In this document: positions 1-64,000 of the stretch, one piece after another
How the letters are laid out: each line of letters begins with the position of its first letter
How positions within the stretch are numbered: position 1 is the stretch's first letter
Assembly: GCA_001464965.1 (NCBI GenBank)
Contig: LNEJ01000025.1
Coordinates: 1-64,000, forward strand
Direction of reading: 5' to 3'
From: Gammaproteobacteria bacterium Ga0074134
Lineage (GTDB): Bacteria > Pseudomonadota > Gammaproteobacteria > Ga0077554 > Ga007554
Length of the DNA: 64,000 bases
The notes under the pieces: generated by a model
What the model saw: only the letters and a program-made list of their open reading frames with translations
The model's database searches: none
What the model was told of the DNA's origin: nothing
Made by a program: the position numbers and the translations under genes

Positions 1-44
1 ATGTCCGTCTGCTTTTTGCCATTTCGTCACCTGTTTTATATTGA

Positions 45-61
45 GGGTGATGTTATCACCC
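45..61. promoter_or_regulatory. Short perfect palindrome upstream of GDSL hydrolase
   Basis: A perfect hairpin, GGGTGAT-GTT-ATCACCC, lies about 60 bp upstream of the GDSL hydrolase start. It could be an operator or the terminator stem of a gene left of the window; there is no T-run directly after it, so an operator or mRNA hairpin is slightly preferred. No clear -35/-10 pair was found in the first 122 bases. Confidence 0.3.
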
Positions 62-122
62 ATAATCAGGTGGCCAAATTAACTATGCCACTACACACCC
101 TCATAAAAAGGATTTTTCCGCC

Positions 123-1067
123 ATGATCAAAACCAGCCTGCTTGTCCGTGTTATTGGCTTGTTGCTGTTACTCTCTTCACCCTTCGCTTCCGCGCTTCCT
201 TACAGCAATCTTTATGTCTTTGGCGACAGCCTTTCCGATAATGGCAATGCTTACCAGTTGACGGGAAGCGCGGTGCCGCCGAGTCCACCGTATGCGCAAC
301 GTTTTTCCAACGGACCGGTGGCGGTTGAAGATCTGGCTGCGGCACTGGGAATCGGGCTTTCTCCTTCTGCTCTGGGCGGCACGAACTATGCCGTTGGTGG
401 TGCCACCACAGGAACCGCGAGCTTTATACCCCCTTTGAACGGCACAGGCATAAGCACCCAGGTTGACGCTTTCATGACTGCGTCGCCGGTGTTTGATCCA
501 GCGCGAACCTTGTTCGTTGTGTGGGGCGGACCGAACGATTTCTTTCTCAATCCAACTGCCGCGTCGATTGCTCCCGCAGTGACAAATTTGGCAAATGCCA
601 TTACGGCGCTGGCGGGAATGGGGGCCGAGCATATCCTGGTGCCGAACATGCCGGATCTGGGGATGACACCGTTTGGCCTGTCCCTGGGCGCTGCCGGTTC
701 GATCGGGTTGACTGCATTGAGCGTGGGTTTCAATCAAGGGCTGGCGCAGATGCTTGCGCCGCTGGACGCAGTGCTTGCAGCCGATATCGTCCCCTTCGAT
801 ACCTTCTCTCTGCTTACCGAGGTGCGGCTTAACGCCTCCGTATACGGTTTCACGAATGTCAGCGAGCAATGCCTGGGAAATCCGGCATGCACGGATCCCG
901 ATACCTTCCTGTTTTGGGATGGCGTGCATCCGACAGCGCACGGCCATGCCATTCTTGGCGCCAGATTTGCCGAGGCAGTGCCGGAGCCATCAAGTGTTGC
1001 GCTGCTTCTGGTGGGTTTAACCGGGATATTCATGCTACGCTGCCGGAAGGAGACGATGGTTGTGTAG
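123..1067 (+). CDS. Secreted SGNH/GDSL-family hydrolase with PEP-CTERM anchor
   Basis: Predicted extracytoplasmic esterase or lipase of the SGNH superfamily; substrate unknown. Residues 1-25 form a signal peptide. Block I is FGDSLSDNGN with nucleophile Ser36; GGPNDFF near residue 138 is block III, and DGVHPTAHGH near residue 270 supplies the Asp-x-x-His of block V. The C-terminus has a PEP-CTERM sorting signal: VPEP, a hydrophobic helix, then LRCRK. This is the substrate tag of exosortase systems, so an exosortase should be encoded elsewhere in the genome. AAGGA lies about 11 nt before the ATG. The gene stands alone. Family assignment is firm, substrate is not. Confidence 0.9.
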   Translation: MIKTSLLVRVIGLLLLLSSPFASALPYSNLYVFGDSLSDNGNAYQLTGSAVPPSPPYAQRFSNGPVAVEDLAAALGIGLSPSALGGTNYAVGGATTGTASFIPPLNGTGISTQVDAFMTASPVFDPARTLFVVWGGPNDFFLNPTAASIAPAVTNLANAITALAGMGAEHILVPNMPDLGMTPFGLSLGAAGSIGLTALSVGFNQGLAQMLAPLDAVLAADIVPFDTFSLLTEVRLNASVYGFTNVSEQCLGNPACTDPDTFLFWDGVHPTAHGHAILGARFAEAVPEPSSVALLLVGLTGIFMLRCRKETMVV

Positions 1068-1180
1068 ATTTGTGTCGCGCTCACAAACTACACGGTCAAA
1101 ATGAATATTTTTTATTAATTTCATAATGTTATTATTAAGTGCGCGCCTACCAGAGCGGCTCCTGATTTCTTTATATAAAA

Positions 1181-1224
1181 AAGTTACCTTAAGTTACCAA
1201 TGTTATGTATATAATACATAACAT
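1181..1224 (+). promoter_or_regulatory. Promoter with -10 inside a 25-bp palindrome, plus direct repeats
   Basis: Bases 1200-1224 form a perfect palindrome with 11-bp arms (ATGTTATGTAT / ATACATAACAT) around ATA. Its centre contains a consensus -10, TATAAT (1210-1215). Just upstream, AAGTTACC occurs twice (1181-1188 and 1191-1198) where a -35 or activator site would lie; no good TTGACA is present. A repressor dimer bound here would block the promoter of the AAA ATPase that starts at 1252. The sequence features are directly visible; the regulation is inferred. Confidence 0.6.
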
Positions 1225-1251
1225 CAATAAATCTTAATAAGCCCACTATAA

Positions 1252-2454
1252 ATGGATCCTTTACACAACCCTTTTTCTCCCGGTGCGGGCACGCCTCCCC
1301 CAGAGCTTGCTGGCCGTGATGACATTCTTAAGCAAGCATTAATGGCTTTAGCCCGAATCAAAAAAGGGAGGGCTGAAAAAAGCGTTTTACTGATAGGACT
1401 TCGTGGTGTTGGCAAGACCGTCCTTCTTCACAAAATTTCTGAAATGGCTGAAGAGCAGGGCTACAAGGCGGTAATGATTGAAGCTCACGAGAATAAGACA
1501 CTTCCTGCTTTACTGCTCCCATATTTGCGAAAAGTGCTTTTTTCTCTCGATACGGGTCAAATGGTTAGCACAAAAGTAAAGCGCGGCTTACGTGTTTTGA
1601 AAAGTTTTCTTGGCGGCCTTAGAGTCAAAATAGATGAGGTTGAATTTGGCTTAGATATTGATGCCGAAAGGGGGGCTGCCGATAGCGGAGATTTAGAGGC
1701 CGACCTTGCCGAAGTATTTATTGCTTTGGGTGAAGCGGCGCAGGATCGCAATACAGCGGTTGCCATCATTATCGATGAACTTCAATATTTGAGTGAAGAG
1801 GAACTTAGCTCTTTGATTATGGCTGTTCACAAAGTGTCGCAAAAGTCATTGCCGTTAGTAGTTATTGGCGCGGGATTGCCTCAGTTAGTAGGAAAGGCCG
1901 GGCGTTCAAAGTCTTATGCGGAGCGCCTTTTTGATTACCCGGTGGTTGGGCCGCTGAAAAAAGAAGATGCAAAAAAAGCCCTACAAGAGCCTGTACTTAA
2001 TGAGGGCGCGTCCTTTACCAATGATGCTCTTGATGAAATTGCCCGGGTGACTGAAGGCTATCCATATTTCCTCCAGGAATGGGGTTATCAGGCCTGGAAC
2101 ATTGCGGAAAAATCCCCTATAGAGCTCGATATTGTTAAGAAGGCAACAGAAGCATCTATTGCACGTTTAGACCAAAGTTTTTTCCGCGTGCGGCTAGATC
2201 GTTTAACGCCACGAGAAAAAGACTATTTGAGAGCCCTTGCCGAGCTCGGTTCGGACCCACAAAGATCCGGTGACATTGCTGAAAAACTAGGGGTTGAAGT
2301 TAACAGAGTTGCGCCGTTGCGAAATGGACTCATCAAAAAAGGCATGATTTACAGTCCCGCACATGGCGATACCGCTTTCACTGTACCTCTGTTCGAGGCG
2401 TTCATGAAGCGCACCATGCCTGACCCTCCGTCACCAAGAAACAAAAAATCCTAG
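1252..2454 (+). CDS. Orphan AAA-type ATPase with C-terminal winged-helix-like region
   Basis: Stand-alone P-loop ATPase of about 400 residues. Walker A is GLRGVGKT (49-56); Walker B is IIIDELQYL near residue 175. The last third (about 320-390) looks like a winged helix, with the stretch SGDIAEKLGVEVNRVAPLR. The layout resembles the AAA_16/Orc1-Cdc6-like proteins often labelled only ATP-binding protein. The DNA is visibly more AT-rich than its neighbours, the gene has no partner, and the ribosome site before the ATG is poor (CCCACTATAA). Together these suggest horizontal acquisition. A role in defence or mobile-element biology is possible but not shown. Fold assignment is confident; function is unknown. 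Confidence 0.8.
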   Translation: MDPLHNPFSPGAGTPPPELAGRDDILKQALMALARIKKGRAEKSVLLIGLRGVGKTVLLHKISEMAEEQGYKAVMIEAHENKTLPALLLPYLRKVLFSLDTGQMVSTKVKRGLRVLKSFLGGLRVKIDEVEFGLDIDAERGAADSGDLEADLAEVFIALGEAAQDRNTAVAIIIDELQYLSEEELSSLIMAVHKVSQKSLPLVVIGAGLPQLVGKAGRSKSYAERLFDYPVVGPLKKEDAKKALQEPVLNEGASFTNDALDEIARVTEGYPYFLQEWGYQAWNIAEKSPIELDIVKKATEASIARLDQSFFRVRLDRLTPREKDYLRALAELGSDPQRSGDIAEKLGVEVNRVAPLRNGLIKKGMIYSPAHGDTAFTVPLFEAFMKRTMPDPPSPRNKKS

Positions 2455-2564
2455 CGGCCTGCCTATCTTGAGCGCTCCCGCCCCTGCATCCACCACCATG
2501 CTCGGCGTGAATTTACATAAAAAGCTTGACACTCTGTGCGGCTTTTTTTCAAAACACGCATCCC

Positions 2565-2593
2565 TTGCATATGCGCTTTTTTCGACCTATAGT
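2565..2593 (+). promoter_or_regulatory. Candidate sigma-70 promoter of secreted orphan gene
   Basis: TTGCAT (2565-2570) and TATAGT (2588-2593) are separated by exactly 17 bp, giving a transcription start near 2600 and a leader of about 70 nt to the ATG at 2672. Confidence 0.5.
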
Positions 2594-2671
2594 TTAGCGA
2601 CAAGGGCACGACAACATACGATCTATCCCTTGCACATAGTCACACTTGCTGCGCTTAATATGGAGGTCACC

Positions 2672-3364
2672 ATGAAATACCAAGGGATGATGCACAAAAG
2701 AATCGTTTCAGGCATTTTTACCGCAACCATTGCACTGGGAGTTTGTTATTCCGCCCAAGCCGCCGAATTCACCTTCGACAGCACCTTCGTTCAAAATGGC
2801 ACCACCACAGCCGTCACATTTCCGCTCCAGTTCTCCAACGTGCAGCAAAACCAAATCACCGCATATGCGATCCAGAGAAGGCCTCAAGGCTCCACCGTGT
2901 GGACTGACGTGACGCAATTGGGCTGCGGTGTATCTTCATCGTACTCAATGGTATCGAGCTTTATCGCCAGCTCAAGCGGCATCAACGGCAATTTTGTCGC
3001 CACCTGTGGCTCCGGCGTCAATGCAGGTGATGCGGCCCGGGTGTCGGTCACCATCAATCCGCAGCAGCCGCTGATATTGGTCGCTGGTCCTCGCACATTG
3101 GCATCAAACAGCACCACCAAACTAGCCTGGTTGCACAGCGGGGGGTATTTTCAATGCCAACCGTATACGCTTAACAATCAACACCCCGTCTGGAATCCAG
3201 GCAATTTTGCTTTGACAAGCCAGATTTCAACATCGACACAGGGCGACATCAGCCTGGTGGCATCGTCTTCGCCAAAGACTGTATCTTTCGCCTTGCAATG
3301 CATCCCATCCACCTTCGGGTTCAACATACCACCCGTGGCCGTGGTGAACGTGACGGTAAACTAA
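2672..3364 (+). CDS. Secreted protein of unknown function
   Basis: 230-residue exported protein with no family I recognise. The reading frame is open back to 2468, but the ATG at 2672 is preceded by GGAGG at 2662-2666 and begins a signal peptide (hydrophobic IVSGIFTATIALGVCYSAQA, cleavage likely after AQA). The mature part is Ser/Thr/Asn-rich and beta-like, with a few cysteines (GCGVSS, ATCGSG, FQCQP, LQCIP) that could form disulfides. It stands alone between the ATPase and a permease and ends shortly before a GTAGGGTGCG-type hairpin. Confidence 0.75.
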   Translation: MKYQGMMHKRIVSGIFTATIALGVCYSAQAAEFTFDSTFVQNGTTTAVTFPLQFSNVQQNQITAYAIQRRPQGSTVWTDVTQLGCGVSSSYSMVSSFIASSSGINGNFVATCGSGVNAGDAARVSVTINPQQPLILVAGPRTLASNSTTKLAWLHSGGYFQCQPYTLNNQHPVWNPGNFALTSQISTSTQGDISLVASSSPKTVSFALQCIPSTFGFNIPPVAVVNVTVN

Positions 3365-3396
3365 CTCACCCCAGCAAAACTGGGTATTGCCTCAAC

Positions 3397-3421
3397 GTAG
3401 GGTGCGCCATGCGCACCCTAC
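3397..3421. repeat. GTAGGGTGCG palindromic repeat, short copy
   Basis: Perfect hairpin GTAGGGTGCGC-CAT-GCGCACCCTAC, 33 bp after a stop codon. Related longer copies occur at 15061, 16689 and 18904. It may act as a transcription terminator or mRNA-stabilising stem, but it is not followed by a T-run. Confidence 0.8.
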
Positions 3422-3515
3422 ATTTATATAACACCATTCATGCCCCCCTTTTTTATGCCTCCCCCTTTGGTTATGCTGTGGGTGATTTTCAACTAAACCA
3501 CCAGGTAAATCTCCT

Positions 3516-4523
3516 TTGAACATAGAGCAAAATAGCCGCATCGCTGCCTGGGGTGTGGTCGCACTATTATTGTTTATAGCGCTTAACAACCACCTTCTTC
3601 CGGCGCTGCTGGCGGGATTGCTTGTACATGAACTGGTTCATCTGCTCGCTCCGCGCATCCGGATAAAACAGCTGCAAGGCGGCAAAGCCAAGCTCGCGGT
3701 GATTGCCCTGATTGCCGCCTTGGTCGTTGGCGGACTCACGGCGTTGATCGTTGGGGCGGCAGTGTTCTTCCGCAGCGATGCCGAAAACATTCCCATGCTT
3801 CTACAAAAAATGGCCGAGATTCTGGAAAGCTCCAGAGCCATGTTGCCGGTCTCACTGGTGCACTATCTGCCAACCGATGTGGGCGCGCTCAAAGATACCG
3901 TTGTGCATTGGCTGAAAGAGCATGCCGGTGAGTTGCAAACGGTGGGAAAAGAGACGGGGCGCATGATGGCGCACATTCTGATCGGCATGATCATCGGCGC
4001 GATAATTTCGCTCAGGGAAGTAACAGAGGGCCACATACATGGACCGTTCGCATCCGCGCTCATCGAACGCGCGTCGCGCCTTGGTGCATCGTTCCGCAGG
4101 GTGGTTTTCGCGCAGGTGAGAATTGCCGCGCTCAACGCGACTTTTACCGGGATTTATCTGGCAGTTATCCTGCCTTTGGCTGGCGTTGATTTGCCGCTGG
4201 TCAAAACGATGATAGCGCTCACCTTCCTGCTCGGACTCCTGCCTGTAATCGGGAATCTTTTGTCAAACACCATCATTGTCATTGTAAGCCTGAGCCTATC
4301 AGTTAATGTTGCACTCGGTTCTTTGGCATTCCTGATTGTGATCCATAAGCTGGAATATTTTCTTAACGCGCGCATAGTCGGAACGCAGATACGGGCATCG
4401 GCCTGGGAATTACTGCTGGCGATGCTTGTAATGGAATCCATTTTCGGATTAATAGGCGTGGTAGCCGCGCCCATTTACTATGCCTATATCAAGGACGAGC
4501 TGGCGGCGAGAAAGCTGATTTAG
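3516..4523 (+). CDS. AI-2E / PerM-family inner-membrane permease
   Basis: Polytopic inner-membrane protein of the AI-2E exporter family (older name UPF0118/PerM). About seven to eight hydrophobic segments are visible: a paired start (residues 8-30), a helix near 50-80, and a cluster near 225-320 including LVKTMIALTFLLGLLPVIGN, a family hallmark region. The 335-residue length fits. The start appears to be TTG at 3516 (NIEQNSRIAAW follows); no in-frame ATG occurs near the N-terminus. Members export diverse small molecules or exchange Na+/H+; the substrate cannot be read here. Confidence 0.8.
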   Translation: MNIEQNSRIAAWGVVALLLFIALNNHLLPALLAGLLVHELVHLLAPRIRIKQLQGGKAKLAVIALIAALVVGGLTALIVGAAVFFRSDAENIPMLLQKMAEILESSRAMLPVSLVHYLPTDVGALKDTVVHWLKEHAGELQTVGKETGRMMAHILIGMIIGAIISLREVTEGHIHGPFASALIERASRLGASFRRVVFAQVRIAALNATFTGIYLAVILPLAGVDLPLVKTMIALTFLLGLLPVIGNLLSNTIIVIVSLSLSVNVALGSLAFLIVIHKLEYFLNARIVGTQIRASAWELLLAMLVMESIFGLIGVVAAPIYYAYIKDELAARKLI

Positions 4524-4540
4524 CGCGCGAAAAATTCCGC

Positions 4541-4960
4541 TCAAAAGCGTAAGGCCTCATCCAGCGTCTTGCGTAGCGTATCTGGATCCTGCGCGCCACT
4601 CTCGCCATTAACAACGCCCAAACGGTGGCCATCACGCGCAAACAATATCAGGGAAGCGCTGGGCGCCTGGTGCTTTTCGGCAAAGGCCATCCCTTGCTTG
4701 GTGTTGGCATCGGCGACACGAAACTCTATCCGGTCCGCGTATTCGCCCCGCACCTTATCGACCATCGACATGAGGTTCATGCTTTGCACGCCCTCCTTGT
4801 CATGCACCACCACCACAACATTCTTCCCCTGGCCGATAACGGATAAATCCTCGCTGAAACCACGGGGCAGTTTAACCACCACAAACGCAAATGCTGCCAA
4901 GAACAGCAACAATGTCAGCCATTTTGACCAGGGCTTATTTATCTTTTTCGCATCACTCAC
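4541..4960 (-). CDS. Membrane-anchored thioredoxin-fold-like protein, unknown function
   Basis: 139 residues: a short basic N-terminus, one transmembrane helix (WLTLLLFLAAFAFVVV) and a periplasmic domain with a beta-alpha-beta pattern (KNVVVVVHDKEG, then IEFRVADANTKQG, then ASLILFARDG) that resembles a thioredoxin fold without the CxxC. It follows lptG on the same strand after a 49-bp gap and may be co-transcribed with lptF-lptG. It converges with the permease gene. The fold is an inference from pattern only. Confidence 0.65.
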   Translation of the reverse strand: MSDAKKINKPWSKWLTLLLFLAAFAFVVVKLPRGFSEDLSVIGQGKNVVVVVHDKEGVQSMNLMSMVDKVRGEYADRIEFRVADANTKQGMAFAEKHQAPSASLILFARDGHRLGVVNGESGAQDPDTLRKTLDEALRF

Positions 4961-5009
4961 AGCTCATCCCTCTAAAATTGAACAACACGCGACATGCTGA
5001 TAGGGCCTG

Positions 5010-6074
5010 TCAACGCACCCTGCGCATCAACAATACCCCCGCCACAAAAAACGCTGCCACGGGAAACGCAGCGCTGAACAACGGGTTCATGTCATACACC
5101 AGGCCAACATAGCCGAAGGTTTGGTTGAACAGGTAAAACCCGATGCCTACCAGTGCGCCGACCAGTATCCTCTGTCCTATTCCTACCGAACGCAGCCCCC
5201 CAAAGACGAAGGGGATGGCGAGGAACACCATCACGCCGGTGGCAAGTGGCGAGATGATCTTTTTCCAGAAGGCGAGCTCGTAACGCTCGGCGCTCAGGCC
5301 ATTGTCATGCAGATAATCAATGTACTTATACAACCCCCATGCCGAGAGCTTTTCGGGTTTGACCGCCACAACGCCAAGCACCGTGGGACTAAGCAGCGGA
5401 CCCCATTCCGCGCGCGGCAGGTGATCCGTGCTCACACCAGTTTCGCTGATCGTGCTGCGCTCCACATCCTGCAACAGCCATTTGCTGTTCTGATACGAGG
5501 CCGCACTTGCATGAGTCACTACCTGCAGGCGTTGCCTGGAATCAAAATCATAGACCGAAATATCACGCAGATTGCTGTCAGGAAGAATATCGCGGACATG
5601 AATAAAGCTCTGTCCATCGCGCGCCCAAAAGCCGGTTTGCGTTTTCAGGGATATGCGCTCCGCGAGCGCGCTGGAGCGCATGGTTTGGGCGTATTGTTCA
5701 GCTTTTGGGGCTATCCATTCACCAACAATCACGGCTGCAAGCATGAGCAGCACGCCCACCTTCATAACCGACAAAATAATCCGCGCCATGGAGACACCTG
5801 CGGCGCGTACCACGATCAACTCACTGTTGCTGGCGAGCGTACCGAGACCAATCATACTGCCTATCAAAGCCACTGGTGGAAATAATTGGTAGATAAGGCT
5901 GGGCAGGGTGAACAGCACATACAGCGCGGCCTGTGGCAAGCCGTAGCTGCCCTTGCCGACGGAATCCATCTCGCCAACAAAATTGGCGAAACAAAACAGC
6001 GCCAGGAATACCAGCATCACCACGACGGTATGACTGGCGACGATCACGCCGATATAGCGGTCGATTATTTTCAT
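5010..6074 (-). CDS. lptG: LPS export permease LptG
   Basis: Inner-membrane subunit of the LptB2FGC transporter, which extracts lipopolysaccharide from the inner membrane for transit to the outer membrane. The ATG at 6074 (MKIIDRYIG) is chosen over an upstream in-frame start because it overlaps the lptF stop as ATGA and matches the usual LptG N-terminus. Helices lie near residues 15-35, 55-80 and 100-120, followed by a beta-jellyroll periplasmic domain (about 130-260) and three C-terminal helices (SPLATGVMVFLAIPFVFG, ILVGALVGIGFYLF, AAFPVAAFFVAGVLLM). 354 residues, normal length. Confidence 0.95.
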   Translation of the reverse strand: MKIIDRYIGVIVASHTVVVMLVFLALFCFANFVGEMDSVGKGSYGLPQAALYVLFTLPSLIYQLFPPVALIGSMIGLGTLASNSELIVVRAAGVSMARIILSVMKVGVLLMLAAVIVGEWIAPKAEQYAQTMRSSALAERISLKTQTGFWARDGQSFIHVRDILPDSNLRDISVYDFDSRQRLQVVTHASAASYQNSKWLLQDVERSTISETGVSTDHLPRAEWGPLLSPTVLGVVAVKPEKLSAWGLYKYIDYLHDNGLSAERYELAFWKKIISPLATGVMVFLAIPFVFGGLRSVGIGQRILVGALVGIGFYLFNQTFGYVGLVYDMNPLFSAAFPVAAFFVAGVLLMRRVR

Positions 6075-7174
6075 GATCTCATTGCCGCCCGGCCTGTGGC
6101 TGTAGCGAAAAACCACTTAATCCCCACCTGCTGCAACAACAAGGCCGCAATACCCAACAGCAGCAGGCCATGCACCCACCACAGACCGATCCCGGCAGGC
6201 ACCACACCACGCTCCAGCCATGCGCGCGCGACGCCTAGCAGGTTGTTATACACCACGTAAATCAGTATCCCGGCAAACAGCTTGGCATAACGGCCCTGAC
6301 GCGGATTGCTGCGGCTTAACGGCACTGCCAGCAGGGCCAGCAGCACGGCGGAGACGGGCATGGCGATACGCCACTGAATCTCCGCATTCGCGCCCGGCTC
6401 GGTTGATTGCCTTAATGCCTGCGTCGGAACTGCCGCCAATTGGCGCATCGTGGGATCCACCGCCTTTTCCTCGATACGCACGGCATGTTCTTTATACTGG
6501 ACGATCTTGAAATCGGCATAGCCGGGCACGCCTTCGTAGCGATACCCATTCACCAGTACAACAAACCGGTCGCCTGTTTTGGGATCGGTACGCTGATAAG
6601 CGCTGGGCGCCGTGATAATGGTTTGCTTGCCCTTCTTCTCGCTCTGGATAAACACGTTGTTCATCGTTCGCCGGTCTGGCGCGAGTCCCTCGACGTAGAC
6701 GATCAAATCCCCGCTGCTGGATTCCCTGAAGCTGCCGGGTGTGATGGTGCTGATGTCCGAAGCCGTTTTGGCGCGATCCATGAGCTGATAGCTGCGCTCC
6801 TCGGCCCATGGCCCCGCATACAGCGACACCCCGGCCACGAGCACCGCGAACAGCAGGCCAACCCCAAGGATATTCCTCAGCATTCTCCCCGGCCCCACCC
6901 CACAGGCGGCCAGAGCAGTCATTTCGCTGTCTTTATACAATCGTCCAAAGGCGAGCATGATGGACAGATAGAGGGCCAGCGGCAGCAGCAGCACCATGGC
7001 ATTCAGCGATTTCAATGAGAGCAGCTCGATCACCATGCTGGCGGGCAAGGCGCCCGCGTCGGCCTCGGTCAGGAAACGCACAAAACGATTGCTGACGTAA
7101 ATGAGCGACAATACGCCTGTCACCGCCAACAGTGTTTGCAACACTTCCTTCAACAAATAACGTTCAATTATCAA
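6071..7174 (-). CDS. lptF: LPS export permease LptF
   Basis: Partner of LptG in the LPS transporter. It starts MIIERYLLKEVLQTLLAVTG, the typical LptF N-terminus; six transmembrane helices frame a periplasmic jellyroll domain (about residues 130-260). 367 residues, as expected. It is first in the lptF-lptG unit, with a 4-bp ATGA overlap to lptG, and is divergent from pepA, as in many gammaproteobacteria. The shared 179-bp intergenic region (7175-7353) is AT-rich and must hold both promoters, but no convincing consensus boxes were picked out. Confidence 0.95.
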   Translation of the reverse strand: MIIERYLLKEVLQTLLAVTGVLSLIYVSNRFVRFLTEADAGALPASMVIELLSLKSLNAMVLLLPLALYLSIMLAFGRLYKDSEMTALAACGVGPGRMLRNILGVGLLFAVLVAGVSLYAGPWAEERSYQLMDRAKTASDISTITPGSFRESSSGDLIVYVEGLAPDRRTMNNVFIQSEKKGKQTIITAPSAYQRTDPKTGDRFVVLVNGYRYEGVPGYADFKIVQYKEHAVRIEEKAVDPTMRQLAAVPTQALRQSTEPGANAEIQWRIAMPVSAVLLALLAVPLSRSNPRQGRYAKLFAGILIYVVYNNLLGVARAWLERGVVPAGIGLWWVHGLLLLGIAALLLQQVGIKWFFATATGRAAMRS

Positions 7175-7353
7175 CAGCTCATACCCGAAAAATATGTTTT
7201 CTATATGGAAAAAGTGAATATTTCAGGTAAACTTGAAATCAGACCTGTTTTTATAAAGTTTTCCTTATAGCTGCTGCTAGCAGCATAAGCATCAAACGTC
7301 AAAGAAATACAATTATCCACTGGTTTATGGTCATTTGTCTTTAGGAGTTCGGC

Positions 7354-8856
7354 ATGGAGTTCACAGTAAAAAGCGGCGATCCCGAAAAACAGCGCACAGC
7401 CTGCATCGTAATGGGGGTTTTCGAGCCACGGCGGCTCTCCCCTGTGGCGGAGAAGCTGGATGACATCACCGGCGGCTATTTATCCAAACTGATCCGGCGC
7501 GGCGACCTAGAGGGCAAAATCGGCCAGACACTGCTGCTGCACGATGTCCCGAATACGCTATGCGACCGCATCCTGCTGATCGGTTGCGGGCGCGAGCGCG
7601 ATCTGGGCGACACCCAGTATCGCAAAATCGTCACCACCGCCGTCAACACTCTGAATGAGATCGGTGCGATGGAGGCCGTGTGCTACCTCACCGAACTGCA
7701 CATTAAACAGCACGATGTGCCGTGGAAAGTCCGCCAGACGGTGGAGGCCGCGCAAAACGCCCTGTACCGTTTCGATCAACTCAAAAGCAAAAAGGACACC
7801 GAGCGGCGACCGTTGCGCAAACTGGTGCTGAGCGTGCCGAGCCGCCGCGATCTAACGGAGGGCGAACGGGCGCTGGAGGTCGGGCTCGCTATTGCCGCGG
7901 GCGTGACGTTGACCAAAGACCTGGGCAATCTGCCCGCCAACATTTGCACACCCACCTACCTTGCCGAGCAGGCTAAGGATCTTGGCAAGCGTTACAAGAA
8001 CATCAAAGTCGACGTGCTTGAAACCGCCGACATGGAAAAGCTCAAAATGGGCTCGCTGTTATCCGTGTCGCACGGCAGCGATCAACCGCCGAAGCTGATC
8101 ACACTGGAATACAGCGGCGGTAAAAAGCATGACAAGCCCGTGGTGCTGGTCGGCAAGGGCGTCACCTTCGATTCCGGCGGCATTTCAATCAAGCCCGCCG
8201 ACAAAATGGACGAAATGAAATACGACATGTGCGGCGCGGCCAGCGTGCTGGGCACCTTGTCCGCCGTGGCCGAAATGAAATTGCCCATCAACGTGGTCGG
8301 CATCATCCCTGCCACGGAAAACCTGCTCAATGGCCAGGCCACCAAGCCAGGCGATATCGTCACCAGCCTGTCCGGCCAGACCATCGAGATCCTTAACACA
8401 GACGCGGAAGGCCGTTTGATCCTGTGCGACGCGCTGACCTATGCCGAACGCTATGAGCCGGATGCAGTCATCGACATCGCCACACTCACCGGCGCCTGCG
8501 TCATTGCCCTCGGCAGGCACGCCAGCGGCCTCCTGAGCAATCACAGCCCATTGACACACGACCTGCTCAACGCTGGCAAGGCCAGCGGCGACCGCGCCTG
8601 GGAACTACCCCTGTGGGACGAATACCAGGATCAGCTCAAAAGCAACTTTGCCGACATGTCCAACGTCGGCGGGCGCGAGGGCGGCACCATCACCGCCGCC
8701 TGCTTCCTGGCGCGCTTCACCAAGAAATTCCACTGGGCGCACCTCGACATCGCCGGCACCGCCTGGCTGTCAGGCGACAAGAAAGGCGCCACAGGCCGGC
8801 CCGTGCCGCTGCTGACACAGTATTTGATGGATAAGTGTGCGGAAAAGCGGGTATAG
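7354..8856 (+). CDS. pepA: Leucyl aminopeptidase PepA (M17)
   Basis: Cytosolic di-metal aminopeptidase that removes N-terminal residues from peptides; in E. coli PepA is also a DNA-binding accessory protein. The M17 signature NTDAEGRL is present (about 8395-8418), and the metal-ligand stretch [20 protein letters not shown] precedes it. 500 residues, normal length. AGGAG lies 6 nt before the ATG. Divergent from lptF and followed by a repeat element and holC, a conserved gammaproteobacterial neighbourhood. Confidence 0.97.
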
Positions 8857-8870
8857 GCGAACCCTCAAAG

Positions 8871-9041
8871 CAACGCCGCATGGCGTGTTTTGGGGCGCAA
8901 CCCGGAGGGACGGGGCCGGTTTTGCGCAGTGCGGCGTCACGTTTCGCTCATGTGCACTACGCCCAGCGTTCCTTGCTCTGCGCCTCCTGTATATGAAGGG
9001 CGGCCTCCGTCGCAGGGATGATTTATTCACAGGCAGGCTCT
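8871..9041 (+). repeat. MITE-like element, family A, left-truncated copy
   Basis: 171 bp that match the interior and right end of the element at 58146-58410, starting with CAACGCCGCATGGCGTG and ending in ATGATTTATTCA and AGGCTC. The left terminal inverted repeat is missing or has diverged. The right end stops 4 bp before the holC ATG, the same placement as upstream of atpB. No protein is encoded. It fills the pepA-holC gap. Confidence 0.85.
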
Positions 9042-9045
9042 GAAA

Positions 9046-9489
9046 ATGACCCGCATCGACTTCTATATCCTCCCCGACGCGCAGGTGCAAAGCAGACCGT
9101 TGCTCGCCTGCCGCCTGGCGGACAAGGCCTACCGGCTGGGCCATCGCGTTTATATCCACACTGAATCTCAGGAGCAGGCCGCCTACATGGATGATTTGCT
9201 GTGGACATTCAGCCAGGGCAGTTTTCTGCCTCATGCGCGGGTGGAAGCAACCGGTGAACCACCGCCGATCTTGATCGGCCATGACGCCGATCCGTTGGCC
9301 GGCACGGATGTGTTAATCAATCTGGCGGGCAGCGTACCGCCATTTTTCAGCCGTTTCGAGCGTGTCGCGGAAATTGTCGATCAAAGCGATGCGCAAAAAC
9401 AGGTGGCGCGAGAACGTTACCTCTTTTATCGTGATCGCGGTTATGCTTTGCAGTCGCATAACGTTCCAGCACCAGGCATTGAGACATGA
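9046..9489 (+). CDS. holC: DNA polymerase III chi subunit HolC
   Basis: Clamp-loader accessory subunit that binds psi and the C-terminus of single-stranded-DNA-binding protein. 147 residues starting MTRIDFYIL, with the typical [16 protein letters not shown] and DVLINLAG stretches. It sits between pepA and valS as in many gammaproteobacteria. The stop overlaps the next frame (ATGA at 9486), so translation is probably coupled. The region before the ATG is the end of a repeat element and shows only a weak ribosome site (AGGCTCTGAAA). Confidence 0.93.
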
Positions 9490-9863
9490 CAGAAAACGCC
9501 AAACTTGATGACGATCTTCCGCTACTTGAAGATGTGGTCATTCCTGGCCAGATACTCGTCAGCCCATCTCCAGCGCCCGTTCTCTCGCCCGCTTTGCTTG
9601 ATGAACTGACGATGGATTTGCAGCGCGAGCTTGCCTGGCAGATCGAGGAATCGCTGGACAGTGCCGTCCGCGCCACCCTGCCGCAGGTCACTGCGACGCT
9701 GAAAGAAAGCCTCCGCGCCCATCTCAACGTGCGCGTGCCAGAGATTATCGAGGCGACGCTCAACAAAAGGAATCAGCTGTCAGGGGTCAGCGCACAGCAA
9801 CCGCACGCTCCCGAAAATCAAGATTTCAAAACCCAACACTCAATACAACCACAGAAAGACGGC
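9486..9863 (+). CDS. Small acidic helical module, in frame with and directly upstream of valS
   Basis: 126 codons between holC and the canonical ValS start, with no stop codon before valS. It has an acidic Pro-rich head ([15 protein letters not shown]), a long amphipathic helical stretch (about residues 38-95, including [19 protein letters not shown]) and a polar Gln-rich linker. A separate small protein of unknown function commonly lies between holC and valS in this group. Here it is either that protein with its stop lost, so that it is read into ValS as a 1070-residue fusion, or a decoy frame ahead of an internal start. The ATGA overlap with holC supports its translation. Confidence 0.6.
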
Positions 9864-12698
<2,835 letters not shown>

Positions 12699-12730
12699 AT
12701 TAGGGGGCAGTCAAGATAAGATGACTAGCC

Positions 12731-12875
12731 GTTAGAACCCGCTCAAGATCTCACTTGTATAGGGACGAACTCAAAACGCTCACATACTCCGTGTATGTTG
12801 CGCTTTTTCGTTCGCCCCTTTATTACCGGGGCCTTGCACTGCACCCCTTGATCGAGATCTTGAACAGGTTCTTAG
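12731..12875. repeat. MITE-like element, family D
   Basis: About 145 bp bounded by imperfect 22-bp inverted repeats (12731-12752 and 12854-12875, 18 of 22 pairs matching; core CTCAAGATCTC / GAGATCTTGA). No coding potential. It lies between valS and a small secreted-protein gene and may supply a transcript-end hairpin. Confidence 0.7.
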
Positions 12876-12921
12876 AGACTACATGTACTTTCAGAGAAAA
12901 TTTTAAAGGGGAAGAAAATTC

Positions 12922-13305
12922 ATGAAAAAACTAATCGCAATCGCTCTTTTCCTAGCCGCCACCGCTTCCGGCAGCCTATCCGGACAGGCGCTGGCAGCCA
13001 ATAACCCTATAGCCAACCCCAACGTTATCAACCTCAACTCACAAGCGTGGCTGGGTAATTTCAAGCTGGATCAAAAACAGTTAACCTCGGTAAAAGCCGC
13101 CGTGGAAAGGGCGCTCGATGCACCTATCGACGTGGAACAGCAGTGCGGCGAAGAGACGGGCCTTTGTGTAGTCCGCTCTGCGCGCGAGTGGATTTATGAG
13201 GGCGTCAAATACCGGAAGATTGTCATTCATCTCCACACCATAGGAGATGCTGCTGGCGCAGCTCGTCAAATCGACGGCAAATGGACCGAAATCACCATCA
13301 AATAA
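12922..13305 (+). CDS. Small secreted protein, unknown function
   Basis: 127 residues with a clear signal peptide (MKKLIAIALFLAATASG, cleavage probably after ALA near residue 30). The mature part has two cysteines (QQCGEETGLCVV) that may pair. A strong AAAGGGG site lies before the ATG. No family recognised. Convergent with prfC; the stop codons are almost adjacent. Confidence 0.75.
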   Translation: MKKLIAIALFLAATASGSLSGQALAANNPIANPNVINLNSQAWLGNFKLDQKQLTSVKAAVERALDAPIDVEQQCGEETGLCVVRSAREWIYEGVKYRKIVIHLHTIGDAAGAARQIDGKWTEITIK

Positions 13306-13306
13306 A

Positions 13307-14887
13307 TCAATGTTCCCGCGTTGCCCGGAACTCGATGTCCGGCCAACGCTCCTTGGTCAGCTCCAGATTGACGCGGGTGGGGGCGATATAGGTCAGGTCA
13401 CCCGCGCCGTCCAGGGCCAGGTTGTCGCGCGCTTTGGCACGAAATTCTTCGAGCTTTTTGGGGTCATCGCAACTGATCCAGCGCGCGGTGGCCACCTGCA
13501 CGTTTTCGAAGCTGCATTCCACGCCGTATTCATGCTTCAGGCGGTAAGCCACCACATCAAATTGCAACACGCCAACGGCACCCAGAATCAGGTCGTTGCT
13601 ATTAAGGGGGCGGAACAATTGCGTCGCCCCCTCTTCACAAAGCTGGAGCAGCCCCTTTTGCAGGGCCTTCATGCGCAATGGGTCGCGTAGCCGGGCACGG
13701 CGAAACAGTTCTGGGGCAAAATGAGGGATGCCGGTAAACTTGAGATCCTCGCCCTGGGTAAAAGTGTCACCGATCTGGATGGTGCCATGATTGTGCAGGC
13801 CGATAATGTCACCGGGATAAGCATCCTCGACATGCTCACGCTCGCGTGCCATGAAGGTAATGGCATTGGAAATCTGCACATCGCGGCCAATGCGCACCTG
13901 GCGCATTTTCATGCCCGTGGTAAAACTGCCCGAGCATACGCGCATGAAGGCGATGCGGTCGCGGTGCTGCGGGTCCATATTGGCCTGTATTTTGAATACG
14001 AAGCCACTGAATTTTTCCTCCAGCGGTGACACCTCACGCGTCGTCGTTTCACGCGGCAGCGGCGGCGGCGCATACTCAACAAAGGCATCCAGCAGTTCCT
14101 TGACACCAAAGTTATTGATCGCGGAACCAAAGAACACCGGGGTCAGCCTGCCTTCCAGGAAAGCCTGTTTATCAAAGGTATTGCTCGCGCCACGCACCAG
14201 TTCAATTTCGTCGCGGAACTCGCCCGCCAGACTCCCAAGCAGATCATCCAGGCGCGGATTGTCCAGCCCCTCGATCACCTCGCCCTCTTTGATCTTGCCG
14301 CCATGAGTGGCGCTGAACAGGTGCACGCAATCGTGGTACAGATCAAACACGCCCTTAAAACCCTTGCCCATGCCGATCGGCCAGGTAATGGGCGCGCAGC
14401 GGATCTTCAACACCTCTTCCACCTCGTCGAGCAGATCAATGGGGGGGCGGCCTTCGCGGTCGAGCTTGTTGATGAAGGTGATGATCGGCGTATCACGCAA
14501 GCGGCACACCTCTATCAGTTTGATGGTGCGCTCTTCAACACCCTTGGCGCTATCGATCACCATCAGCGCGGAATCCACCGCCGTCAGGGTGCGGTAGGTA
14601 TCCTCGGAGAAATCCTCATGCCCAGGCGTATCGAGCAGATTGATGATCGCGTCCCGGTAGGGGAACTGCATCACTGATGACGTCACCGAGATGCCGCGCT
14701 GCTTCTCCAATTCCATCCAGTCGGAGGTGGCATGGCGCGCGGCCTTGCGGCCTTTCACCGTACCGGCGAGCTGGATCGCGCCGCCAAATAACAGCAGTTT
14801 CTCGGTGAGCGTAGTCTTACCCGCATCGGGGTGAGAAATAATGGCGAAGGTGCGGCGGCGCGCCGCCTCTTGGGCAATGATAGACAT
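13307..14887 (-). CDS. prfC: Peptide chain release factor 3
   Basis: Translational GTPase that recycles RF1/RF2 from the ribosome after termination. The ATG at 14887 ([17 protein letters not shown]) is preferred to the upstream in-frame start because it matches known RF3 N-termini. G1 is [10 protein letters not shown]3 [14 protein letters not shown]4 NKLDREGR. 526 residues, normal length. Monocistronic; the gap upstream is full of repeats. Confidence 0.96.
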
Positions 14888-15060
14888 CTTGTAAGAACCG
14901 GCTTGACTGGGCTGACAGGTGCGGAATGCTGGCAATGAAAAAACAATAAGGGCTGAGATCTATAGCAACCCTTTGATTTTACGGCAAACGCCGCTCGGAG
15001 TCGAACCGAAGGCCAAGGGATTTTAATTCTATTTCTATTTCAAAACGCCAGTAATTACGT

Positions 15061-15107
15061 AGGGTGCGTCCCACGCACCAATGATTGTGGTGCGTGGGAC
15101 GCACCCT
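15061..15107. repeat. GTAGGGTGCG palindromic repeat, long copy
   Basis: Perfect 20-bp arms (AGGGTGCGTCCCACGCACCA and its complement) around ATGATTG. Same family as 3397, 16689 and 18904. Confidence 0.9.
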
Positions 15108-15367
15108 GCGGTTTCACTCTATTGATTTAGAAATGGAAATAAGAGCCTAGGCCGGGTTAACAACATAAAAATTATATCACAACATTTCACCATACACCCC
15201 TATGTGATGTCATGCCGCCGGCATTTCGTGCGTGCTCCCGGTTCATCCCTCATGAAATTATCCATAAGTTTTTTCTAATATACCCCTAAAGCTCCTGTTC
15301 CACCCTGCCGATACTTCATTTGAGGAGGAACACTTAAAGTTTAAAGACCGCCACGCAGACCCTTTAT

Positions 15368-15520
15368 AAGGAAGCTCTGAATAATTCCATCCTGGAATTC
15401 TCAGAGCACGAAAAGCATAGTGTGATTTTTACTTTTCTGCATTTTTCAATCACTTGACATGATTGCAAAATGCCGACACATCCGTGTACCGAGGAACCTC
15501 TGATTAAATCAGAGGTTCCT
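15368..15520. repeat. MITE-like element, family G, copy 1
   Basis: 153-bp element starting AAGGAAGCTCTGAATAA and ending in a perfect 29-bp palindrome (AGGAACCTCTGATT-A-AATCAGAGGTTCCT, 15492-15520). The two ends are imperfect inverted repeats of each other. An internal hairpin AATTCCA-TCC-TGGAATT follows the left end. Other copies: 25385-25512 (right end decayed) and 62664-62752 (opposite orientation, shorter). Confidence 0.85.
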
Positions 15521-15587
15521 CAAAACCCATCAGCTACATATTGACGCCAACGGAAAGGCCGCTGTCATTGCCATGTGAGGTTGCGTT

Positions 15588-16655
15588 ATGACCAAATCGA
15601 TACACCTGTTTGGCACACTGAGCGTCTGCTTATATCTGGCCGTCAGCACACCCGCCCTTGCCGTCGAGCCATTCGTTCTGAATTGGCAGCAGCAAAAAGG
15701 CAGTCTGACTGGTCAGGCCGACTTTAGGTGCAACATGGGCGTTGCCGATGCGGGACAGGGGTGCAGTACGACCGGGAGTAGCGGCTTTGGCAATTACAGC
15801 GACCCTGACAAGACACCCTTCCTTCAAGAGATCGTCACGGGCGCTGATGGGAAAAGCTATTATCACATCATCATGGGCAGCGTCGACAGCAGTGGAAATC
15901 CGATCGTGCCGAGCGCCGCGACTCAGTCCACCATCCCCTTCGCCCAGGAGGTATACATCGCACGGCAATCCGGTTTCAGCGCAAATTGTGTTGCGGAAAA
16001 CTGCTCGTTCAGCGGTGGCGATATCAACGGCTTCACGGGCGGCGGCAATGGTTTTGATCCGCTCAAAAACAACATGACCTCCGCCAGCACAGGCAACCGT
16101 ACTGGATTTCCTACCAGAGTGCTTATGAAAGATATCCTGAACGACGGCCAGATATCGCAGGTGTTTCTGAAAGACACCTTGGCCGACAAGCCGACGATTA
16201 CACAGACCATCACCTCGAAAGACGCGGGCGGCATAACCAACATGACAGCCCAATTTTCGATCGATATGAGCAATAGCAAGTATAACGATAATACCAAGGC
16301 CGGTTTGATAACCAATAAACTTACCTTCGCCGGTGCCAATGCCAATATTCCTGGAAATTTCGACACCAATGGGCCAGATAATAGCTTTGTGACAGCCAAC
16401 ACACAAATAGGTAAAACCAATGTCACTGGCGGGCGCTATACCTTTGTCGAGGGATCGGCAGGAGACAGCGATACTTTTGGGCAAGGAACCTATACTTATG
16501 TAACCGGGGACGATGCGGCCGCCAACCTGGACTGGAATGCCTTCCGCAATGAGGCAGAGAACCCTCTGCGGTACGGCACTTCAACAACAACGCGCAACAG
16601 ATCTGGAGACATCTGCAAATCCAGCACCATCGGCTCGGTGCCTACGGGATGCTAA
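15588..16655 (+). CDS. Secreted protein of unknown function
   Basis: 355 residues with a signal peptide (LFGTLSVCLYLAVSTPALA, cleavage near residue 25). The mature protein is Gly/Ser/Thr/Asn-rich, low in charge and probably beta-rich, with spaced Cys pairs (RCNMG..GCSTT, NCVAENCSF, and DICKSS..PTGC at the end) that suggest disulfides. No family recognised. The gene is isolated between a MITE-like element and a GTAGGGTGCG repeat. No strong Shine-Dalgarno is visible (GTGAGGTTGCGTT before the ATG). Confidence 0.7.
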   Translation: MTKSIHLFGTLSVCLYLAVSTPALAVEPFVLNWQQQKGSLTGQADFRCNMGVADAGQGCSTTGSSGFGNYSDPDKTPFLQEIVTGADGKSYYHIIMGSVDSSGNPIVPSAATQSTIPFAQEVYIARQSGFSANCVAENCSFSGGDINGFTGGGNGFDPLKNNMTSASTGNRTGFPTRVLMKDILNDGQISQVFLKDTLADKPTITQTITSKDAGGITNMTAQFSIDMSNSKYNDNTKAGLITNKLTFAGANANIPGNFDTNGPDNSFVTANTQIGKTNVTGGRYTFVEGSAGDSDTFGQGTYTYVTGDDAAANLDWNAFRNEAENPLRYGTSTTTRNRSGDICKSSTIGSVPTGC

Positions 16656-16688
16656 CCCGCAGGCAGTAATTCTACAGCAGAGTATCGC

Positions 16689-16735
16689 AGGGTGCGTCCC
16701 ACGCACCATAATCATTGGTGCGCAAGGCGCACCCT
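16689..16735. repeat. GTAGGGTGCG palindromic repeat, degenerate long copy
   Basis: Arms AGGGTGCGTCCCACGCACCA and TTGGTGCGCAAGGCGCACCCT pair imperfectly around TAATCAT. It sits between the secreted orphan and metG. A TATAAT hexamer at 16779-16784, without a good -35, may serve metG downstream. Confidence 0.8.
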
Positions 16736-16816
16736 ACCTATACATCCCCCCGAACCCCACAATCCCCGGCGATCAGGTTATAATTTCACTCTGATCACTA
16801 ATCAATAGCTATAAAA

Positions 16817-18868
16817 ATGCCTACGACACCACGCAAGATCCTCGTCACCAGCGCTTTGCCCTACGCCAACGGGCCGATCCATCTCGGCCATCTGGTGGAA
16901 TATATCCAGACCGATATCTGGGTACGCTTTCAAAAAATGCAGGGCAACCAGTGTATTTATGTGTGTGCCGATGATGCCCACGGCACGCCGATCATGCTGC
17001 GTGCCCAGCAGGAGGGCATTGCACCGGAGGCACTGATCGAACGCATTGGCCAGGAGCACCGCGCGGATTTTGCGGGCTTCGGCATCGGGTTTGACAATTA
17101 TTACTCAACACACTCGCCAGAAAACCAATCTTTCGCAGGGCTGATCTACCAGCGTCTGCGCGAGGCGGGCCATATCTCCACGCGCACCATCACCCAGGCC
17201 TTTGACCCGGTCAAGAACATGTTTCTGCCGGACCGCTTTATCCGTGGCGAGTGTCCGCGCTGTGCGGCCAAGGATCAGTACGGCGACAGTTGCGAGGTGT
17301 GCGGCGCGACGTATTCTCCGACGGATCTGAAAAACCCGGTCTCTGCACTTTCCGGCGCGACGCCGGTTGAGAAAGAATCCGAGCACTATTTCTTCAAGCT
17401 GAGCGATTTTGAGCCGATGTTGCGCAACTGGACACGCGGTGGCGCACTGCAACCTGAAATTGCCAACAAACTCGATGAATGGTTCGAAACGGGTTTGCAG
17501 GATTGGGACATCTCGCGTGACGCGCCCTACTTCGGTTTCGAGATCCCAGATGCACCTGGAAAATACTTTTACGTATGGCTGGATGCGCCGATCGGCTACA
17601 TGGCGAGTTTCAAGAACCTGTGCGACCGGGAAAACCATAGTTTTGACGACTACTGGGAGCGGGACAGCGAGGCAGAACTGTATCACTTCATCGGCAAGGA
17701 TATCGTCTACTTCCACTCCCTGTTCTGGCCCGCCATGCTGGAGGGCGCCGGTTTCCGCAAGCCCACGGCAATCTTCGCGCACGGTTTTCTTACCATCAAC
17801 GGCCAGAAGATGTCCAAATCGCGCGGCACGTTCATCAAGGCGCGCACCTATCTGGATCATCTCGATCCCGAGTATCTGCGCTATTACTTCGCGAGCCGGA
17901 TCAGCAACCGCGTAGAGGATATCGACCTCCAATTCGATGACTTCGTGCAGCGTGTCAATGCCGACCTCGTAGGCAAGGTAGTGAATATCGCCAGCCGCTG
18001 CGCGGGGTTCATCACCAAGCGCTTCAATGGCCGCCTGTCGGCCTACTGTAGCGAAGGCGGTTTATATGAGGTGTTTTCGGGCGCAGGCAAGAATATCGGT
18101 GAACTTTACGAGGCACGCGAATACAGCCGGGCCGTACGCGAGATCATGGCGCTGGCGGACCGCGCCAACCAGTATATCGACGAAAAACAGCCGTGGGTGA
18201 TCGCCAAGCAGCCCGAGCGCGAGACTGAACTGCAGAATGTGTGCAGTGTTGGCATCAACCTGTTCCGGGTGCTGATGATCTACTTGAAACCTATTTTGCC
18301 TGAGATGGCGGCCAAGGTTGAGGCATTCCTGGATATTCCTGAACTCGCATGGAAAGACCTCCACACTCCGCTAACAGGCCACCCTATCAACACCTTTATC
18401 CCGCTTATGACGCGTGTGGAGAAAGATAAAATCGACGCCATGCTGGCCAGCGAAAAACCAGCGGAACCCGTTGCCGCAAGCGCGATCCAAACACAGAAGA
18501 GCGCGGAACGGGCTGGTGCGCTGGCGAGTGATCCGGTCAACGCGACGATCAATTTTGAGGACTTCGCCAAGATCGACCTGCGCATAGCACGCATCGTCAG
18601 TGCCGAACACGTAGAGGGCGCGGAAAAGCTGCTCAAACTGACACTGGATCTGGGCGGTGAGACACGCACCGTGTTTGCGGGCATCAAATCAGCTTATGTT
18701 CCCGAAAACCTGGCAGGGAGGTTGACGGTGATGGCCGCCAACCTCGCGCCACGCAAGATGAAGTTCGGTGTCTCCGAAGGCATGGTGCTGGCAGCCGGGC
18801 CGGGCGGAAAAGACATCTTTCTGCTCTCGCCCGATGAGGGCGCACAGCCGGGAATGCGGGTGAAATAG
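16817..18868 (+). CDS. metG: Methionyl-tRNA synthetase
   Basis: Charges elongator and initiator tRNA-Met. HIGH motif [10 protein letters not shown] near residue 20; two CxxC knuckles CPRC and CEVC near residues 145-161 for zinc; KMSKSRGT near residue 335; and a C-terminal tRNA-binding domain (about 575-683) beginning [13 protein letters not shown], as in the long dimeric form. 683 residues, normal. No clear Shine-Dalgarno before the ATG. Confidence 0.97.
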
Positions 18869-18903
18869 ACCTAAAACCAATGCTTAAACTTACAGGCATC
18901 ACA

Positions 18904-18965
18904 GTAGGGTGCGCCGTGCGCACCATGGCCCGACAAATAAATTTGGTGCGCACGGCGCACCCTAC
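18904..18965. repeat. GTAGGGTGCG palindromic repeat, long copy
   Basis: Outer arms GTAGGGTGCGCCGTGCGCAC and GTGCGCACGGCGCACCCTAC are perfectly complementary, with a 22-bp loop. It lies 35 bp after metG and 23 bp before rsxA, so it may end the metG transcript or lie in the rsx leader. Confidence 0.9.
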
Positions 18966-18988
18966 ATGGTATTAGCCGAGCAGATACT

Positions 18989-19570
18989 ATGACAGAATAC
19001 CTGCCCATCCTTGTCAGCACCGTGCTGGTAAACAATTTCGTGCTGGTGAAATTTCTCGGCCTGTGCCCGTTCATGGGTGTGTCAAAGAAACTGGAAACTG
19101 CCACGGGCATGGGGCTGGCCACCACGTTCGTGCTCACGCTGTCCTCGATAAGCAGTTACCTGGTCAATGAATACCTGCTCGCGCCGCTGGGGCTGGAATA
19201 TCTGCGCACCATCGCCTTCATCATGGTGATCGCGGCGGTGGTGCAGTTCACCGAGATGGTGGTTCACAAGACCAGCCCGGTGCTGTATCAGCTGCTGGGT
19301 ATCTTTCTGCCGCTGATCACGGTCAACTGCGTGGTATTGGGTGTGGCGCTGCTCAACGTGCAGGAGCAGCATGGTTTTCTCCAGTCCGCGCTGTACGGCT
19401 TCGGCGGCGCTGTTGGCTCGTCCCTGGTGCTGATTATGTTCGCCGCGATGCGTGAACGCATCATCGTCGCCGACGTGCCTGTGGCCTTCAGGGGACCAGC
19501 GATTGCGCTGGTGACGGCGGGGCTGATGTCGATGGCATTCATGGGTTTTTCAGGCCTGGTTCGAGGATAG
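18989..19570 (+). CDS. rsxA: Electron transport complex subunit RsxA/RnfA
   Basis: Integral membrane subunit of the Rnf/Rsx complex, which moves electrons between NADH and ferredoxin coupled to ion transport and keeps SoxR reduced in enterics. 193 residues, six helices, with the conserved start [20 protein letters not shown] containing the ligand region for the membrane Fe-S centre. First gene of rsxABCDGE. Confidence 0.96.
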
Positions 19571-19573
19571 CGG

Positions 19574-20143
19574 GTGTTCGTAGCAATCATTGCGTTAGGC
19601 GCCCTGGCGGCCGCGTTCGGCCTGATACTGGGCTATGCCGCGATCCGCTTCAAGGTCGAGGGCGACCCGCTTGCCGAGAAGATCAACGCCATCCTGCCCC
19701 AAACCCAGTGCGGCCAGTGTGGCTATCCAGGCTGCCGCCCCTATGCCGAGGCGATAGCCAGGGGCGAGGCGGACATCAATCAGTGCCCGCCCGGCGGTGA
19801 GGCCGGCGTCGTCAAGCTGGCCGATCTGCTGGGCCGCGACCCCAAGCCGCTGAGCGCGGAACACGGCCAGGTCAAACCCAAGATGGTGGCGGTTATTGAT
19901 GAGTCCATCTGCATCGGCTGCACACTGTGCATCCAGGCCTGCCCGGTGGATGCGATCCTTGGCGCGGCCAAGCAAATGCACACCATCATCGCCAAGGAGT
20001 GTACCGGCTGTGAGCTGTGTGTCGCACCCTGCCCCGTAAACTGCATTGAGATGGTGCCGCTCAAACCGGACATCGCGCACTGGACATGGACATTCCCCGA
20101 TGAGCAACCGCAACCGCCCGCTCTGAAAGGCGCACAGGGGTGA
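19574..20143 (+). CDS. rsxB: Electron transport complex ferredoxin subunit RsxB/RnfB
   Basis: Membrane-anchored ferredoxin of the complex. One N-terminal helix, a CGQCGYPGC [4Fe-4S] domain near residues 47-55, then two bacterial ferredoxin motifs ([12 protein letters not shown] and [12 protein letters not shown], about residues 113-155). The start is GTG with GAGG 7 nt upstream. Overlaps rsxC by 4 bp. Confidence 0.96.
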
Positions 20144-21675
20144 TCCGGCGCCTTTGGAAATTCAACGGCGGCGTCCATTTGCCAGCGCACAAAGAGGAAT
20201 CCGCCAGCCACCCGGTGCGGCGAGCCCCTCTGCCCAAGCGGTTGATCCTGCCGCTGCACCAGCATATCGGTGAATCCGCGGAGGCTGTCGTTAAAGCCGG
20301 CGATCGGGTGCTAAAGGGGCAAATGATTGCGCATGCCAAAGGTTTTGTCAGCGCGCCAGTACATGCCCCCAGCTCCGGCGTGGTGGTCGAGACCGGTGAC
20401 TTGCCTGTGCCCCATCCTTCGGGCCTGAGCGCTCCCTGCATCGTCATCGAAACCGACGGCGCGGATCAATGGACTCAACTTCAGACGCACGGCGATTACA
20501 CGCGGCTCGATCCCAGTGCGTTACGCAACATCATCCGCGAGGCGGGCATCGTAGGCTTGGGCGGCGCGGGTTTCCCCTCCTTCATCAAGCTCAACCCCGG
20601 CCCCGGCAAGGCGGTCAACACCCTTATCCTCAACGGCGTGGAGTGTGAACCCTATATCACCTGCGACGACATGTTGATGCGCGAACGTGCGCCGGACATC
20701 ATCGCTGGCCTGCGCATCATCCGCCACGCCCTGCGCGCGCGCGAGTGCATCGTCGCAATCGAGGACAACAAGCCCGGCGCCTACGCGGCGATGTGCGCCG
20801 CAGCGGCGGGGACGGATATCCATGTTGTGCAGGTGCCGACCATCTATCCGGCAGGCGGTGAAAAACAGTTGATCAAGGTGCTCACCGGCATGGAAGTGCC
20901 GGGCAACGGGCTGCCGATTCATATTGGCGTAGTGTGTCACAACGTAGGTACCGCCGCCGCCGTGTATCGCGCAGTGGAATATGGCGAGCCGCTGATTTCG
21001 CGTTATATGACGATCACCGGTGGCAATATTGCCCAGCCGCGCAATTTGGAGGTACTGATCGGCACACCGGTGAAGGATCTGCTCGACGAGTGCGGCTGGA
21101 ATCCTGCCACACTGGACCGTCTGCTCATGGGGGGGCCGATGATGGGCTTCGCGCTGCCTGGCGATGACGTGCCGGTGATCAAGACCACCAACTGCATCCT
21201 GGCCATGACTGCCGCCGACAGCCAGCCGCAGCGGCCGGTGATGCCGTGCATCCGCTGCGGAGCCTGCGCGGATGCCTGCCCGGTCAACCTGCTGCCGCAG
21301 CAACTCTACTGGCACGCCCACGCCAAGGATCTGGACAAGGTGCAGGAGTATAATCTGTTTGACTGTATCGAATGCGGCTGCTGTTCTTATGTGTGTCCGA
21401 GCAATATCCCGCTGGTGCATTATTACCGCTACGCCAAGACCGAAATTTGGGCCAAGGAGCGCGAAAAACAGAAGGCCGAGGCCGCCCGCCTGCGCTACGA
21501 GTTTCGCCTGCAACGCATCGAGCGCGAAAAGACTGAGCGCGCGGCAAAGCACACGCAGAAAAAGGAAGAACTGACCGCAGCGCCTGTAGACCCCTCCGGC
21601 ACCAAAAAGGCAGCCATCGTGGCGGCGATGGAGCGGGCGCAGGCAAAGCGCGAAGAAGTAAAAAGTGAAGAATGA
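20140..21675 (+). CDS. rsxC: Electron transport complex subunit RsxC/RnfC
   Basis: Peripheral NADH-oxidising, FMN- and Fe-S-binding subunit. It has a Complex I 51-kDa-like domain ([13 protein letters not shown] near residue 140) and two C-terminal ferredoxin motifs ([12 protein letters not shown] and [12 protein letters not shown]). 511 residues: the short form, with a modest charged Ala/Lys/Glu tail rather than the very long repeat tail of E. coli RsxC. Confidence 0.96.
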
Positions 21676-21728
21676 AAAAGAAAAGTCGCCTTATTCCAAA
21701 TTCTATTTCTATCGGACAATAAATATAT

Positions 21729-21840
21729 CCCCTCGCCCCGCTTGCGGGGAGAGGGGTGAGTGAGTAACGTGATAACTTTCAGTTTATTGCGATCGCCGAC
21801 CACCCTCTCCCCAACCTTCTCCCGCCTTGCGGGAGAAGGG
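21729..21840. repeat. REP-like double hairpin between rsxC and rsxD
   Basis: Two GC-rich hairpins, CCCCTC..GAGGGG (21729-21756) and CCTTCTCCCGC-CTT-GCGGGAGAAGG (21815-21839), arranged like a bacterial interspersed mosaic element. They occupy the only sizeable gap in the rsx operon (21676-21860) and may modulate mRNA stability. Confidence 0.75.
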
Positions 21841-21860
21841 GAAAATCGACCACTGGCACA

Positions 21861-22910
21861 ATGCAACTAAAAACTCCCAGCTCCCCTCACGCACACATGC
21901 CGGTATCGGTATCCACCGTCATGCTGCGCGTGGTGTATGCACTGATCCCCGGCCTGATCGCCTATATCTGGTTTTTTGGCTGGGGAGTGGTCGTCAACAT
22001 CCTGTTCGCTGTTGCTATTGCGCTGGGTTGCGAGGCGGCGATGCTGGCGATCCGCGATAGACCGCTCAAGCCCTTCCTGACGGATGGCAGCGCGTTGGTC
22101 ACCGCCGTATTGCTCGCCATATCCATCCCGCCGCTCTCACCGTGGTGGATTACGCTGATCGGCACTGCGTTTGCAATCATTGTCGCCAAGCAGCTCTATG
22201 GTGGGCTGGGTTACAACACCTTCAACCCCGCGATGGTTGGCTATGTGCTGCTGCTGATCTCCTTCCCGGTGGAGATGACCTCTTGGCAAGCGCCGCTGAT
22301 GCTGATAACCCAGCATAGCCTGGGTTTCCTCGATGCGCTGCGCATCATCTTCGGCGGCGGGCTGCCCGATGGCCTGCGCCTGGATGCGCTGACCACGGCC
22401 ACCCCGCTGGATACTCTGAAAACCCAGATCAAGCTTGATCATAACGTGGACGACATTATCAGCACCGCGCCCATCTTCGGCCATTTCGGGGGCAAAGGCG
22501 GCGAATGGATCAGCGCGGGATTTCTGCTAGGCGGGCTGTGGCTGCTCTATAAGCGGGTCATCAACTGGCACATCCCCACCGCCATGATCGGCGCGCTGCT
22601 GGGCATGGCACTGATCTTCTTTATAATCGACCCCGCACATTACCCCTCCCCGCTTTTCCACCTGTTCAGCGGAGCGACACTGCTCGGCGCATTTTTCATC
22701 GCCACAGACCCGGTCACCGCGCCCGCCTCCACCCGCGGACGGCTGCTTTACGGCGCGCTGATCGGTGTGCTGGTTTACGTTATCCGCACCTGGGGAGGTT
22801 ACCCCGACGCCGTGGCCTTTGCCGTGCTGTTGATGAACCTTGCGACGCCGACCATCGATTATTACATCCACTCACGCGTTTTCGGCCACGGCGAAAATCG
22901 TAAGGACTGA
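21861..22910 (+). CDS. rsxD: Electron transport complex subunit RsxD/RnfD
   Basis: Polytopic membrane flavoprotein, about ten helices, 349 residues. The covalent FMN site is probably the threonine in ALTTATPLD near residue 183, in the position of the S/T-G-A-T motif of RnfD. The ATG at 21861 follows the repeat element without a strong ribosome site. Confidence 0.94.
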   Translation: MQLKTPSSPHAHMPVSVSTVMLRVVYALIPGLIAYIWFFGWGVVVNILFAVAIALGCEAAMLAIRDRPLKPFLTDGSALVTAVLLAISIPPLSPWWITLIGTAFAIIVAKQLYGGLGYNTFNPAMVGYVLLLISFPVEMTSWQAPLMLITQHSLGFLDALRIIFGGGLPDGLRLDALTTATPLDTLKTQIKLDHNVDDIISTAPIFGHFGGKGGEWISAGFLLGGLWLLYKRVINWHIPTAMIGALLGMALIFFIIDPAHYPSPLFHLFSGATLLGAFFIATDPVTAPASTRGRLLYGALIGVLVYVIRTWGGYPDAVAFAVLLMNLATPTIDYYIHSRVFGHGENRKD

Positions 22911-22915
22911 TCGCC

Positions 22916-23566
22916 ATGTCCATGCCAAAACACATGCTGAAAATGGCCCTGCTGCTCGGTGCATTCACCGTGACCGGCGCCGGAATGGTAGCACTCACCC
23001 ACGACGCCACCGCTGAGCGTATTTCCATCGAGGAGCGCGCGACGCTGTTGCGCACCCTCAACAGTCTGGTGCCTTCAACACTGCATGACAACGATATTTC
23101 CACCGATATAATTACGGTGGCATCCAAAGAATTTCTCGGCACTGATCAGCCTGCCACAGTATACCGTGCGCGCTTAAAGGGCACGCCTGTAGCAGCGATT
23201 ATGTCACCCATAGCTCCCGACGGTTACAGCGGGGAGATCAAGTTGCTCGTGGCTATCCGTTACGATGGCACCCTGTCCGGGGTACGGGTGATCACGCATC
23301 ACGAAACGCCTGGGCTGGGCGATGCCATTGAGATCGAGCGTTCCGACTGGATCACGGGTTTCAATGGAAAATCACTGTCGAACCCCGGCGCCGCGGGATG
23401 GCGCGTCAAGAAAGATGGCGGGGTATACGATCAATTCACCGGAGCAACCATTACACCACGCGCGATAGTCAAGGCCGTGCATAAGTGTTTACAATACTTT
23501 ACTGCGAACCGCGAAGCGTTATTCGCCTCACGTCCGACGGAGGTCAACCCCCATGGCAAGCAATGA
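22916..23566 (+). CDS. rsxG: Electron transport complex subunit RsxG/RnfG
   Basis: Periplasmic flavoprotein with one N-terminal anchor. The covalent FMN motif [12 protein letters not shown] lies near residue 176. 216 residues. Starts 5 bp after rsxD and overlaps rsxE by 14 bp. Confidence 0.94.
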
Positions 23567-24263
23567 TTCCAGCGATGATTACGGCGAAATCGCCCAGAAT
23601 GGGCTATGGGACAATAACCCCGCGCTGGTGCAGATCCTCGGCTTGTGTCCGCTGCTGGCGGTATCCGGCACTGTGATCAATGGTCTGGGGCTGGGTATTG
23701 CCACCCTGGTGACGCTGGTACTATCGAATGCCGTGGTGTCCCTAATCCGCCATCAAGTCAAACCTGACGTGCGCATCCCGGTCTTCGTGGTAGTCATCGC
23801 CTCCATTGTCACCGCTATCGAACTGGCCATGAACGCCTATGTCCACGACCTGTATCTGGTGCTCGGCATATTTATCCCGCTGATCGTTACCAATTGCTCC
23901 GTGTTGGGCCGTGCAGAGGCATTTGCATCGAAGACCACTGTAGGCCGCGCCGCACTGGATGGCTTTGCCATGGGGCTGGGTTTTCTTGCCATATTGGTGG
24001 TACTGGGCGGCCTGCGTGAAGCGCTAGGAAAGGGCACGCTATTCTCCCAGGCCCACTTGATGTTTGGCGAGGGCGCCAAGTGGATAACCATCACCCTGAT
24101 CGACGACTACCGCGGATTCCTGTTCGCGCTCCTCCCTCCCGGCGCTTTCATTGGGCTGGGTCTGCTCATCGCGCTCAAGAATGCCATCGACACACGCCGC
24201 AAACAGCGTCGCGGCGCGGCCACCGTGGTGATAAGGGGAAACGCCACGGGGACTGCGGCCTAA
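23553..24263 (+). CDS. rsxE: Electron transport complex subunit RsxE/RnfE
   Basis: Integral membrane subunit, paralogous to RsxA, six helices, with the conserved [17 protein letters not shown] near residue 22. 236 residues. GGAGG lies before the ATG inside the rsxG end. Last subunit of the operon. Confidence 0.95.
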
Positions 24264-24322
24264 TGGGCAACGCGCTATAGCATGGCCACTGCCCGCCTTC
24301 CGCAAGCAACTATCAAGCGCAC

Positions 24323-24955
24323 ATGACCCCACGCAAACGCCGCGAGATATTTACCCGCTTCAAGGCGACCAATCCTCACCCGACCACCGAACTGAATTAC
24401 ACCACACCGTTTGAATTACTGATCGCGGTAATCCTTTCTGCCCAAGCAACAGACAAGGGTGTAAACAAGGCCACGGAAAAACTGTTCGAGGTTGCCAACA
24501 CACCGCAAGCCATTCTGGATTTGGGCGAATCAGGCCTGAAAGAGTACATCAAGACCATCGGTCTTTTTAACAGCAAGGCGCACAATATCATAAAAACATG
24601 CGCCATCCTGGTGGAAAAACACAGCGGACAGGTTCCGGCCGAACGCGAGGCGCTGGAGGAGCTGCCGGGGGTAGGCAGGAAAACCGCTAATGTCATCCTC
24701 AATACAGCATTCGGCCAACCCACCATCGCGGTGGATACCCACATTTTCCGCGTCGCCAACCGCATCGGACTCGCCCACGGCAATACTGTGCTGACAGTGG
24801 AAAAGGAACTCCTGAAGGTGATACCCGATGAATTCAAGCACGACGCCCATCACTGGCTGATCTTGCACGGGCGCTATACCTGTATCGCACGCAAACCACG
24901 CTGCGCTTCATGTATTATTCATGACCTGTGTGAATATCCAGACAAGACGGAGTAA
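24323..24955 (+). CDS. nth: Endonuclease III
   Basis: Base-excision-repair DNA glycosylase/AP lyase for oxidised pyrimidines. Helix-hairpin-helix LPGVGRKTANVIL carries the catalytic Lys; the catalytic Asp lies in VDTHIFRV; the C-terminal [4Fe-4S] cluster motif C-x6-C-x2-C-x5-C is intact (CIARKPRCASCIIHDLC). 210 residues. Position after rsxE is the standard gammaproteobacterial order. Confidence 0.97.
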   Translation: MTPRKRREIFTRFKATNPHPTTELNYTTPFELLIAVILSAQATDKGVNKATEKLFEVANTPQAILDLGESGLKEYIKTIGLFNSKAHNIIKTCAILVEKHSGQVPAEREALEELPGVGRKTANVILNTAFGQPTIAVDTHIFRVANRIGLAHGNTVLTVEKELLKVIPDEFKHDAHHWLILHGRYTCIARKPRCASCIIHDLCEYPDKTE

Positions 24956-24957
24956 AC

Positions 24958-25386
24958 ATGTTATTTGGACAAAACCGTGATCAGCTCCGCCGCATCTACT
25001 TTGAGGCATGGCGCAAGTATCGTGAGAAATTACCGCTGGAACCGCTGGAGGAAATGCTCGCCAGTGTCATTCTTGAGCACCCCGAATATCATGCGCTTTT
25101 GGAAAATGAAGATGCGTCACGGGACAAGGATTACCTGCCGGAGCTGGGGCAAACCAACCCGTTTCTGCACATGGGAATGCACATCGCCATACGCGAACAG
25201 CTCGCCACGGACCGCCCAACCGGAATAAGAGAACTGTACAAACAACTACTGACTCGCCTGCACGATACCCATACTGTGGAACACAGCATGGCGGAATGCC
25301 TGGCAGAGATGATTTGGCAGGCTCAACGCAGCAATACCGCGCCCGATGAGATCAGTTACCTGGATCGTTTGAGGAGTTTGGTTTAA
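24958..25386 (+). CDS. DUF1841 family protein
   Basis: 142-residue cytosolic protein. The start LFGQNRDQLRRIYFEAWRKY and the region LGQTNPFLHMGMHIAIREQL are characteristic of DUF1841. Function unknown. It begins 3 bp after nth (GGAG 5 nt before the ATG), so it is co-transcribed and perhaps translationally coupled. Confidence 0.9.
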   Translation: MLFGQNRDQLRRIYFEAWRKYREKLPLEPLEEMLASVILEHPEYHALLENEDASRDKDYLPELGQTNPFLHMGMHIAIREQLATDRPTGIRELYKQLLTRLHDTHTVEHSMAECLAEMIWQAQRSNTAPDEISYLDRLRSLV

Positions 25387-25512
25387 GAAAGCCCTGAATA
25401 ATTCCATCCTGGAATTCTCAGAGCACGAAAAGCATAGTGTTATTTTTTTATTAATTTTTCAATCACTTGCCGTGATTTAAAAGTGCCGGCACATCCGTGT
25501 AACGCTTCTTAC
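25385..25512. repeat. MITE-like element, family G, copy 2
   Basis: About 128 bp that match 15368-15500 closely (CTGAATAATTCCATCCTGG, then CAGAGCACGAAAAGCATAGT). It starts within the DUF1841 stop codon and reaches to just short of the convergent DUF2802 gene; the right-end palindrome is degenerate. It could separate the two convergent transcripts. Confidence 0.8.
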
Positions 25513-25522
25513 ATTATTGACT

Positions 25523-25903
25523 TCATGAGTTGAGACGATGCAACCGCATCAGCAACTCCGCCTCACCTCTGACCAAGCCACATTCTGACATCAACTCATC
25601 AACACCGACACCTTTCTGAACAAGCCGGATCGCATGCCCGTAGGATTGCGACACGGGATCGCGCAAATCCAGTTGGTCCTGCCGTTCGGCGAGCCGGCGC
25701 AATTGCTGTTCCAAGCGTTCGACATGCCCGCCAACCCCTGCCGCGCCAGCACATAAGGCACGCAAATCATCTTGCAGCGACAGCACTTCGATATCACGCT
25801 GCTTAACACGCAGGCCTAATCGACGTAATTTCAACCATACCGGGATCTGCATGATCACTACTAGCAGCCCGGCAAAAAGCATAAACATCACATCACTGTT
25901 CAT
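25523..25903 (-). CDS. DUF2802 protein at the end of the chemotaxis run
   Basis: 126 residues: one N-terminal transmembrane helix (VMFMLFAGLLVVIMQIPVW), a coiled coil with repeated LEQQLRRLAER-type heptads, and a C-terminal helix-turn-helix-like stretch (AIRLVQKGVGVDELMSECGL). DUF2802 proteins are regularly the last gene after cheW in polar-flagellar clusters, as in Pseudomonas. Function unknown. Confidence 0.85.
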   Translation of the reverse strand: MNSDVMFMLFAGLLVVIMQIPVWLKLRRLGLRVKQRDIEVLSLQDDLRALCAGAAGVGGHVERLEQQLRRLAERQDQLDLRDPVSQSYGHAIRLVQKGVGVDELMSECGLVRGEAELLMRLHRLNS

Positions 25904-25959
25904 GGCAAGTCAGCTTGAGCGTGGATGCGCGGGGACAGAGCGGCAAAAAATAGAAAGGA

Positions 25960-26142
25960 CTACGCATAATCATCAATATGAGGAGGCTGATCCTCATCCT
26001 TTTCTTTTTCATCCGGCATTTTCCCGTCACGGCCTGAACGACTTGGGGAGCGATCAGGCGGCTGCTTCCTGGGATCGACCTTTTCCACAGGCCGTGTTGG
26101 CCAGACAGGGTACAAAGGATTGACATCACCTATCTTGGCCAT
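25960..26142 (-). CDS. Short conserved protein of polar-flagellar clusters
   Basis: 60 residues from the ATG at 26142 (MAKIGDVNPLYPVWPTRPV), chosen over a start 21 nt upstream because GGTGG precedes it. The N-terminal NPLYPVWPxRP and the acidic end HIDDYA resemble small proteins found next to cheW and DUF2802 genes in other polar flagellates. The remainder is hydrophilic and probably disordered. Confidence 0.7.
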   Translation of the reverse strand: MAKIGDVNPLYPVWPTRPVEKVDPRKQPPDRSPSRSGRDGKMPDEKEKDEDQPPHIDDYA

Positions 26143-26172
26143 CACCCGCCACCCCGTCAACATTCTGCCACA

Positions 26173-26649
26173 TCAGACCATCGACATATCCTTCCACTCT
26201 TCGTCACTCAATAGTTTATTAAGATCGACAAGTATCAATAATTGTTCACCACGATTGGAAACGCCCTGAATATAACGCGAGCTTTCGTCATTGCCGATAT
26301 TTGGCGCAGCTTCAATCTCTGATGTGCGCAAATATACGACTTCCGCCACGCTGTCAACGAGGATGCCGATCACATTATCCATAACCTCAATAATCACAAT
26401 GCGGCTGGAGTCATCCAACTCCTTGGACCTTAACCCGAAACGCCTGCGGGTATCCATCACAGTAACCACATTGCCGCGTAGATTGATAATACCCAGAACA
26501 CTATCGGGTGCCCCTGGCACAGGCGCAATTTCATTAACGCGAAGAACTTCCTGTACCTGCAAGACATTCACCCCATACATTTCGCCCTCCAGGCAAAACG
26601 TAACCCATTGTGAAATAGTGTCGTTATCAGTTTGTTCAGCTTGCCTCAT
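26173..26649 (-). CDS. cheW: Chemotaxis adaptor CheW
   Basis: Couples chemoreceptors to CheA. The frame opens at 26694, but the ATG at 26649 (MRQAEQTDNDTIS) is preceded by GGGGA at good spacing. A single CheW domain: WVTFCLEGEMYGVNVLQVQE, then INLRGNVVTVMDTRRRFGL, then DNVIGILVDSVAEVVYL. 158 residues. Confidence 0.92.
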   Translation of the reverse strand: MRQAEQTDNDTISQWVTFCLEGEMYGVNVLQVQEVLRVNEIAPVPGAPDSVLGIINLRGNVVTVMDTRRRFGLRSKELDDSSRIVIIEVMDNVIGILVDSVAEVVYLRTSEIEAAPNIGNDESSRYIQGVSNRGEQLLILVDLNKLLSDEEWKDMSMV

Positions 26650-26741
26650 TAAATCATTCCCCATATGTTCGTCCGGAATGCCGCACTTACCCATTAAGCA
26701 TTAATCGTGCCCAACACAAAATCTCAATAGTCCATGAACAA

Positions 26742-27410
26742 TCAAACCAGTTCTTGAGAAAATATGTCTACGTCAAGAAGTACACACATGTGTTCAATAA
26801 CCGTCCCTGCCATCCAGGGACGGTGCGTTCTGTCTGCGCGCCAGCGCACTTTGTTGCTGTCCAGAGTAAACACCTGGATGACCTCATCACAGACAAACCC
26901 CCATGATGCATTATCAGCCAGCACAATGCGCCGCGAGGTTTTTTTATCATCAGCCTCAGCGTGCGGGTGACGGTTTTCAGACGTCATCAAATAACCAATA
27001 TCAATTATTTTGACGTTTGTTCCACGATAGGGAAGCAATCCCAGAAGCCGTTTTGAATATCCTGGCACAGCCACAATGGAATCAACCCCGGCGACAATGC
27101 CGCTTAACCTGCTCAAGGGGGCCGCCATGGTTATCTCACCCACCCTGAATAAGAGACTCTTAAAAGTTGAAGATACCCAAGCAGGAAGTTCACTGCTTTC
27201 CTGTTGCACTTGTTCCTGATGGAGATGGCCCAAAGCAATGCTTTCGCCCTGATCCACAACAACAATATCCGGCGATGACAAATCGGATACAGAAGGCGCA
27301 TCCGGCTCAAAGTCCGGGACATCCCGCAACAGGGCATCAAGATAGACCGTAATGGCGGCCTCTTGTTCGAGAACGCACTCTAAACGTCGTTTTTTCATTG
27401 GCTTGCTCAT
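26742..27410 (-). CDS. CheW-domain protein, second adaptor of the ParA-linked module
   Basis: 222 residues. The first 85 are acidic and Pro-rich; a CheW-like domain follows (FKSLLFRVGEITMAAPLSRL, then GLLPYRGTNVKIIDIGYLM, then WGFVCDEVIQVFTLDSNKV). Genes in this position (ParA - CheW-like - CheW) in Pseudomonas-type clusters are thought to act with the ParA-like ATPase in polar placement of chemotaxis arrays. ATGA overlap with the ParA gene. Confidence 0.82.
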   Translation of the reverse strand: MSKPMKKRRLECVLEQEAAITVYLDALLRDVPDFEPDAPSVSDLSSPDIVVVDQGESIALGHLHQEQVQQESSELPAWVSSTFKSLLFRVGEITMAAPLSRLSGIVAGVDSIVAVPGYSKRLLGLLPYRGTNVKIIDIGYLMTSENRHPHAEADDKKTSRRIVLADNASWGFVCDEVIQVFTLDSNKVRWRADRTHRPWMAGTVIEHMCVLLDVDIFSQELV

Positions 27411-28216
27411 AAGGACCCCGCCATGCGCAGCGTCTGCTCTCGCACCACGATGCCTGTTGGAGCTTGCCCTAAAAGACTGTCCAATAAAGAAGCATAGGCG
27501 CCGACCCCTCGCGCATCCGGCGCCATAATAGGTAATGGCATTCCAGCGCGGCTTGCCTCTCGAAATTGGGTGTCAACAGGAATGATCGCCTCGGACAACT
27601 CAATTGGATAACGCTCCTGAAGAAATTGCAAACTTTGCTGAGACGCGCGGGTCCGGCGATCAAACATTGTGGGCAGAATACTGTATGGAACGGGAATATT
27701 ACGCGACCGCATGATCATCTTTAACGTGTGCATCATCCGCTCAAGCCCCTTCAATGCCAGAAACTCGGTTTGCACAGGGATAATAAGATGATCGCATGCA
27801 GCCAACGCGTTCACCATAAGAACACCCAACATAGGTGGACAATCAATCAGCACATAATCAAAACGTGAGCTGACACGCTTTAGCATGTGCGACAAGATCA
27901 ATCCCATCCCCCCTTGCGCGCCAAGCTGTCTATCGAGAGTTGCGATAGCTGTAGAAGATGGTAATAGAAAGAGTTGATCGAATTTTGTTCTTTTTATCAC
28001 AGATGCAATCATTACATCAGGATTCTGGAACAGGGAGTAAACACTGTCCTCAATCGTATCGGGGTCATATCCAGAATAAGATGTCAAAGAGCCGTGCGGG
28101 TCCATATCTATCATCAACGTCCTATAGCCGCGCAAAGACAATAGCCCTGCAAGGGTAATTGTTGTCGTTGTTTTACCAACACCACCTTTCTGGTTCGCTA
28201 CCGCCCATACTTTCAT
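27407..28216 (-). CDS. ParA-family ATPase, chemotaxis-array positioning
   Basis: Deviant Walker A KGGVGKTTTTITLAGL near residue 10 and Walker B-like LIDMDPHGSLTSY; DYVLIDCPPMLG near residue 120. 269 residues. Its place between motD and the CheW-like gene matches the ParA homologues that segregate chemotaxis arrays to the cell poles (ParC in Vibrio, and the Pseudomonas equivalent). ATGA overlaps on both sides show tight coupling. Confidence 0.88.
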   Translation of the reverse strand: MKVWAVANQKGGVGKTTTTITLAGLLSLRGYRTLMIDMDPHGSLTSYSGYDPDTIEDSVYSLFQNPDVMIASVIKRTKFDQLFLLPSSTAIATLDRQLGAQGGMGLILSHMLKRVSSRFDYVLIDCPPMLGVLMVNALAACDHLIIPVQTEFLALKGLERMMHTLKMIMRSRNIPVPYSILPTMFDRRTRASQQSLQFLQERYPIELSEAIIPVDTQFREASRAGMPLPIMAPDARGVGAYASLLDSLLGQAPTGIVVREQTLRMAGSL

Positions 28217-29289
28217 TTCGCGCCTCCTTGACTCACATGGGTATCACTCGATTTTACGCCGGGGGTTGTCGATAAAGTTTTAACAGGATGATCGATCACA
28301 TGAAAAGATCCCTTGTCTGTTACTTCCTTATCTGTAACATCAACTGGCTTATGCGGGATTTCTTTCAAAGCCCCATGATCACCTGCTAGGGGTTGAGGTT
28401 CAGCATCACGCATTTTTACGGGGTTCGTCACGCTAGGCAAGGAATCACTTCCACTCCCTGATGATAATTTACTTCTATCGTAGACTCGCCCGGAAGCTTC
28501 GTCATTTAGGATAACAATAACGACTTTCCTGTTTTTGTTTCGGCCATCCTCCGTCGAATTATCCGCAACCGGCCTGTATTCTCCATAACCGATCGCCGCC
28601 ATTCTCTCAGGACTGATACCTGAATCCATAAAAACATGGACAACACTCGCGGAACGAGCCGCTGACAGCTCCCAATTTGATGGAAAAATTAATGTATTAA
28701 TAGGAAGATTATCAGTAAACCCTTCAACCCTGATTGGATTAGGGAAATCCCGCAATATTTTTGCGAGCTCATTTAAGGTAGGCTTAGCCTGTTCCTGAAG
28801 ACGAGATACGCCGCTTGGGAACAATATGTTGGTATTGATCTCGACCTCAAGCCAATAATCACTCCGCCGGATAGAGACCAAATTCTTGGCAATGAGGCCT
28901 GCCATCGCCCGCTCAATCTTATCAGCCATGGATTTTAATGCGGCGGGAGAGATAGAATTCTTAGCATTAATCTTATCCTGCTGGTCTTTCGTTTTTCGCG
29001 GGATAGGCAGCGGTGGCCTTTCAATAACATTAGAATCTGTTCTTTGCTCCAATGTTGTGTCACGAGGGGATTTCGCCTCTTTACCCACTTGAATAGGATC
29101 AATACTTTTCGGGGCAGATCTGAACGCCGCCACCATTGAATCAGACAATACGCGGTACTTACCCTCATTAACAGATGATATTGAATACATAACAACAAAA
29201 AATGCAAAAAGCAACGTTATAAAATCGGCATAAGAAACTAGCCATCTCTCGTGGTTTTCATGCTCCTCATGCTTCTGCTTTCTTGCCAT
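28213..29289 (-). CDS. motD: Flagellar stator protein MotB/MotD
   Basis: One transmembrane helix with the ion-pathway Asp in SYADFITLLFAFFVVMYS (residues about 19-36), a plug/linker, then an OmpA-like peptidoglycan-binding domain (about 140-255; NWELSAARSASVVHVF, AIGYGEYRPVADN). The C-terminal 90 residues are polar and probably disordered. 358 residues. Position by cheB and parA and pairing with motC suit the second stator set of polar flagellates. Separated from motC by a repeat element. Confidence 0.88.
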   Translation of the reverse strand: MARKQKHEEHENHERWLVSYADFITLLFAFFVVMYSISSVNEGKYRVLSDSMVAAFRSAPKSIDPIQVGKEAKSPRDTTLEQRTDSNVIERPPLPIPRKTKDQQDKINAKNSISPAALKSMADKIERAMAGLIAKNLVSIRRSDYWLEVEINTNILFPSGVSRLQEQAKPTLNELAKILRDFPNPIRVEGFTDNLPINTLIFPSNWELSAARSASVVHVFMDSGISPERMAAIGYGEYRPVADNSTEDGRNKNRKVVIVILNDEASGRVYDRSKLSSGSGSDSLPSVTNPVKMRDAEPQPLAGDHGALKEIPHKPVDVTDKEVTDKGSFHVIDHPVKTLSTTPGVKSSDTHVSQGGAK

Positions 29290-29312
29290 GGAAATAAATT
29301 ATATTCCAGCGC

Positions 29313-29464
29313 CATGACTCGCGAATATCGAGACAAATGAATCGGATGGATTATGGTGCTGGGCAAGGCACGAGGAGGCGCCATAGCTCATTCTATGGCA
29401 ACGACGAGCAACGCCGCTCTGCGGCAAAAGACGCCGTTTCATGTTTCGATATTTACGAGTCATG
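29313..29464. repeat. MITE-like element, family C, between motC and motD
   Basis: About 152 bp bounded by 22-bp inverted repeats (29313-29334 and 29443-29464; 19 of 22 pairs match; outer CATGACTCG). It starts 3 bp from the motC stop and fills the motC-motD gap. No coding potential. It interrupts an otherwise tightly packed operon. Confidence 0.75.
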
Positions 29465-29467
29465 ACA

Positions 29468-30208
29468 CTAGTGTAAATAGCCATGAAGTTTAGTCTCTAT
29501 ATTTCTCGGGTTCTCTCCTTCCGCAATAGATATGATGCCCTCTATAATCATTTCCCTGAATTGCGTTTGGCCATGAATAATAGCCTTCAGCTTGCTTGCC
29601 ATGGGAAGCATAAAAAGATTTGCAAGCCCTACGCCATATATTGTTGCAACAAACGCTGTTGCAATACCGCTACCCAGCTTGCTTGGATCGGAAAGATTAT
29701 TCATTACATGAATCAGACCCATTACAGCTCCAATGATGCCTACCGTGGGACAATACCCGCCCATGCCTTCATAGACTTTTGCGGCCTGGGTATCGCTATG
29801 CTCCTTTGATGAAAGCTCTACTTCCAGTATTCCTCTAATCGCATCGGGTTCGCTACCGTCAACAAGCAGTTGCATCCCCTTCTTTGCAAATGGATCAGTT
29901 TCCGCCTCAATCAATGGCTCCAAACCCAACAAACCCTCTTTGCGGGCAACGTTGCTCCATCCGACAATTTTTTCAATAATCTCTTTCTGAGCAATTTTTG
30001 GAGGAATAAAAATCCAAAGCGCAATCTTGAGAGACCTCATGAATGTGGGCATCGGTGTTTGTACCATGATGGCCCCCACCGTACCGCCAAAGACTATGAT
30101 GAATGCGGTCAACTGCAGCAGGGATCCAATATGCCCACCTTCCAGGGCATTCCCCCCCAGAATGGATCCAAAGGCCAGCACAATGCCCACAATAGTCAGA
30201 ATATCCAC
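29468..30208 (-). CDS. motC: Flagellar stator protein MotA/MotC
   Basis: Four-helix stator subunit, 246 residues. Conserved GGYCPTVGIIGAVMGLIHVM includes the key Pro of helix 3; GIATAFVATIYGVGLANLF is helix 4; charged cytoplasmic loop at about 75-140. Named motC from its place after cheB and before motD. The stator ion cannot be decided from sequence alone, although the motB partner looks H+-type. Confidence 0.88.
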   Translation of the reverse strand: MDILTIVGIVLAFGSILGGNALEGGHIGSLLQLTAFIIVFGGTVGAIMVQTPMPTFMRSLKIALWIFIPPKIAQKEIIEKIVGWSNVARKEGLLGLEPLIEAETDPFAKKGMQLLVDGSEPDAIRGILEVELSSKEHSDTQAAKVYEGMGGYCPTVGIIGAVMGLIHVMNNLSDPSKLGSGIATAFVATIYGVGLANLFMLPMASKLKAIIHGQTQFREMIIEGIISIAEGENPRNIETKLHGYLH

Positions 30209-30211
30209 ACA

Positions 30212-31306
30212 CTAATTCCTATGCGCAAGATTGTTGCCAATCTCCTGAAGCGACACAACCCGATCCGCCAGGCCTGCTTCCACAACGGCCATAGGCATAC
30301 CATAGACCACGCAACTTTGCTCATCCTGAGCCCACACAATGGATCCTCCCTGTTTCAACAAACGCGCGCCCTCACGGCCATCCGCGCCCATGCCAGTCAT
30401 AACCACAGCCAATACCTGTCCGGGAAAAATCCTGGCGGCGGATGAAAACGTGACATCGACACTCGGCTTATAAGTCTGTCCCTGCTCACTATCACGAATA
30501 CGAACACACACCTTCCCGGAGCGCTGTTCAAGGAGCATTTGCCTCCCTCCTGGAGCCAATAACGCAACCCCAGCTTCCAAAAAATCACCGTCCTCGGCCT
30601 CTTTTACCTTGATAGAACACAATTTATCCATACGCTGAGCAAATGCAGGGGTAAAACTGGCCGGCATGTGCTGCACAAGCAATAAGGGAAACGGAAAATC
30701 GGCAGGCAATTTGGACAATACTTGCTGAAGGGCGACCGGCCCTCCGGTTGAAGTTCCTATAGCAACCAATTTGCAATTTCCAGGATATTTTTTTGCAGAA
30801 ACACTTACAGCCTCTCTGGACGAAACATTCTCGTCTTTAACACGATTGGGCTTTGGCGTTTCGGACAAAAGAGGCGCTTTCTTTAATGTTCCTTGGCGCA
30901 GAGCCATTCCTCTCGCTCCGACCGCGCGAACACGGGAACATAACAAGCGCTTTGCTTCTTCACGATCCTGGGAGAGATCTTCGAATCTCTTGGGGATAAA
31001 ATCCACGGCACCTGCATCCAGCGCCTCAAAAGTGGCTTGCGCTCCCTCGGTAGTTAGTGATGAAAACATCAATACCGGCGTTGGGTTAGAAGCCATGATA
31101 CGACGCACAGCAGTAATTCCATCCATCACTGGCATTTCAATATCCATGGTAATAACATCAGGATTTAGCTTGAGAGTCATTTCAATCGCTTCTACCCCAT
31201 TCGAAGCTGTTCCAATAACTTCTATATGAGCGTCGCCACCTAAAATCTCTGTCACCCTCCTGCGGAAAAAACCGGAGTCATCGACAACCAACACACGCAC
31301 CTTCAT
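30212..31306 (-). CDS. cheB: Chemotaxis methylesterase/deamidase CheB
   Basis: Receiver domain (phospho-acceptor Asp in ITMDIEMPVMDG near residue 55) joined to the methylesterase domain, with catalytic Ser in GTSTGGP, His in VQHMPASFTPAFA and Asp in TGMGADGREG. 364 residues. Two ATGs are adjacent at 31309 and 31306; GGAG is better spaced for the second. Confidence 0.95.
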   Translation of the reverse strand: MKVRVLVVDDSGFFRRRVTEILGGDAHIEVIGTASNGVEAIEMTLKLNPDVITMDIEMPVMDGITAVRRIMASNPTPVLMFSSLTTEGAQATFEALDAGAVDFIPKRFEDLSQDREEAKRLLCSRVRAVGARGMALRQGTLKKAPLLSETPKPNRVKDENVSSREAVSVSAKKYPGNCKLVAIGTSTGGPVALQQVLSKLPADFPFPLLLVQHMPASFTPAFAQRMDKLCSIKVKEAEDGDFLEAGVALLAPGGRQMLLEQRSGKVCVRIRDSEQGQTYKPSVDVTFSSAARIFPGQVLAVVMTGMGADGREGARLLKQGGSIVWAQDEQSCVVYGMPMAVVEAGLADRVVSLQEIGNNLAHRN

Positions 31307-31369
31307 CATGAACTCCCGCCAATACTATGCTGGAATATTTCCCCGCAATCGCATAACAAACCAGGCTTA

Positions 31370-33409
31370 TTACCTGTGACCGTAGGCATCCATTAGTCCA
31401 GGAAAGTCGAGAATAAGCGCAATACGACCGTTTCCGGTAATTGTTGCCCCTGACAATCCCCGCGTACCATGAAGCAATGACCCCAAGGGTTTTATTACTA
31501 CTTCTTCTTGTCCTATGAGATTTTCTACAACACACCCAATGCGCTGTGATCCAACGCTGACTACCACAACATATCCTGCTGCACGGTGATTATAAGGATC
31601 GGCGTCTTTTACCAACCAGTCGTGCAAGTAAAACAATGGGATTGCCTTGTTTCTCACAATCACAACTAATTGACCATCGACTGTATTTGTACGCGCCTCA
31701 TCAAGGCTGAATATCTCGCTGACATTAACTAGAGGCATTGCAAATATTTGCTGCCCAAGCATTACCATCAATGTCGGCATAATCGCCAGTGTCAATGGCA
31801 CCTTGATAATGAAACGGCTTCCTTTTCCAAGTTCTGATTCAATTTCAACAACACCATTAAGTTGCGCGATACGGGTTTTCACCACATCCATGCCAACGCC
31901 ACGACCTGACACATCCGAAATTTGAGTTTTCGTGGAAAATCCCGGGAGAAAAATCAAATTGTAGCAAGCGTTTTCATCAAGGCGGGCTGCCGCCTCGGGA
32001 TCCAGCAACCTCTTTTCTACAGCCTTGCGGCGCAACACCTCGGCATCCATGCCCGCCCCATCCTCTTCAATTGACAACAGGATATGATCCCCCTCCTGTT
32101 GTGCGGAAAGAATTACCGTGCCTGCACGCGGCTTGCCAGCCGCCAGCCGTACCTCAGGGGATTCAATACCGTGATCAACAGCATTGCGCACAAGATGTAC
32201 CAGAGGATCCGCAAGGGCTTCTACCAAGTTCTTGTCGAGGTCAGTCTCCTCACCATGAAGCTCCAATATCACTTCTTTATTCAGGCTGCGCGCCAAATCA
32301 CGGACTACTCTAGGAAAACGGCCAAACACCTTCTTTATTGGCTGCATGCGTGTTTTCATGACAGCATTCTGCAGATCCGAAGTCACCAGATCGAGATTGC
32401 CTATTACTTGAGCCATTTCTTCATTAACCATGGATGACTTGAGGGTAGCAAGCCGATTACGCACCAGCACCAGCTCACCTACCAAATTCATAATGTCATC
32501 CAGGCGCTTCGTATCGACGCGCACCGTCGTATCTGCGGGTGGCTGCGCTGAATCCTTTCCAGCAGCGGATGGCTGGCTGGCTGCTGGTTTTTCTTCGGTC
32601 TTGGCCGATTCGAGTTCTGCTGGACGGTACACATCTACTGGAGGGCTTACAGGCTCGCTCTGTGGTTTATTCTGTATCTTCTCTGGAGCACCATTAAGCT
32701 TGTCAAGCAACGCCTCGAATTCTTCGTCCGTAATCATATCGGATGGAGGCGATGTACCCGATGAAGATGGAGTCTCTGTAGTATTATTTGATAGGGCTCC
32801 AGTGTGAGCGCCTTGCCCATGCAATTGATCCAGAAGAGCCTCGAATTCGTCATCCGTAACATCATCACCACCAGCGGCTACCATTGTTTGTCCTGGTGTA
32901 TCCGTGGATTGACTGACTTCAACGGCATCATCTGTAATGACTTCGATGATTGGTTCCGCAATAGACTCAGGCACCGCTGCAAGTGCGTCTGGCATGTCGA
33001 TTTCAGCTTCGTTATCGCTCTGAGGCTGTGCCAGAATATCCAGACTTTTAAGCAATGAAGGATCGGCGGGCGTGGGGTCCTCACCAGATCGAACCTGATC
33101 CATCATGACTTTAACAAGATCAAGAACAGTCAAAATAACATCCATGAGCCGGGCATCAACCAGACGCTTCCCCTGCCGGAGAGTATTAAAAACATCCTCG
33201 GCGCGATGACATACGGCAACCAATGCAGTCAAATTTAAAAATCCGGCCCCGCCTTTAACCGTATGAAATCCTCTAAACACCGCATTTAGAAGGTCACTGT
33301 CATTTGGGCGCCGTTCAAGATCTACAAGCTGTTCGCCCAGCTTCTCAAGAATTTCCCCGGCCTCAACCAGAAAATCCTGGAGAATGTCATCATCCGTATC
33401 AATTGCCAT
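31370..33409 (-). CDS. cheA: Chemotaxis histidine kinase CheA
   Basis: Domain order: Hpt with phospho-His49 in FHTVKGGAGF; an acidic linker of about 170 residues; dimerisation helices (VDTKRLDDIMNLVGELVLVR); HATPase with the H-box-linked HLVRNAVDHGIE and the G-box SGRGVGMDVVK; C-terminal CheW-like domain. 679 residues. Instead of an obvious P2 domain, the linker carries two near-copies of a short motif, VTDDEFEALLDQL (about residue 183) and ITDEEFEALLDKL (about residue 224), reminiscent of the FliM N-terminal CheY-docking peptide. Confidence 0.95.
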   Translation of the reverse strand: MAIDTDDDILQDFLVEAGEILEKLGEQLVDLERRPNDSDLLNAVFRGFHTVKGGAGFLNLTALVAVCHRAEDVFNTLRQGKRLVDARLMDVILTVLDLVKVMMDQVRSGEDPTPADPSLLKSLDILAQPQSDNEAEIDMPDALAAVPESIAEPIIEVITDDAVEVSQSTDTPGQTMVAAGGDDVTDDEFEALLDQLHGQGAHTGALSNNTTETPSSSGTSPPSDMITDEEFEALLDKLNGAPEKIQNKPQSEPVSPPVDVYRPAELESAKTEEKPAASQPSAAGKDSAQPPADTTVRVDTKRLDDIMNLVGELVLVRNRLATLKSSMVNEEMAQVIGNLDLVTSDLQNAVMKTRMQPIKKVFGRFPRVVRDLARSLNKEVILELHGEETDLDKNLVEALADPLVHLVRNAVDHGIESPEVRLAAGKPRAGTVILSAQQEGDHILLSIEEDGAGMDAEVLRRKAVEKRLLDPEAAARLDENACYNLIFLPGFSTKTQISDVSGRGVGMDVVKTRIAQLNGVVEIESELGKGSRFIIKVPLTLAIMPTLMVMLGQQIFAMPLVNVSEIFSLDEARTNTVDGQLVVIVRNKAIPLFYLHDWLVKDADPYNHRAAGYVVVVSVGSQRIGCVVENLIGQEEVVIKPLGSLLHGTRGLSGATITGNGRIALILDFPGLMDAYGHR

Positions 33410-33420
33410 CTTTTGACGCC

Positions 33421-34170
33421 TCAGAATCCAAGACTGGAGAGTAAATCATCCACGTCATCCTGACCGGATACTCTGTCCTTATGGCTTTCACAGCCAGGGA
33501 TGCGTGGTCCGTCGCCTTCAATAGAAACTTTATTTACACCCGTTTTCTCCACCGGAATCATTCTTTGGCCTGAAATACGAACAAGTTCTACAAGACCGCT
33601 CTCTACTTCCTGTACCATATTAATAACCCGGCGGATGATTTGACCTGTTATGTCCTGAAAATCCTGGGCCATCATAACGTCTGACAAATGCTCATGAATA
33701 TGCTCGGCGTTGCGCGCCGTCCAAACCATAAATTCTCCAATTTCTCCGCTCAATTCTCTGAACTCATTCACTGGCATTTGTCGTTGTCTGAAACGATCCC
33801 ACTTTTTCTCTAGGTTTGATGATTTTTCCTTTAATTGCTCAGAGATTGGAAAGGCTTTTTCAACTGCGTTAAGCGTTCTGTTCGCGGACTGTTCAGTCAT
33901 CGTTATGACGTAGTTAAGTCTTTCCTTGGCATCAGGTATATCACTTTCAGCCAACGACAAAATGCGCGAATCCAGCTGGAAGCTGTTTAATGTCTCATGA
34001 AGCTGCCTAGTCAGCTTTCCGACCTCCTGAAAGAGTGATGATTCACGTAACTTTATGATTTCATCGATAATGCGATCTGCTTCCTTTTCATTTCCTTCCT
34101 CGATGGATTTGGCAAGAGACCGGGCCATAGATAGGCACTTATCAACATTATTGTTCATTTCGCTCATCAC
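33421..34170 (-). CDS. cheZ: CheY-P phosphatase CheZ
   Basis: Helical-bundle phosphatase. Active-site region AQDFQDITGQIIRRVINMVQ near residue 165, with the catalytic Gln; C-terminal CheY-binding peptide DDVDDLLSSLGF at the very end. 249 residues. CheZ occurs in beta/gammaproteobacteria and supports the assignment of the organism. Confidence 0.94.
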   Translation of the reverse strand: MMSEMNNNVDKCLSMARSLAKSIEEGNEKEADRIIDEIIKLRESSLFQEVGKLTRQLHETLNSFQLDSRILSLAESDIPDAKERLNYVITMTEQSANRTLNAVEKAFPISEQLKEKSSNLEKKWDRFRQRQMPVNEFRELSGEIGEFMVWTARNAEHIHEHLSDVMMAQDFQDITGQIIRRVINMVQEVESGLVELVRISGQRMIPVEKTGVNKVSIEGDGPRIPGCESHKDRVSGQDDVDDLLSSLGF

Positions 34171-34209
34171 TAATCCTTGCTGGTATTATCATGAAATCAA
34201 TCGATCAAA

Positions 34210-34602
34210 TCATTTGACCGATTCAATTCTCTCAAATATTTTGTCTATTTTTTCTTTCAGGGTTGCTGCCGTGAATGGCTTTACAACATAACCATTAACT
34301 CCAGCCTGTGCCGCCTCGACTATTTGTTCACGCTTTGCCTCGGCAGTAACCATCAGAACGGGAAGTGTTGCCAGCTTTGGATCAGCGCGCACCGCCTTGA
34401 GAAGGTCTATACCCTGCATTCCAGGCATGTTCCAGTCTGTTATCAGGAAATCAAATCCCCCTGCCTGCAACATAGGAAGTGCAGTTTTACCATCATCGGC
34501 TTCACTGGTATTATTAAAGCCGAGATCACGCATCAAATTTTTAATGATTCGCCTCATTGTAGAAAAATCATCAACAATGAGAATCTTCATGTTCTTGTCC
34601 AA
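34210..34602 (-). CDS. cheY: Chemotaxis response regulator CheY
   Basis: Single receiver domain: acidic pocket DD in [12 protein letters not shown], phospho-Asp in [11 protein letters not shown], Thr in MVTAEAK, Lys in YVVKPFTA. 130 residues from a TTG start at 34602, which GGAGG precedes by about 7 nt; the ATG at 34590 (MKILIVDD) has no clear ribosome site, so TTG is preferred. Confidence 0.95.
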
Positions 34603-34676
34603 AAGATACCTCCAGTCCTAACGCAAGGAGAGATAAATGATTTCACCAACCATTGATCTTCCTTTTTGACGAGTTC

Positions 34677-35408
34677 CTAACCTTCCGATCTCCATTGGCT
34701 GAGACGAGCCTGTAAACGTATCAGAGCCTGACTATGAATCTGGCTCACTCTCGACTCGCTGACACCAAGAACGGCCCCAATCTCACGCAAATTGAGTTCT
34801 TCGTCATAATAGAGAGCCATAACCAGGCGTTCCCTTTCTGGCAATCCAGCAACCGCTTCCGATAGGCTCTTTTTGAAATCATCCCTTTGCAACCCTTCGA
34901 GTATTCCAGGGTTTCTATCGGCAAACTGCAAAGCCACTGCCTCATCATCTACCCCCATATCCTCGAAACTCATTACCAAATAACCGCTCGCATCCTGAAG
35001 CATCTGGTGATATTCATCGAGAGATATCTCCAATATCTCCGCCACCTCACTGTCGCGGGCGTCACGGCCTTTGATGTTTTCTATTGTGCGCACGGCTTCC
35101 GCCACTTTTCTTGCCTTGCGATGCACAGAGCGTGGCGCCCAGTCATTTTTTCGTATTTCATCCAGCATCGCACCACGAATGCGTATGCCGGCATATGTCT
35201 CAAAACTTGCTCCCTGCGTCGCATCATAGTTACGCGATGCCTCCAAAAGCCCGATCATACCCGCCTGTATCAGGTCATCGGCCTGTACACTGGGTGGCAG
35301 ACGGCTCATCAGATGATAGGCGATCCGTTTTACCAAGGGCGCGTATTGTGCTACGGTGTCGTCTCTGTCATCGGTGTGAATACGGGTATACATAGCGACT
35401 CCATTCAT
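34677..35408 (-). CDS. fliA: Flagellar sigma factor FliA (sigma-28)
   Basis: Class III flagellar sigma factor. Region 2 YAPLVKRIAYHLMSRLP..QADDLIQAGMIGLLEA; region 4 LNLREIGAVLGVSESRVSQI near the C-terminus. 243 residues. ATGA overlap with fleN. Likely directs late genes, probably including chemotaxis genes. Confidence 0.96.
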   Translation of the reverse strand: MNGVAMYTRIHTDDRDDTVAQYAPLVKRIAYHLMSRLPPSVQADDLIQAGMIGLLEASRNYDATQGASFETYAGIRIRGAMLDEIRKNDWAPRSVHRKARKVAEAVRTIENIKGRDARDSEVAEILEISLDEYHQMLQDASGYLVMSFEDMGVDDEAVALQFADRNPGILEGLQRDDFKKSLSEAVAGLPERERLVMALYYDEELNLREIGAVLGVSESRVSQIHSQALIRLQARLSQWRSEG

Positions 35409-36304
35409 GACGACATCATCCTATAATTTTGGTTGGTCTGAATCAGCCGCTCGACGAAAAACTCGAGATGCCCTCCCGCTGTCACCGTCACAGGCCAATT
35501 ATCGGCCTTTAGTGCCAGTTTCTTGAATGCCATTGCAGACTTGCTGCGCGGATATGCATCAACGACTGGGCGCTGCTTTTGTACTGCTTTTCGCAAATAG
35601 TCGTCATAGGGAACTATTCCCATAAAATCTACTGTAGCATCGAGATAACGATCCACAACTTTGACTATTTTGTTGTACACTTCACGCCCCTCTTGAAGAC
35701 TGTGAACCATGTTGGCGAGAATACGGAAACGATGCATGCCATAATCGCGATTAAGAAGCTTTATCAAGGCATAGGCATCAGTCAGTGATGCCGGCTCATC
35801 ACACACCACCACGATAACTTCCTGCGCTGCCCGGCTGAAACTGATCACGCTTTCCGAGATACCGGCAGCGGTGTCGATCAATAACACATCCAGTGTTTGG
35901 CTCAGCTCACTGAAAGCGCGGATGATACCGGCGTGCTGCGCGGCACTGAGCTCCGCCATGCTTTTCAAGCCGGAAGATGCGGGCACAATAGATAAGCCGC
36001 CCGATGCTGGAAGAATGACTTCTTCCAGGGTACGTTCACCATTGATGACATGAGAAAGATTGTAAACAGGGTGCAGTCCCAACAATACGTCAACATTTGC
36101 AAGCCCCATATCAGCATCCATCAGTAACACTGACTTTCCTTCATTAGCCATTGCAAGGCCAAGATTCACGGACACATTGGTTTTACCGACACCGCCCTTA
36201 CCACTGGTAACCGCGATAACACGCACGGGCCTGTGATGGGCCATGCGGCGCAACCCCTCGGCCTGATCCCCGATCAAATCACGATTCACTTCAGACATGA
36301 GCAT
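35405..36304 (-). CDS. fleN: Flagellar number regulator FleN/FlhG
   Basis: MinD-type ATPase that limits the number of polar flagella and antagonises FleQ/FlrA. Deviant Walker A SGKGGVGKTNVSVNLG near residue 34; LLMDADMGLANVDVLLGL follows. 299 residues from 36304; the ATG at 36298 is an alternative. Overlaps flhF by 14 bp. A regular flhF-fleN-fliA order. Confidence 0.94.
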   Translation of the reverse strand: MLMSEVNRDLIGDQAEGLRRMAHHRPVRVIAVTSGKGGVGKTNVSVNLGLAMANEGKSVLLMDADMGLANVDVLLGLHPVYNLSHVINGERTLEEVILPASGGLSIVPASSGLKSMAELSAAQHAGIIRAFSELSQTLDVLLIDTAAGISESVISFSRAAQEVIVVVCDEPASLTDAYALIKLLNRDYGMHRFRILANMVHSLQEGREVYNKIVKVVDRYLDATVDFMGIVPYDDYLRKAVQKQRPVVDAYPRSKSAMAFKKLALKADNWPVTVTAGGHLEFFVERLIQTNQNYRMMSS

Positions 36305-37679
36305 GTGCTGCCACCTTCTCTACCGGTACTGATAAAGCCTCATCCTCCAGCGAGGAAGCAGCCTGTTGCATGATGGCCACGCTGCGGCTCACCAAGGTAT
36401 GCGCACGAGCATTATGTAAATCTTCCGGAACACGCTGACCATCGCTGATGTAGGCAACGGGCAGATCGTGCTGAATGGTGACACTCAACGCGCTGCCAAG
36501 GCTGGTGGCTTCATCCAGCTTTGTGAGGATGCAGCCATCCAGTGTCATCCCCTGAAATGCACGAATGGTTTCATCCAGCCCCGACAGTCGTGTGGTGGTG
36601 GACAATACCAGGTAGGTTTTAATGCGCGGCATGCGGCCATCACTGCCATTGAGAACCGCGAATTGCGCGGACAGCCGCACATCACGCTGACCCATCCCGG
36701 CGGTATCGATCAATATAAGCCGCCGGTCACTCAGCTCCGCCAGTATCTGTTGCAGTTCGGCTTTGTCAGCGGCAACCCGCACGGGAACATTCAATATCCT
36801 CCCGTATGACTTCAGGTGCTCATGTGCGCCGATACGGTAGTTATCGGTTGTCACCAGAGCAACATGGCGCGAACCATGCCGCAAGGCATAATGCGCTGCC
36901 AGTTTGGCCACTGTAGTGGTCTTTCCGACGCCGGTCGGGCCTACCAATGCAACGATGCCGCCCTGTGTAAGAATGTCATCATCTGTTACCTGTATCTGAT
37001 GAGCCAGCACCCCCAGTGCCCGCCGCCATAACAACTCGATCTGCGGCGCCTGTGTGATTTCCAGGGGAATCTCATCCACCACTTGGCGACACAGTGTCGA
37101 GCTCATCCCCATCCTCATCAGGCGCTGGAACAATTCAGCCTGCTGAGGATGACGCCGAGCAAGATCGCCCCATGCCAAACCGGATAATTGATTTTCCAGC
37201 AAGCCGCGCAAGTTCCTGAGTTCAGCCCACATCTCATCCAGAGCAGGCCTTGGCGTGCTAGATGAAACAACACCATCCTTGCGATCCTTTTTGTGAGCGT
37301 CGTTAAGAACCTGTTCCGGCACGAAATCCAGGCTTATCACGTCATCCTCATCATCCTGCTCCGAGGGCAATGCGGCAGCGGTTTTATAAAGTGACTTTTG
37401 TGTTTGTGCTGGTTGCGTTTCAGAAGATTGTTTGCCTAGTATGCCGCTATGCGGCTCCAGCGGAGGGTGATACTGATTAGGAACCCGGGACACATTTGGC
37501 CCTGTAGATAACAGTTCTGCATTGCTCACCATAGATTCGTCGTAGTCGATAGCAGAGACTATTTCAACACCGCCTTCAACACGCCGGTTGGAAAGTATCA
37601 CCGCATCCGGTCCAAGCTCATCACGTACTTTACGTATCGCCTGGCGTATGTCGGGGGCGAAAAAGCGTTTCATTTTCAT
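36291..37679 (-). CDS. flhF: Flagellar positioning GTPase FlhF
   Basis: SRP-type GTPase that directs flagellum assembly to the pole. Basic N-terminal B domain (MKMKRFFAPDIRQAIRKV), acidic variable linker, then the NG domain: GPTGVGKTTTVAKLAAHYAL (G1), TTDNYRIGAHEHLKSYG, IDTAGMGQRD (G3), TKLDEA (G4). 462 residues. The 93-bp gap to flhA shows no clear promoter. Confidence 0.95.
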   Translation of the reverse strand: MKMKRFFAPDIRQAIRKVRDELGPDAVILSNRRVEGGVEIVSAIDYDESMVSNAELLSTGPNVSRVPNQYHPPLEPHSGILGKQSSETQPAQTQKSLYKTAAALPSEQDDEDDVISLDFVPEQVLNDAHKKDRKDGVVSSSTPRPALDEMWAELRNLRGLLENQLSGLAWGDLARRHPQQAELFQRLMRMGMSSTLCRQVVDEIPLEITQAPQIELLWRRALGVLAHQIQVTDDDILTQGGIVALVGPTGVGKTTTVAKLAAHYALRHGSRHVALVTTDNYRIGAHEHLKSYGRILNVPVRVAADKAELQQILAELSDRRLILIDTAGMGQRDVRLSAQFAVLNGSDGRMPRIKTYLVLSTTTRLSGLDETIRAFQGMTLDGCILTKLDEATSLGSALSVTIQHDLPVAYISDGQRVPEDLHNARAHTLVSRSVAIMQQAASSLEDEALSVPVEKVAAHAHV

Positions 37680-37772
37680 TCCACATGCCTTTTATTATAA
37701 GATCGGCAGCTACGCATTCTTTCGCAATAACCAGCCGTATAGCCCTAGGGCGAAAATCAATTCGGCCCTGCA

Positions 37773-39854
37773 TTACTTGCCCACACTCGCCACGATCCTG
37801 ATCTGTTTGCTGTCGGGGATCTCGTTGTACGACAACACATGCAAATTAGGAATCGAGTGCCTCACCAAGCGAGACAGAGGCAGTCGCAATGGCATTGATA
37901 CCAACAACACCGCGGGCTGTCCTGCAAGCTCCTGACGTTGCGCGCTTTGCTGCAGCGCCGAATGCATCCTTTCTGCCAGGCCCGGCTCCAAACCTATTCC
38001 CGCTAAACCAGGTGTTTGCAATGAGTTTTGCAATATCTGTTCCAAATCAGGATCCAGTGTAATAACCGCAAGTTCTGGAGCAACCCCATTGATTTGCTGA
38101 ACAATTAATCTGCTCAGTGCGACACGTGTGGCGGCAGTCAATACGGCGGGATCCTGACTTTTTGGCGTATATCCTGCCAATGTTTCGGCAATTGTTCGTA
38201 TATCGCGGATCGGAATACGTTCTTCCAATAGGTTTTGCAATACTTTCAGCACCACACCCAATGGCAGCGTATTAGGCACCAAATCCTCAACCAGCTTTGG
38301 AGCGGTTTTGGCGAGGTTATTGAGGAGCTGCTGTACCTCCTCGCGCCCCAGCAACTCCTGCGCGTGGCTTTGCAATAACTGACTGAGATGCGTTGCCACT
38401 ACAGTGCCTGCATCAACCACGGTATATCCAAGCGTCTGGGCATGGTCACGTTGCGATGGGTCTATCCATACAGCCTCCAAACCAAAGGCAGGATCTTTAC
38501 CAGGCATACCTTGCAGCGCACCGAAAACTTGCCCTGGATTGATCGCAAGATCGCGTTCTGGATGGATCTCCGCCTCGCCAATAGTGGCGCCCAGCAAGGT
38601 GATGCGATAACCGTTCGGTGCCAGATCGAGATTGTCTCGAATATGTACCGGGGGCACGAGGAAACCGAGATCCTGAGTCAATTTTTTTCGCACGCCCTTG
38701 ATGCGCCCCATGAGCTGACCGCCCTGATTTTTGTCCACCATTGGAATCAACCGGTAACCTACTTCAAGGCCGATGGGATCGACAGGGACGATATCATCCC
38801 AACTCAAATCTCGTGACTCGGGTGCGCTTTCGATCAACTTTTCCGCAACCACCGACAGCGATTGCACGGTTTTTTGGCGCTGCGCAATCATATAAGATGT
38901 TGCCCCCGCCGCCGCAGCCAATGACAAAAACGCCACATTGGGCATCCCAGGCACCAAGCCTATGGATCCTATGACAGCCGCACTCACAGCCAATGCGCGT
39001 GGACTATCGAACAACTGCTTCAAAATCTGCTTGCCCATATCCTGGGCACTGGAGACACGCGTCACCATGATCGCAGCCGCAACGGACAATAGCAGTGCAG
39101 GAATTTGTGTTACCAAGCCATCGCCGATGGTCAGCAGGGTATAGTTGTGCAATGCCTCGCTGAATGGCATACCATGCTGAAGTATGCCAATGAAAAATCC
39201 ACCGATAACATTCACGAAGAGAATCAATATTCCGGCAATGGCGTCACCGCGCACGAATTTGCTCGCGCCATCCATGGAGCCATAAAAATCCGCTTCCTGA
39301 ACTACTTCGACGCGGCGCGCCCTGGCTTCATCCTGTGTGATCAAACCGGCGTTGAGATCGGCATCTATCGCCATTTGCTTTCCTGGCATGGCGTCCAGGG
39401 TAAAGCGTGCACTTACTTCTGAAATTCGCCCGGCGCCCTTGGTGACCACGATAAAATTAATGATCACCAAAATGGCGAACACAACCAGACCAACCGCGTA
39501 ATTACCCCCCACCACGAAGTCACCGAATGCTTCAATGACGTGACCCGCCGCGCCGGTCCCGGTGTGCCCTTCCATCAATATCACACGAGTGGAGGCAATA
39601 TTCAGCGCAAGCCTCAACAGCGTAGCCAGCAGTAATACAGTGGGAAATGCCGCGAAATCCAGAGGCTTCTGCACATACACCCCGGTCAGCAACACGACCA
39701 GTGAAAGAGCGATGCTGAATGTGAAAAATGTATCGAGCAGCAGCGGTGGCATCGGCACCACCATCATTGCCAGAAGCATCATCAGAAACAGCGGCACACC
39801 TAATCCGCGGCGGCTGAAATCTCGCAGGCTTTCCAATATCATGGTTTGGTTCAT
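37773..39854 (-). CDS. flhA: Flagellar export gate protein FlhA
   Basis: Type III export gate subunit: eight N-terminal helices (about residues 20-310), FHIPEP-type conserved cytoplasmic loop (DAMPGKQMAIDADLNAGLI), and a C-terminal cytoplasmic domain that docks export chaperones. 693 residues from the ATG at 39854; an earlier TTG in frame at 39875 is less likely. Starts the flhA-flhF-fleN-fliA block. Confidence 0.96.
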   Translation of the reverse strand: MNQTMILESLRDFSRRGLGVPLFLMMLLAMMVVPMPPLLLDTFFTFSIALSLVVLLTGVYVQKPLDFAAFPTVLLLATLLRLALNIASTRVILMEGHTGTGAAGHVIEAFGDFVVGGNYAVGLVVFAILVIINFIVVTKGAGRISEVSARFTLDAMPGKQMAIDADLNAGLITQDEARARRVEVVQEADFYGSMDGASKFVRGDAIAGILILFVNVIGGFFIGILQHGMPFSEALHNYTLLTIGDGLVTQIPALLLSVAAAIMVTRVSSAQDMGKQILKQLFDSPRALAVSAAVIGSIGLVPGMPNVAFLSLAAAAGATSYMIAQRQKTVQSLSVVAEKLIESAPESRDLSWDDIVPVDPIGLEVGYRLIPMVDKNQGGQLMGRIKGVRKKLTQDLGFLVPPVHIRDNLDLAPNGYRITLLGATIGEAEIHPERDLAINPGQVFGALQGMPGKDPAFGLEAVWIDPSQRDHAQTLGYTVVDAGTVVATHLSQLLQSHAQELLGREEVQQLLNNLAKTAPKLVEDLVPNTLPLGVVLKVLQNLLEERIPIRDIRTIAETLAGYTPKSQDPAVLTAATRVALSRLIVQQINGVAPELAVITLDPDLEQILQNSLQTPGLAGIGLEPGLAERMHSALQQSAQRQELAGQPAVLLVSMPLRLPLSRLVRHSIPNLHVLSYNEIPDSKQIRIVASVGK

Positions 39855-39940
39855 TAGTCGTTTATCCGTATTCAAAAATCTGTTTCAACCTAAAACGGCG
39901 ATTGGAACCTGCCGCGAAGGTAATGGCATGTGAATCCTCA

Positions 39941-41086
39941 TCACTCATCGCGCCTCAATTCATCCGGTATCGGTAGTTCCGCCATTGACAACGGCGTTCC
40001 ATCATATTGAGCGTCAGAGTGTTGACGCTGCTTCAATTGATAGACATACGCCAGCACTTGCGCCACCGCCAAATACAGCCCGGCGGGGATGGCATGGTTC
40101 AGTTCAGTACTGTGATGCAGCGCCCGTGCCAAAGGAGGGGCGGAGAGTATTGGTATACGGTGTGTGATGGCGACAGTGCGTATTTGCAGAGCGATGAGAT
40201 CAGTGCCTTTAGCAATCACCACTGGTGAGCGCATTTTGTCGGAATCATAACGTAGCGCCACGGCATAGTGGGTGGGGTTGGTAACGATCACATCGGCTTT
40301 TGGCACTTCCGCCATCATGCGGCGACGCGCCATCTCGCGCTGCTGGCTACGAATACGTCCCTTAATCTCTGGATTTCCATCTGTTTCTTTGAATTCCTCC
40401 TTGATTTCCTGATGCGTCATCTTGAGTTTTTGGGAGTGATCCCAAAGCTGGAACGGCACATCGACCGCTGCGATCAGCACCATCGTTCCGCTTAACGCAA
40501 GGAATGACCATCCCAATAGGTTCGCCACATGACCCAGGGCATTAGGCAAAGGCTCATCACCCAAGCCGGAAAAATCTCCCGCCATTTTCCATAACAGAAC
40601 GACGGCAGCGATGGTGAGCACGATGAATTTTGCCAGCGCCTTCATCAGCTCCATTAAACCATGCGGGCCAAAGATGCGTTTCAAGCCTGACAGCGGATTC
40701 ATCTTCTCCCACTTGAAGCCCAGTGCCTCACTGCTGAATGACCAGCCTCCCAAGGCCAATGGCGCGAGCAATGCGGCCACTATCATCAAAACAAGGAAAG
40801 GCGCCAAAGCAATCAGAGCATCCGCCACGGATTGCTCAAGAAGATGCAGCATGGCACTAGAATTAAATACATTTTCCCGGTTAATGCGAAAATTATGGCG
40901 CATGGAGTCCAGTAGCCCAGATGTTATCCGGCCACCCAACACCAGAAAACCGCCGGCGGCGGCCAATAACATTACTGTCGAGTTGAGATCCAGCGAACGG
41001 GCTATTTGCCCTTTCTCGCGCGCCTCCTTGAGGCGCTTGGGAGTCGCCTGTTCGGTGCGTTCCTGGCCGCTGTCCTGCTCTGCCAT
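39941..41086 (-). CDS. flhB: Flagellar export switch protein FlhB
   Basis: Type III export gate subunit and substrate-specificity switch. Four helices, then the cytoplasmic autocleavage site in VTNPTHYAVALRY (cleavage between Asn and Pro). Basic N-terminal head (ERTEQATPKRLKEAREKGQ). 381 residues. Starts 3 bp after fliR. Confidence 0.97.
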   Translation of the reverse strand: MAEQDSGQERTEQATPKRLKEAREKGQIARSLDLNSTVMLLAAAGGFLVLGGRITSGLLDSMRHNFRINRENVFNSSAMLHLLEQSVADALIALAPFLVLMIVAALLAPLALGGWSFSSEALGFKWEKMNPLSGLKRIFGPHGLMELMKALAKFIVLTIAAVVLLWKMAGDFSGLGDEPLPNALGHVANLLGWSFLALSGTMVLIAAVDVPFQLWDHSQKLKMTHQEIKEEFKETDGNPEIKGRIRSQQREMARRRMMAEVPKADVIVTNPTHYAVALRYDSDKMRSPVVIAKGTDLIALQIRTVAITHRIPILSAPPLARALHHSTELNHAIPAGLYLAVAQVLAYVYQLKQRQHSDAQYDGTPLSMAELPIPDELRRDE

Positions 41087-41089
41087 GTC

Positions 41090-41869
41090 TTACGTTCCTC
41101 CCACAACCAATTGCTGCATCAGGGCAAAGACATCGCGCATAAGATTACTTAACTGGGGAGAAATAACCGGCAACGTCACGAGCATGACAACGATGCCTAG
41201 CAATAATGTAATCGGGAATCCAATTGCAAAGATATTGAGTTGAGGAGAAGCGCGCGTCATGACGCCGAAGGCAATGTTTGCCACCAGCAACGCAGTAACA
41301 GCAGGCAGTGAGATAAGCACTGCACCGGAAAACATCTGGCCACCCCAGATGACGAGATCCCACACACCGTTCATTGCCAGCCCATTAGGACCTACAGGCA
41401 GGGTACGAAAACTATCGGCGAGCACTTCAAGCAATACCAAATGGCCGTTGAAGCCGAGAAATATCAGTGTCACCAGAACCTGATAAAACTGGCTCACCAC
41501 CGGCACCTGCACGCCATTCAGCGGATCCACCATCGAGGCAAAACCCAGCCCCATGGACTGCCCTATCAACTGTCCGGCCAAGACAAAAGCGCCAAACACC
41601 AACTTCAAGGCAAAGCCCATTGCCAAACCAATCAGCACCTGATGGATAACAATCATCAATCCCGTGGAGCTGAGAGGATCAACCACCGGAACAGGAGGCA
41701 ATGCCGGGGCGATAAGCAGCGTCAAGGCCACGGAAAACCCCACACGGATACGTACCGGCACGCTTTGCGCCCCAAACACCGGAGCCATGGCCACCAATGC
41801 CATCACGCGGAATAGCGGCCAGAGATACATGCCGATCCATGAGGCTATTTCAGCACTGGTAAATTGCAT
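41090..41869 (-). CDS. fliR: Flagellar export gate protein FliR
   Basis: Core export-channel subunit. The ATG at 41869 (MQFTSAEIASWIGMYLWPLF) fits FliR N-termini; an upstream TTG at 41905 is in frame but not needed. 259 residues with about six hydrophobic segments. Directly follows fliQ. Confidence 0.93.
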   Translation of the reverse strand: MQFTSAEIASWIGMYLWPLFRVMALVAMAPVFGAQSVPVRIRVGFSVALTLLIAPALPPVPVVDPLSSTGLMIVIHQVLIGLAMGFALKLVFGAFVLAGQLIGQSMGLGFASMVDPLNGVQVPVVSQFYQVLVTLIFLGFNGHLVLLEVLADSFRTLPVGPNGLAMNGVWDLVIWGGQMFSGAVLISLPAVTALLVANIAFGVMTRASPQLNIFAIGFPITLLLGIVVMLVTLPVISPQLSNLMRDVFALMQQLVVGGT

Positions 41870-41934
41870 GTTACGAAGCCGCAAATCAGGTATGTGGGAG
41901 ATCAACGCGGAGCGGGTTTCAAATCAGCCCCTGC

Positions 41935-42204
41935 TCAGCCTATCAATACAGGAATACTCTCTATCAAGCGCCGCATATAATCCACCAGCCGCTCCAGCAG
42001 CCACGGCCCGGCGATAACGAATGTCAGCAATGTAATCAGAAGTTTCGGCACAAAGCTGAGCGTGACTTCGTTGATCTGGGTTGCCGCCTGGAACATGCTT
42101 ATCAGCAAACCAACCGCCAGCGCGGGAAGCAGCAACACCGCAAGCAATAGCACACAGACTTCCAGCGCCTCTTTTCCTACGGTGATAACTGTTTCAGGGG
42201 TCAT
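41935..42204 (-). CDS. fliQ: Flagellar export gate protein FliQ
   Basis: 89-residue, two-helix export-gate subunit; the typical FQAATQINEVTLSFVPK loop between helices is present. Lies between fliP and fliR. Confidence 0.95.
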   Translation of the reverse strand: MTPETVITVGKEALEVCVLLLAVLLLPALAVGLLISMFQAATQINEVTLSFVPKLLITLLTFVIAGPWLLERLVDYMRRLIESIPVLIG

Positions 42205-42213
42205 GAATAAATC

Positions 42214-42951
42214 CTAATTAAAGCTCGCCGCCAGCGTCCCGATAATCAATGCCCAGCCATCGACGAGCACAAATAACATAATCTTGAACGGCAAGGAGAT
42301 CACCATCGGCGACAACATCATCATACCCATGGCCATCAGCACACTGGCAACTACCAGATCAATAATCAAAAATGGAATAAAGATCAGAAATCCAATCTGG
42401 AAGGCTGTCTTTAATTCGCTGGTGACAAATGCCGGCACAAGCAGGGAGAACGGCACGGCCTCAGGTGATTCAATGCCATCGCGGCCTGATATATGCGTAA
42501 ACAATTCAAGGTCGCTATCACGGGTTTGCCCGAGCATGAAATCCCTGAAAGGAGCCCTGGCAATATTAATCGCTTCCTGAGCGGATATTTTTTCATCCAT
42601 GTAGGGTGTCAGCGCCTCTTGATTCACCTTGTCAAACACTGGCGCCATAATGAAGAATGTCAGAAACAATGCCAGGCCAAGCAGTGTTTGATTGGTCGGC
42701 GTCGCGCCTGTGCCTAATGCCTGGCGCAGAATTGCCAGCACAATGATGATGCGCGTAAACGATGTCATCATGAGCAATGCCGCCGGCAACAAGGACAGCA
42801 GCGTCATGAACAGCAGCGTCTGGATGCTCACGGTATAGGTTTGCGCACCGTTAGCACCGGCTGTCACTGTAGCCACATCCAGCCCCGGCGCCGCCATGAC
42901 TGTTCCCAGCGGCACAAGCATGCCAAGAATCACCAATAGGCTGCGCTTCAT
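42214..42951 (-). CDS. fliP: Flagellar export gate protein FliP
   Basis: 245 residues with a cleavable signal peptide ([15 protein letters not shown]) and the export-gate helices; conserved [18 protein letters not shown] and [24 protein letters not shown]-type overlap with fliO upstream. Confidence 0.96.
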
Positions 42952-43442
42952 GGCTGTTTTCGCTGTTTGATGGCCAAGCTCAGCCGTTCAGCAAAGCCTC
43001 TTGCATCACCCGCCACCAGTTTTCCTAACAGATTATTTGGCGATTCATCTGGCGTAGATGGCGTCAATCGCACTGGATGTTCCAGGTGATGCAGTGCTTG
43101 CACCCGCCCCGGAGCCACCCCGATCAACAGCTGCTCTTCTCCTACCTGCAACAGCACCACACGTTCACGGGGACCAATAGACAGACCACCAAGAATTTTC
43201 AGGGATCCGCTCGCCGCGGATTGAAATCGACCATAGCGGCGCAGCATCCATGCGGCGCCAACAATAACCAGTAACACCACCAGCAACCCCAGCGTTACTT
43301 GCAACAAACTCCCTGTGGAAACACCTGCTGGAACAGAGCCGCTGGCGGCTGGACCCACCTTCTCCACGGCGAAGGACATGGCTGGCCATAACAAATACCC
43401 AGCCAGAAAAAAACCGCCACGCGCAAGATATTTACTCTTCAT
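42948..43442 (-). CDS. fliO: Flagellar export accessory protein FliO
   Basis: 164 residues: signal-like N-terminus, a transmembrane helix ([20 protein letters not shown]) and a small cytoplasmic domain ([20 protein letters not shown]) typical of FliO. Assists FliP assembly. Overlaps fliP and abuts fliN. Confidence 0.9.
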
Positions 43443-43894
43443 TATTTCAACTTTTTAACGCGTTCTGAGGGGCTTATAACATCGGTCAAACGTATCCCGA
43501 ATTTCTCATTGACTACAACCACTTCGCCATGAGCAATCAACGTCCCATTAACCATAACATCCATCGGTTCTCCCGCTAAACGATCCAATTCAACGACAGA
43601 ACCCTGATTGAGCTGCAACAAGTGGCGGATACTGATAAGGGTGCGTCCAATCTCCATCGAAAGGGTAACAGGAACATCCAAAATCACGTCCATGTTCACC
43701 TCTCCCGGCGCCCCTGAAAAGGAGGGTTCTGGCTGCAACTCATGGAATTGCGCACGGGAATAGTCCGTATTAACGGAGCCGGACGTTCCTCCACCATCGC
43801 TCTGCGCAGGGATTGGCGTAGCATCCTGTTCGGCCAGCGCCGCGGCCCATTCATCCGCTATATCAACATCCATCGTGTCACTGTCTACGCTCAT
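43442..43894 (-). CDS. fliN: Flagellar switch protein FliN
   Basis: C-ring component. Acidic variable N-terminus (about 70 residues) followed by the SpoA domain: VPVTLSMEIGRTLISIR, then VNEKFGIRLTDVISPSERV. 150 residues. Confidence 0.95.
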   Translation of the reverse strand: MSVDSDTMDVDIADEWAAALAEQDATPIPAQSDGGGTSGSVNTDYSRAQFHELQPEPSFSGAPGEVNMDVILDVPVTLSMEIGRTLISIRHLLQLNQGSVVELDRLAGEPMDVMVNGTLIAHGEVVVVNEKFGIRLTDVISPSERVKKLK

Positions 43895-43908
43895 AATATT
43901 CTCCTGGC

Positions 43909-44913
43909 CTATTTATTTTGACCTGATTGGGATGGCCCTTGATGTTTTACAGACTCCACTATCTTGACCGCGCTGTACCCTTCCGATACTCCAAATTTGC
44001 CACGGAACACGGGAACATCTTCAGCACGCAACATTACCGTTTCAGGAATCTCCACTGGAATCACATCGCCTGCTTTCATCTTCAGCAAATCTCTCAAGCT
44101 AATATTGGTTTCTGTCAGAACACTGCTGATTTCCACCTTTGCTTCCTTTATTTCATCACGCAGCGCAAGCAGCCAGCGCTCGTCAACATCGGAACGGTCA
44201 CTTTGCATTCCCGCATCGAGCACATCACGGATAGGCTCTATCATCGAATAGGGAAATGTTACGTGCAGATCTCCCCCGCCCCCATCAAGTTCAATATGGA
44301 AGGTGCTCACAACGACCACCTCGGTAGGGCTCACAATATTGGCAAACTGTGGATTCACTTCCGAGTTGATATATTCAAATTCAACGGGCATCACCGGCAT
44401 CCAGGCTTCTTTTAGATCCTTGAATACCTGCTGCAGAATCATATTAATGACGCGCATCTCCGTTGGCGTAAATTCACGCCCCTCGATCCTCGTATAAAAC
44501 CGCCCCTCTCCCCCGAAAAAATTATCCACCACAATAAAAACCAATTTTGGATCAAAGATGAATAGCGCTGTCCCCCTAAGCGGATTCACGCGAACAAGGT
44601 TCAAACTGGTAGGAACAAACAAGCTGTGTACATACTCTGCGAATTTGAGCATTTGCACACCGCTTACAGAAATTTCCGGGGAACGGCGCAGCATATTGAA
44701 CAGACTGATGCGAAAGTGACGGGCAAATCTTTCGTTGATCATCTCCAGCGTGGGGAGGCGCCCGCGTACAATGCGGTCCTGACTTGAAAAGTTATAATTG
44801 CGCGCCGTCCCATCCGATGCAAGCTCGCCTCCATCAGTCTCCACGTCCCCACTATCGACGCCGTGCAACAGCGCATCAATTTCATCTTGAGAAAGAATAT
44901 CCGTGACTGACAT
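43909..44913 (-). CDS. fliM: Flagellar switch protein FliM
   Basis: C-ring component that binds CheY-P. N-terminal docking peptide DILSQDEIDALLHG, middle CheC-like domain, C-terminal SpoA domain. 334 residues. Between fliL and fliN. Confidence 0.96.
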   Translation of the reverse strand: MSVTDILSQDEIDALLHGVDSGDVETDGGELASDGTARNYNFSSQDRIVRGRLPTLEMINERFARHFRISLFNMLRRSPEISVSGVQMLKFAEYVHSLFVPTSLNLVRVNPLRGTALFIFDPKLVFIVVDNFFGGEGRFYTRIEGREFTPTEMRVINMILQQVFKDLKEAWMPVMPVEFEYINSEVNPQFANIVSPTEVVVVSTFHIELDGGGGDLHVTFPYSMIEPIRDVLDAGMQSDRSDVDERWLLALRDEIKEAKVEISSVLTETNISLRDLLKMKAGDVIPVEIPETVMLRAEDVPVFRGKFGVSEGYSAVKIVESVKHQGPSQSGQNK

Positions 44914-44918
44914 GGCCG

Positions 44919-45455
44919 TTATTGCATCACAAAACTGGTGAAATAAACGGCTTCCACACCGGTGGATCCTGTCTGCTCTTTCATGATTTTCTGAATTTCC
45001 TTCAAGGCATCGGCGCGAATCTTTTCCTTTCCCTGGCGTGTACTGACGCTTTCGGGAGTCTGACTACTAAATAGCATCACGAGATTGTTGCGTATCAATG
45101 GCGTATGTGTTTTGACGGCCTCGATCACTAACGGATCACGCGCCATGACCTCCACGGTAATCTGTAAGAACCGTACGGAAGAGTCATCCTGGAAATTCAC
45201 AACAAATGCCGGATCAAAGGCAAAATAGACGGCTGGTGCTATGCGGTGTTTATTGTTTTCTACTTCCTTGCGCCCTTCTGATGCACTCTTACCGTGGCCA
45301 CCCCCTCCGCTCATGAATATTGCGGCCCCGGCACCAGTTCCTACTAGAACCAAGGCACCAACAACAATAAGGATAATTTTTACAACCGGTGTTTTTTTCT
45401 TGGCCGGTTTCTTATCATCCGCACTATCGTCCTTATCCAGCTTTTCGACCGCCAT
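44919..45455 (-). CDS. fliL: Flagellar basal-body-associated protein FliL
   Basis: Single-pass membrane protein that supports stator function. The open frame reaches 45548, but the ATG at 45455 (MAVEKLDKDDSAD) is chosen: it gives a normal 178 residues, and a sigma-54 promoter lies within the upstream extension. Lys-rich head, helix (VVKIILIVVGALVLVGTGAG), periplasmic domain (about 70-178). First gene of the minus-strand flagellar run in this window. Confidence 0.9.
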   Translation of the reverse strand: MAVEKLDKDDSADDKKPAKKKTPVVKIILIVVGALVLVGTGAGAAIFMSGGGGHGKSASEGRKEVENNKHRIAPAVYFAFDPAFVVNFQDDSSVRFLQITVEVMARDPLVIEAVKTHTPLIRNNLVMLFSSQTPESVSTRQGKEKIRADALKEIQKIMKEQTGSTGVEAVYFTSFVMQ

Positions 45456-45502
45456 TGTTCCGCACCCTTCCTGACCAACCAAATATTTCTTGGTATGAAC
45501 AA

Positions 45503-45518
45503 AGCAAGCGTCATGCCA
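45503..45518 (-). promoter_or_regulatory. Sigma-54 (RpoN) promoter of the fliL operon
   Basis: On the minus strand TGGCATG-ACGC-TTGCT matches the -24/-12 consensus TGGCACG-N4-TTGCW at all but one position (T for C). Predicted start near 45492, leaving a leader of about 37 nt to the fliL ATG at 45455. In polar flagellates this operon is a class II FleQ/RpoN target. Confidence 0.75.
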
Positions 45519-45558
45519 TACACGGAAAAATGATTTATCACCATACAATCATGCTGTT

Positions 45559-45810
45559 ATGAATTCATCGAGAAGCGATGTCAGCGAATTGACAGGGAAA
45601 GGGGAAGACTCTGCCGAAAATATGGCGGGGGATTTCCGTGGACTGATGGAGGGAGTTTTTAAAAATGCTTTAACGAACCGTCCAAATTTACTTGGTCATT
45701 ACAATACGGCTTCCGCCAGTGCTCAAGTCAGACGAACAGCCAGGATGTGGCCGGCAGCAGTATTGACAAATGACTCGGACACGATCTTAATAAGATCACA
45801 GGATCCTTAG
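45559..45810 (+). CDS. Doubtful small ORF at the flagellar/metal-island junction
   Basis: 83 codons, divergent from fliL, AT-richer than the island that follows. No domain, signal or family recognised and no good ribosome site. fliK, which often precedes fliL, is absent here, and I see no fliK remnant on the minus strand. It may be non-coding filler at an insertion boundary. Confidence 0.2.
   Translation: MNSSRSDVSELTGKGEDSAENMAGDFRGLMEGVFKNALTNRPNLLGHYNTASASAQVRRTARMWPAAVLTNDSDTILIRSQDP
45783..45797. promoter_or_regulatory. Perfect palindrome before the first island gene
   Basis: GATCTTA-A-TAAGATC, 30 bp upstream of the His/Cys-rich secreted protein. It could be an operator; there is no T-run to suggest a terminator. 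Confidence 0.3.
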
Positions 45811-45826
45811 AAGACCGCAAAATTTC

Positions 45827-46216
45827 ATGCGCCGACTCGCACGACAGCTTCTGTTGCTATTTGTTGCGCTGCATCTCGTGGCGATGCCGGTCCATGCCCA
45901 GCTTGCGTGCATCAAGGCCTGTGCGGCTCATGCGGGACAGACTCATGCTGCGCCCGCCCATGCGCATCATATGGATGGTGCGCAGAACGCCGGCAAGTCT
46001 CATGATGTCGTGGCACATGACCCTGCCAAGAAGGTCAAACCCTGCGGTGGCGACGCCAGCCACTGCGCTGGTGGAGCGAATTGCTGCATCGTGCCCGTGA
46101 CCGGCTTCACCCTCGCTTTGCCGGCGCCAGGCATGCCAGGTGCAGGGGATCCCTGCCGTCTCGTCAGCACACCCATCCCCCCCGAACTCCGACCTCCACT
46201 CTCTTCGCCCGCCTGA
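45827..46216 (+). CDS. Secreted His/Cys-rich protein, putative metal binder
   Basis: 129 residues with a signal peptide (LLLLFVALHLVAMPVHA, cleavage near residue 24). The mature part has many potential metal ligands: CIKACAAHAG, AHAHHMDG, KPCGGDASHCAGGANCC. Small exported proteins of this type accompany copper/silver efflux genes. Pro-rich tail. No named family recognised. First gene of the plus-strand metal island. Confidence 0.6.
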   Translation: MRRLARQLLLLFVALHLVAMPVHAQLACIKACAAHAGQTHAAPAHAHHMDGAQNAGKSHDVVAHDPAKKVKPCGGDASHCAGGANCCIVPVTGFTLALPAPGMPGAGDPCRLVSTPIPPELRPPLSSPA

Positions 46217-46417
46217 GCGGCTGACTCCGGGATTCTCGCCCCGGCACATGCCTGTGCCGCTGTGCGGCTCCAGGACTTGCCACGCCGCATTCGCTTGCAG
46301 TCCGTGCGTGCACCAGACCATATCAGATCCGTTCGCGGCTTGCGGTATTTATCCAGCAAGGGGAAGAAAAAATGTTTGCGCAGAAAGACCCTCCTGGGTC
46401 CAAGAGCGGCAGCCGCC

Positions 46418-46438
46418 GTAGGGTGCGCCGTACCCATA
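46418..46438. repeat. GTAGGGTGCG repeat, half copy
   Basis: GTAGGGTGCGCCGTACCCAT preserves only the left arm of the repeat found at 18904; the right arm is absent. It lies in the 286-bp gap (46217-46502) before the CusF-like gene, in which no other feature was found. Confidence 0.5.
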
Positions 46439-46502
46439 GATACATTAAAAACAGGCGCACGAAATTTATTGCAGAACTTTTACCCAAAGGAGACCGGATA
46501 CC

Positions 46503-46853
46503 ATGAAAAAAACCTCGTATATGATGCTGCCCGTACTGATCTTGTTTAATCCACCGGTATTTGCCCACGGCGCCAACCACCACAATGCCGCCACGGAATC
46601 TGAGGCAACCCAAGCCGCAGCTCAAGTCCGCACAGGCCAGGGCACGGTCGACAAAGTGGATGTGGCGGCGGGCACCGTCACTTTGACCCGCGATTCGCTC
46701 AAGGGTCTGGGCTGGCCCGACATGGCGATGGAGTACACGGTCAAGGACAAGGCCATGCTGGATAACATCAGGGCCAGAATGAAGGTCGATTTTGAATTGA
46801 CCAAAGAACCCGATGGCACGTTCGTCATGACGCGCATCATCCCGGCCGATTAA
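46503..46853 (+). CDS. cusF: Periplasmic copper/silver chaperone, CusF-like
   Basis: 116 residues: signal peptide (MMLPVLILFNPPVFA), a His-rich start of the mature protein (HGANHHNAA), then a CusF-type OB fold (GQGTVDKVDVAAGTVTLTRD) with the Trp/Met ligand region LGWPDMAMEYTVKD. It would pass Cu(I)/Ag(I) to the CusCBA-type pump encoded just downstream. AAGGAG site before the ATG. Confidence 0.87.
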   Translation: MKKTSYMMLPVLILFNPPVFAHGANHHNAATESEATQAAAQVRTGQGTVDKVDVAAGTVTLTRDSLKGLGWPDMAMEYTVKDKAMLDNIRARMKVDFELTKEPDGTFVMTRIIPAD

Positions 46854-46905
46854 CAGGATGTTGAAAGAGCCCATCCACATGAACAAAGGCATAAAAAGGA
46901 AAATC

Positions 46906-47340
46906 ATGGCGGAGGTCATGACTGTCAACCAGTTTGCCAAGCGGGCTGGCGTGACGCCGCATGTGATTCGATATTACACGCGCATCGGTTTGTTGAAGCC
47001 TTGCCGCCAGTCCGGCAGTGATTACAAACTGTTTGCGGCGGCGGATGTGAAACGGCTGCACTTTATCCATCAGGCAAAAGCCCTCGGTTTCACCCTGGCC
47101 GAGATCGCCGAAATCTTCCATGAGAGCAGCCATGGCAAATCGCCCTGCCCCAGGGTGCGCGAAATCATCCGGCGGCGTATCGACGAAAACCGCTGTGCCC
47201 TGGCTGAGTTGAGGGCGTTGCAACACCGCATTGAAAGGGCGGCGGCTCAATGGGAGGAAATGCCGGATGGTATTCCGGATGGCGATACAGTATGTCATCT
47301 CATCGAATCCCTGAAAGATGTGGAGGTTCGGAAGCGTTGA
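46906..47340 (+). CDS. MerR-family metal-responsive regulator
   Basis: 144 residues from the ATG at 46906, preferred to upstream ATGs (46858, 46879) because AAGGA lies 5 nt before it. N-terminal winged helix (MTVNQFAKRAGVTPHVIRYY), dimerisation helix, and cysteines at PCPRVREII, ENRCALAE and DTVCHLIES that could form the metal site; their layout is closer to CadR/ZntR/MerR-type sensors than to CueR. It probably acts on the two dyad promoters at 47369 and 62788. Lies within the efflux locus. Confidence 0.85.
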   Translation: MAEVMTVNQFAKRAGVTPHVIRYYTRIGLLKPCRQSGSDYKLFAAADVKRLHFIHQAKALGFTLAEIAEIFHESSHGKSPCPRVREIIRRRIDENRCALAELRALQHRIERAAAQWEEMPDGIPDGDTVCHLIESLKDVEVRKR

Positions 47341-47368
47341 GAAACCGGGTGGTTTCAAAGAAGAAGTC

Positions 47369-47399
47369 TTGACCTGTGTGCGACGCACAGGTTTTAAAT
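47369..47399 (+). promoter_or_regulatory. MerR-type promoter with 21-bp dyad, upstream of cusC
   Basis: -35 TTGACC (47369-47374) and -10 TTAAAT (47394-47399) are separated by 19 bp, the lengthened spacer of MerR-regulated promoters. The dyad ACCTGTGTG-CGA-CGCACAGGT (47372-47392) lies in the spacer. A near-copy lies at 62788. Predicted start near 47406. Confidence 0.75.
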
Positions 47400-47477
47400 G
47401 TCGGCAGCAGGTGCAGATGAGGAAGGTGTGACATGTTTTGCATAGTGTGTCCATAGAGGGGATTTTTCGGAGTGAGA

Positions 47478-48755
47478 ATGAGATTCATGTTCGCATGCCG
47501 GTCTCTTTCACTGATTCTGGCGTTCCACTGTGCCACGCCTGCTTTCGCCCGCGATGCCGCAGCGGTCGAGAACCTCGCAAACCTTGTCACGGCTGCGCTT
47601 GCCAACAACCCTGAACTGAAGGCATCGGAGGCGCGCTGGGAGATGTTCAGAAACCGCATCAAACAGGCCGAGGCGCTCGATGATCCGATGTTGATGCTGA
47701 AGATCCAGAATGGCATCGCGGGTGATCCTTTCAACTTCAGGAAGGATCCCATGACCCAGAAGGTGGTCGGCCTCAGCCAGTCTCTTCCCTTCTGGGGAAA
47801 GCGGGCCTTGCGGGGGGAGATGGCGGCGAGGCAGGCCGAGTTCTACCAATGGCAACTGGAGGAACGGAGGCTGGAGCTGAAACGCATGGTGAAGGAATCC
47901 TACTACCAGATCTTCTTTGTTGACAAGACATTGGGGATCGTCGAGAAGAATATAAAAATTCTGGATGACTTCGTCACGCTCAGCAAGACCAAGTATGCCG
48001 TCGGGCAAGGGGTGCAGCAGGATATTTTCAAGGCGCAGGTGGAACGCTCCAGAATGCTGGACATGCAGATCGCTCTCGTCCAGCAGCGCAAGAGCCTGCA
48101 AGCCAATCTTAACGCGCTGCTTTACCGTCCGGCCGACAGTCCCGTCGGTAAAATCCCTGACTTCGAGCCATCCGCCTTTTTGTTGTCCACCTCCGGACTG
48201 ACGGAGGCCGCTGTGGCGAACCGGCCCATTATCAAGGGTTATACCGCTCTTATCGAAAAGGGGCAGGCAGGGCGCAAGCTCGCGCAAAAGGAATACTATC
48301 CCGATTTCAACGCGGCATTCGAGTATATGCAGCGCAATCCGGTGGGCGGCGAAATGGGGCTGGATATGTATGCCGCTGGCATTACTCTTAATCTTCCCGT
48401 CCAGCGCGAACGGCGCTCCGCCATGCTGGCCGAGTCGAATGCGGAAATCTCTATGGCGACCGAAGAGCTTAACGCCCTGGAAAATACCATCAGCTATGGC
48501 GTTGCCGACCTGCTTGCCCAGCTTGAAAAGAGACAGCGCCTGATCGAGCTTTACAAAACCGGCATCATCCCCCAAGCACAACGTTCCCTGGAGTCGGCGA
48601 TCATCGGCTACCGCGTCAACAAGGTGGATCTACTGACGCTGCTCGACAACCGCATGACGCTGTTTAATTACGAGCGTGAGTACTACGACTCGCTGGCGGA
48701 TTACCAGATGAAGCTGGCGCAGCTCGAGGCCATGGTAGGAAAGGAGTTGCAATGA
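47478..48755 (+). CDS. cusC: Outer-membrane efflux channel, CusC/TolC family
   Basis: 425 residues from the ATG at 47478 (GGAG 5 nt upstream), with a signal peptide ending near AFA. Two OEP-type repeats form the trimeric TolC channel: LVTAALANNPELKASEARWE near residue 38 and SLPFWGKRALRGEMAARQAE near 105. No lipobox cysteine follows the signal, unlike E. coli CusC. First structural gene of the efflux tripartite system. Confidence 0.87.
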   Translation: MRFMFACRSLSLILAFHCATPAFARDAAAVENLANLVTAALANNPELKASEARWEMFRNRIKQAEALDDPMLMLKIQNGIAGDPFNFRKDPMTQKVVGLSQSLPFWGKRALRGEMAARQAEFYQWQLEERRLELKRMVKESYYQIFFVDKTLGIVEKNIKILDDFVTLSKTKYAVGQGVQQDIFKAQVERSRMLDMQIALVQQRKSLQANLNALLYRPADSPVGKIPDFEPSAFLLSTSGLTEAAVANRPIIKGYTALIEKGQAGRKLAQKEYYPDFNAAFEYMQRNPVGGEMGLDMYAAGITLNLPVQRERRSAMLAESNAEISMATEELNALENTISYGVADLLAQLEKRQRLIELYKTGIIPQAQRSLESAIIGYRVNKVDLLTLLDNRMTLFNYEREYYDSLADYQMKLAQLEAMVGKELQ

Positions 48756-48810
48756 ACGTCCGGGCAGGCAGGCATGAAGGCGGACGGCCCGTTTTGGAGG
48801 TGAACCCGGA

Positions 48811-50091
48811 ATGAATAAAAGGATCGCAATCGCTCTTGCCATCGCGGCCATCGCCGCCGTGGGGGCAGGATCATACCTGTGGCGCGAAAAAGGCGCCGCG
48901 ACCGGTGAGGCGATGTCCGCGACGCCGCCCGCGCGCCGTGCGGCAGACGGGCAGGCTGGAGCAGAGCGTTCGAACGATGTGGACATGTTGCGTGATGTTT
49001 CATTGTCGCCAGCGCAATTGGTGATGGCGAATGTCGCCACAGTGGAGGCCCGCATGATGCCACTTACCAAGGAGATCAATGCCGTTGGCATAGTCGGCTA
49101 CGATCAGGCCAGGCAGGCGAAGGTCACCGCGTGGGTGGCGGGGCGTATTGACCGGCTCTATGTGAATACTGTCGGCGCCCATGTCTCGAAAGGAGCGCCA
49201 GTCGCCGAGGTGTACTCCCCCGACCTGGTTTCATCGCAGCAGGAATATCTGCTCGCGCTGGGCAGCAGGGAACAATTCAAGGATTCACCGATTCCGTCCA
49301 TTGCCCAGGGCGGCGAGGGGCTGGTGGAATCAGCCAGGCAGCGTCTGAAACTGTTGGGCGTAAAGGACTCTCAGATTGCTGCTCTGGAACGGTCAGGGCA
49401 GCCCACCATCAGGCTACCGGTTTACACCCCACTCTCCGGCACTGTGATCGAAAAGATTGCGTTGGAGGGTCAGTACGTGAATGTCGGCGATCCTCTGTTC
49501 GCCATCGCCGATCTGTCCGTGGTGTGGGTGGAGGTGGAGGTCTATGAAAACGAATTTCCGTTCATCAGGATCGGACAACAGGTGAAGGTCTTTTCCCAAT
49601 CCTATCCTGACAGGACATTCATGGGCCGGGCGGTCTTCGTCTATCCCTTTCTCGAGCCGAAGACGCGGACCGTCAAGGTGCGGCTTGAACTTCCCAATCC
49701 CCGGCATGAGCTGAAGGCGGACATGTTCGTGAACGCCGCCGTGCAAGTCCCGCTGGGTGATGCGATGGCCGTGCCGGTGACGGCGGTATTGGAAACCGGC
49801 AAGCGCCGTGTGGTGTGGGTGGAAAAAAAGCCGGGGATGTTCGAGCCGCGCGAGGTGAATGTCGGGGCCAGGGTCGGAGACCGGTTTCAGATCCTGGCGG
49901 GTCTTCGCGCGGGAGAAAAGGTCGCGGCCTCCGGTGGCTATATGGTCGATTCCGAGTTGCAATTGCGCGGCAGCGCGGGGATGGCGGGCATGGCAGGGAT
50001 GCAGGACGGGAAAAAACCGGATGCCCGGCAAGAGCGTGCCGCTCCGCCACAAGGTGGCGCGGCCATGGGCGGCATGAAGATGAATCAATGA
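48811..50091 (+). CDS. cusB: Heavy-metal efflux membrane-fusion protein, CusB-like
   Basis: Periplasmic adaptor between pump and channel. N-terminal anchor (IAIALAIAAIAAVGAGSYLW), lipoyl/barrel-sandwich (KVTAWVAGRIDRLYVNTVGA), helical hairpin with QQEYLLALGS, beta-barrel (DLSVVWVEVEVYENEFPFI). 426 residues. The C-terminal 40 residues are Met/Gly-rich (GMAGMAGMQDG and AAMGGMKMNQ) and may bind Cu(I)/Ag(I). Confidence 0.88.
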   Translation: MNKRIAIALAIAAIAAVGAGSYLWREKGAATGEAMSATPPARRAADGQAGAERSNDVDMLRDVSLSPAQLVMANVATVEARMMPLTKEINAVGIVGYDQARQAKVTAWVAGRIDRLYVNTVGAHVSKGAPVAEVYSPDLVSSQQEYLLALGSREQFKDSPIPSIAQGGEGLVESARQRLKLLGVKDSQIAALERSGQPTIRLPVYTPLSGTVIEKIALEGQYVNVGDPLFAIADLSVVWVEVEVYENEFPFIRIGQQVKVFSQSYPDRTFMGRAVFVYPFLEPKTRTVKVRLELPNPRHELKADMFVNAAVQVPLGDAMAVPVTAVLETGKRRVVWVEKKPGMFEPREVNVGARVGDRFQILAGLRAGEKVAASGGYMVDSELQLRGSAGMAGMAGMQDGKKPDARQERAAPPQGGAAMGGMKMNQ

Positions 50092-50100
50092 TATTGCGCC

Positions 50101-53100
50101 ATGATCGATAACATCATCGAATATTCGGCACGCAACCGCCTTGTCATCCTGGCGCTCTTCGCGCTGGTCATCGCGTGGGGGGGCTGGGCCGTCTATACCA
50201 CGCCCGTGGATGCCATTCCCGATCTTTCCGATAACCAGGTCATCGTCTTCACCGAGTATCCGGGCCGCGCGCCGCAGGTGGTGGAGAATCAGGTCACTTA
50301 TCCGCTGGTGGTCAACCTGCAAGGGCTTCCCAAGGTCCGCGCAGTGCGCGCCTCGTCGGCCTTCGGTTTTTCCATGATCTATGTCATTTTCGAGGACGAT
50401 GCCGACATCTACTGGGCGCGCACACGTGTGCTGGAGCGGCTCAACTATGCCGCCGCGCTGCTGCCGTCCAATGTGCGGCCTGCCCTCGGGCCGGATGGCA
50501 CGGGCGTCGGCCATGTGTTCTGGTACACCCTGCAGGGCAAGGGCTACGACCTCGAACAATTGCGCACTCTGCAGGACTGGTTCGTGCGCTATCAGCTGAA
50601 CACCGTGCCCGGTGTCGCCGAGGTGGCATCCATCGGCGGCTTCGTGCGCGAATACCAGATCGATCTCGACCCCAACCGCCTATTCGCCTATGGCATCAAA
50701 CTGAGTGATGTGGTCGAAGCGGTAAAGCAATCCAACAACGATGTGGGGGGCAGGTTGCTGGAACAAGCGGATGCCGAATATCTGATCCGCGGCCAGGGGT
50801 ATATCCAATCGAGCCAGGATCTGGAAAACATCGGGGTTGGGGCCGACATGCGCGGCGTCCCGGTCTACATCAAAAACCTCGGGACGGTGCAGCTCGGCGG
50901 GGCCATCCGCCGCGGCCTGCTGGATCTGAACGGAAAGGGGGAAGCGGTCGGCGGCATCGTGGTGATGCGCTACGGCGAGAACGCCAAGGATGTTATCGAC
51001 CGCGTCAAACAGAAGATCAAGATGATCGAACCGGGACTTCCTCCGGGCATCAAAATCATTGCCGCCTACGACCGTTCCGACCTCATCCTGCGCGCCATCG
51101 AGACGCTCAAGCGGGTGCTTGTCGAGGAGTCAGTGGTCGTCTCGCTGGTGGTGCTCATCATGCTGCTGCACCTGCGGAGCGCGCTGGTGATCGTGCTGAC
51201 CCTGCCTATCGCTGTGCTGATGGCATTCATCGCCATGAAATATCTGGGGGTCACCTCCAACATCATGTCGCTCGGCGGAATCGCCATCGCCATCGGCGTG
51301 CTGGTGGATGCGGGTGTGGTGATGGTGGAAAACTGCTATCGCCATCTCTCCGGGCTTGCGCCAGAGGAGCGAGATGAAAAGCGCCTGGAGGTGATCATAA
51401 GCGCGGCAAAGCATGTAGGCCGTCCGATCTTTTTCGCGCAGGCGATCATCATTCTGTCTTTCGTTCCGGTATTTCTTCTGGAGGGCCAAGAAGGCAAGCT
51501 GTTCCAGCCGCTGGCCTTCACCAAGACCTTCTCCATCATCTGCTCGGCGGTGATCGTCATCACCCTGGTGCCGGTGCTGATTTATTACTTCCTGCGCGGC
51601 AGGATGCCACGCGAGGAGGCCAATCCCGTTTCCAGTTTTTTCATCAAGGTGTATACGCCCATCGTCCATTGGGTGCTGAAATGGAAAAAGACCACCATCG
51701 CCCTCAATATCGTGGCGCTCGTCATCGCCGGCCGGCTATTCATGTCCGTCGGCAGCGAGTTCATGCCACCCCTGGACGAAGGATCGCTCCTTTACATGCC
51801 TGTCACGCTGCCCAATATCACCATCAGCGAGGCCAAGCGCATTATCCAAGTACAGAACCGCATCATCAAGACCGTGCCGGAAGTGGACCATGTGCTGGGC
51901 AAGGTGGGGCGCGCCGAGACCTCCACCGATCCCGCTCCGGTCTCGATGTTCGAAAACATCATCATCCTCAAGCCCAAGGAGCAATGGCGGACGGGGGTCA
52001 CCAAGGCCGATATCGTGAACGAACTTGACGGCAAGCTGCAGCAGATCGGCGTGAGGAACGGCTGGACCCAGCCTATCATCAATCGCATCAACATGCTCTC
52101 TACGGGGGTGCGCACCAATCTGGGGGTAAAAATCTTCGGCAAGGATCTCAATGTGCTGAAGGATCTGGCGATTGATGCGGAAAGCATACTCAGGGGCGTG
52201 CCTGGGGCCGCCGATGTGGTCGCCGAGCGGGTCACCAGCGGCAATTACGTGGACATTACGGTGGATCGGGAAGCCGCGGCGCGCTATGGCATCAGGGTCG
52301 GGGATATTCAGGAGGTGATCGAGATGGCGCTCGGAGGTGAAACGCTGACCACCGCCGTGGAAGGCAGAAACCGCTTCCCTATCCGTGTCCGCTATCTGCG
52401 TGAGCTGCGCGACAACATCCCGGTGATCCAGCGTATGCTCGTCTCCGGCATGGAAGGGACGCAGGTTCCGTTATCCCTGGTAACCAAGCTCAAGGTATCC
52501 TCCGGCGCCCCTGAGATCAACAGCGAGGGCGGGCTGCTGCGCACCGTTGTATTCCTGAACGTGCGTGGGCGGGATATGGGCGGCTTCGTCAACGAGGCGA
52601 AGCGCATCCTGGAACAGCAATTGAAACTCCCCGCCGGTTATTACGTCACCTGGTCGGGACAATGGGAAAACCAGGTACGGGCCAAGGCGCGCTTACAGAT
52701 CATTATTCCTGTCGCGGTGCTGGTAATTTTTGCATTGCTCTATTTCACTTTCCACTCTGTGCGTGACGCCGGTGTGGTGATACTTTCCGTGCCCTTCTCG
52801 CTGGTCGGGGGTATCTATCTGGTCTATATCCTGGGATACAACATGTCGGTCGCGGTGTGGGTCGGCTTTATCGCCCTCGCCGGCGTGGCGGTGCAGACCG
52901 GGGTGGTGATGCTGATTTACCTCAACGAAGCGCTGGACAAGCGGTTGTCGCAGGAGTCCGTCACGCAACAAGACATCTATCAGGCTGCCTACGAAGGTGC
53001 AGCGTTGCGCCTGCGGCCAAAATTGATGACTGTCGCGGTGGCCCTCATAGGACTGATCCCAATCATGTGGTCCACCAGCACGGGCGCCGACGTGATGAAA

Positions 53101-53301
53101 CCAATCGCCGCACCGATGATTGGCGGCATCATTTCCTCGGCGCTCAATGTGCTGCTGCTGACGCCGGCGATATTTGTGATGATGAAGTCGTATGATTTGA
53201 GGAGGGGGAAATTGAAACCATTACGCAGAACAGGCGGCTTGCAGCGGGGGATGGAGGTATTCGACAGCGGGACTCCGTCGTCAAAGGAAAGGGAGAAATG
53301 A
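50101..53301 (+). CDS. cusA: Heavy-metal RND pump, CusA-like, with chimeric C-terminus
   Basis: Inner-membrane proton-driven pump of the HME-RND family, 1066 residues, twelve helices. Three methionines sit where the CusA Cu(I)/Ag(I) relay residues are expected (LLYMPVT, PVSMFEN, INMLSTG), and GVLVDAGVVMVENCYRH holds the proton-relay Asp. Residues to about 1040 are normal. The final roughly 25 ([18 protein letters not shown] and a short charged tail) derive from the ATPase beta subunit found at 56249, so the end of the gene is a recombinant. Function is probably retained, since the added tail lies after the last helix. Confidence 0.93.
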   Translation: MIDNIIEYSARNRLVILALFALVIAWGGWAVYTTPVDAIPDLSDNQVIVFTEYPGRAPQVVENQVTYPLVVNLQGLPKVRAVRASSAFGFSMIYVIFEDDADIYWARTRVLERLNYAAALLPSNVRPALGPDGTGVGHVFWYTLQGKGYDLEQLRTLQDWFVRYQLNTVPGVAEVASIGGFVREYQIDLDPNRLFAYGIKLSDVVEAVKQSNNDVGGRLLEQADAEYLIRGQGYIQSSQDLENIGVGADMRGVPVYIKNLGTVQLGGAIRRGLLDLNGKGEAVGGIVVMRYGENAKDVIDRVKQKIKMIEPGLPPGIKIIAAYDRSDLILRAIETLKRVLVEESVVVSLVVLIMLLHLRSALVIVLTLPIAVLMAFIAMKYLGVTSNIMSLGGIAIAIGVLVDAGVVMVENCYRHLSGLAPEERDEKRLEVIISAAKHVGRPIFFAQAIIILSFVPVFLLEGQEGKLFQPLAFTKTFSIICSAVIVITLVPVLIYYFLRGRMPREEANPVSSFFIKVYTPIVHWVLKWKKTTIALNIVALVIAGRLFMSVGSEFMPPLDEGSLLYMPVTLPNITISEAKRIIQVQNRIIKTVPEVDHVLGKVGRAETSTDPAPVSMFENIIILKPKEQWRTGVTKADIVNELDGKLQQIGVRNGWTQPIINRINMLSTGVRTNLGVKIFGKDLNVLKDLAIDAESILRGVPGAADVVAERVTSGNYVDITVDREAAARYGIRVGDIQEVIEMALGGETLTTAVEGRNRFPIRVRYLRELRDNIPVIQRMLVSGMEGTQVPLSLVTKLKVSSGAPEINSEGGLLRTVVFLNVRGRDMGGFVNEAKRILEQQLKLPAGYYVTWSGQWENQVRAKARLQIIIPVAVLVIFALLYFTFHSVRDAGVVILSVPFSLVGGIYLVYILGYNMSVAVWVGFIALAGVAVQTGVVMLIYLNEALDKRLSQESVTQQDIYQAAYEGAALRLRPKLMTVAVALIGLIPIMWSTSTGADVMKPIAAPMIGGIISSALNVLLLTPAIFVMMKSYDLRRGKLKPLRRTGGLQRGMEVFDSGTPSSKEREK
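53122..53280 (+). repeat. Duplicated cusA-3'/atpD segments, copy 1 (deleted form)
   Basis: Bases 53122-53219 are identical to 55832-55929, and 53224-53280 match 56249-56305 with about four differences. In copy 2 the two blocks are 319 bp apart; here they are adjacent, so copy 1 lacks the YHS domain and the start of atpD. Confidence 0.9.
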
Positions 53302-53350
53302 CCAGACGGCACCCGCCAGATCGGTTATTGGTTAACAGCAAGAGGGAATC

Positions 53351-54724
53351 ATGAAGACCTTACGACTATTGCAACACGGTTACGCAGCCGCGCGCAGCGC
53401 TGTCTTGTTCAGTGCGTTTGTCGCCGCCGTCGCACTGGGAATGTATCCGAACGCGGCGCAGGCCGTGCCGAGCATGGCGCGCCAGACTGGCATGCCGTGC
53501 GCCGCCTGCCACACGGTATTCCCCGAACTGACATCGTTCGGGCGCCAGTTCAAGCTGCGCGGCTACAGCATGAGCGTGCCGAAGGACAGGAGCGACTCGA
53601 TCTTCGGCAACGTGCCGATCTCGGCTCTGCTGCAGGTTTCACGCAACACCACCAATAACGTCAGCACGCCCGGGGCCGAGTCCGAGCAGTTCCCGCGCGA
53701 CCGGGAAACCATCGTGCAGGCCGCAGGTCTCTACTACGGCGGCAAGATCACCGACAAGTCCGGCGGACTGGTGCAGTACTTCTACGACGGCATTGAGAAG
53801 AAGTGGGCAATGGAGATGTTCGACGTGCGCTGGGCCGACACGACGACCGCATTGGGCGGCAAGGAGACCATCTTCGGTTTTACCCTGAATAACAACCCGA
53901 CAGTCACTGACATCTACAACAGTACGCCGCAGTGGAGTTTCCCTCACACCGAAACGGCTGCGCTCATGCCGAACGCGCAGACGGCTATCGATATGCGGCT
54001 CGCGGGCCGGGTCGGCGGCCCCAGCGTGTACGCGATGTGGAATGATCTGCTCTACGGGGAGCTGGCCCTGTACCGCACCACCAAAACCGGCGCCTTGCGC
54101 CCGCTCGGCTGGGGCGTCGAAAAGGACGATCTCGTGAGTGGCACCGCGCCCTACTGGCGCATGGCCCTGCAGCGCGATTTCGGCTCGCACTTCTTCTCCG
54201 TGGGCACCTACGGCCTGTCGGCGCGCATCTATACCGACGCCAAGGATCAGAGTCTCGGCACGGACCGCTTCCGCGACTTTGCGATCGACGGGCAATACCA
54301 ATTCACCGGGGGCGATCACCTCGTCTCGGCGCAGGCCACACAGATCCGCGAGAAGCAGAAGCTCGATGCCGCGTTCGCGGCGGGCCTCGCCTCCAACCCG
54401 ACGAATACGCTGCGCACCACGCGGGCCGATGTGCATTACTGGTATAAACGCGCAGTCGGCGGCGGCTTCGGGATGTTCTCGACCACGGGCGATGCCGATC
54501 CCCTCAGATATATGATGCAACCAGTAATGGGCAGCGCCACGGGCAGCCCCAACACCCAGGGCTGGATGATCGACCTGAACTACCTGCCGGTGCAGAGCGT
54601 GAAGCTCGCGCTGCGCTATACGGCGTACACGGAGTTCAATGGCGCGGGCACCAACTACGACGGCTTCGGGCGCAACGCGAAGGATAACAACAGCGTCTTT
54701 TTGCTCGCCTGGCTGATGTTCTGA
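53351..54724 (+). CDS. Haem-bearing outer-membrane barrel protein, Cyc2-like (putative)
   Basis: 457 residues. Signal peptide (FVAAVALGMYPNAAQA, cleavage near residue 38); a small cytochrome region with one c-haem site, CAACH, in RQTGMPCAACHTVFPEL (about residues 46-62) and FGRQFKLRGYS; then about 380 residues of alternating hydrophobic/polar strands ending SVFLLAWLMF, a C-terminal aromatic typical of outer-membrane barrels. This N-terminal monohaem plus barrel plan is that of fused cytochrome-porins such as Cyc2. The CxxCH-to-FGR spacing resembles a wider uncharacterised family, so Cyc2 function (metal oxidation) is only a hypothesis. TGATG overlap with the next gene. Confidence 0.7.
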   Translation: MKTLRLLQHGYAAARSAVLFSAFVAAVALGMYPNAAQAVPSMARQTGMPCAACHTVFPELTSFGRQFKLRGYSMSVPKDRSDSIFGNVPISALLQVSRNTTNNVSTPGAESEQFPRDRETIVQAAGLYYGGKITDKSGGLVQYFYDGIEKKWAMEMFDVRWADTTTALGGKETIFGFTLNNNPTVTDIYNSTPQWSFPHTETAALMPNAQTAIDMRLAGRVGGPSVYAMWNDLLYGELALYRTTKTGALRPLGWGVEKDDLVSGTAPYWRMALQRDFGSHFFSVGTYGLSARIYTDAKDQSLGTDRFRDFAIDGQYQFTGGDHLVSAQATQIREKQKLDAAFAAGLASNPTNTLRTTRADVHYWYKRAVGGGFGMFSTTGDADPLRYMMQPVMGSATGSPNTQGWMIDLNYLPVQSVKLALRYTAYTEFNGAGTNYDGFGRNAKDNNSVFLLAWLMF

Positions 54725-55500
54725 TGACCATGGAACGCACGAATCCTCTGGGGCAGGCGCAAACACTGCGCGAACTGTCCCTCGCCCTGAGAACCCTCTT
54801 CACGGCATTCCTGCTCACGATCGGGTTCGGGTACCTTGCGGCGGTTTTCTACCTTTTTCTCGTGGATATCGATCCGCACTTGAAAATGGGAATGCGGCCC
54901 ATCGCCGGCATCGAGATGAAATATCGCGGCCAGCCATCCGGATCGCGCCTGGAGGCCGCGCTTCGCGGAGCGATGGCGGACAAGCTGCGTCCCGAAGAGC
55001 GCGACGCGATTGTGGGTTGGGTGCGCGGCGGCGCGACGCAAGCCGGTTTCGGGCAGATCAAACCGATCTTGGACAGGAGTTGCACGGTCTGCCACAGCGC
55101 GAAGTCGGGCCTGCCCGTTCCGCCGCTCGACAGCTTCGAGACGGTGGCCAAGCTCGCCGAGACCGATCGCGGCCCGAGTTTCGTGCAACTTGCGCGCGTG
55201 TCGCATGTACACCTGTTCGGCTTGAGCTTCATTTTCCTGCTGACAGGGACGATTTTCACGCTCACTGCTGTGGCGCCGACATTCAAGCTCACCGTGGTGG
55301 CACTGCCGTTCGTGGCGATCTGGGCGGACATCGCCTCGTGGTGGCTCACTCGCTACGAACCGCTATTCGCGTATGTCGTTTTCGTCGGCGGTGCGCTGAT
55401 GGGTGCGGCGCTCGCGGTGCAGATTCTCGTCCCGCTGTGGCAGATGTGGGCGCCGCGCAGCAACGCGACCGCAGCCACGGCACGACCATCCAAATCTTAA
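54724..55500 (+). CDS. Inner-membrane c-type cytochrome, unknown family
   Basis: 258 residues: a helix near residues 22-45 (AFLLTIGFGYLAAVFYLFLV), a periplasmic segment with one haem site CTVCH near residue 120, then three helices (HLFGLSFIFLLTGTIFTL, VVALPFVAIWADIASWW, YVVFVGGALMGAALAVQIL). His residues in SHVHLFGL and before could ligate further haem. Starts inside the stop of the barrel gene (TGATG), so the two are coupled. A plausible route from periplasm to quinone pool, or the reverse; inferred from topology only. Confidence 0.65.
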   Translation: MTMERTNPLGQAQTLRELSLALRTLFTAFLLTIGFGYLAAVFYLFLVDIDPHLKMGMRPIAGIEMKYRGQPSGSRLEAALRGAMADKLRPEERDAIVGWVRGGATQAGFGQIKPILDRSCTVCHSAKSGLPVPPLDSFETVAKLAETDRGPSFVQLARVSHVHLFGLSFIFLLTGTIFTLTAVAPTFKLTVVALPFVAIWADIASWWLTRYEPLFAYVVFVGGALMGAALAVQILVPLWQMWAPRSNATAATARPSKS

Positions 55501-55514
55501 CAAAGGAGCGAAAG

Positions 55515-57851
<2,337 letters not shown>

Positions 57852-57855
<4 letters not shown>

Positions 57856-58145
57856 GCAGCCAGAAACCGGATGGGGCCTTCGATGGAGAAAAACTCAAAA
57901 AGGCCGTGGAACGGCGGGTCGCGCGTATGAAGCAGGCGGATAAGGAACGCCCTACCTTGCTGGCGCAATCCGCCTATATTGGTGTGCTGGGCCTGATCTT
58001 CGTGCTGCCCGTCATCGGCGGCGCTTATCTCGGCCACTGGCTCGACAGCCTGCATGAAGGTTATTCGATAGGCTGGACCTTGAACATGATCATTCTTGGT
58101 CTGGCGATCGGTGCAATGAACGTTTATTTTTTCATAAAGGAATGA
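57852..58145 (+). CDS. atpQ: N-ATPase accessory membrane protein AtpQ (AtpI-like)
   Basis: 97 residues from the ATG at 57852 (ATGA overlap with atpC). Charged N-terminal half, then two helices (AYIGVLGLIFVLPVIGGAYL and WTLNMIILGLAIGAMNVYFF). Matches the AtpQ position in the N-ATPase order D-C-Q-R-B-E-F-A-G. The next gene expected, atpR, is missing. Confidence 0.85.
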
Positions 58146-58410
58146 GAGCCTGTCTATGAATAAATCATCCCTGCGTTGCCGCCCCAAAACACGCCAGGCA
58201 AGGCGCGAGGCGCGAAGTTTGGTTGTTCCAAATGAGCGGCGAGCAACGCCGCATGGCGTGTTTTGGGGCGCAACCCGAAGGGACGGGGCAGGTTTCCCGC
58301 AGTGCGGCGTCACACTTCGCTCATGTGCAACAAGCACACTACGCTCAGCGTTCCTTGCTCTGCGGGAAACCTGCCTCCGTCGCAGGAATGATTTATTCAT
58401 AGACAGGCTC
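58146..58410. mobile_element. MITE-like element, family A, full copy in place of atpR
   Basis: 265 bp with 30-bp terminal inverted repeats (58146-58175 and 58381-58410, one mismatch; outer GAGCCTGTCTATGAATAAAT). No transposase or other coding capacity. It starts one base after the atpQ stop and ends 5 bp before the atpB ATG. A second copy, lacking the left end, lies at 8871-9041. Confidence 0.88.
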
Positions 58411-58415
58411 TAACC

Positions 58416-59102
58416 ATGGCCAACCCCGATATTTTTATTACACCCGTATTCTCCGCCGGTCCGTTCATCATCACCAGCACAGTGGTGGTAACCTGGGGCA
58501 TCATGGCGGTACTGGGACTGACCGCATGGGGTTCGACACGCCGCCTGAGGCTTGATCCTGGGCACTGGCAGGTCGTTGTGGAGGGGCTTGTGCTGGCCAT
58601 CGAAGATGCCATCCGTGCCGTGTTGCCCGACCGGCCCTGCCAGTTGCTGCCCTTTATCGCCACGTTGTGGATTCTCATCGTCGTGGCCAATCTCGTCAGC
58701 CTGATTCCCGGCCTGCGTTCCCCTACCGGCGATTTGTCATTCACCGCCGCGCTGGCGATCCTGGTCTTCCTCGCCGTGCACTGGTATGGCATCAGCACCC
58801 ATGGCCTCAAGAACTATCTGTCCCATTATCTGAAACCGAATCCGCTGTTGCTGCCATTCCATATCATCAGCGAGATCTCGCGCACGCTCGCTTTGGCCGT
58901 CCGCCTGTTCGGCAACATCTTCAGCCTGCAGATGGCAGCGCTGCTGGTGTTGCTGGTGGCGGGCTTTCTCGCGCCGGTGCCGGTGCTTATGCTGCACATC
59001 ATCGAGGCCCTGGTGCAGGCGTATATCTTCGGCATGCTGGCGCTGATCTACGTCGCTGGGGCGATTCAGACTCAACAAGTCAAACATGGAGAGACCGTAT
59101 GA
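58416..59102 (+). CDS. atpB: N-ATPase subunit a
   Basis: 228 residues, about six helices. The essential Arg is in ALAVRLFGNIFSLQMAALL, and the C-terminal helix IIEALVQAYIFGMLALIYV is typical. The ATG sits 5 bp after a repeat element and has no good ribosome site. ATGA overlap with atpE. Confidence 0.93.
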   Translation: MANPDIFITPVFSAGPFIITSTVVVTWGIMAVLGLTAWGSTRRLRLDPGHWQVVVEGLVLAIEDAIRAVLPDRPCQLLPFIATLWILIVVANLVSLIPGLRSPTGDLSFTAALAILVFLAVHWYGISTHGLKNYLSHYLKPNPLLLPFHIISEISRTLALAVRLFGNIFSLQMAALLVLLVAGFLAPVPVLMLHIIEALVQAYIFGMLALIYVAGAIQTQQVKHGETV

Positions 59103-59365
59103 AAGACATGACGTGGTTTGCCCTGGGATCGACTGTAGCCGCAGCGCTGGCCATCGCCATCGGCGCGATGCTGCCGGCCATTGCGATGGGGCGCGCCATC
59201 ACCCAGGCGCTCGACGCCCTGGCGCGGCAGCCCGAGGCTGAAAAGTCGATCACGCGAACATTGTTTATCGGTCTGGCGATGATCGAATCACTGGCCATTT
59301 ATGTCCTGGTGATCGTATTGATCATCCTGTTCAGAAATCCTTTGCTGGAGTATGTGCTCAAATAG
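59099..59365 (+). CDS. atpE: N-ATPase subunit c
   Basis: 88-residue two-helix rotor subunit. Loop ARQPEAEKS; the ion-binding Glu is in MIESLAIYVLVIVLIIL, with adjacent Ser and a Tyr four residues on, as in Na+-type rotors. Helix 1 has IAMGRAI, with Met where Na+-type c subunits usually have Gln or Glu. ATG inside the atpB stop. Confidence 0.92.
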   Translation: MKDMTWFALGSTVAAALAIAIGAMLPAIAMGRAITQALDALARQPEAEKSITRTLFIGLAMIESLAIYVLVIVLIILFRNPLLEYVLK

Positions 59366-59380
59366 CGCTTTTTTCTTAAG

Positions 59381-59551
59381 CCGGATTATTCATGAACAGC
59401 GCCACGAGAGGCCGTGAGGCCATGAAGATGCAAGGCGCGCGACAAAAAATGCGCCCAGGCGTACTTACGGTACGTCGAGTACATTTTTCGAGCGCAACAC
59501 CGCAGATTCATGGTCTTACGGACACGCAGTAGCTGTTCATGAATAATCCGG
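59381..59551. mobile_element. MITE-like element, family B, between atpE and atpF
   Basis: 171 bp with perfect 20-bp terminal inverted repeats (CCGGATTATTCATGAACAGC at 59381-59400; complement at 59532-59551). No coding potential. It separates atpE from atpF, but a good AAGGGG ribosome site remains for atpF. Confidence 0.85.
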
Positions 59552-59582
59552 GTGAAGTACCACCGGCAAAAAGGGGCGACAT

Positions 59583-60332
59583 ATGGAATTCAACTGGACA
59601 ACGTTTGCGCTCGAGATCATCAACTTTCTGGTTCTGCTCTGGATCCTGAAACGCTTTCTTTACAAGCCGGTGATGGATGCCGTCACGCAACGCAGGTCTG
59701 TCATCGAAAAAAGCCTGGCAGAGACGCAGGCAATGCAGGTTGAGGCCGAGTCGCTCAAACGGCAATATCAGGACCGCCTCACCGACTGGGAACGCGAAAA
59801 GGCCGGCTTGCGAACCTCCGTGTTCGAAGAGGTCAACGCGGAGCGCGCACGGTCGATGGCGGCATTGCAAGCCGCGCTGGAACAGGAGCGCGAAAGGAGC
59901 CGCGTGCTGGAGCAGCAGCAGGCGACCGAATTGCGGCGCGCACTGGAAGAAGAGGCCATGGTTCACGCAGGACAGTTTGCCGCTCGCCTGTTGTCCCGCC
60001 TGACCACTATCGAATTGGAAAGCAGAATAGGCGAAGTGGTGCTGGAAGACCTGCCGCATCTTCCCGATGAAAAACTGCAAGCAATACGCGCTGCCTGTCA
60101 GGAACAAAACTCCACCATAAAAGTGACCAGCGCCTACCCCATCGGCGAGTCCCAGCGCAATGCCTTTGTACAAGCGCTCGGTAACCTGGCCGGGAAAGAT
60201 ATTGCGTGCGAGTTCGCACAGGATGGTCGTTTGATGGCAGGGTTCCGCATCGGCATTGGCCCCTGGATTCTGCATGCCAATCTGCTGGATGAGTTGAGAT
60301 TTTTCGGGGAGGCCGCCCATCATGGAAGTTGA
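59583..60332 (+). CDS. atpF: N-ATPase subunit b with delta-like C-terminus
   Basis: 249 residues: one helix ([20 protein letters not shown]), a long coiled coil (about 35-130; [20 protein letters not shown]) and a C-terminal domain (about 140-249; [20 protein letters not shown]) resembling delta/OSCP. Such long AtpF replaces a separate delta gene in N-ATPases, which agrees with the absence of atpH here. Overlaps atpA by 11 bp. Confidence 0.9.
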
Positions 60333-61821
60333 GCAGAATCCCGCCGGCCCTTCCCCCATCGCTGAGCCAGGAGGCTTGTCGCACTACCGGTTCGGCCTGC
60401 GCATTGCCGAGCAGGGAAGCATCCTGTCCATTGGCGATGGCATTGCCTGGGTCAAGGGGCTGCCGTCTGCTGCGATGGACGAGGTCCTCCATTTCGAGGA
60501 CGGTAGCCGGGGGCTGGTTTTCCACCTTGCCGACGACCGGGTCGGCGCCATCCTCTTGCAGCAGACCGGCGCCTTGACCGCCGGTGTCGCCGTTTACCTA
60601 TCCGGCCAACGCCTCGCCATAGCAACGGGCGAAGCCCTGCTCGGACGTGTCATCGACCCCCTGGGTAACGTGCTCGACGGAGGCCCGCCGCCGGAATGCA
60701 GGCATCGGCGCGATCTGGAGGTGCCGTCGCCCCCCATCGTGGCGCGCGATTTCGTGTCTGCCCCCCTTTATACGGGCAACAAGATGATCGACACGCTGAT
60801 TCCTGTCGGCAAGGGGCAGCGGCAACTGATTATCGGGGACAACGCCGTGGGCAAAAGCGCGCTGGCGATCGATACCGTGATCAACCAGAAGGGCAAGGAT
60901 GTCCGTTGTATTTATGTCATCATCGGCCAGAAGCGTTCGAGCGTCGTCAACACCATCGAAACGCTGCGTCGCGCCGGTGCCATGGAACATACTATGGTGG
61001 TCGTCGCCGAAGCCACGGCGATGCCCGGGCTCAAGTATCTCGCGCCGTTCGCTGGCTGCGCCGTGGCCGAGACGTGGATGGGGCAAGGCAACGATACACT
61101 TGTGATTTACGACGACCTGACCACTCATGCCCGCGCTTATCGTGAATTGGCGCTGCTGTTGCGCCGCCCGCCGGGGCGCGAGGCCTACCCGGGCGACATA
61201 TTTTATCTGCATTCACGCCTGCTGGAGCGTTCCACCCGCCTTGCGCCTGCCCATGGCGGCGGCAGTATGACGGCGCTGCCCATCGTCGAAACCGAACAGG
61301 GAGAGATTGCCTCTTATATTCCCACCAACCTGATTTCGATCACCGATGGACAGATCCATCTCGACCAGCGCCTCTTTGCCGGCGGTTTCCTGCCAGCCAT
61401 CAATGTGACCCGCTCAGTTTCGCGCATCGGCGGCAAGGCGCAACATCCGCGCATCAAGCAGGAGGCAGGACGCATGAAGCTCGATTACTTGCAGTTCCTG
61501 GAGCTGGAGGTATTCACCCGGTTTGGTTCGCGCCTGGAGGCTTCCATGGAGGCGAAAATCCGGCGCGGCCGCGCACTGCGCGAAATTTTTAAGCAAGACC
61601 GGCTCTCCCCCCTGCCCATCGAATTTCAACTGTCCTGGATGGTGGCCTTCAACGAAGGGTTATTCGACAACATTGACATCGAAGCGATCCCTCCCTGCCT
61701 GGAACGGATCAAGGCTGGCGTGGAAAACAGCGATCTCGGCCTCGGGGACAGCCGGGAGCGATGGCTGCAAAGCGTTACGGACTGGATGAAAGAGGGAGCT
61801 GACCATGAGCAGACGGCATGA
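60322..61821 (+). CDS. atpA: N-ATPase subunit alpha
   Basis: 499 residues. P-loop [16 protein letters not shown] near residue 176 (GDNAVGKS in place of the usual GDRQTGKT), [20 protein letters not shown], and the Arg-finger region [34 protein letters not shown]-terminal beta barrel with [16 protein letters not shown]. Overlaps atpG by 17 bp. Confidence 0.95.
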
Positions 61822-62656
61822 ACTGGAGCAGCATCTGCAGGTACTGGGTGAAATCAGGGACATCATGAGCGCCATGAAGAATCTTTCATTCATGGAAGTG
61901 CGCAAGCTGACGCGATTTCTCTCCACCCAGCGCAGGGTCGTAGCGAGCATGGAATCCGCGGCAGCGGATTTTCTGGGTTTCCATCCGCATCTTCTGGCGC
62001 GGCAGGAAAATGCCCGGAACGCCTATCTTCTCCTGGGAAGCGAGCGTGGATTTTGCGGTGATTTCAACGAAGCCCTGCTGCTGGCCCTGGAGTCGCACAG
62101 GCAATCGCATCCTGAGGAGCAAGCCGCAGTGATCGTGATGGGATACAGGCTGTCGAACAACCTCGCGGATGATCCACATGTCGCCGCCCGCCTTGACGGC
62201 CCTGCCGTAGTTGAAGAGGTACAGCCGGTGCTGAAGCGGTTGGTGGATGCCCTCGATGCCTTGCAAAATCGGCGCGATTCGTTTCATCCCTTGCGCCTGA
62301 CAGTGTTTCATCATCACCCGGACAAGGCGGAGATAAATGTCTCGGTATTCCAGCCATTCAGGCAATTCGAAGAAAAGACCGCGCATTTTGGACATCCACC
62401 GCTATTGAACCTGCCGCCGACGACGTTCCTGGCCGAACTGGTGAATCATTACCTGTTCGCCGCCCTGCATGAGCTGTTCTACTCTTCGTTGATGGCGGAA
62501 AATGCCCGGCGCCTGCAGCATATGGACAATGCCATCCGCCGTATTGAGAAAGACACCACGGAACTCTCATTGAAAAAAAACAGGTTGCGCCAGGAGGAAA
62601 TCACCGAGGAAATAGAGGTGATCATGTTGAGCGCGGAGGCAATGAAGCTGCAATGA
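61805..62656 (+). CDS. atpG: N-ATPase subunit gamma
   Basis: 283-residue central stalk: N- and C-terminal coiled coils ([39 protein letters not shown]) and a Rossmann-like middle ([18 protein letters not shown]). Last gene of the ATPase operon. Ends 7 bp before a repeat element. Confidence 0.93.
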
Positions 62657-62663
62657 TTGCTTA

Positions 62664-62752
62664 CAGAACCTCTGATTTATTCAGAGGCTCCCCGGCACAG
62701 GGACGTGTCGTACTCTGAGAATACCAAGACGGAATTATTCAGAGCTTCCTTA
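62664..62752. repeat. MITE-like element, family G, copy 3 (inverted, short)
   Basis: 89 bp in the opposite orientation to 15368: CAGAACCTCTGATTTATTCA at the left, ending GGAATTATTCAGAGCTTCCT, with the middle of the longer copies missing. It closes the ATPase transcript. Confidence 0.8.
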
Positions 62753-62787
62753 CTTCATTTTGGGGAGTGGTTTTCGAAGCAGCGGGC

Positions 62788-62818
62788 TTGACCTGTGCGC
62801 AACGCACGGGTTTTTAAT
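62788..62818 (+). promoter_or_regulatory. MerR-type promoter with 21-bp dyad, upstream of PilZ gene
   Basis: -35 TTGACC (62788-62793) and -10 TTTAAT (62813-62818), spacer 19 bp. Dyad ACCTGTGCG-CAA-CGCACGGGT (62791-62811) matches the one at 47372 in 17 of 21 positions. Predicted start near 62825. Likely drives the PilZ-DUF2934-small protein-copA block. Confidence 0.7.
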
Positions 62819-62856
62819 ATCACTCTGCGGGCATACGTTTTCACGAAGGATGGTTC

Positions 62857-63138
62857 ATGGAACACCGTTGGAGCATGCGCCAGCCAGGAGAGGGCGAAGT
62901 GACAATTTGTTATCTCGGCCAGTGTTTTTCAGCGTGTAGCATATTAAATATCAGTTCCGATGGAATGCTTATCGAGATACCAGGAATACCTCTACCCTGT
63001 GGCGCCTTGGTCGAGCTGACCTTCGATGTTCCCGGCATGGGAGCGCGCCGGTTGCGGGGATTGGTGGTGCACCGTGCAGGACAGGATGCCGGGGTCATGT
63101 TCGTGGATGACGGCCCCGTGGTGCCGGATATGGATTGA
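62857..63138 (+). CDS. Small PilZ-domain protein
   Basis: 93 residues forming a PilZ-like beta barrel: RWSMRQPGEGEVTICY, then CSILNISSDGMLIE, then RLRGLVVHRAGQDAGVMFV. The N-terminal RxxxR c-di-GMP motif is present only in altered form (HRWSMR), and the D/NxSxxG motif reads NISSDG. It may bind c-di-GMP weakly or not at all. First gene behind a MerR-type promoter. Confidence 0.75.
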   Translation: MEHRWSMRQPGEGEVTICYLGQCFSACSILNISSDGMLIEIPGIPLPCGALVELTFDVPGMGARRLRGLVVHRAGQDAGVMFVDDGPVVPDMD

Positions 63139-63207
63139 AGGTCAGGGAGATCAGCATCATGGTTTTTGGCAGTGTCGGGCAATTGTACTTTTACTTTTGA
63201 GGGAGAC

Positions 63208-63474
63208 ATGAACATGACAGACCACAATGAAGTATCGACCAAGAAATCCGCATTGCGGAAACCGGCGAGCCGGGCGGCGGCCAAGAGTATACCCGCCGGG
63301 AAAGAGCACGGTGATGCGTCGCGTTGCGATCCCGTTTCCGCCGAGGAGCGGCAGCGGATGATCGCCACGGCGGCGTATCTCCGGGCCGAACGCCGCAATT
63401 TCGAGGCTGGCCGCGAGCTCGAAAACTGGCTGGAGGCCGAGGCGGAGATTGATCGGCAGCTTGCCTGCGGGTGA
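63208..63474 (+). CDS. DUF2934 family protein
   Basis: 88 residues from the ATG at 63208 (another ATG at 63214 is better spaced from GGGAG). Lys/Ala-rich, probably disordered first half; then a short helical DUF2934 motif (MIATAAYLRAERRNFEAG, then LENWLEAEAEID). Function unknown; common in chemolithotroph and stress-related loci. Confidence 0.75.
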   Translation: MNMTDHNEVSTKKSALRKPASRAAAKSIPAGKEHGDASRCDPVSAEERQRMIATAAYLRAERRNFEAGRELENWLEAEAEIDRQLACG

Positions 63475-63583
63475 GCCGTGGTCACGGTAGCGTGCGCTAT
63501 GCGCACGGGAAGGTCATATGGTGTGTGATCGTGCGCACGCCATACGACTGATGGATTTTCAGCACCATGAAGAGGTTCCGGAT

Positions 63584-63793
63584 ATGCTTGCGATAATGGG
63601 CGTGATGATGGTGTTAGTGGTTGTCGGCCTTTTAGGCTCCGGCCATCACTCCATGATGGGAGGCCACAACAAGGAGAACCGTAAAGAAGAGTCGGTGATG
63701 GACAATCCCGATAAAAAACCTTGCACGCAGTGTCCGTCTGAACAAAAGACGGAAAACGGACAAGGTGGTGGCGCGCCTGAGGAAAAGAAATGA
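63584..63793 (+). CDS. Small membrane protein with His/Met and CxxC ligands
   Basis: 69 residues from the ATG at 63584; the frame is open upstream to 63518 but the AGAGG before 63584 and the immediate transmembrane helix (MLAIMGVMMVLVVVGLLG) favour this start. The helix is followed by HHSMMGGH and a hydrophilic tail with CTQC. Similar short proteins accompany copper P-type ATPases. Role in metal handling is inferred. Confidence 0.6.
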   Translation: MLAIMGVMMVLVVVGLLGSGHHSMMGGHNKENRKEESVMDNPDKKPCTQCPSEQKTENGQGGGAPEEKK

Positions 63794-63869
63794 GGCCTAC
63801 AACGGATCAAGCGATTCGCCTATTTCACGTTTAGTGAATTCCGATGAACGTACCTGAAAGGAACAGGCC

Positions 63870-64000
63870 ATGAGCATAACTACAGATCCTGTATGCGGTA
63901 TGAAAGTTAACAGCGAGTCGGGGCTCAGCTTGGAACAGGCGGGTAAGCACTATTATTTTTGTTCGCAACATTGCCAGGAAAAATTCCAGGCCAATCCCGA
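63870..64000 (+). CDS. copA: Copper-type P-ATPase with N-terminal YHS domain (5' part only)
   Basis: Only the first 43 codons are in the window. They form a YHS domain (TTDPVCGMKVNSESG, then HYYFCSQHCQEKF) like that at the N-terminus of many CopA/SilP-type heavy-metal P-ATPases. AAAGGAA precedes the ATG. A free-standing YHS protein cannot be excluded because the frame runs off the end. Confidence 0.7.
   Translation, partial: MSITTDPVCGMKVNSESGLSLEQAGKHYYFCSQHCQEKFQANP

Follow-up and report, generated by a model that had tools for sequence, protein, structure and literature searches.

A lone AAA+ ATPase gene present across many bacterial phyla carries a phased array of 10-bp units at its start, which its own winged helix probably reads

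Immediately 5' of the start codon of an ATPase gene in the window, the whole 64,000-nucleotide stretch analysed here (contig LNEJ01000025.1 of Gammaproteobacteria bacterium Ga0074134), lies an array of 10-bp units in which three direct units face three inverted ones. We favor the reading, at a probability of roughly 70%, that this is an operator-like array bound by the gene's own ATPase, likely for autorepression. The ATPase gene is a lone gene, patchily distributed across many bacterial phyla. A perfect palindrome within the array is peculiar to the window copy, and the conserved feature is the larger array of 10-bp units.

Under a class-B array model, the left arm in the window (1182..1211, + strand) consists of three direct units, AGTTACCTTA (1182-1191), AGTTACCAAT (1192-1201) and GTTATGTATA (1202-1211), and the right arm (1213..1242, - strand) of three inverted units that read AATACATAAC, ATCAATAAAT and CTTAATAAGC in + strand spelling. 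The 10-bp register suggests a possible, weak fourth unit at either outer end, TATATAAAAA on the left (1172..1181, + strand) and CCACTATAAA on the right (1243..1252, - strand), the latter touching the start codon; TATAAATGG-type ends, which may be compared with this outer right unit, are present in several homologues. The window array scored 15.8 under the full class-B model and 12.7 when cross-validated, versus 3.8 under the class-A model. A pattern built on the three left units matched the window's own genome exactly only at 1183-1206, and a reverse-strand match with 2 mismatches at 1218-1241 begins 12 bp beyond it. Allowing up to 2 mismatches yielded 12 matches in all across this genome compared to 43 for a reversed control pattern, and the pattern search found only one such array there.

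The sequence-only reading had described a pair of short repeats, a palindrome with 11-bp arms and a TATAAT here, and the sequence and a repeat finder place all of them where it put them. The repeat AAGTTACC occurs at 1181-1188 and 1191-1198, nearly all of both copies falling within the left arm; the inverted repeat ATGTTATGTAT-ATA-ATACATAACAT spans 1200-1224 (no strand) with perfect 11-bp arms at 1200-1210 and 1214-1224; and TATAAT, a possible -10 box within the array, lies at 1210-1215 on the + strand. The ATA centre is not symmetric, which makes the repeat a palindrome with a 3-nt centre. When 1061-1252 was dinucleotide-shuffled at full length 2000 times, an inverted repeat as large appeared in 2 of the shuffles, and the 25-mer at 1200-1224 occurs once in its 2.9-Mb genome when up to 3 mismatches are allowed on both strands. 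The promoter scan found no acceptable -35 box 16-18 bp upstream of TATAAT, and TATAAT is absent from the scan's list. The earlier proposal treated the palindrome as the operator and named its lack in homologues as grounds for giving the idea up; none of the other compared homologues has perfect inverted-repeat arms longer than 8 bp, so that by its own rule the palindrome alone is ruled out as a conserved operator. What the homologues carry is a 10-bp-phased inverted array, of which the window palindrome is the middle. The span first noted, 1181-1224, thus holds part of the feature, but the full feature runs from about 1172/1182 to 1242/1252. The description of the ATPase gene as AT-rich fits weakly (47.0% GC compared to 54.7% for the window); the array is strongly AT-rich (23% GC). 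Elsewhere in the window, a palindrome GTAGGGTGCGCCATGCGCACCCTAC occupies 3391-3425 (inverted repeat at 3397), and because short near-identical matches to it recur at several places in genomes G002, G003, G004 and G005, this palindrome is probably a REP-like repeat. The window has additional perfect inverted repeats, each arm at least 11 bp long, at 15070, 15492-15495 and 21815.

Upstream regions from 98 distinct loci (of 101 found) exhibited an exact 10-bp periodicity, with z of 20.7 at 10 bp and 19.2 at 20 bp, and no comparable periodicity was seen downstream. Setting the threshold at the 95% level of dinucleotide shuffles (8.1 in cross-validation), we found that 85 of the 98 loci exceeded it in 4-fold cross-validation, the window among them at 12.7, compared to 2 of 98 when the AT-richest other stretches of the same loci were scored as a control. 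The 13 loci below threshold were L020, L024, L025, L026, L029, L037, L049, L056, L077, L097, L102, L103 and L114. With the full model, 86 of 98 upstream flanks and 0 of 96 downstream flanks rose above the shuffle level. Arrays also exceeded the threshold at 18 of 24 loci of at least 45% identity that lay outside the model fit, with failures at L139, L167, L171, L176, L180 and L181.

Two array classes fit these loci, a larger class A and a class B to which the window belongs. Class-A units are of the form (G/T)TTATAC with an inner span of 24 bp in 46 of 49 fitted loci, and the class-A consensus comprises three ATTTATAcct-like units, a short core and three inverted GgTATAAaT-like units. Class-B units lie near GTTTATC/GTTATC, and their span is 20-22 bp in 43 of 44 fitted loci. 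Array type follows the gene, as genome G035 shows: its class-A copy, L004, and its class-B copy, L011, each come with an array of the matching class. The 10-bp architecture is the same in hosts from many phyla. Directly upstream of the phased array, L004 also contains a tandem run of the 11-bp unit TTATATCTATT.

The gene itself (1252..2454, + strand) encodes a lone 400-aa ATPase in which Pfam and AlphaFold2 place an AAA_16/ATPase_2 domain and a C-terminal winged helix. Pfam AAA_16 (PF13191) scored 59.8 bits against a cut-off of 32.6, AAA_22 scored 39.4 bits against 27, and ATPase_2 (PF01637) passed at the borderline (33.4 bits against 33.2). TIGR02928 (orc1/cdc6) scored 35.2 bits, below its cut-off of 181.3, and the predicted structure has the orc1/cdc6-type layout of an AAA+ domain followed by a winged helix. 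In alignment A3 (81 rows), V53 is the sole residue of the Walker A motif GLRGVGKT (residues 49-56, 1396..1419, + strand) that is not strictly invariant, and D175 and E176 of the Walker B motif IIIDE (residues 172-176, 1765..1779, + strand) are invariant. The AlphaFold2 model, built from 81 sequences with a pLDDT of 91.7, predicts an AAA+ core with a lid, and a winged helix at roughly residues 320-388, so the winged-helix-like C-terminus proposed earlier is now predicted with high confidence. By DSSP on this model, the winged helix corresponds to 2209..2415 (+ strand) with a recognition helix at residues 350-362 and a wing at about residues 365-376, helix and wing names being our own assignments. 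Residue 371, a His in the window (codon 2362..2364, + strand), is predicted to sit in the loop just before strand 373-376, which forms part of the wing. The nearest solved proteins in a profile search were ORC4 chains (E=8.6e-7). A structure search returned 2qen first (Z 23.9, rmsd 4.6, 318 aligned, 20% identity) and 2fna second (Z 22.2, rmsd 4.5, 324 aligned, 14% identity), followed by 1w5t (Z 20.2) and then by Orc1/Cdc6, STAND-type proteins and TnsC; DNA-bound Orc1/Cdc6 structures were among the matches (2qby, Z 18.9; 2v1u, Z 17.0).

Our main reason for proposing the ATPase as the reader of the array is that residue 371 and the first base of the unit (base 1) change together among class-A homologues. 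The share of class-A units with G at base 1 followed residue 371 (p=6e-11, 42 A3 rows), which came first of 199 columns in this test. The additional loci L159 and L161 broke the G-only rule because they had C rather than G at base 1, and we therefore regrouped base 1 as G/C versus A/T. In the original class-A rows, the G/C share at base 1 was 0.85 with Tyr371 versus 0.23 with His371 (F-test p=9.6e-12, compared to 1.1e-4 for the next of 199 columns). Eleven of 12 rows outside the residue fit behaved as predicted when Phe was counted with Tyr, the exception being L160, although two of these 12 rows had prompted the regrouping and some had trained the array model, though not the residue test. Phylogenetic contrasts across 54 class-A rows gave residue 371 a t of -8.44 (619 tests), with column 356, in the recognition helix, as runner-up (t -4.06). 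The starred branches comprise only 3 independent pairs, of which on average 2.4 agree, 0 oppose and 0.6 show no difference. On this evidence, the reader of the array is very probably the ATPase itself. Class B, to which the window belongs, yielded no clear coupling of a base with a winged-helix residue, and the claim of self-reading for class B consequently rests on homology.

A second link, between residue 353 and base 4 (p=6.2e-5 in the fit), was rejected after it failed on loci outside the fit: L004, L159 and L161 have Ile although C is rare or missing at base 4, L181 and L182 combine Leu with C there, and the independent changes are too few. Array class, as defined by spacing, is associated more strongly with residues 211, 196 and 85 of the AAA+ core than with residue 374 of the wing, and the residues sharing mutual information with array class did not cluster in the winged helix. 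We speculate that this link of spacing class to the AAA+ core may reflect subunit packing.

The position of the array relative to the gene bears on what binding would do. Relative to the start codon, the third right unit has its right edge between -11 and +50 nt in class A and between -8 and +22 nt in class B, and Shine-Dalgarno-like words occur at 12 of 49 class-A loci and 0 of 37 class-B loci. Of the 86 array loci, 83 have an upstream neighbour, which runs in the same direction as the ATPase gene in 60; in 20 of these 60, that ORF ends no more than 25 bp from the array, too close for a separate promoter to fit between them outside coding DNA. This close spacing would place the promoter in or at the array or in the coding end of the upstream gene, so that a bound protein would block it; with the array lying over the promoter and start region, autorepression is the best reading and is favored over activation. 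The bound protein could instead activate, or could use the array for another purpose.

In the mechanism we propose, the operator-like array would comprise six 10-bp sites, or perhaps eight, with three direct units facing three inverted ones at its core, and the ATPase encoded just downstream would bind it via its C-terminal winged helix. Because the units follow each other at intervals of one helical turn, the bound subunits would line up along the same side of the DNA as two rows that face each other, and binding should therefore be cooperative. Nucleotide dependence of binding is probable, the ATPase being an AAA+ protein. Binding would most likely turn off the gene's own transcription, and a lone transferred gene would then arrive with its own switch. 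We infer the physical binding, the cooperativity, the repression and any role for ATP. Autorepression by a winged-helix ATPase, which the sequence-only reading had raised as possible, draws indirect support from the predicted winged helix and from the class-A covariation of residue 371 with base 1.

That reading had also suggested a lone cargo gene, a suggestion supported by an empty site, the absence of a partner and a phylum-crossing tree. In the same-genus genome G002, the GDSL gene and the downstream ORF are adjacent with 47 bp between them, a matching empty site from which approximately 1087..2550 of the window (no strand) is absent; neither a duplication nor a terminal repeat could be clearly recognised for this insertion. 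Counting its own genome each time, homologues occurred in 9 of 56 relatives (E≤0.001, some weak or partial), 9 of 369 genomes of the class and 10 of 398 genomes of the phylum sample (the latter two at a strict E-value), and they were also found on 118 plasmid records and in 38 viral-contig loci. At least 585 relatives came from scanning species genomes, and a tree of the best 80 of these at least 585 mixes phyla (31 label changes, compared to a shuffled mean of 35.5 and a minimum possible of 19), with 100% support, for example, for groupings of Bdellovibrionota with Elusimicrobiota and of Omnitrophota with Elusimicrobiota. Many tree members are metagenome bins, in which stray contigs could add false mixing; named isolates and complete plasmids are also among the relatives. 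No cluster among 604 neighbouring ORFs occurred at more than 6 of 98 loci, that is, no constant partner was found. The nearest neighbours, scanned descriptively for 149 of 176 nearest ORFs, are a mixture of haem-biosynthesis, translation-linked, restriction-modification, pAgo and BREX-type genes, and some upstream ORF ends, read from the upstream sequences, look like type I restriction subunits. The array as a transposon end is ruled out by the 0 of 96 downstream copies together with the lack of a recurrent partner.

Two individual loci have distinctive features. In the sister genome, at L134 (G002:C12), an insert of about 88 bp (approximately 1159-1246) with ends AGTGTTTAATTGC...GCAATTAAACACTAG is placed near the 3' end of the GDSL gene and looks like a small MITE-type insert. 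The neighbours of L024 (Vibrio sp. HDW18) are annotated as DUF3709, DUF3024 and trypco2, an association that we take to suggest a superintegron cassette setting for that copy.

A tentative reading, compatible with autorepression, is that the lone gene may serve in defence or superinfection exclusion, its array silencing the ATPase until an invader perturbs it. Such a role would suit a spread that crosses phyla, the presence of the gene on plasmids and in viral contigs (with a CI-like repressor beside L172 and a Sie-like gene beside L176), neighbours that in some cases match restriction-modification, pAgo, PDC-S02 or BREX/Druantia-type models, and the site after traG on two related Sphingomonad plasmids, which holds either the ATPase gene or an mqsRA toxin-antitoxin pair. 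However, many neighbours are housekeeping genes, the protein has no effector domain, and its PADLOC match, to mad8 of the MADS defence system, is weak (28.9 bits, E=1.9e-7), with no partner set that recurs. The two related conjugative plasmids (L157 and L158) each carry traG and a small ORF followed by different genes, which are mqsRA and AbiE-type genes on one and the ATPase and an AbiEii-type gene on the other.

A broader proposal, which we consider rather doubtful, is that the gene is a minimal one-gene mobile unit, an Orc/MNS-like AAA+ ATPase with its own 3+3 phased loading array that moves between phyla although it brings no transposase. The array would then be an off-switch and also the site at which the ATPase assembles and senses DNA state (copy number, replication or invasion). 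We judge it unlikely that the array is foremost an assembly or nucleation site at which the ATPase loads for its main DNA work, as a replication or partition initiator or a TnsC/MuB-like protein would, with any effect on transcription secondary. Structural similarity to Orc1/Cdc6-type proteins (Z up to 20.2), TnsC (16.6) and MuB (14.6) is consistent with loading, two facing rows that together make up six phased sites would accommodate an oligomer, and spacing class tracks AAA+ core residues. Yet neither a transposase nor a replication partner is seen repeatedly among the neighbours (the largest cluster reaches 6 of 98 loci), and the array is found only at the gene's own start, never downstream, and once in its own genome.

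Many hosts silence AT-rich transferred DNA, and at 23% GC the array could be bound by a host factor, such as a global AT-binding or silencing protein, rather than by the ATPase. We consider this very unlikely, since hosts from many phyla share the 10-bp architecture, the two gene copies within G035 each keep the array class of their own, and the residue-base covariation lies in the ATPase. Least probable is that the inverted array forms an RNA or cruciform hairpin in the leader, a reading mostly rejected because same-rank and cross-rank identity are equal for inner and middle units (0.63 and 0.63), the 10-bp direct repeats inside each arm are not needed for a hairpin and base 1 follows a protein residue, despite the dyad symmetry and a pair-match of 0.459 for the outermost units versus 0.25-0.27 cross-rank (four variable bases; between-locus control 0.377).

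Across phyla, a lone gene with no annotation beyond 'ATP-binding protein' is accompanied by DNA sites that are precisely arranged and still evolving. The covariation of wing residue 371 with base 1 may offer a ready-made recognition code that can be tested by single residue and base changes. An unnamed, widespread ATPase would gain a first molecular activity to assay, and the role of such lone ATPases would become directly testable.

In the literature covered, which was mostly outside subscription journals, we recognised no description of an ATPase gene with such an array, and the five passages retrieved from PMC7159879 by term search did not describe one. The combination of an AAA+ domain with a C-terminal winged helix is likewise found in archaeal Orc1/Cdc6 (2qby, 2v1u) and eukaryotic ORC4. 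Binding sites beside their own gene are typical of archaeal initiators. Unlike Orc1/Cdc6, the window ATPase is bacterial, patchy and encoded by a single gene, with no origin function indicated. The best structural matches are archaeal ATPase_2 (PF01637) ATPases (2qen and 2fna), for which we take MNS to be the label, but identity is just 20% and 14%, and we know of no self-recognition array for MNS-type ATPases. TnsC, IstB and MuB share the AAA+ fold (TnsC, Z 16.6) and a mobile-DNA setting; unlike TnsC/IstB-type systems, with their linked transposase and ends on both sides, the ATPase gene has no recurrent transposase partner and 0 of 96 downstream arrays. Self-operators with phased, inverted sites are also a feature of lone regulators under autorepression and of partition ATPases that have operator arrays. 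Unlike those regulators, the likely binder here is an Orc/MNS-like ATPase, its 10-bp unit would be read by a wing, and the gene forms a one-gene insert over many phyla.

Follow-up and report, generated by a model that had tools for sequence, protein, structure and literature searches.

Transformation of Streptococcus pneumoniae can leave partial duplications (merodiploidy) of about 100–900 kb, which form between pre-existing repeats (PMC3784515). On a smaller scale, homology-facilitated illegitimate recombination and orphan 3′ fragments have been described in T6SS immunity arrays (PMC5361080) and in E. coli conjugation (PMC3240628), and chromosomal structural change in starving E. coli is discussed together with microhomology-mediated template switching (PMC3161906). 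A further point of reference is the N-type ATPase operon of Burkholderia pseudomallei, which has the order D-C-Q-R-B-E-F-A-G and is extra to the housekeeping F-type operon (PMC5376962).

Here we describe a locus in a 64,000-nt window (the whole stretch of DNA that was analysed) in which, with a probability that we put at roughly 0.87, an insertion scar is preserved: a cytochrome cassette sits between duplicated pieces of a gene junction that later decayed by deletions. As in pneumococcal merodiploidy, incoming DNA leaves duplicated host sequence whose copies are free to decay, but the duplication here is only about 0.7 kb and involves no known pre-existing repeat (PMC3784515). As in the T6SS arrays and E. 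coli conjugation, new genes are placed beside displaced fragments of an old junction, but the displaced ends there come from different alleles, whereas here both flanks come from one junction (PMC5361080, PMC3240628). Template switching of the kind discussed for starving E. coli could give an insertion and a flanking duplication in one event (PMC3161906); our search for a donor locus found none. Finally, the adjoining ATPase operon resembles the N-type operon in that atpD and atpC lead, an atpQ-type gene comes next and the set is probably extra to the F-type operon, but it differs in the N-terminal YHS domain on AtpD, in having no atpR seen between atpQ and atpB and in its adjacency to cusCBA (PMC5376962).

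A gene junction on both sides of a cassette

We compared the window with two draft genomes, G002 from the same genus (L031/L033, JAKFXX010000039.1) and G005 from another genus of the family (L032/L034, SBBG01000108.1), with a further genome of the same genus (G003), and with the best 80 loci from a scan of GTDB species genomes. The features are as follows.

46380–63847: island of cusCBA, the cytochrome cassette and an N-type-like ATPase operon, 17.4 kb; absent from the matching flagellar locus of G003
50101–53214, + strand: conserved part of cusA, CusA/CzcA RND pump (TIGR00914)
53104–53219, + strand: copy 1 of the cusA 3′ block, of which 98 bp are identical and 116 bp match at 97%
53220–53301, + strand: extra CusA C-terminal tail of 26 residues, read as an atpD remnant; the same remnant lies behind an intact cusA stop in G005
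53302–55813, + strand: inserted cytochrome cassette of about 2.5 kb, with three ORFs (Pfam); not between cusA and yhs-atpD in L035 and L037
53351–54724: cassette ORF, cytochrome-porin-like, 457 aa
54724–55500: cassette ORF, membrane cytochrome, 258 aa
55515–55811: cassette ORF, small cytochrome c, 98 aa
55814–55929, + strand: copy 2 of the cusA 3′ block, in frame with YHS-AtpD; its left joint, TGACC/ATCGCC (slash at the joint), is also in G002
55911–55924, + strand: candidate replacement start signal, AGGAGG at 55911–55916 and then TTG at 55922, in frame with YHS-AtpD
55931–56089, + strand: YHS metal-binding domain (PF04945) and linker fused to AtpD; the relatives' protein starts here, with MAIDPVCGM
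56090–57448, + strand: atpD, beta subunit of an N-type-like F1Fo ATPase (PF00006)
56245–56513, + strand: source, inside atpD, of the copy 1 remnant, in two pieces (56245–56304 and 56487–56513)

CusA scores 1,141 bits against TIGR00914, above the curated cut-off of 701, and its gene is under purifying selection (dN/dS 0.05–0.09 among the window, G002 and G005). The initial annotation had reported a 98-bp identity, an atpD match with about four differences and an extra 319 bp in copy 2, and each of these figures was reproduced. The blocks 53122–53219 and 55832–55929 agree at 98 of 98 positions, and the homology reaches leftward to 53104/55814, where it spans 116 bp at 97%. The stretch 53224–53280 matches 56249–56305, within atpD, at 53 of 57 bp (mismatches at 53235, 53255, 53256 and 53279). 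The gap between the two blocks measures 319 bases in copy 2 and 4 (ATTA) in copy 1.

The atpD piece of copy 1 gave a local alignment score of 95, and none of 200 shuffles scored higher than 27, which excludes chance. The bases after 53279 come from a second atpD stretch at about 56487–56513; within the window alone this match is weak, with a score of 20 against a shuffle maximum of 24, but in the orthologous G005 remnant it is 21 of 21, with a score of 42, where 200 shuffles reached at most 27. The CusA-tail remnant is, in sum, the homologue of 56245–56304 joined to that of about 56487–56513, with the intervening 182 bp deleted; the window and G005 share this deletion. Judging by these alignments, the entire CusA tail beyond KLKP, SSKEREK included, is most likely derived from atpD. 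The window has cusA–atpD′ to the left of the cassette and cusA′–yhs-atpD to its right, and on each side the cusA 3′ end and pieces of atpD derive from a single stretch that was continuous before the insertion.

Relatives with the same arrangement and with an empty site

The order cusA, cytochrome cassette, yhs-atpD recurs in the independently assembled G002 (L033) and G005 (L034). This bears on the possibility that the two copies are an assembly chimera or a collapsed repeat, with contigs joined at a repeat. A perfect 98-bp repeat in a draft genome of 80 contigs is a typical site for assembler error, but two further assemblies show the identical order, G005 has its own diverged atpD remnant, and the flanks of copy 1 and copy 2 in the window differ; we regard an artefact of this kind as extremely improbable.

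The relatives differ from the window in what they have retained. In G005, cusA ends in KPSGIKH*, and about 14 bases further on lies the atpD remnant, in which the homologue of 56229–56304 is followed directly by that of 56487–56513; the cusA block of copy 2 has been lost, and yhs-atpD starts from an SD and ATG of its own. In G002, cusA ends in ...KLKPSGIKH*, no remnant of atpD follows it, and the cassette breaks off after its first gene; copy 2 of the cusA block is kept, together with a further partial copy, and again ends in KPSGIKH*, and a separate yhs-atpD with SD and ATG follows. The left joint of copy 2 is common to G002 and the window, and the right joint of the copy 1 remnant is common to G005 and the window, so the duplication around the cassette predates their separation. 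No relative carries the CusA tail without atpD, a combination that the initial annotation had named as contrary to its reading.

In G002 (L031, 8183–8560), copy 2 of the cusA tail has been partly re-duplicated around a short repeat-like insert. From this re-duplication and the truncated cassette, we conclude that the cusA–atpD junction is a rearrangement hot spot.

Outside the lineage, 7 of the best 80 loci (L035–L039, L050 and L053) have a complete cusCBA close upstream of such an atpD. Cassette-free cusA–yhs-atpD junctions are found in L035, where the stop-to-start gap is at most 34 bp, and in L037, where it reads TAGCGATG; the cassette and the repeat are absent from both. As cusA of the cassette-free relatives is only about 52% identical, the empty site is defined by gene order, not base by base. 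In relatives, CusA ends in ...KLKPSGIKH* and the next gene starts SD-ATG-GCTATCGAT; the native AAGGAG..ATG of yhs-atpD is present in G002, G005 and L035 and absent in the window.

These comparisons revise the first proposal for how the locus arose. Duplication of a cusA–YHS–atpD junction around the cassette is borne out by the cassette-free junction in L035 and L037 and by the duplicated order in G002 and G005, but the yhs part of the left duplicate would have to be assumed, no trace of it surviving in any genome. Likewise, copy 1 did lose sequence, as proposed, but in at least three steps instead of a single internal deletion, and two of these are already present in G005, whose cusA keeps its own stop. 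Nor is copy 2 the intact ancestral junction that it had been taken for: it lacks the cusA stop codon as well as the SD–ATG start of yhs-atpD, both of which are kept in G002.

Old copies that were probably made alike again

Over 96 bp, the two copies in the window differ at no position. The window differs from G002 copy 1 at 5 of 96, from G002 copy 2a at 12 of 96 and from G005 copy 1 at 9 of 96 positions, and the two copies of G002 differ from each other at 7. The 98-bp identity is not the sign of a young duplication, because the copies predate the lineage split. Being older than that split and yet different at 0 of 96 positions, they must have been homogenized later within the window lineage, probably through gene conversion; the pattern of sequence distances suggests that conversion may have run from copy 1 to copy 2.

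A literal first reading would instead have an intact copy 2 duplicated onto the cassette's left side, only in this genome, with 319 bp lost in one step. It accommodates the 98/98 identity, and one 319-bp gap covers the two window copies taken alone. However, the cusA′ block and left joint occur in G002, the atpD remnant and right joint occur in G005, and copy 2 is itself altered relative to both genomes, which makes such a recent, simple repeat very improbable.

A mobile island and its cassette

The 17.4-kb block as a whole behaves as an island moving between genera, with recent horizontal transfer. In G003 (L184), the counterparts of window positions 46379 and 63848 abut within about 150 bp; in G002 the island occupies the same place as in the window, and in G005 it lies on another contig than the flagellar locus. 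Synonymous divergence between the window and G005 is 0.22–0.27 in cusA, atpD and the cytochrome gene, compared with 1.04 in rpoB and 0.87 in the housekeeping atpD; between the window and G002 it is 0.15–0.21 in the block, compared with 0.31 and 0.36 in the same two genes.

The island also contains smaller elements. A MITE-like element with 31-bp inverted arms lies between atpQ and atpB (58146–58411); it is absent at this spot in G002 and G005, has a couple of dozen more copies, complete or partial, in the genome to which the window belongs and is also found in G002 and G003. A long imperfect palindrome with 26-bp arms lies between atpE and atpF (59375–59557); G002 lacks it at this position, and a single relative was found, on G005:C164, at 79%.

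Within the cassette, the 457-aa protein has a single CXXCH whose surroundings come near the Cyc2 iron-oxidase motif, which has AXPXFAR[Q/K][T/Y] ahead of CXXCH and PXL behind (PMC8406198). Its own motif, AVPSMARQT-GMP-CAACH-TVF-PEL, has PXL and departs from the Cyc2 motif at one position (M for F), so that a Cyc2-like cytochrome-porin is possible on the basis of this motif. The AlphaFold model, built from too few sequences, has a pLDDT of 27, and a fused beta-barrel porin cannot be read from it. A search of solved structures with this protein gave no meaningful match. A PHROGs search gave no matches.

Our search for a cassette donor recovered, for the 457-aa protein, nothing beyond one paralogue (47%, on G005:C146) and homologues that are distant. 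The family of the 258-aa protein is common in the class (63 of 369 genomes, best 56%). A plasmid origin of the cassette was considered and rejected, the 258-aa protein being without a match in plasmids. No donor with the cassette joined to the junction was found outside the lineage.

Order of events

Because intermediates survive in relatives, the steps can be partly ordered. Arrival of the cassette and duplication of the junction, about 0.7 kb, would have been one event, and yhs would once have been part of the left copy and then have been deleted. The likeliest route may be two template switches during break repair, which we favour because no ready-made donor is needed. We rejected a transposon target-site duplication, since about 0.7 kb is far too long, well above the usual length of such duplications.

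Our second choice is single-crossover (Campbell-type) integration of DNA bearing the cassette and a piece of the junction, or transformation with a ready cassette–cusA′–yhs-atpD fragment. Either would yield direct target repeats on both sides of the insert and would suit a block that moves between genera; partial duplications on transformation (PMC3784515) and one-sided homology-anchored insertions (PMC3240628, PMC5361080) are known. This route is possible, but it calls for a donor that already had the cassette linked to the junction, and the donor search found none outside the lineage.

After the insertion, which on our preferred reading came about by template switching, the left atpD′ copy decayed by deletions, of which two are common to G005. 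In the window lineage, one further deletion took the cusA stop, so that the atpD remnant is read as the 26-residue CusA tail. In copy 2, a deletion took out the cusA′ stop along with the SD–ATG start of yhs-atpD, which fused 41 cusA codons in frame. Both window deletions start at the same cusA base, within one base (AAACC/, at 53219 and 55929). Two unlinked deletions do not account for this common start, which points to an interaction between the copies.

Consequences for the two proteins

The 26-residue CusA tail is hydrophilic and replaces an end that is unconserved in relatives. As it would lie in the cytoplasm, we take the tail to be probably neutral and a function for it to be unlikely.

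For YHS-AtpD, the native start, MAIDPVCGM, is gone, and the cusA′ fragment supplies AGGAGGGGGAAATTG in frame (55911–55924). Use of the TTG at 55922 would rescue YHS-AtpD as an almost native protein. The alternative rescue would be the ATG at 55808, which overlaps the stop codon at the end of the last cytochrome gene; a start there would place a hydrophobic helix ahead of YHS.

We also weighed the idea that the fusions are in use, that is, that the CusA tail, the cusA-derived helix on YHS-AtpD or both have been selected, for example as a means of anchoring the beta subunit in the membrane or attaching it to the Cus pump. Both fused reading frames are uninterrupted, the head of 41 residues contains a hydrophobic helix (19 residues with a mean hydropathy of 2.1), and YHS-AtpD adjoins cusCBA in every genome that has it. 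However, neither fusion occurs in G002 or G005, the CusA C-terminus is unconserved in relatives, the good internal start AGGAGG-GGGAAA-TTG would yield a near-native protein, and homogenization accounts for the sequence identity. Selection for the fusions is unlikely in our judgement, and we continue to read them as products of the scar.

A YHS domain on an N-type-like beta subunit

The YHS domain, which is of the copper type, scores 41 bits against PF04945, above the gathering cut-off of 30.3, and its cysteines C7, C30 and C34 are invariant in 7 sequences. Pairwise dN/dS is mostly 0.14–0.44 in the YHS part, which is constrained, though less so than AtpD, where values of 0.04–0.08 indicate purifying selection. 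The N-type model TIGR03305 is the best-scoring one for the beta subunit, though its 602.6 bits fall below the curated cut-off of 752; the general atpD model TIGR01039 gives 584.5, above its cut-off of 462.9. In the operon, atpD, atpC and atpQ were assigned by models and atpB, atpE, atpF, atpA and atpG were read from ORFs; a second atpD is on G000:C48. Between atpQ and atpB (58143–58416) no atpR is seen, and G002 and G005 likewise run straight from atpQ to atpB.

The YHS-AtpD fusion (55931–57448 in the window) occurs in 6 of the 80 loci (L033–L038), each time downstream of cusCBA; the remaining 74 lack it. Among the matches listed for a sample of 369 genomes from across the class, those that spanned the YHS-AtpD junction came from G000 and G002 only. 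An AlphaFold model of YHS-AtpD, for which there were too few sequences, has a pLDDT of 37, with the YHS part alone fair. We found no literature in the open library on a link between YHS and ATP synthase or on a YHS-AtpD fusion.

A speculative and rather doubtful extension is that YHS-AtpD is a metal-responsive rotary ATPase subunit, in which a copper-type YHS on an N-type-like catalytic beta subunit is co-inherited with CusCBA and metal binding would tune assembly or the pumping of ions so as to drive efflux. In this genome, the scar might also add a cusA-derived membrane helix.

Meaning of the scar and of the fusion

The scar itself is ordinary in kind. It is a well-preserved case of how an insertion can duplicate a gene junction and of how residual DNA then becomes, through deletions, an extension at either end of a protein. 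For annotators, the CusA C-terminus and the AtpD N-terminus in the window are best treated as scars. The by-product, YHS-AtpD, could matter more than the scar: the presence of this conserved fusion next to cusCBA in MAGs of Gallionellaceae, Nitrosomonadales and Rhodocyclales suggests, in a form open to testing, that an accessory rotary ATPase is linked to the efflux of heavy metals.
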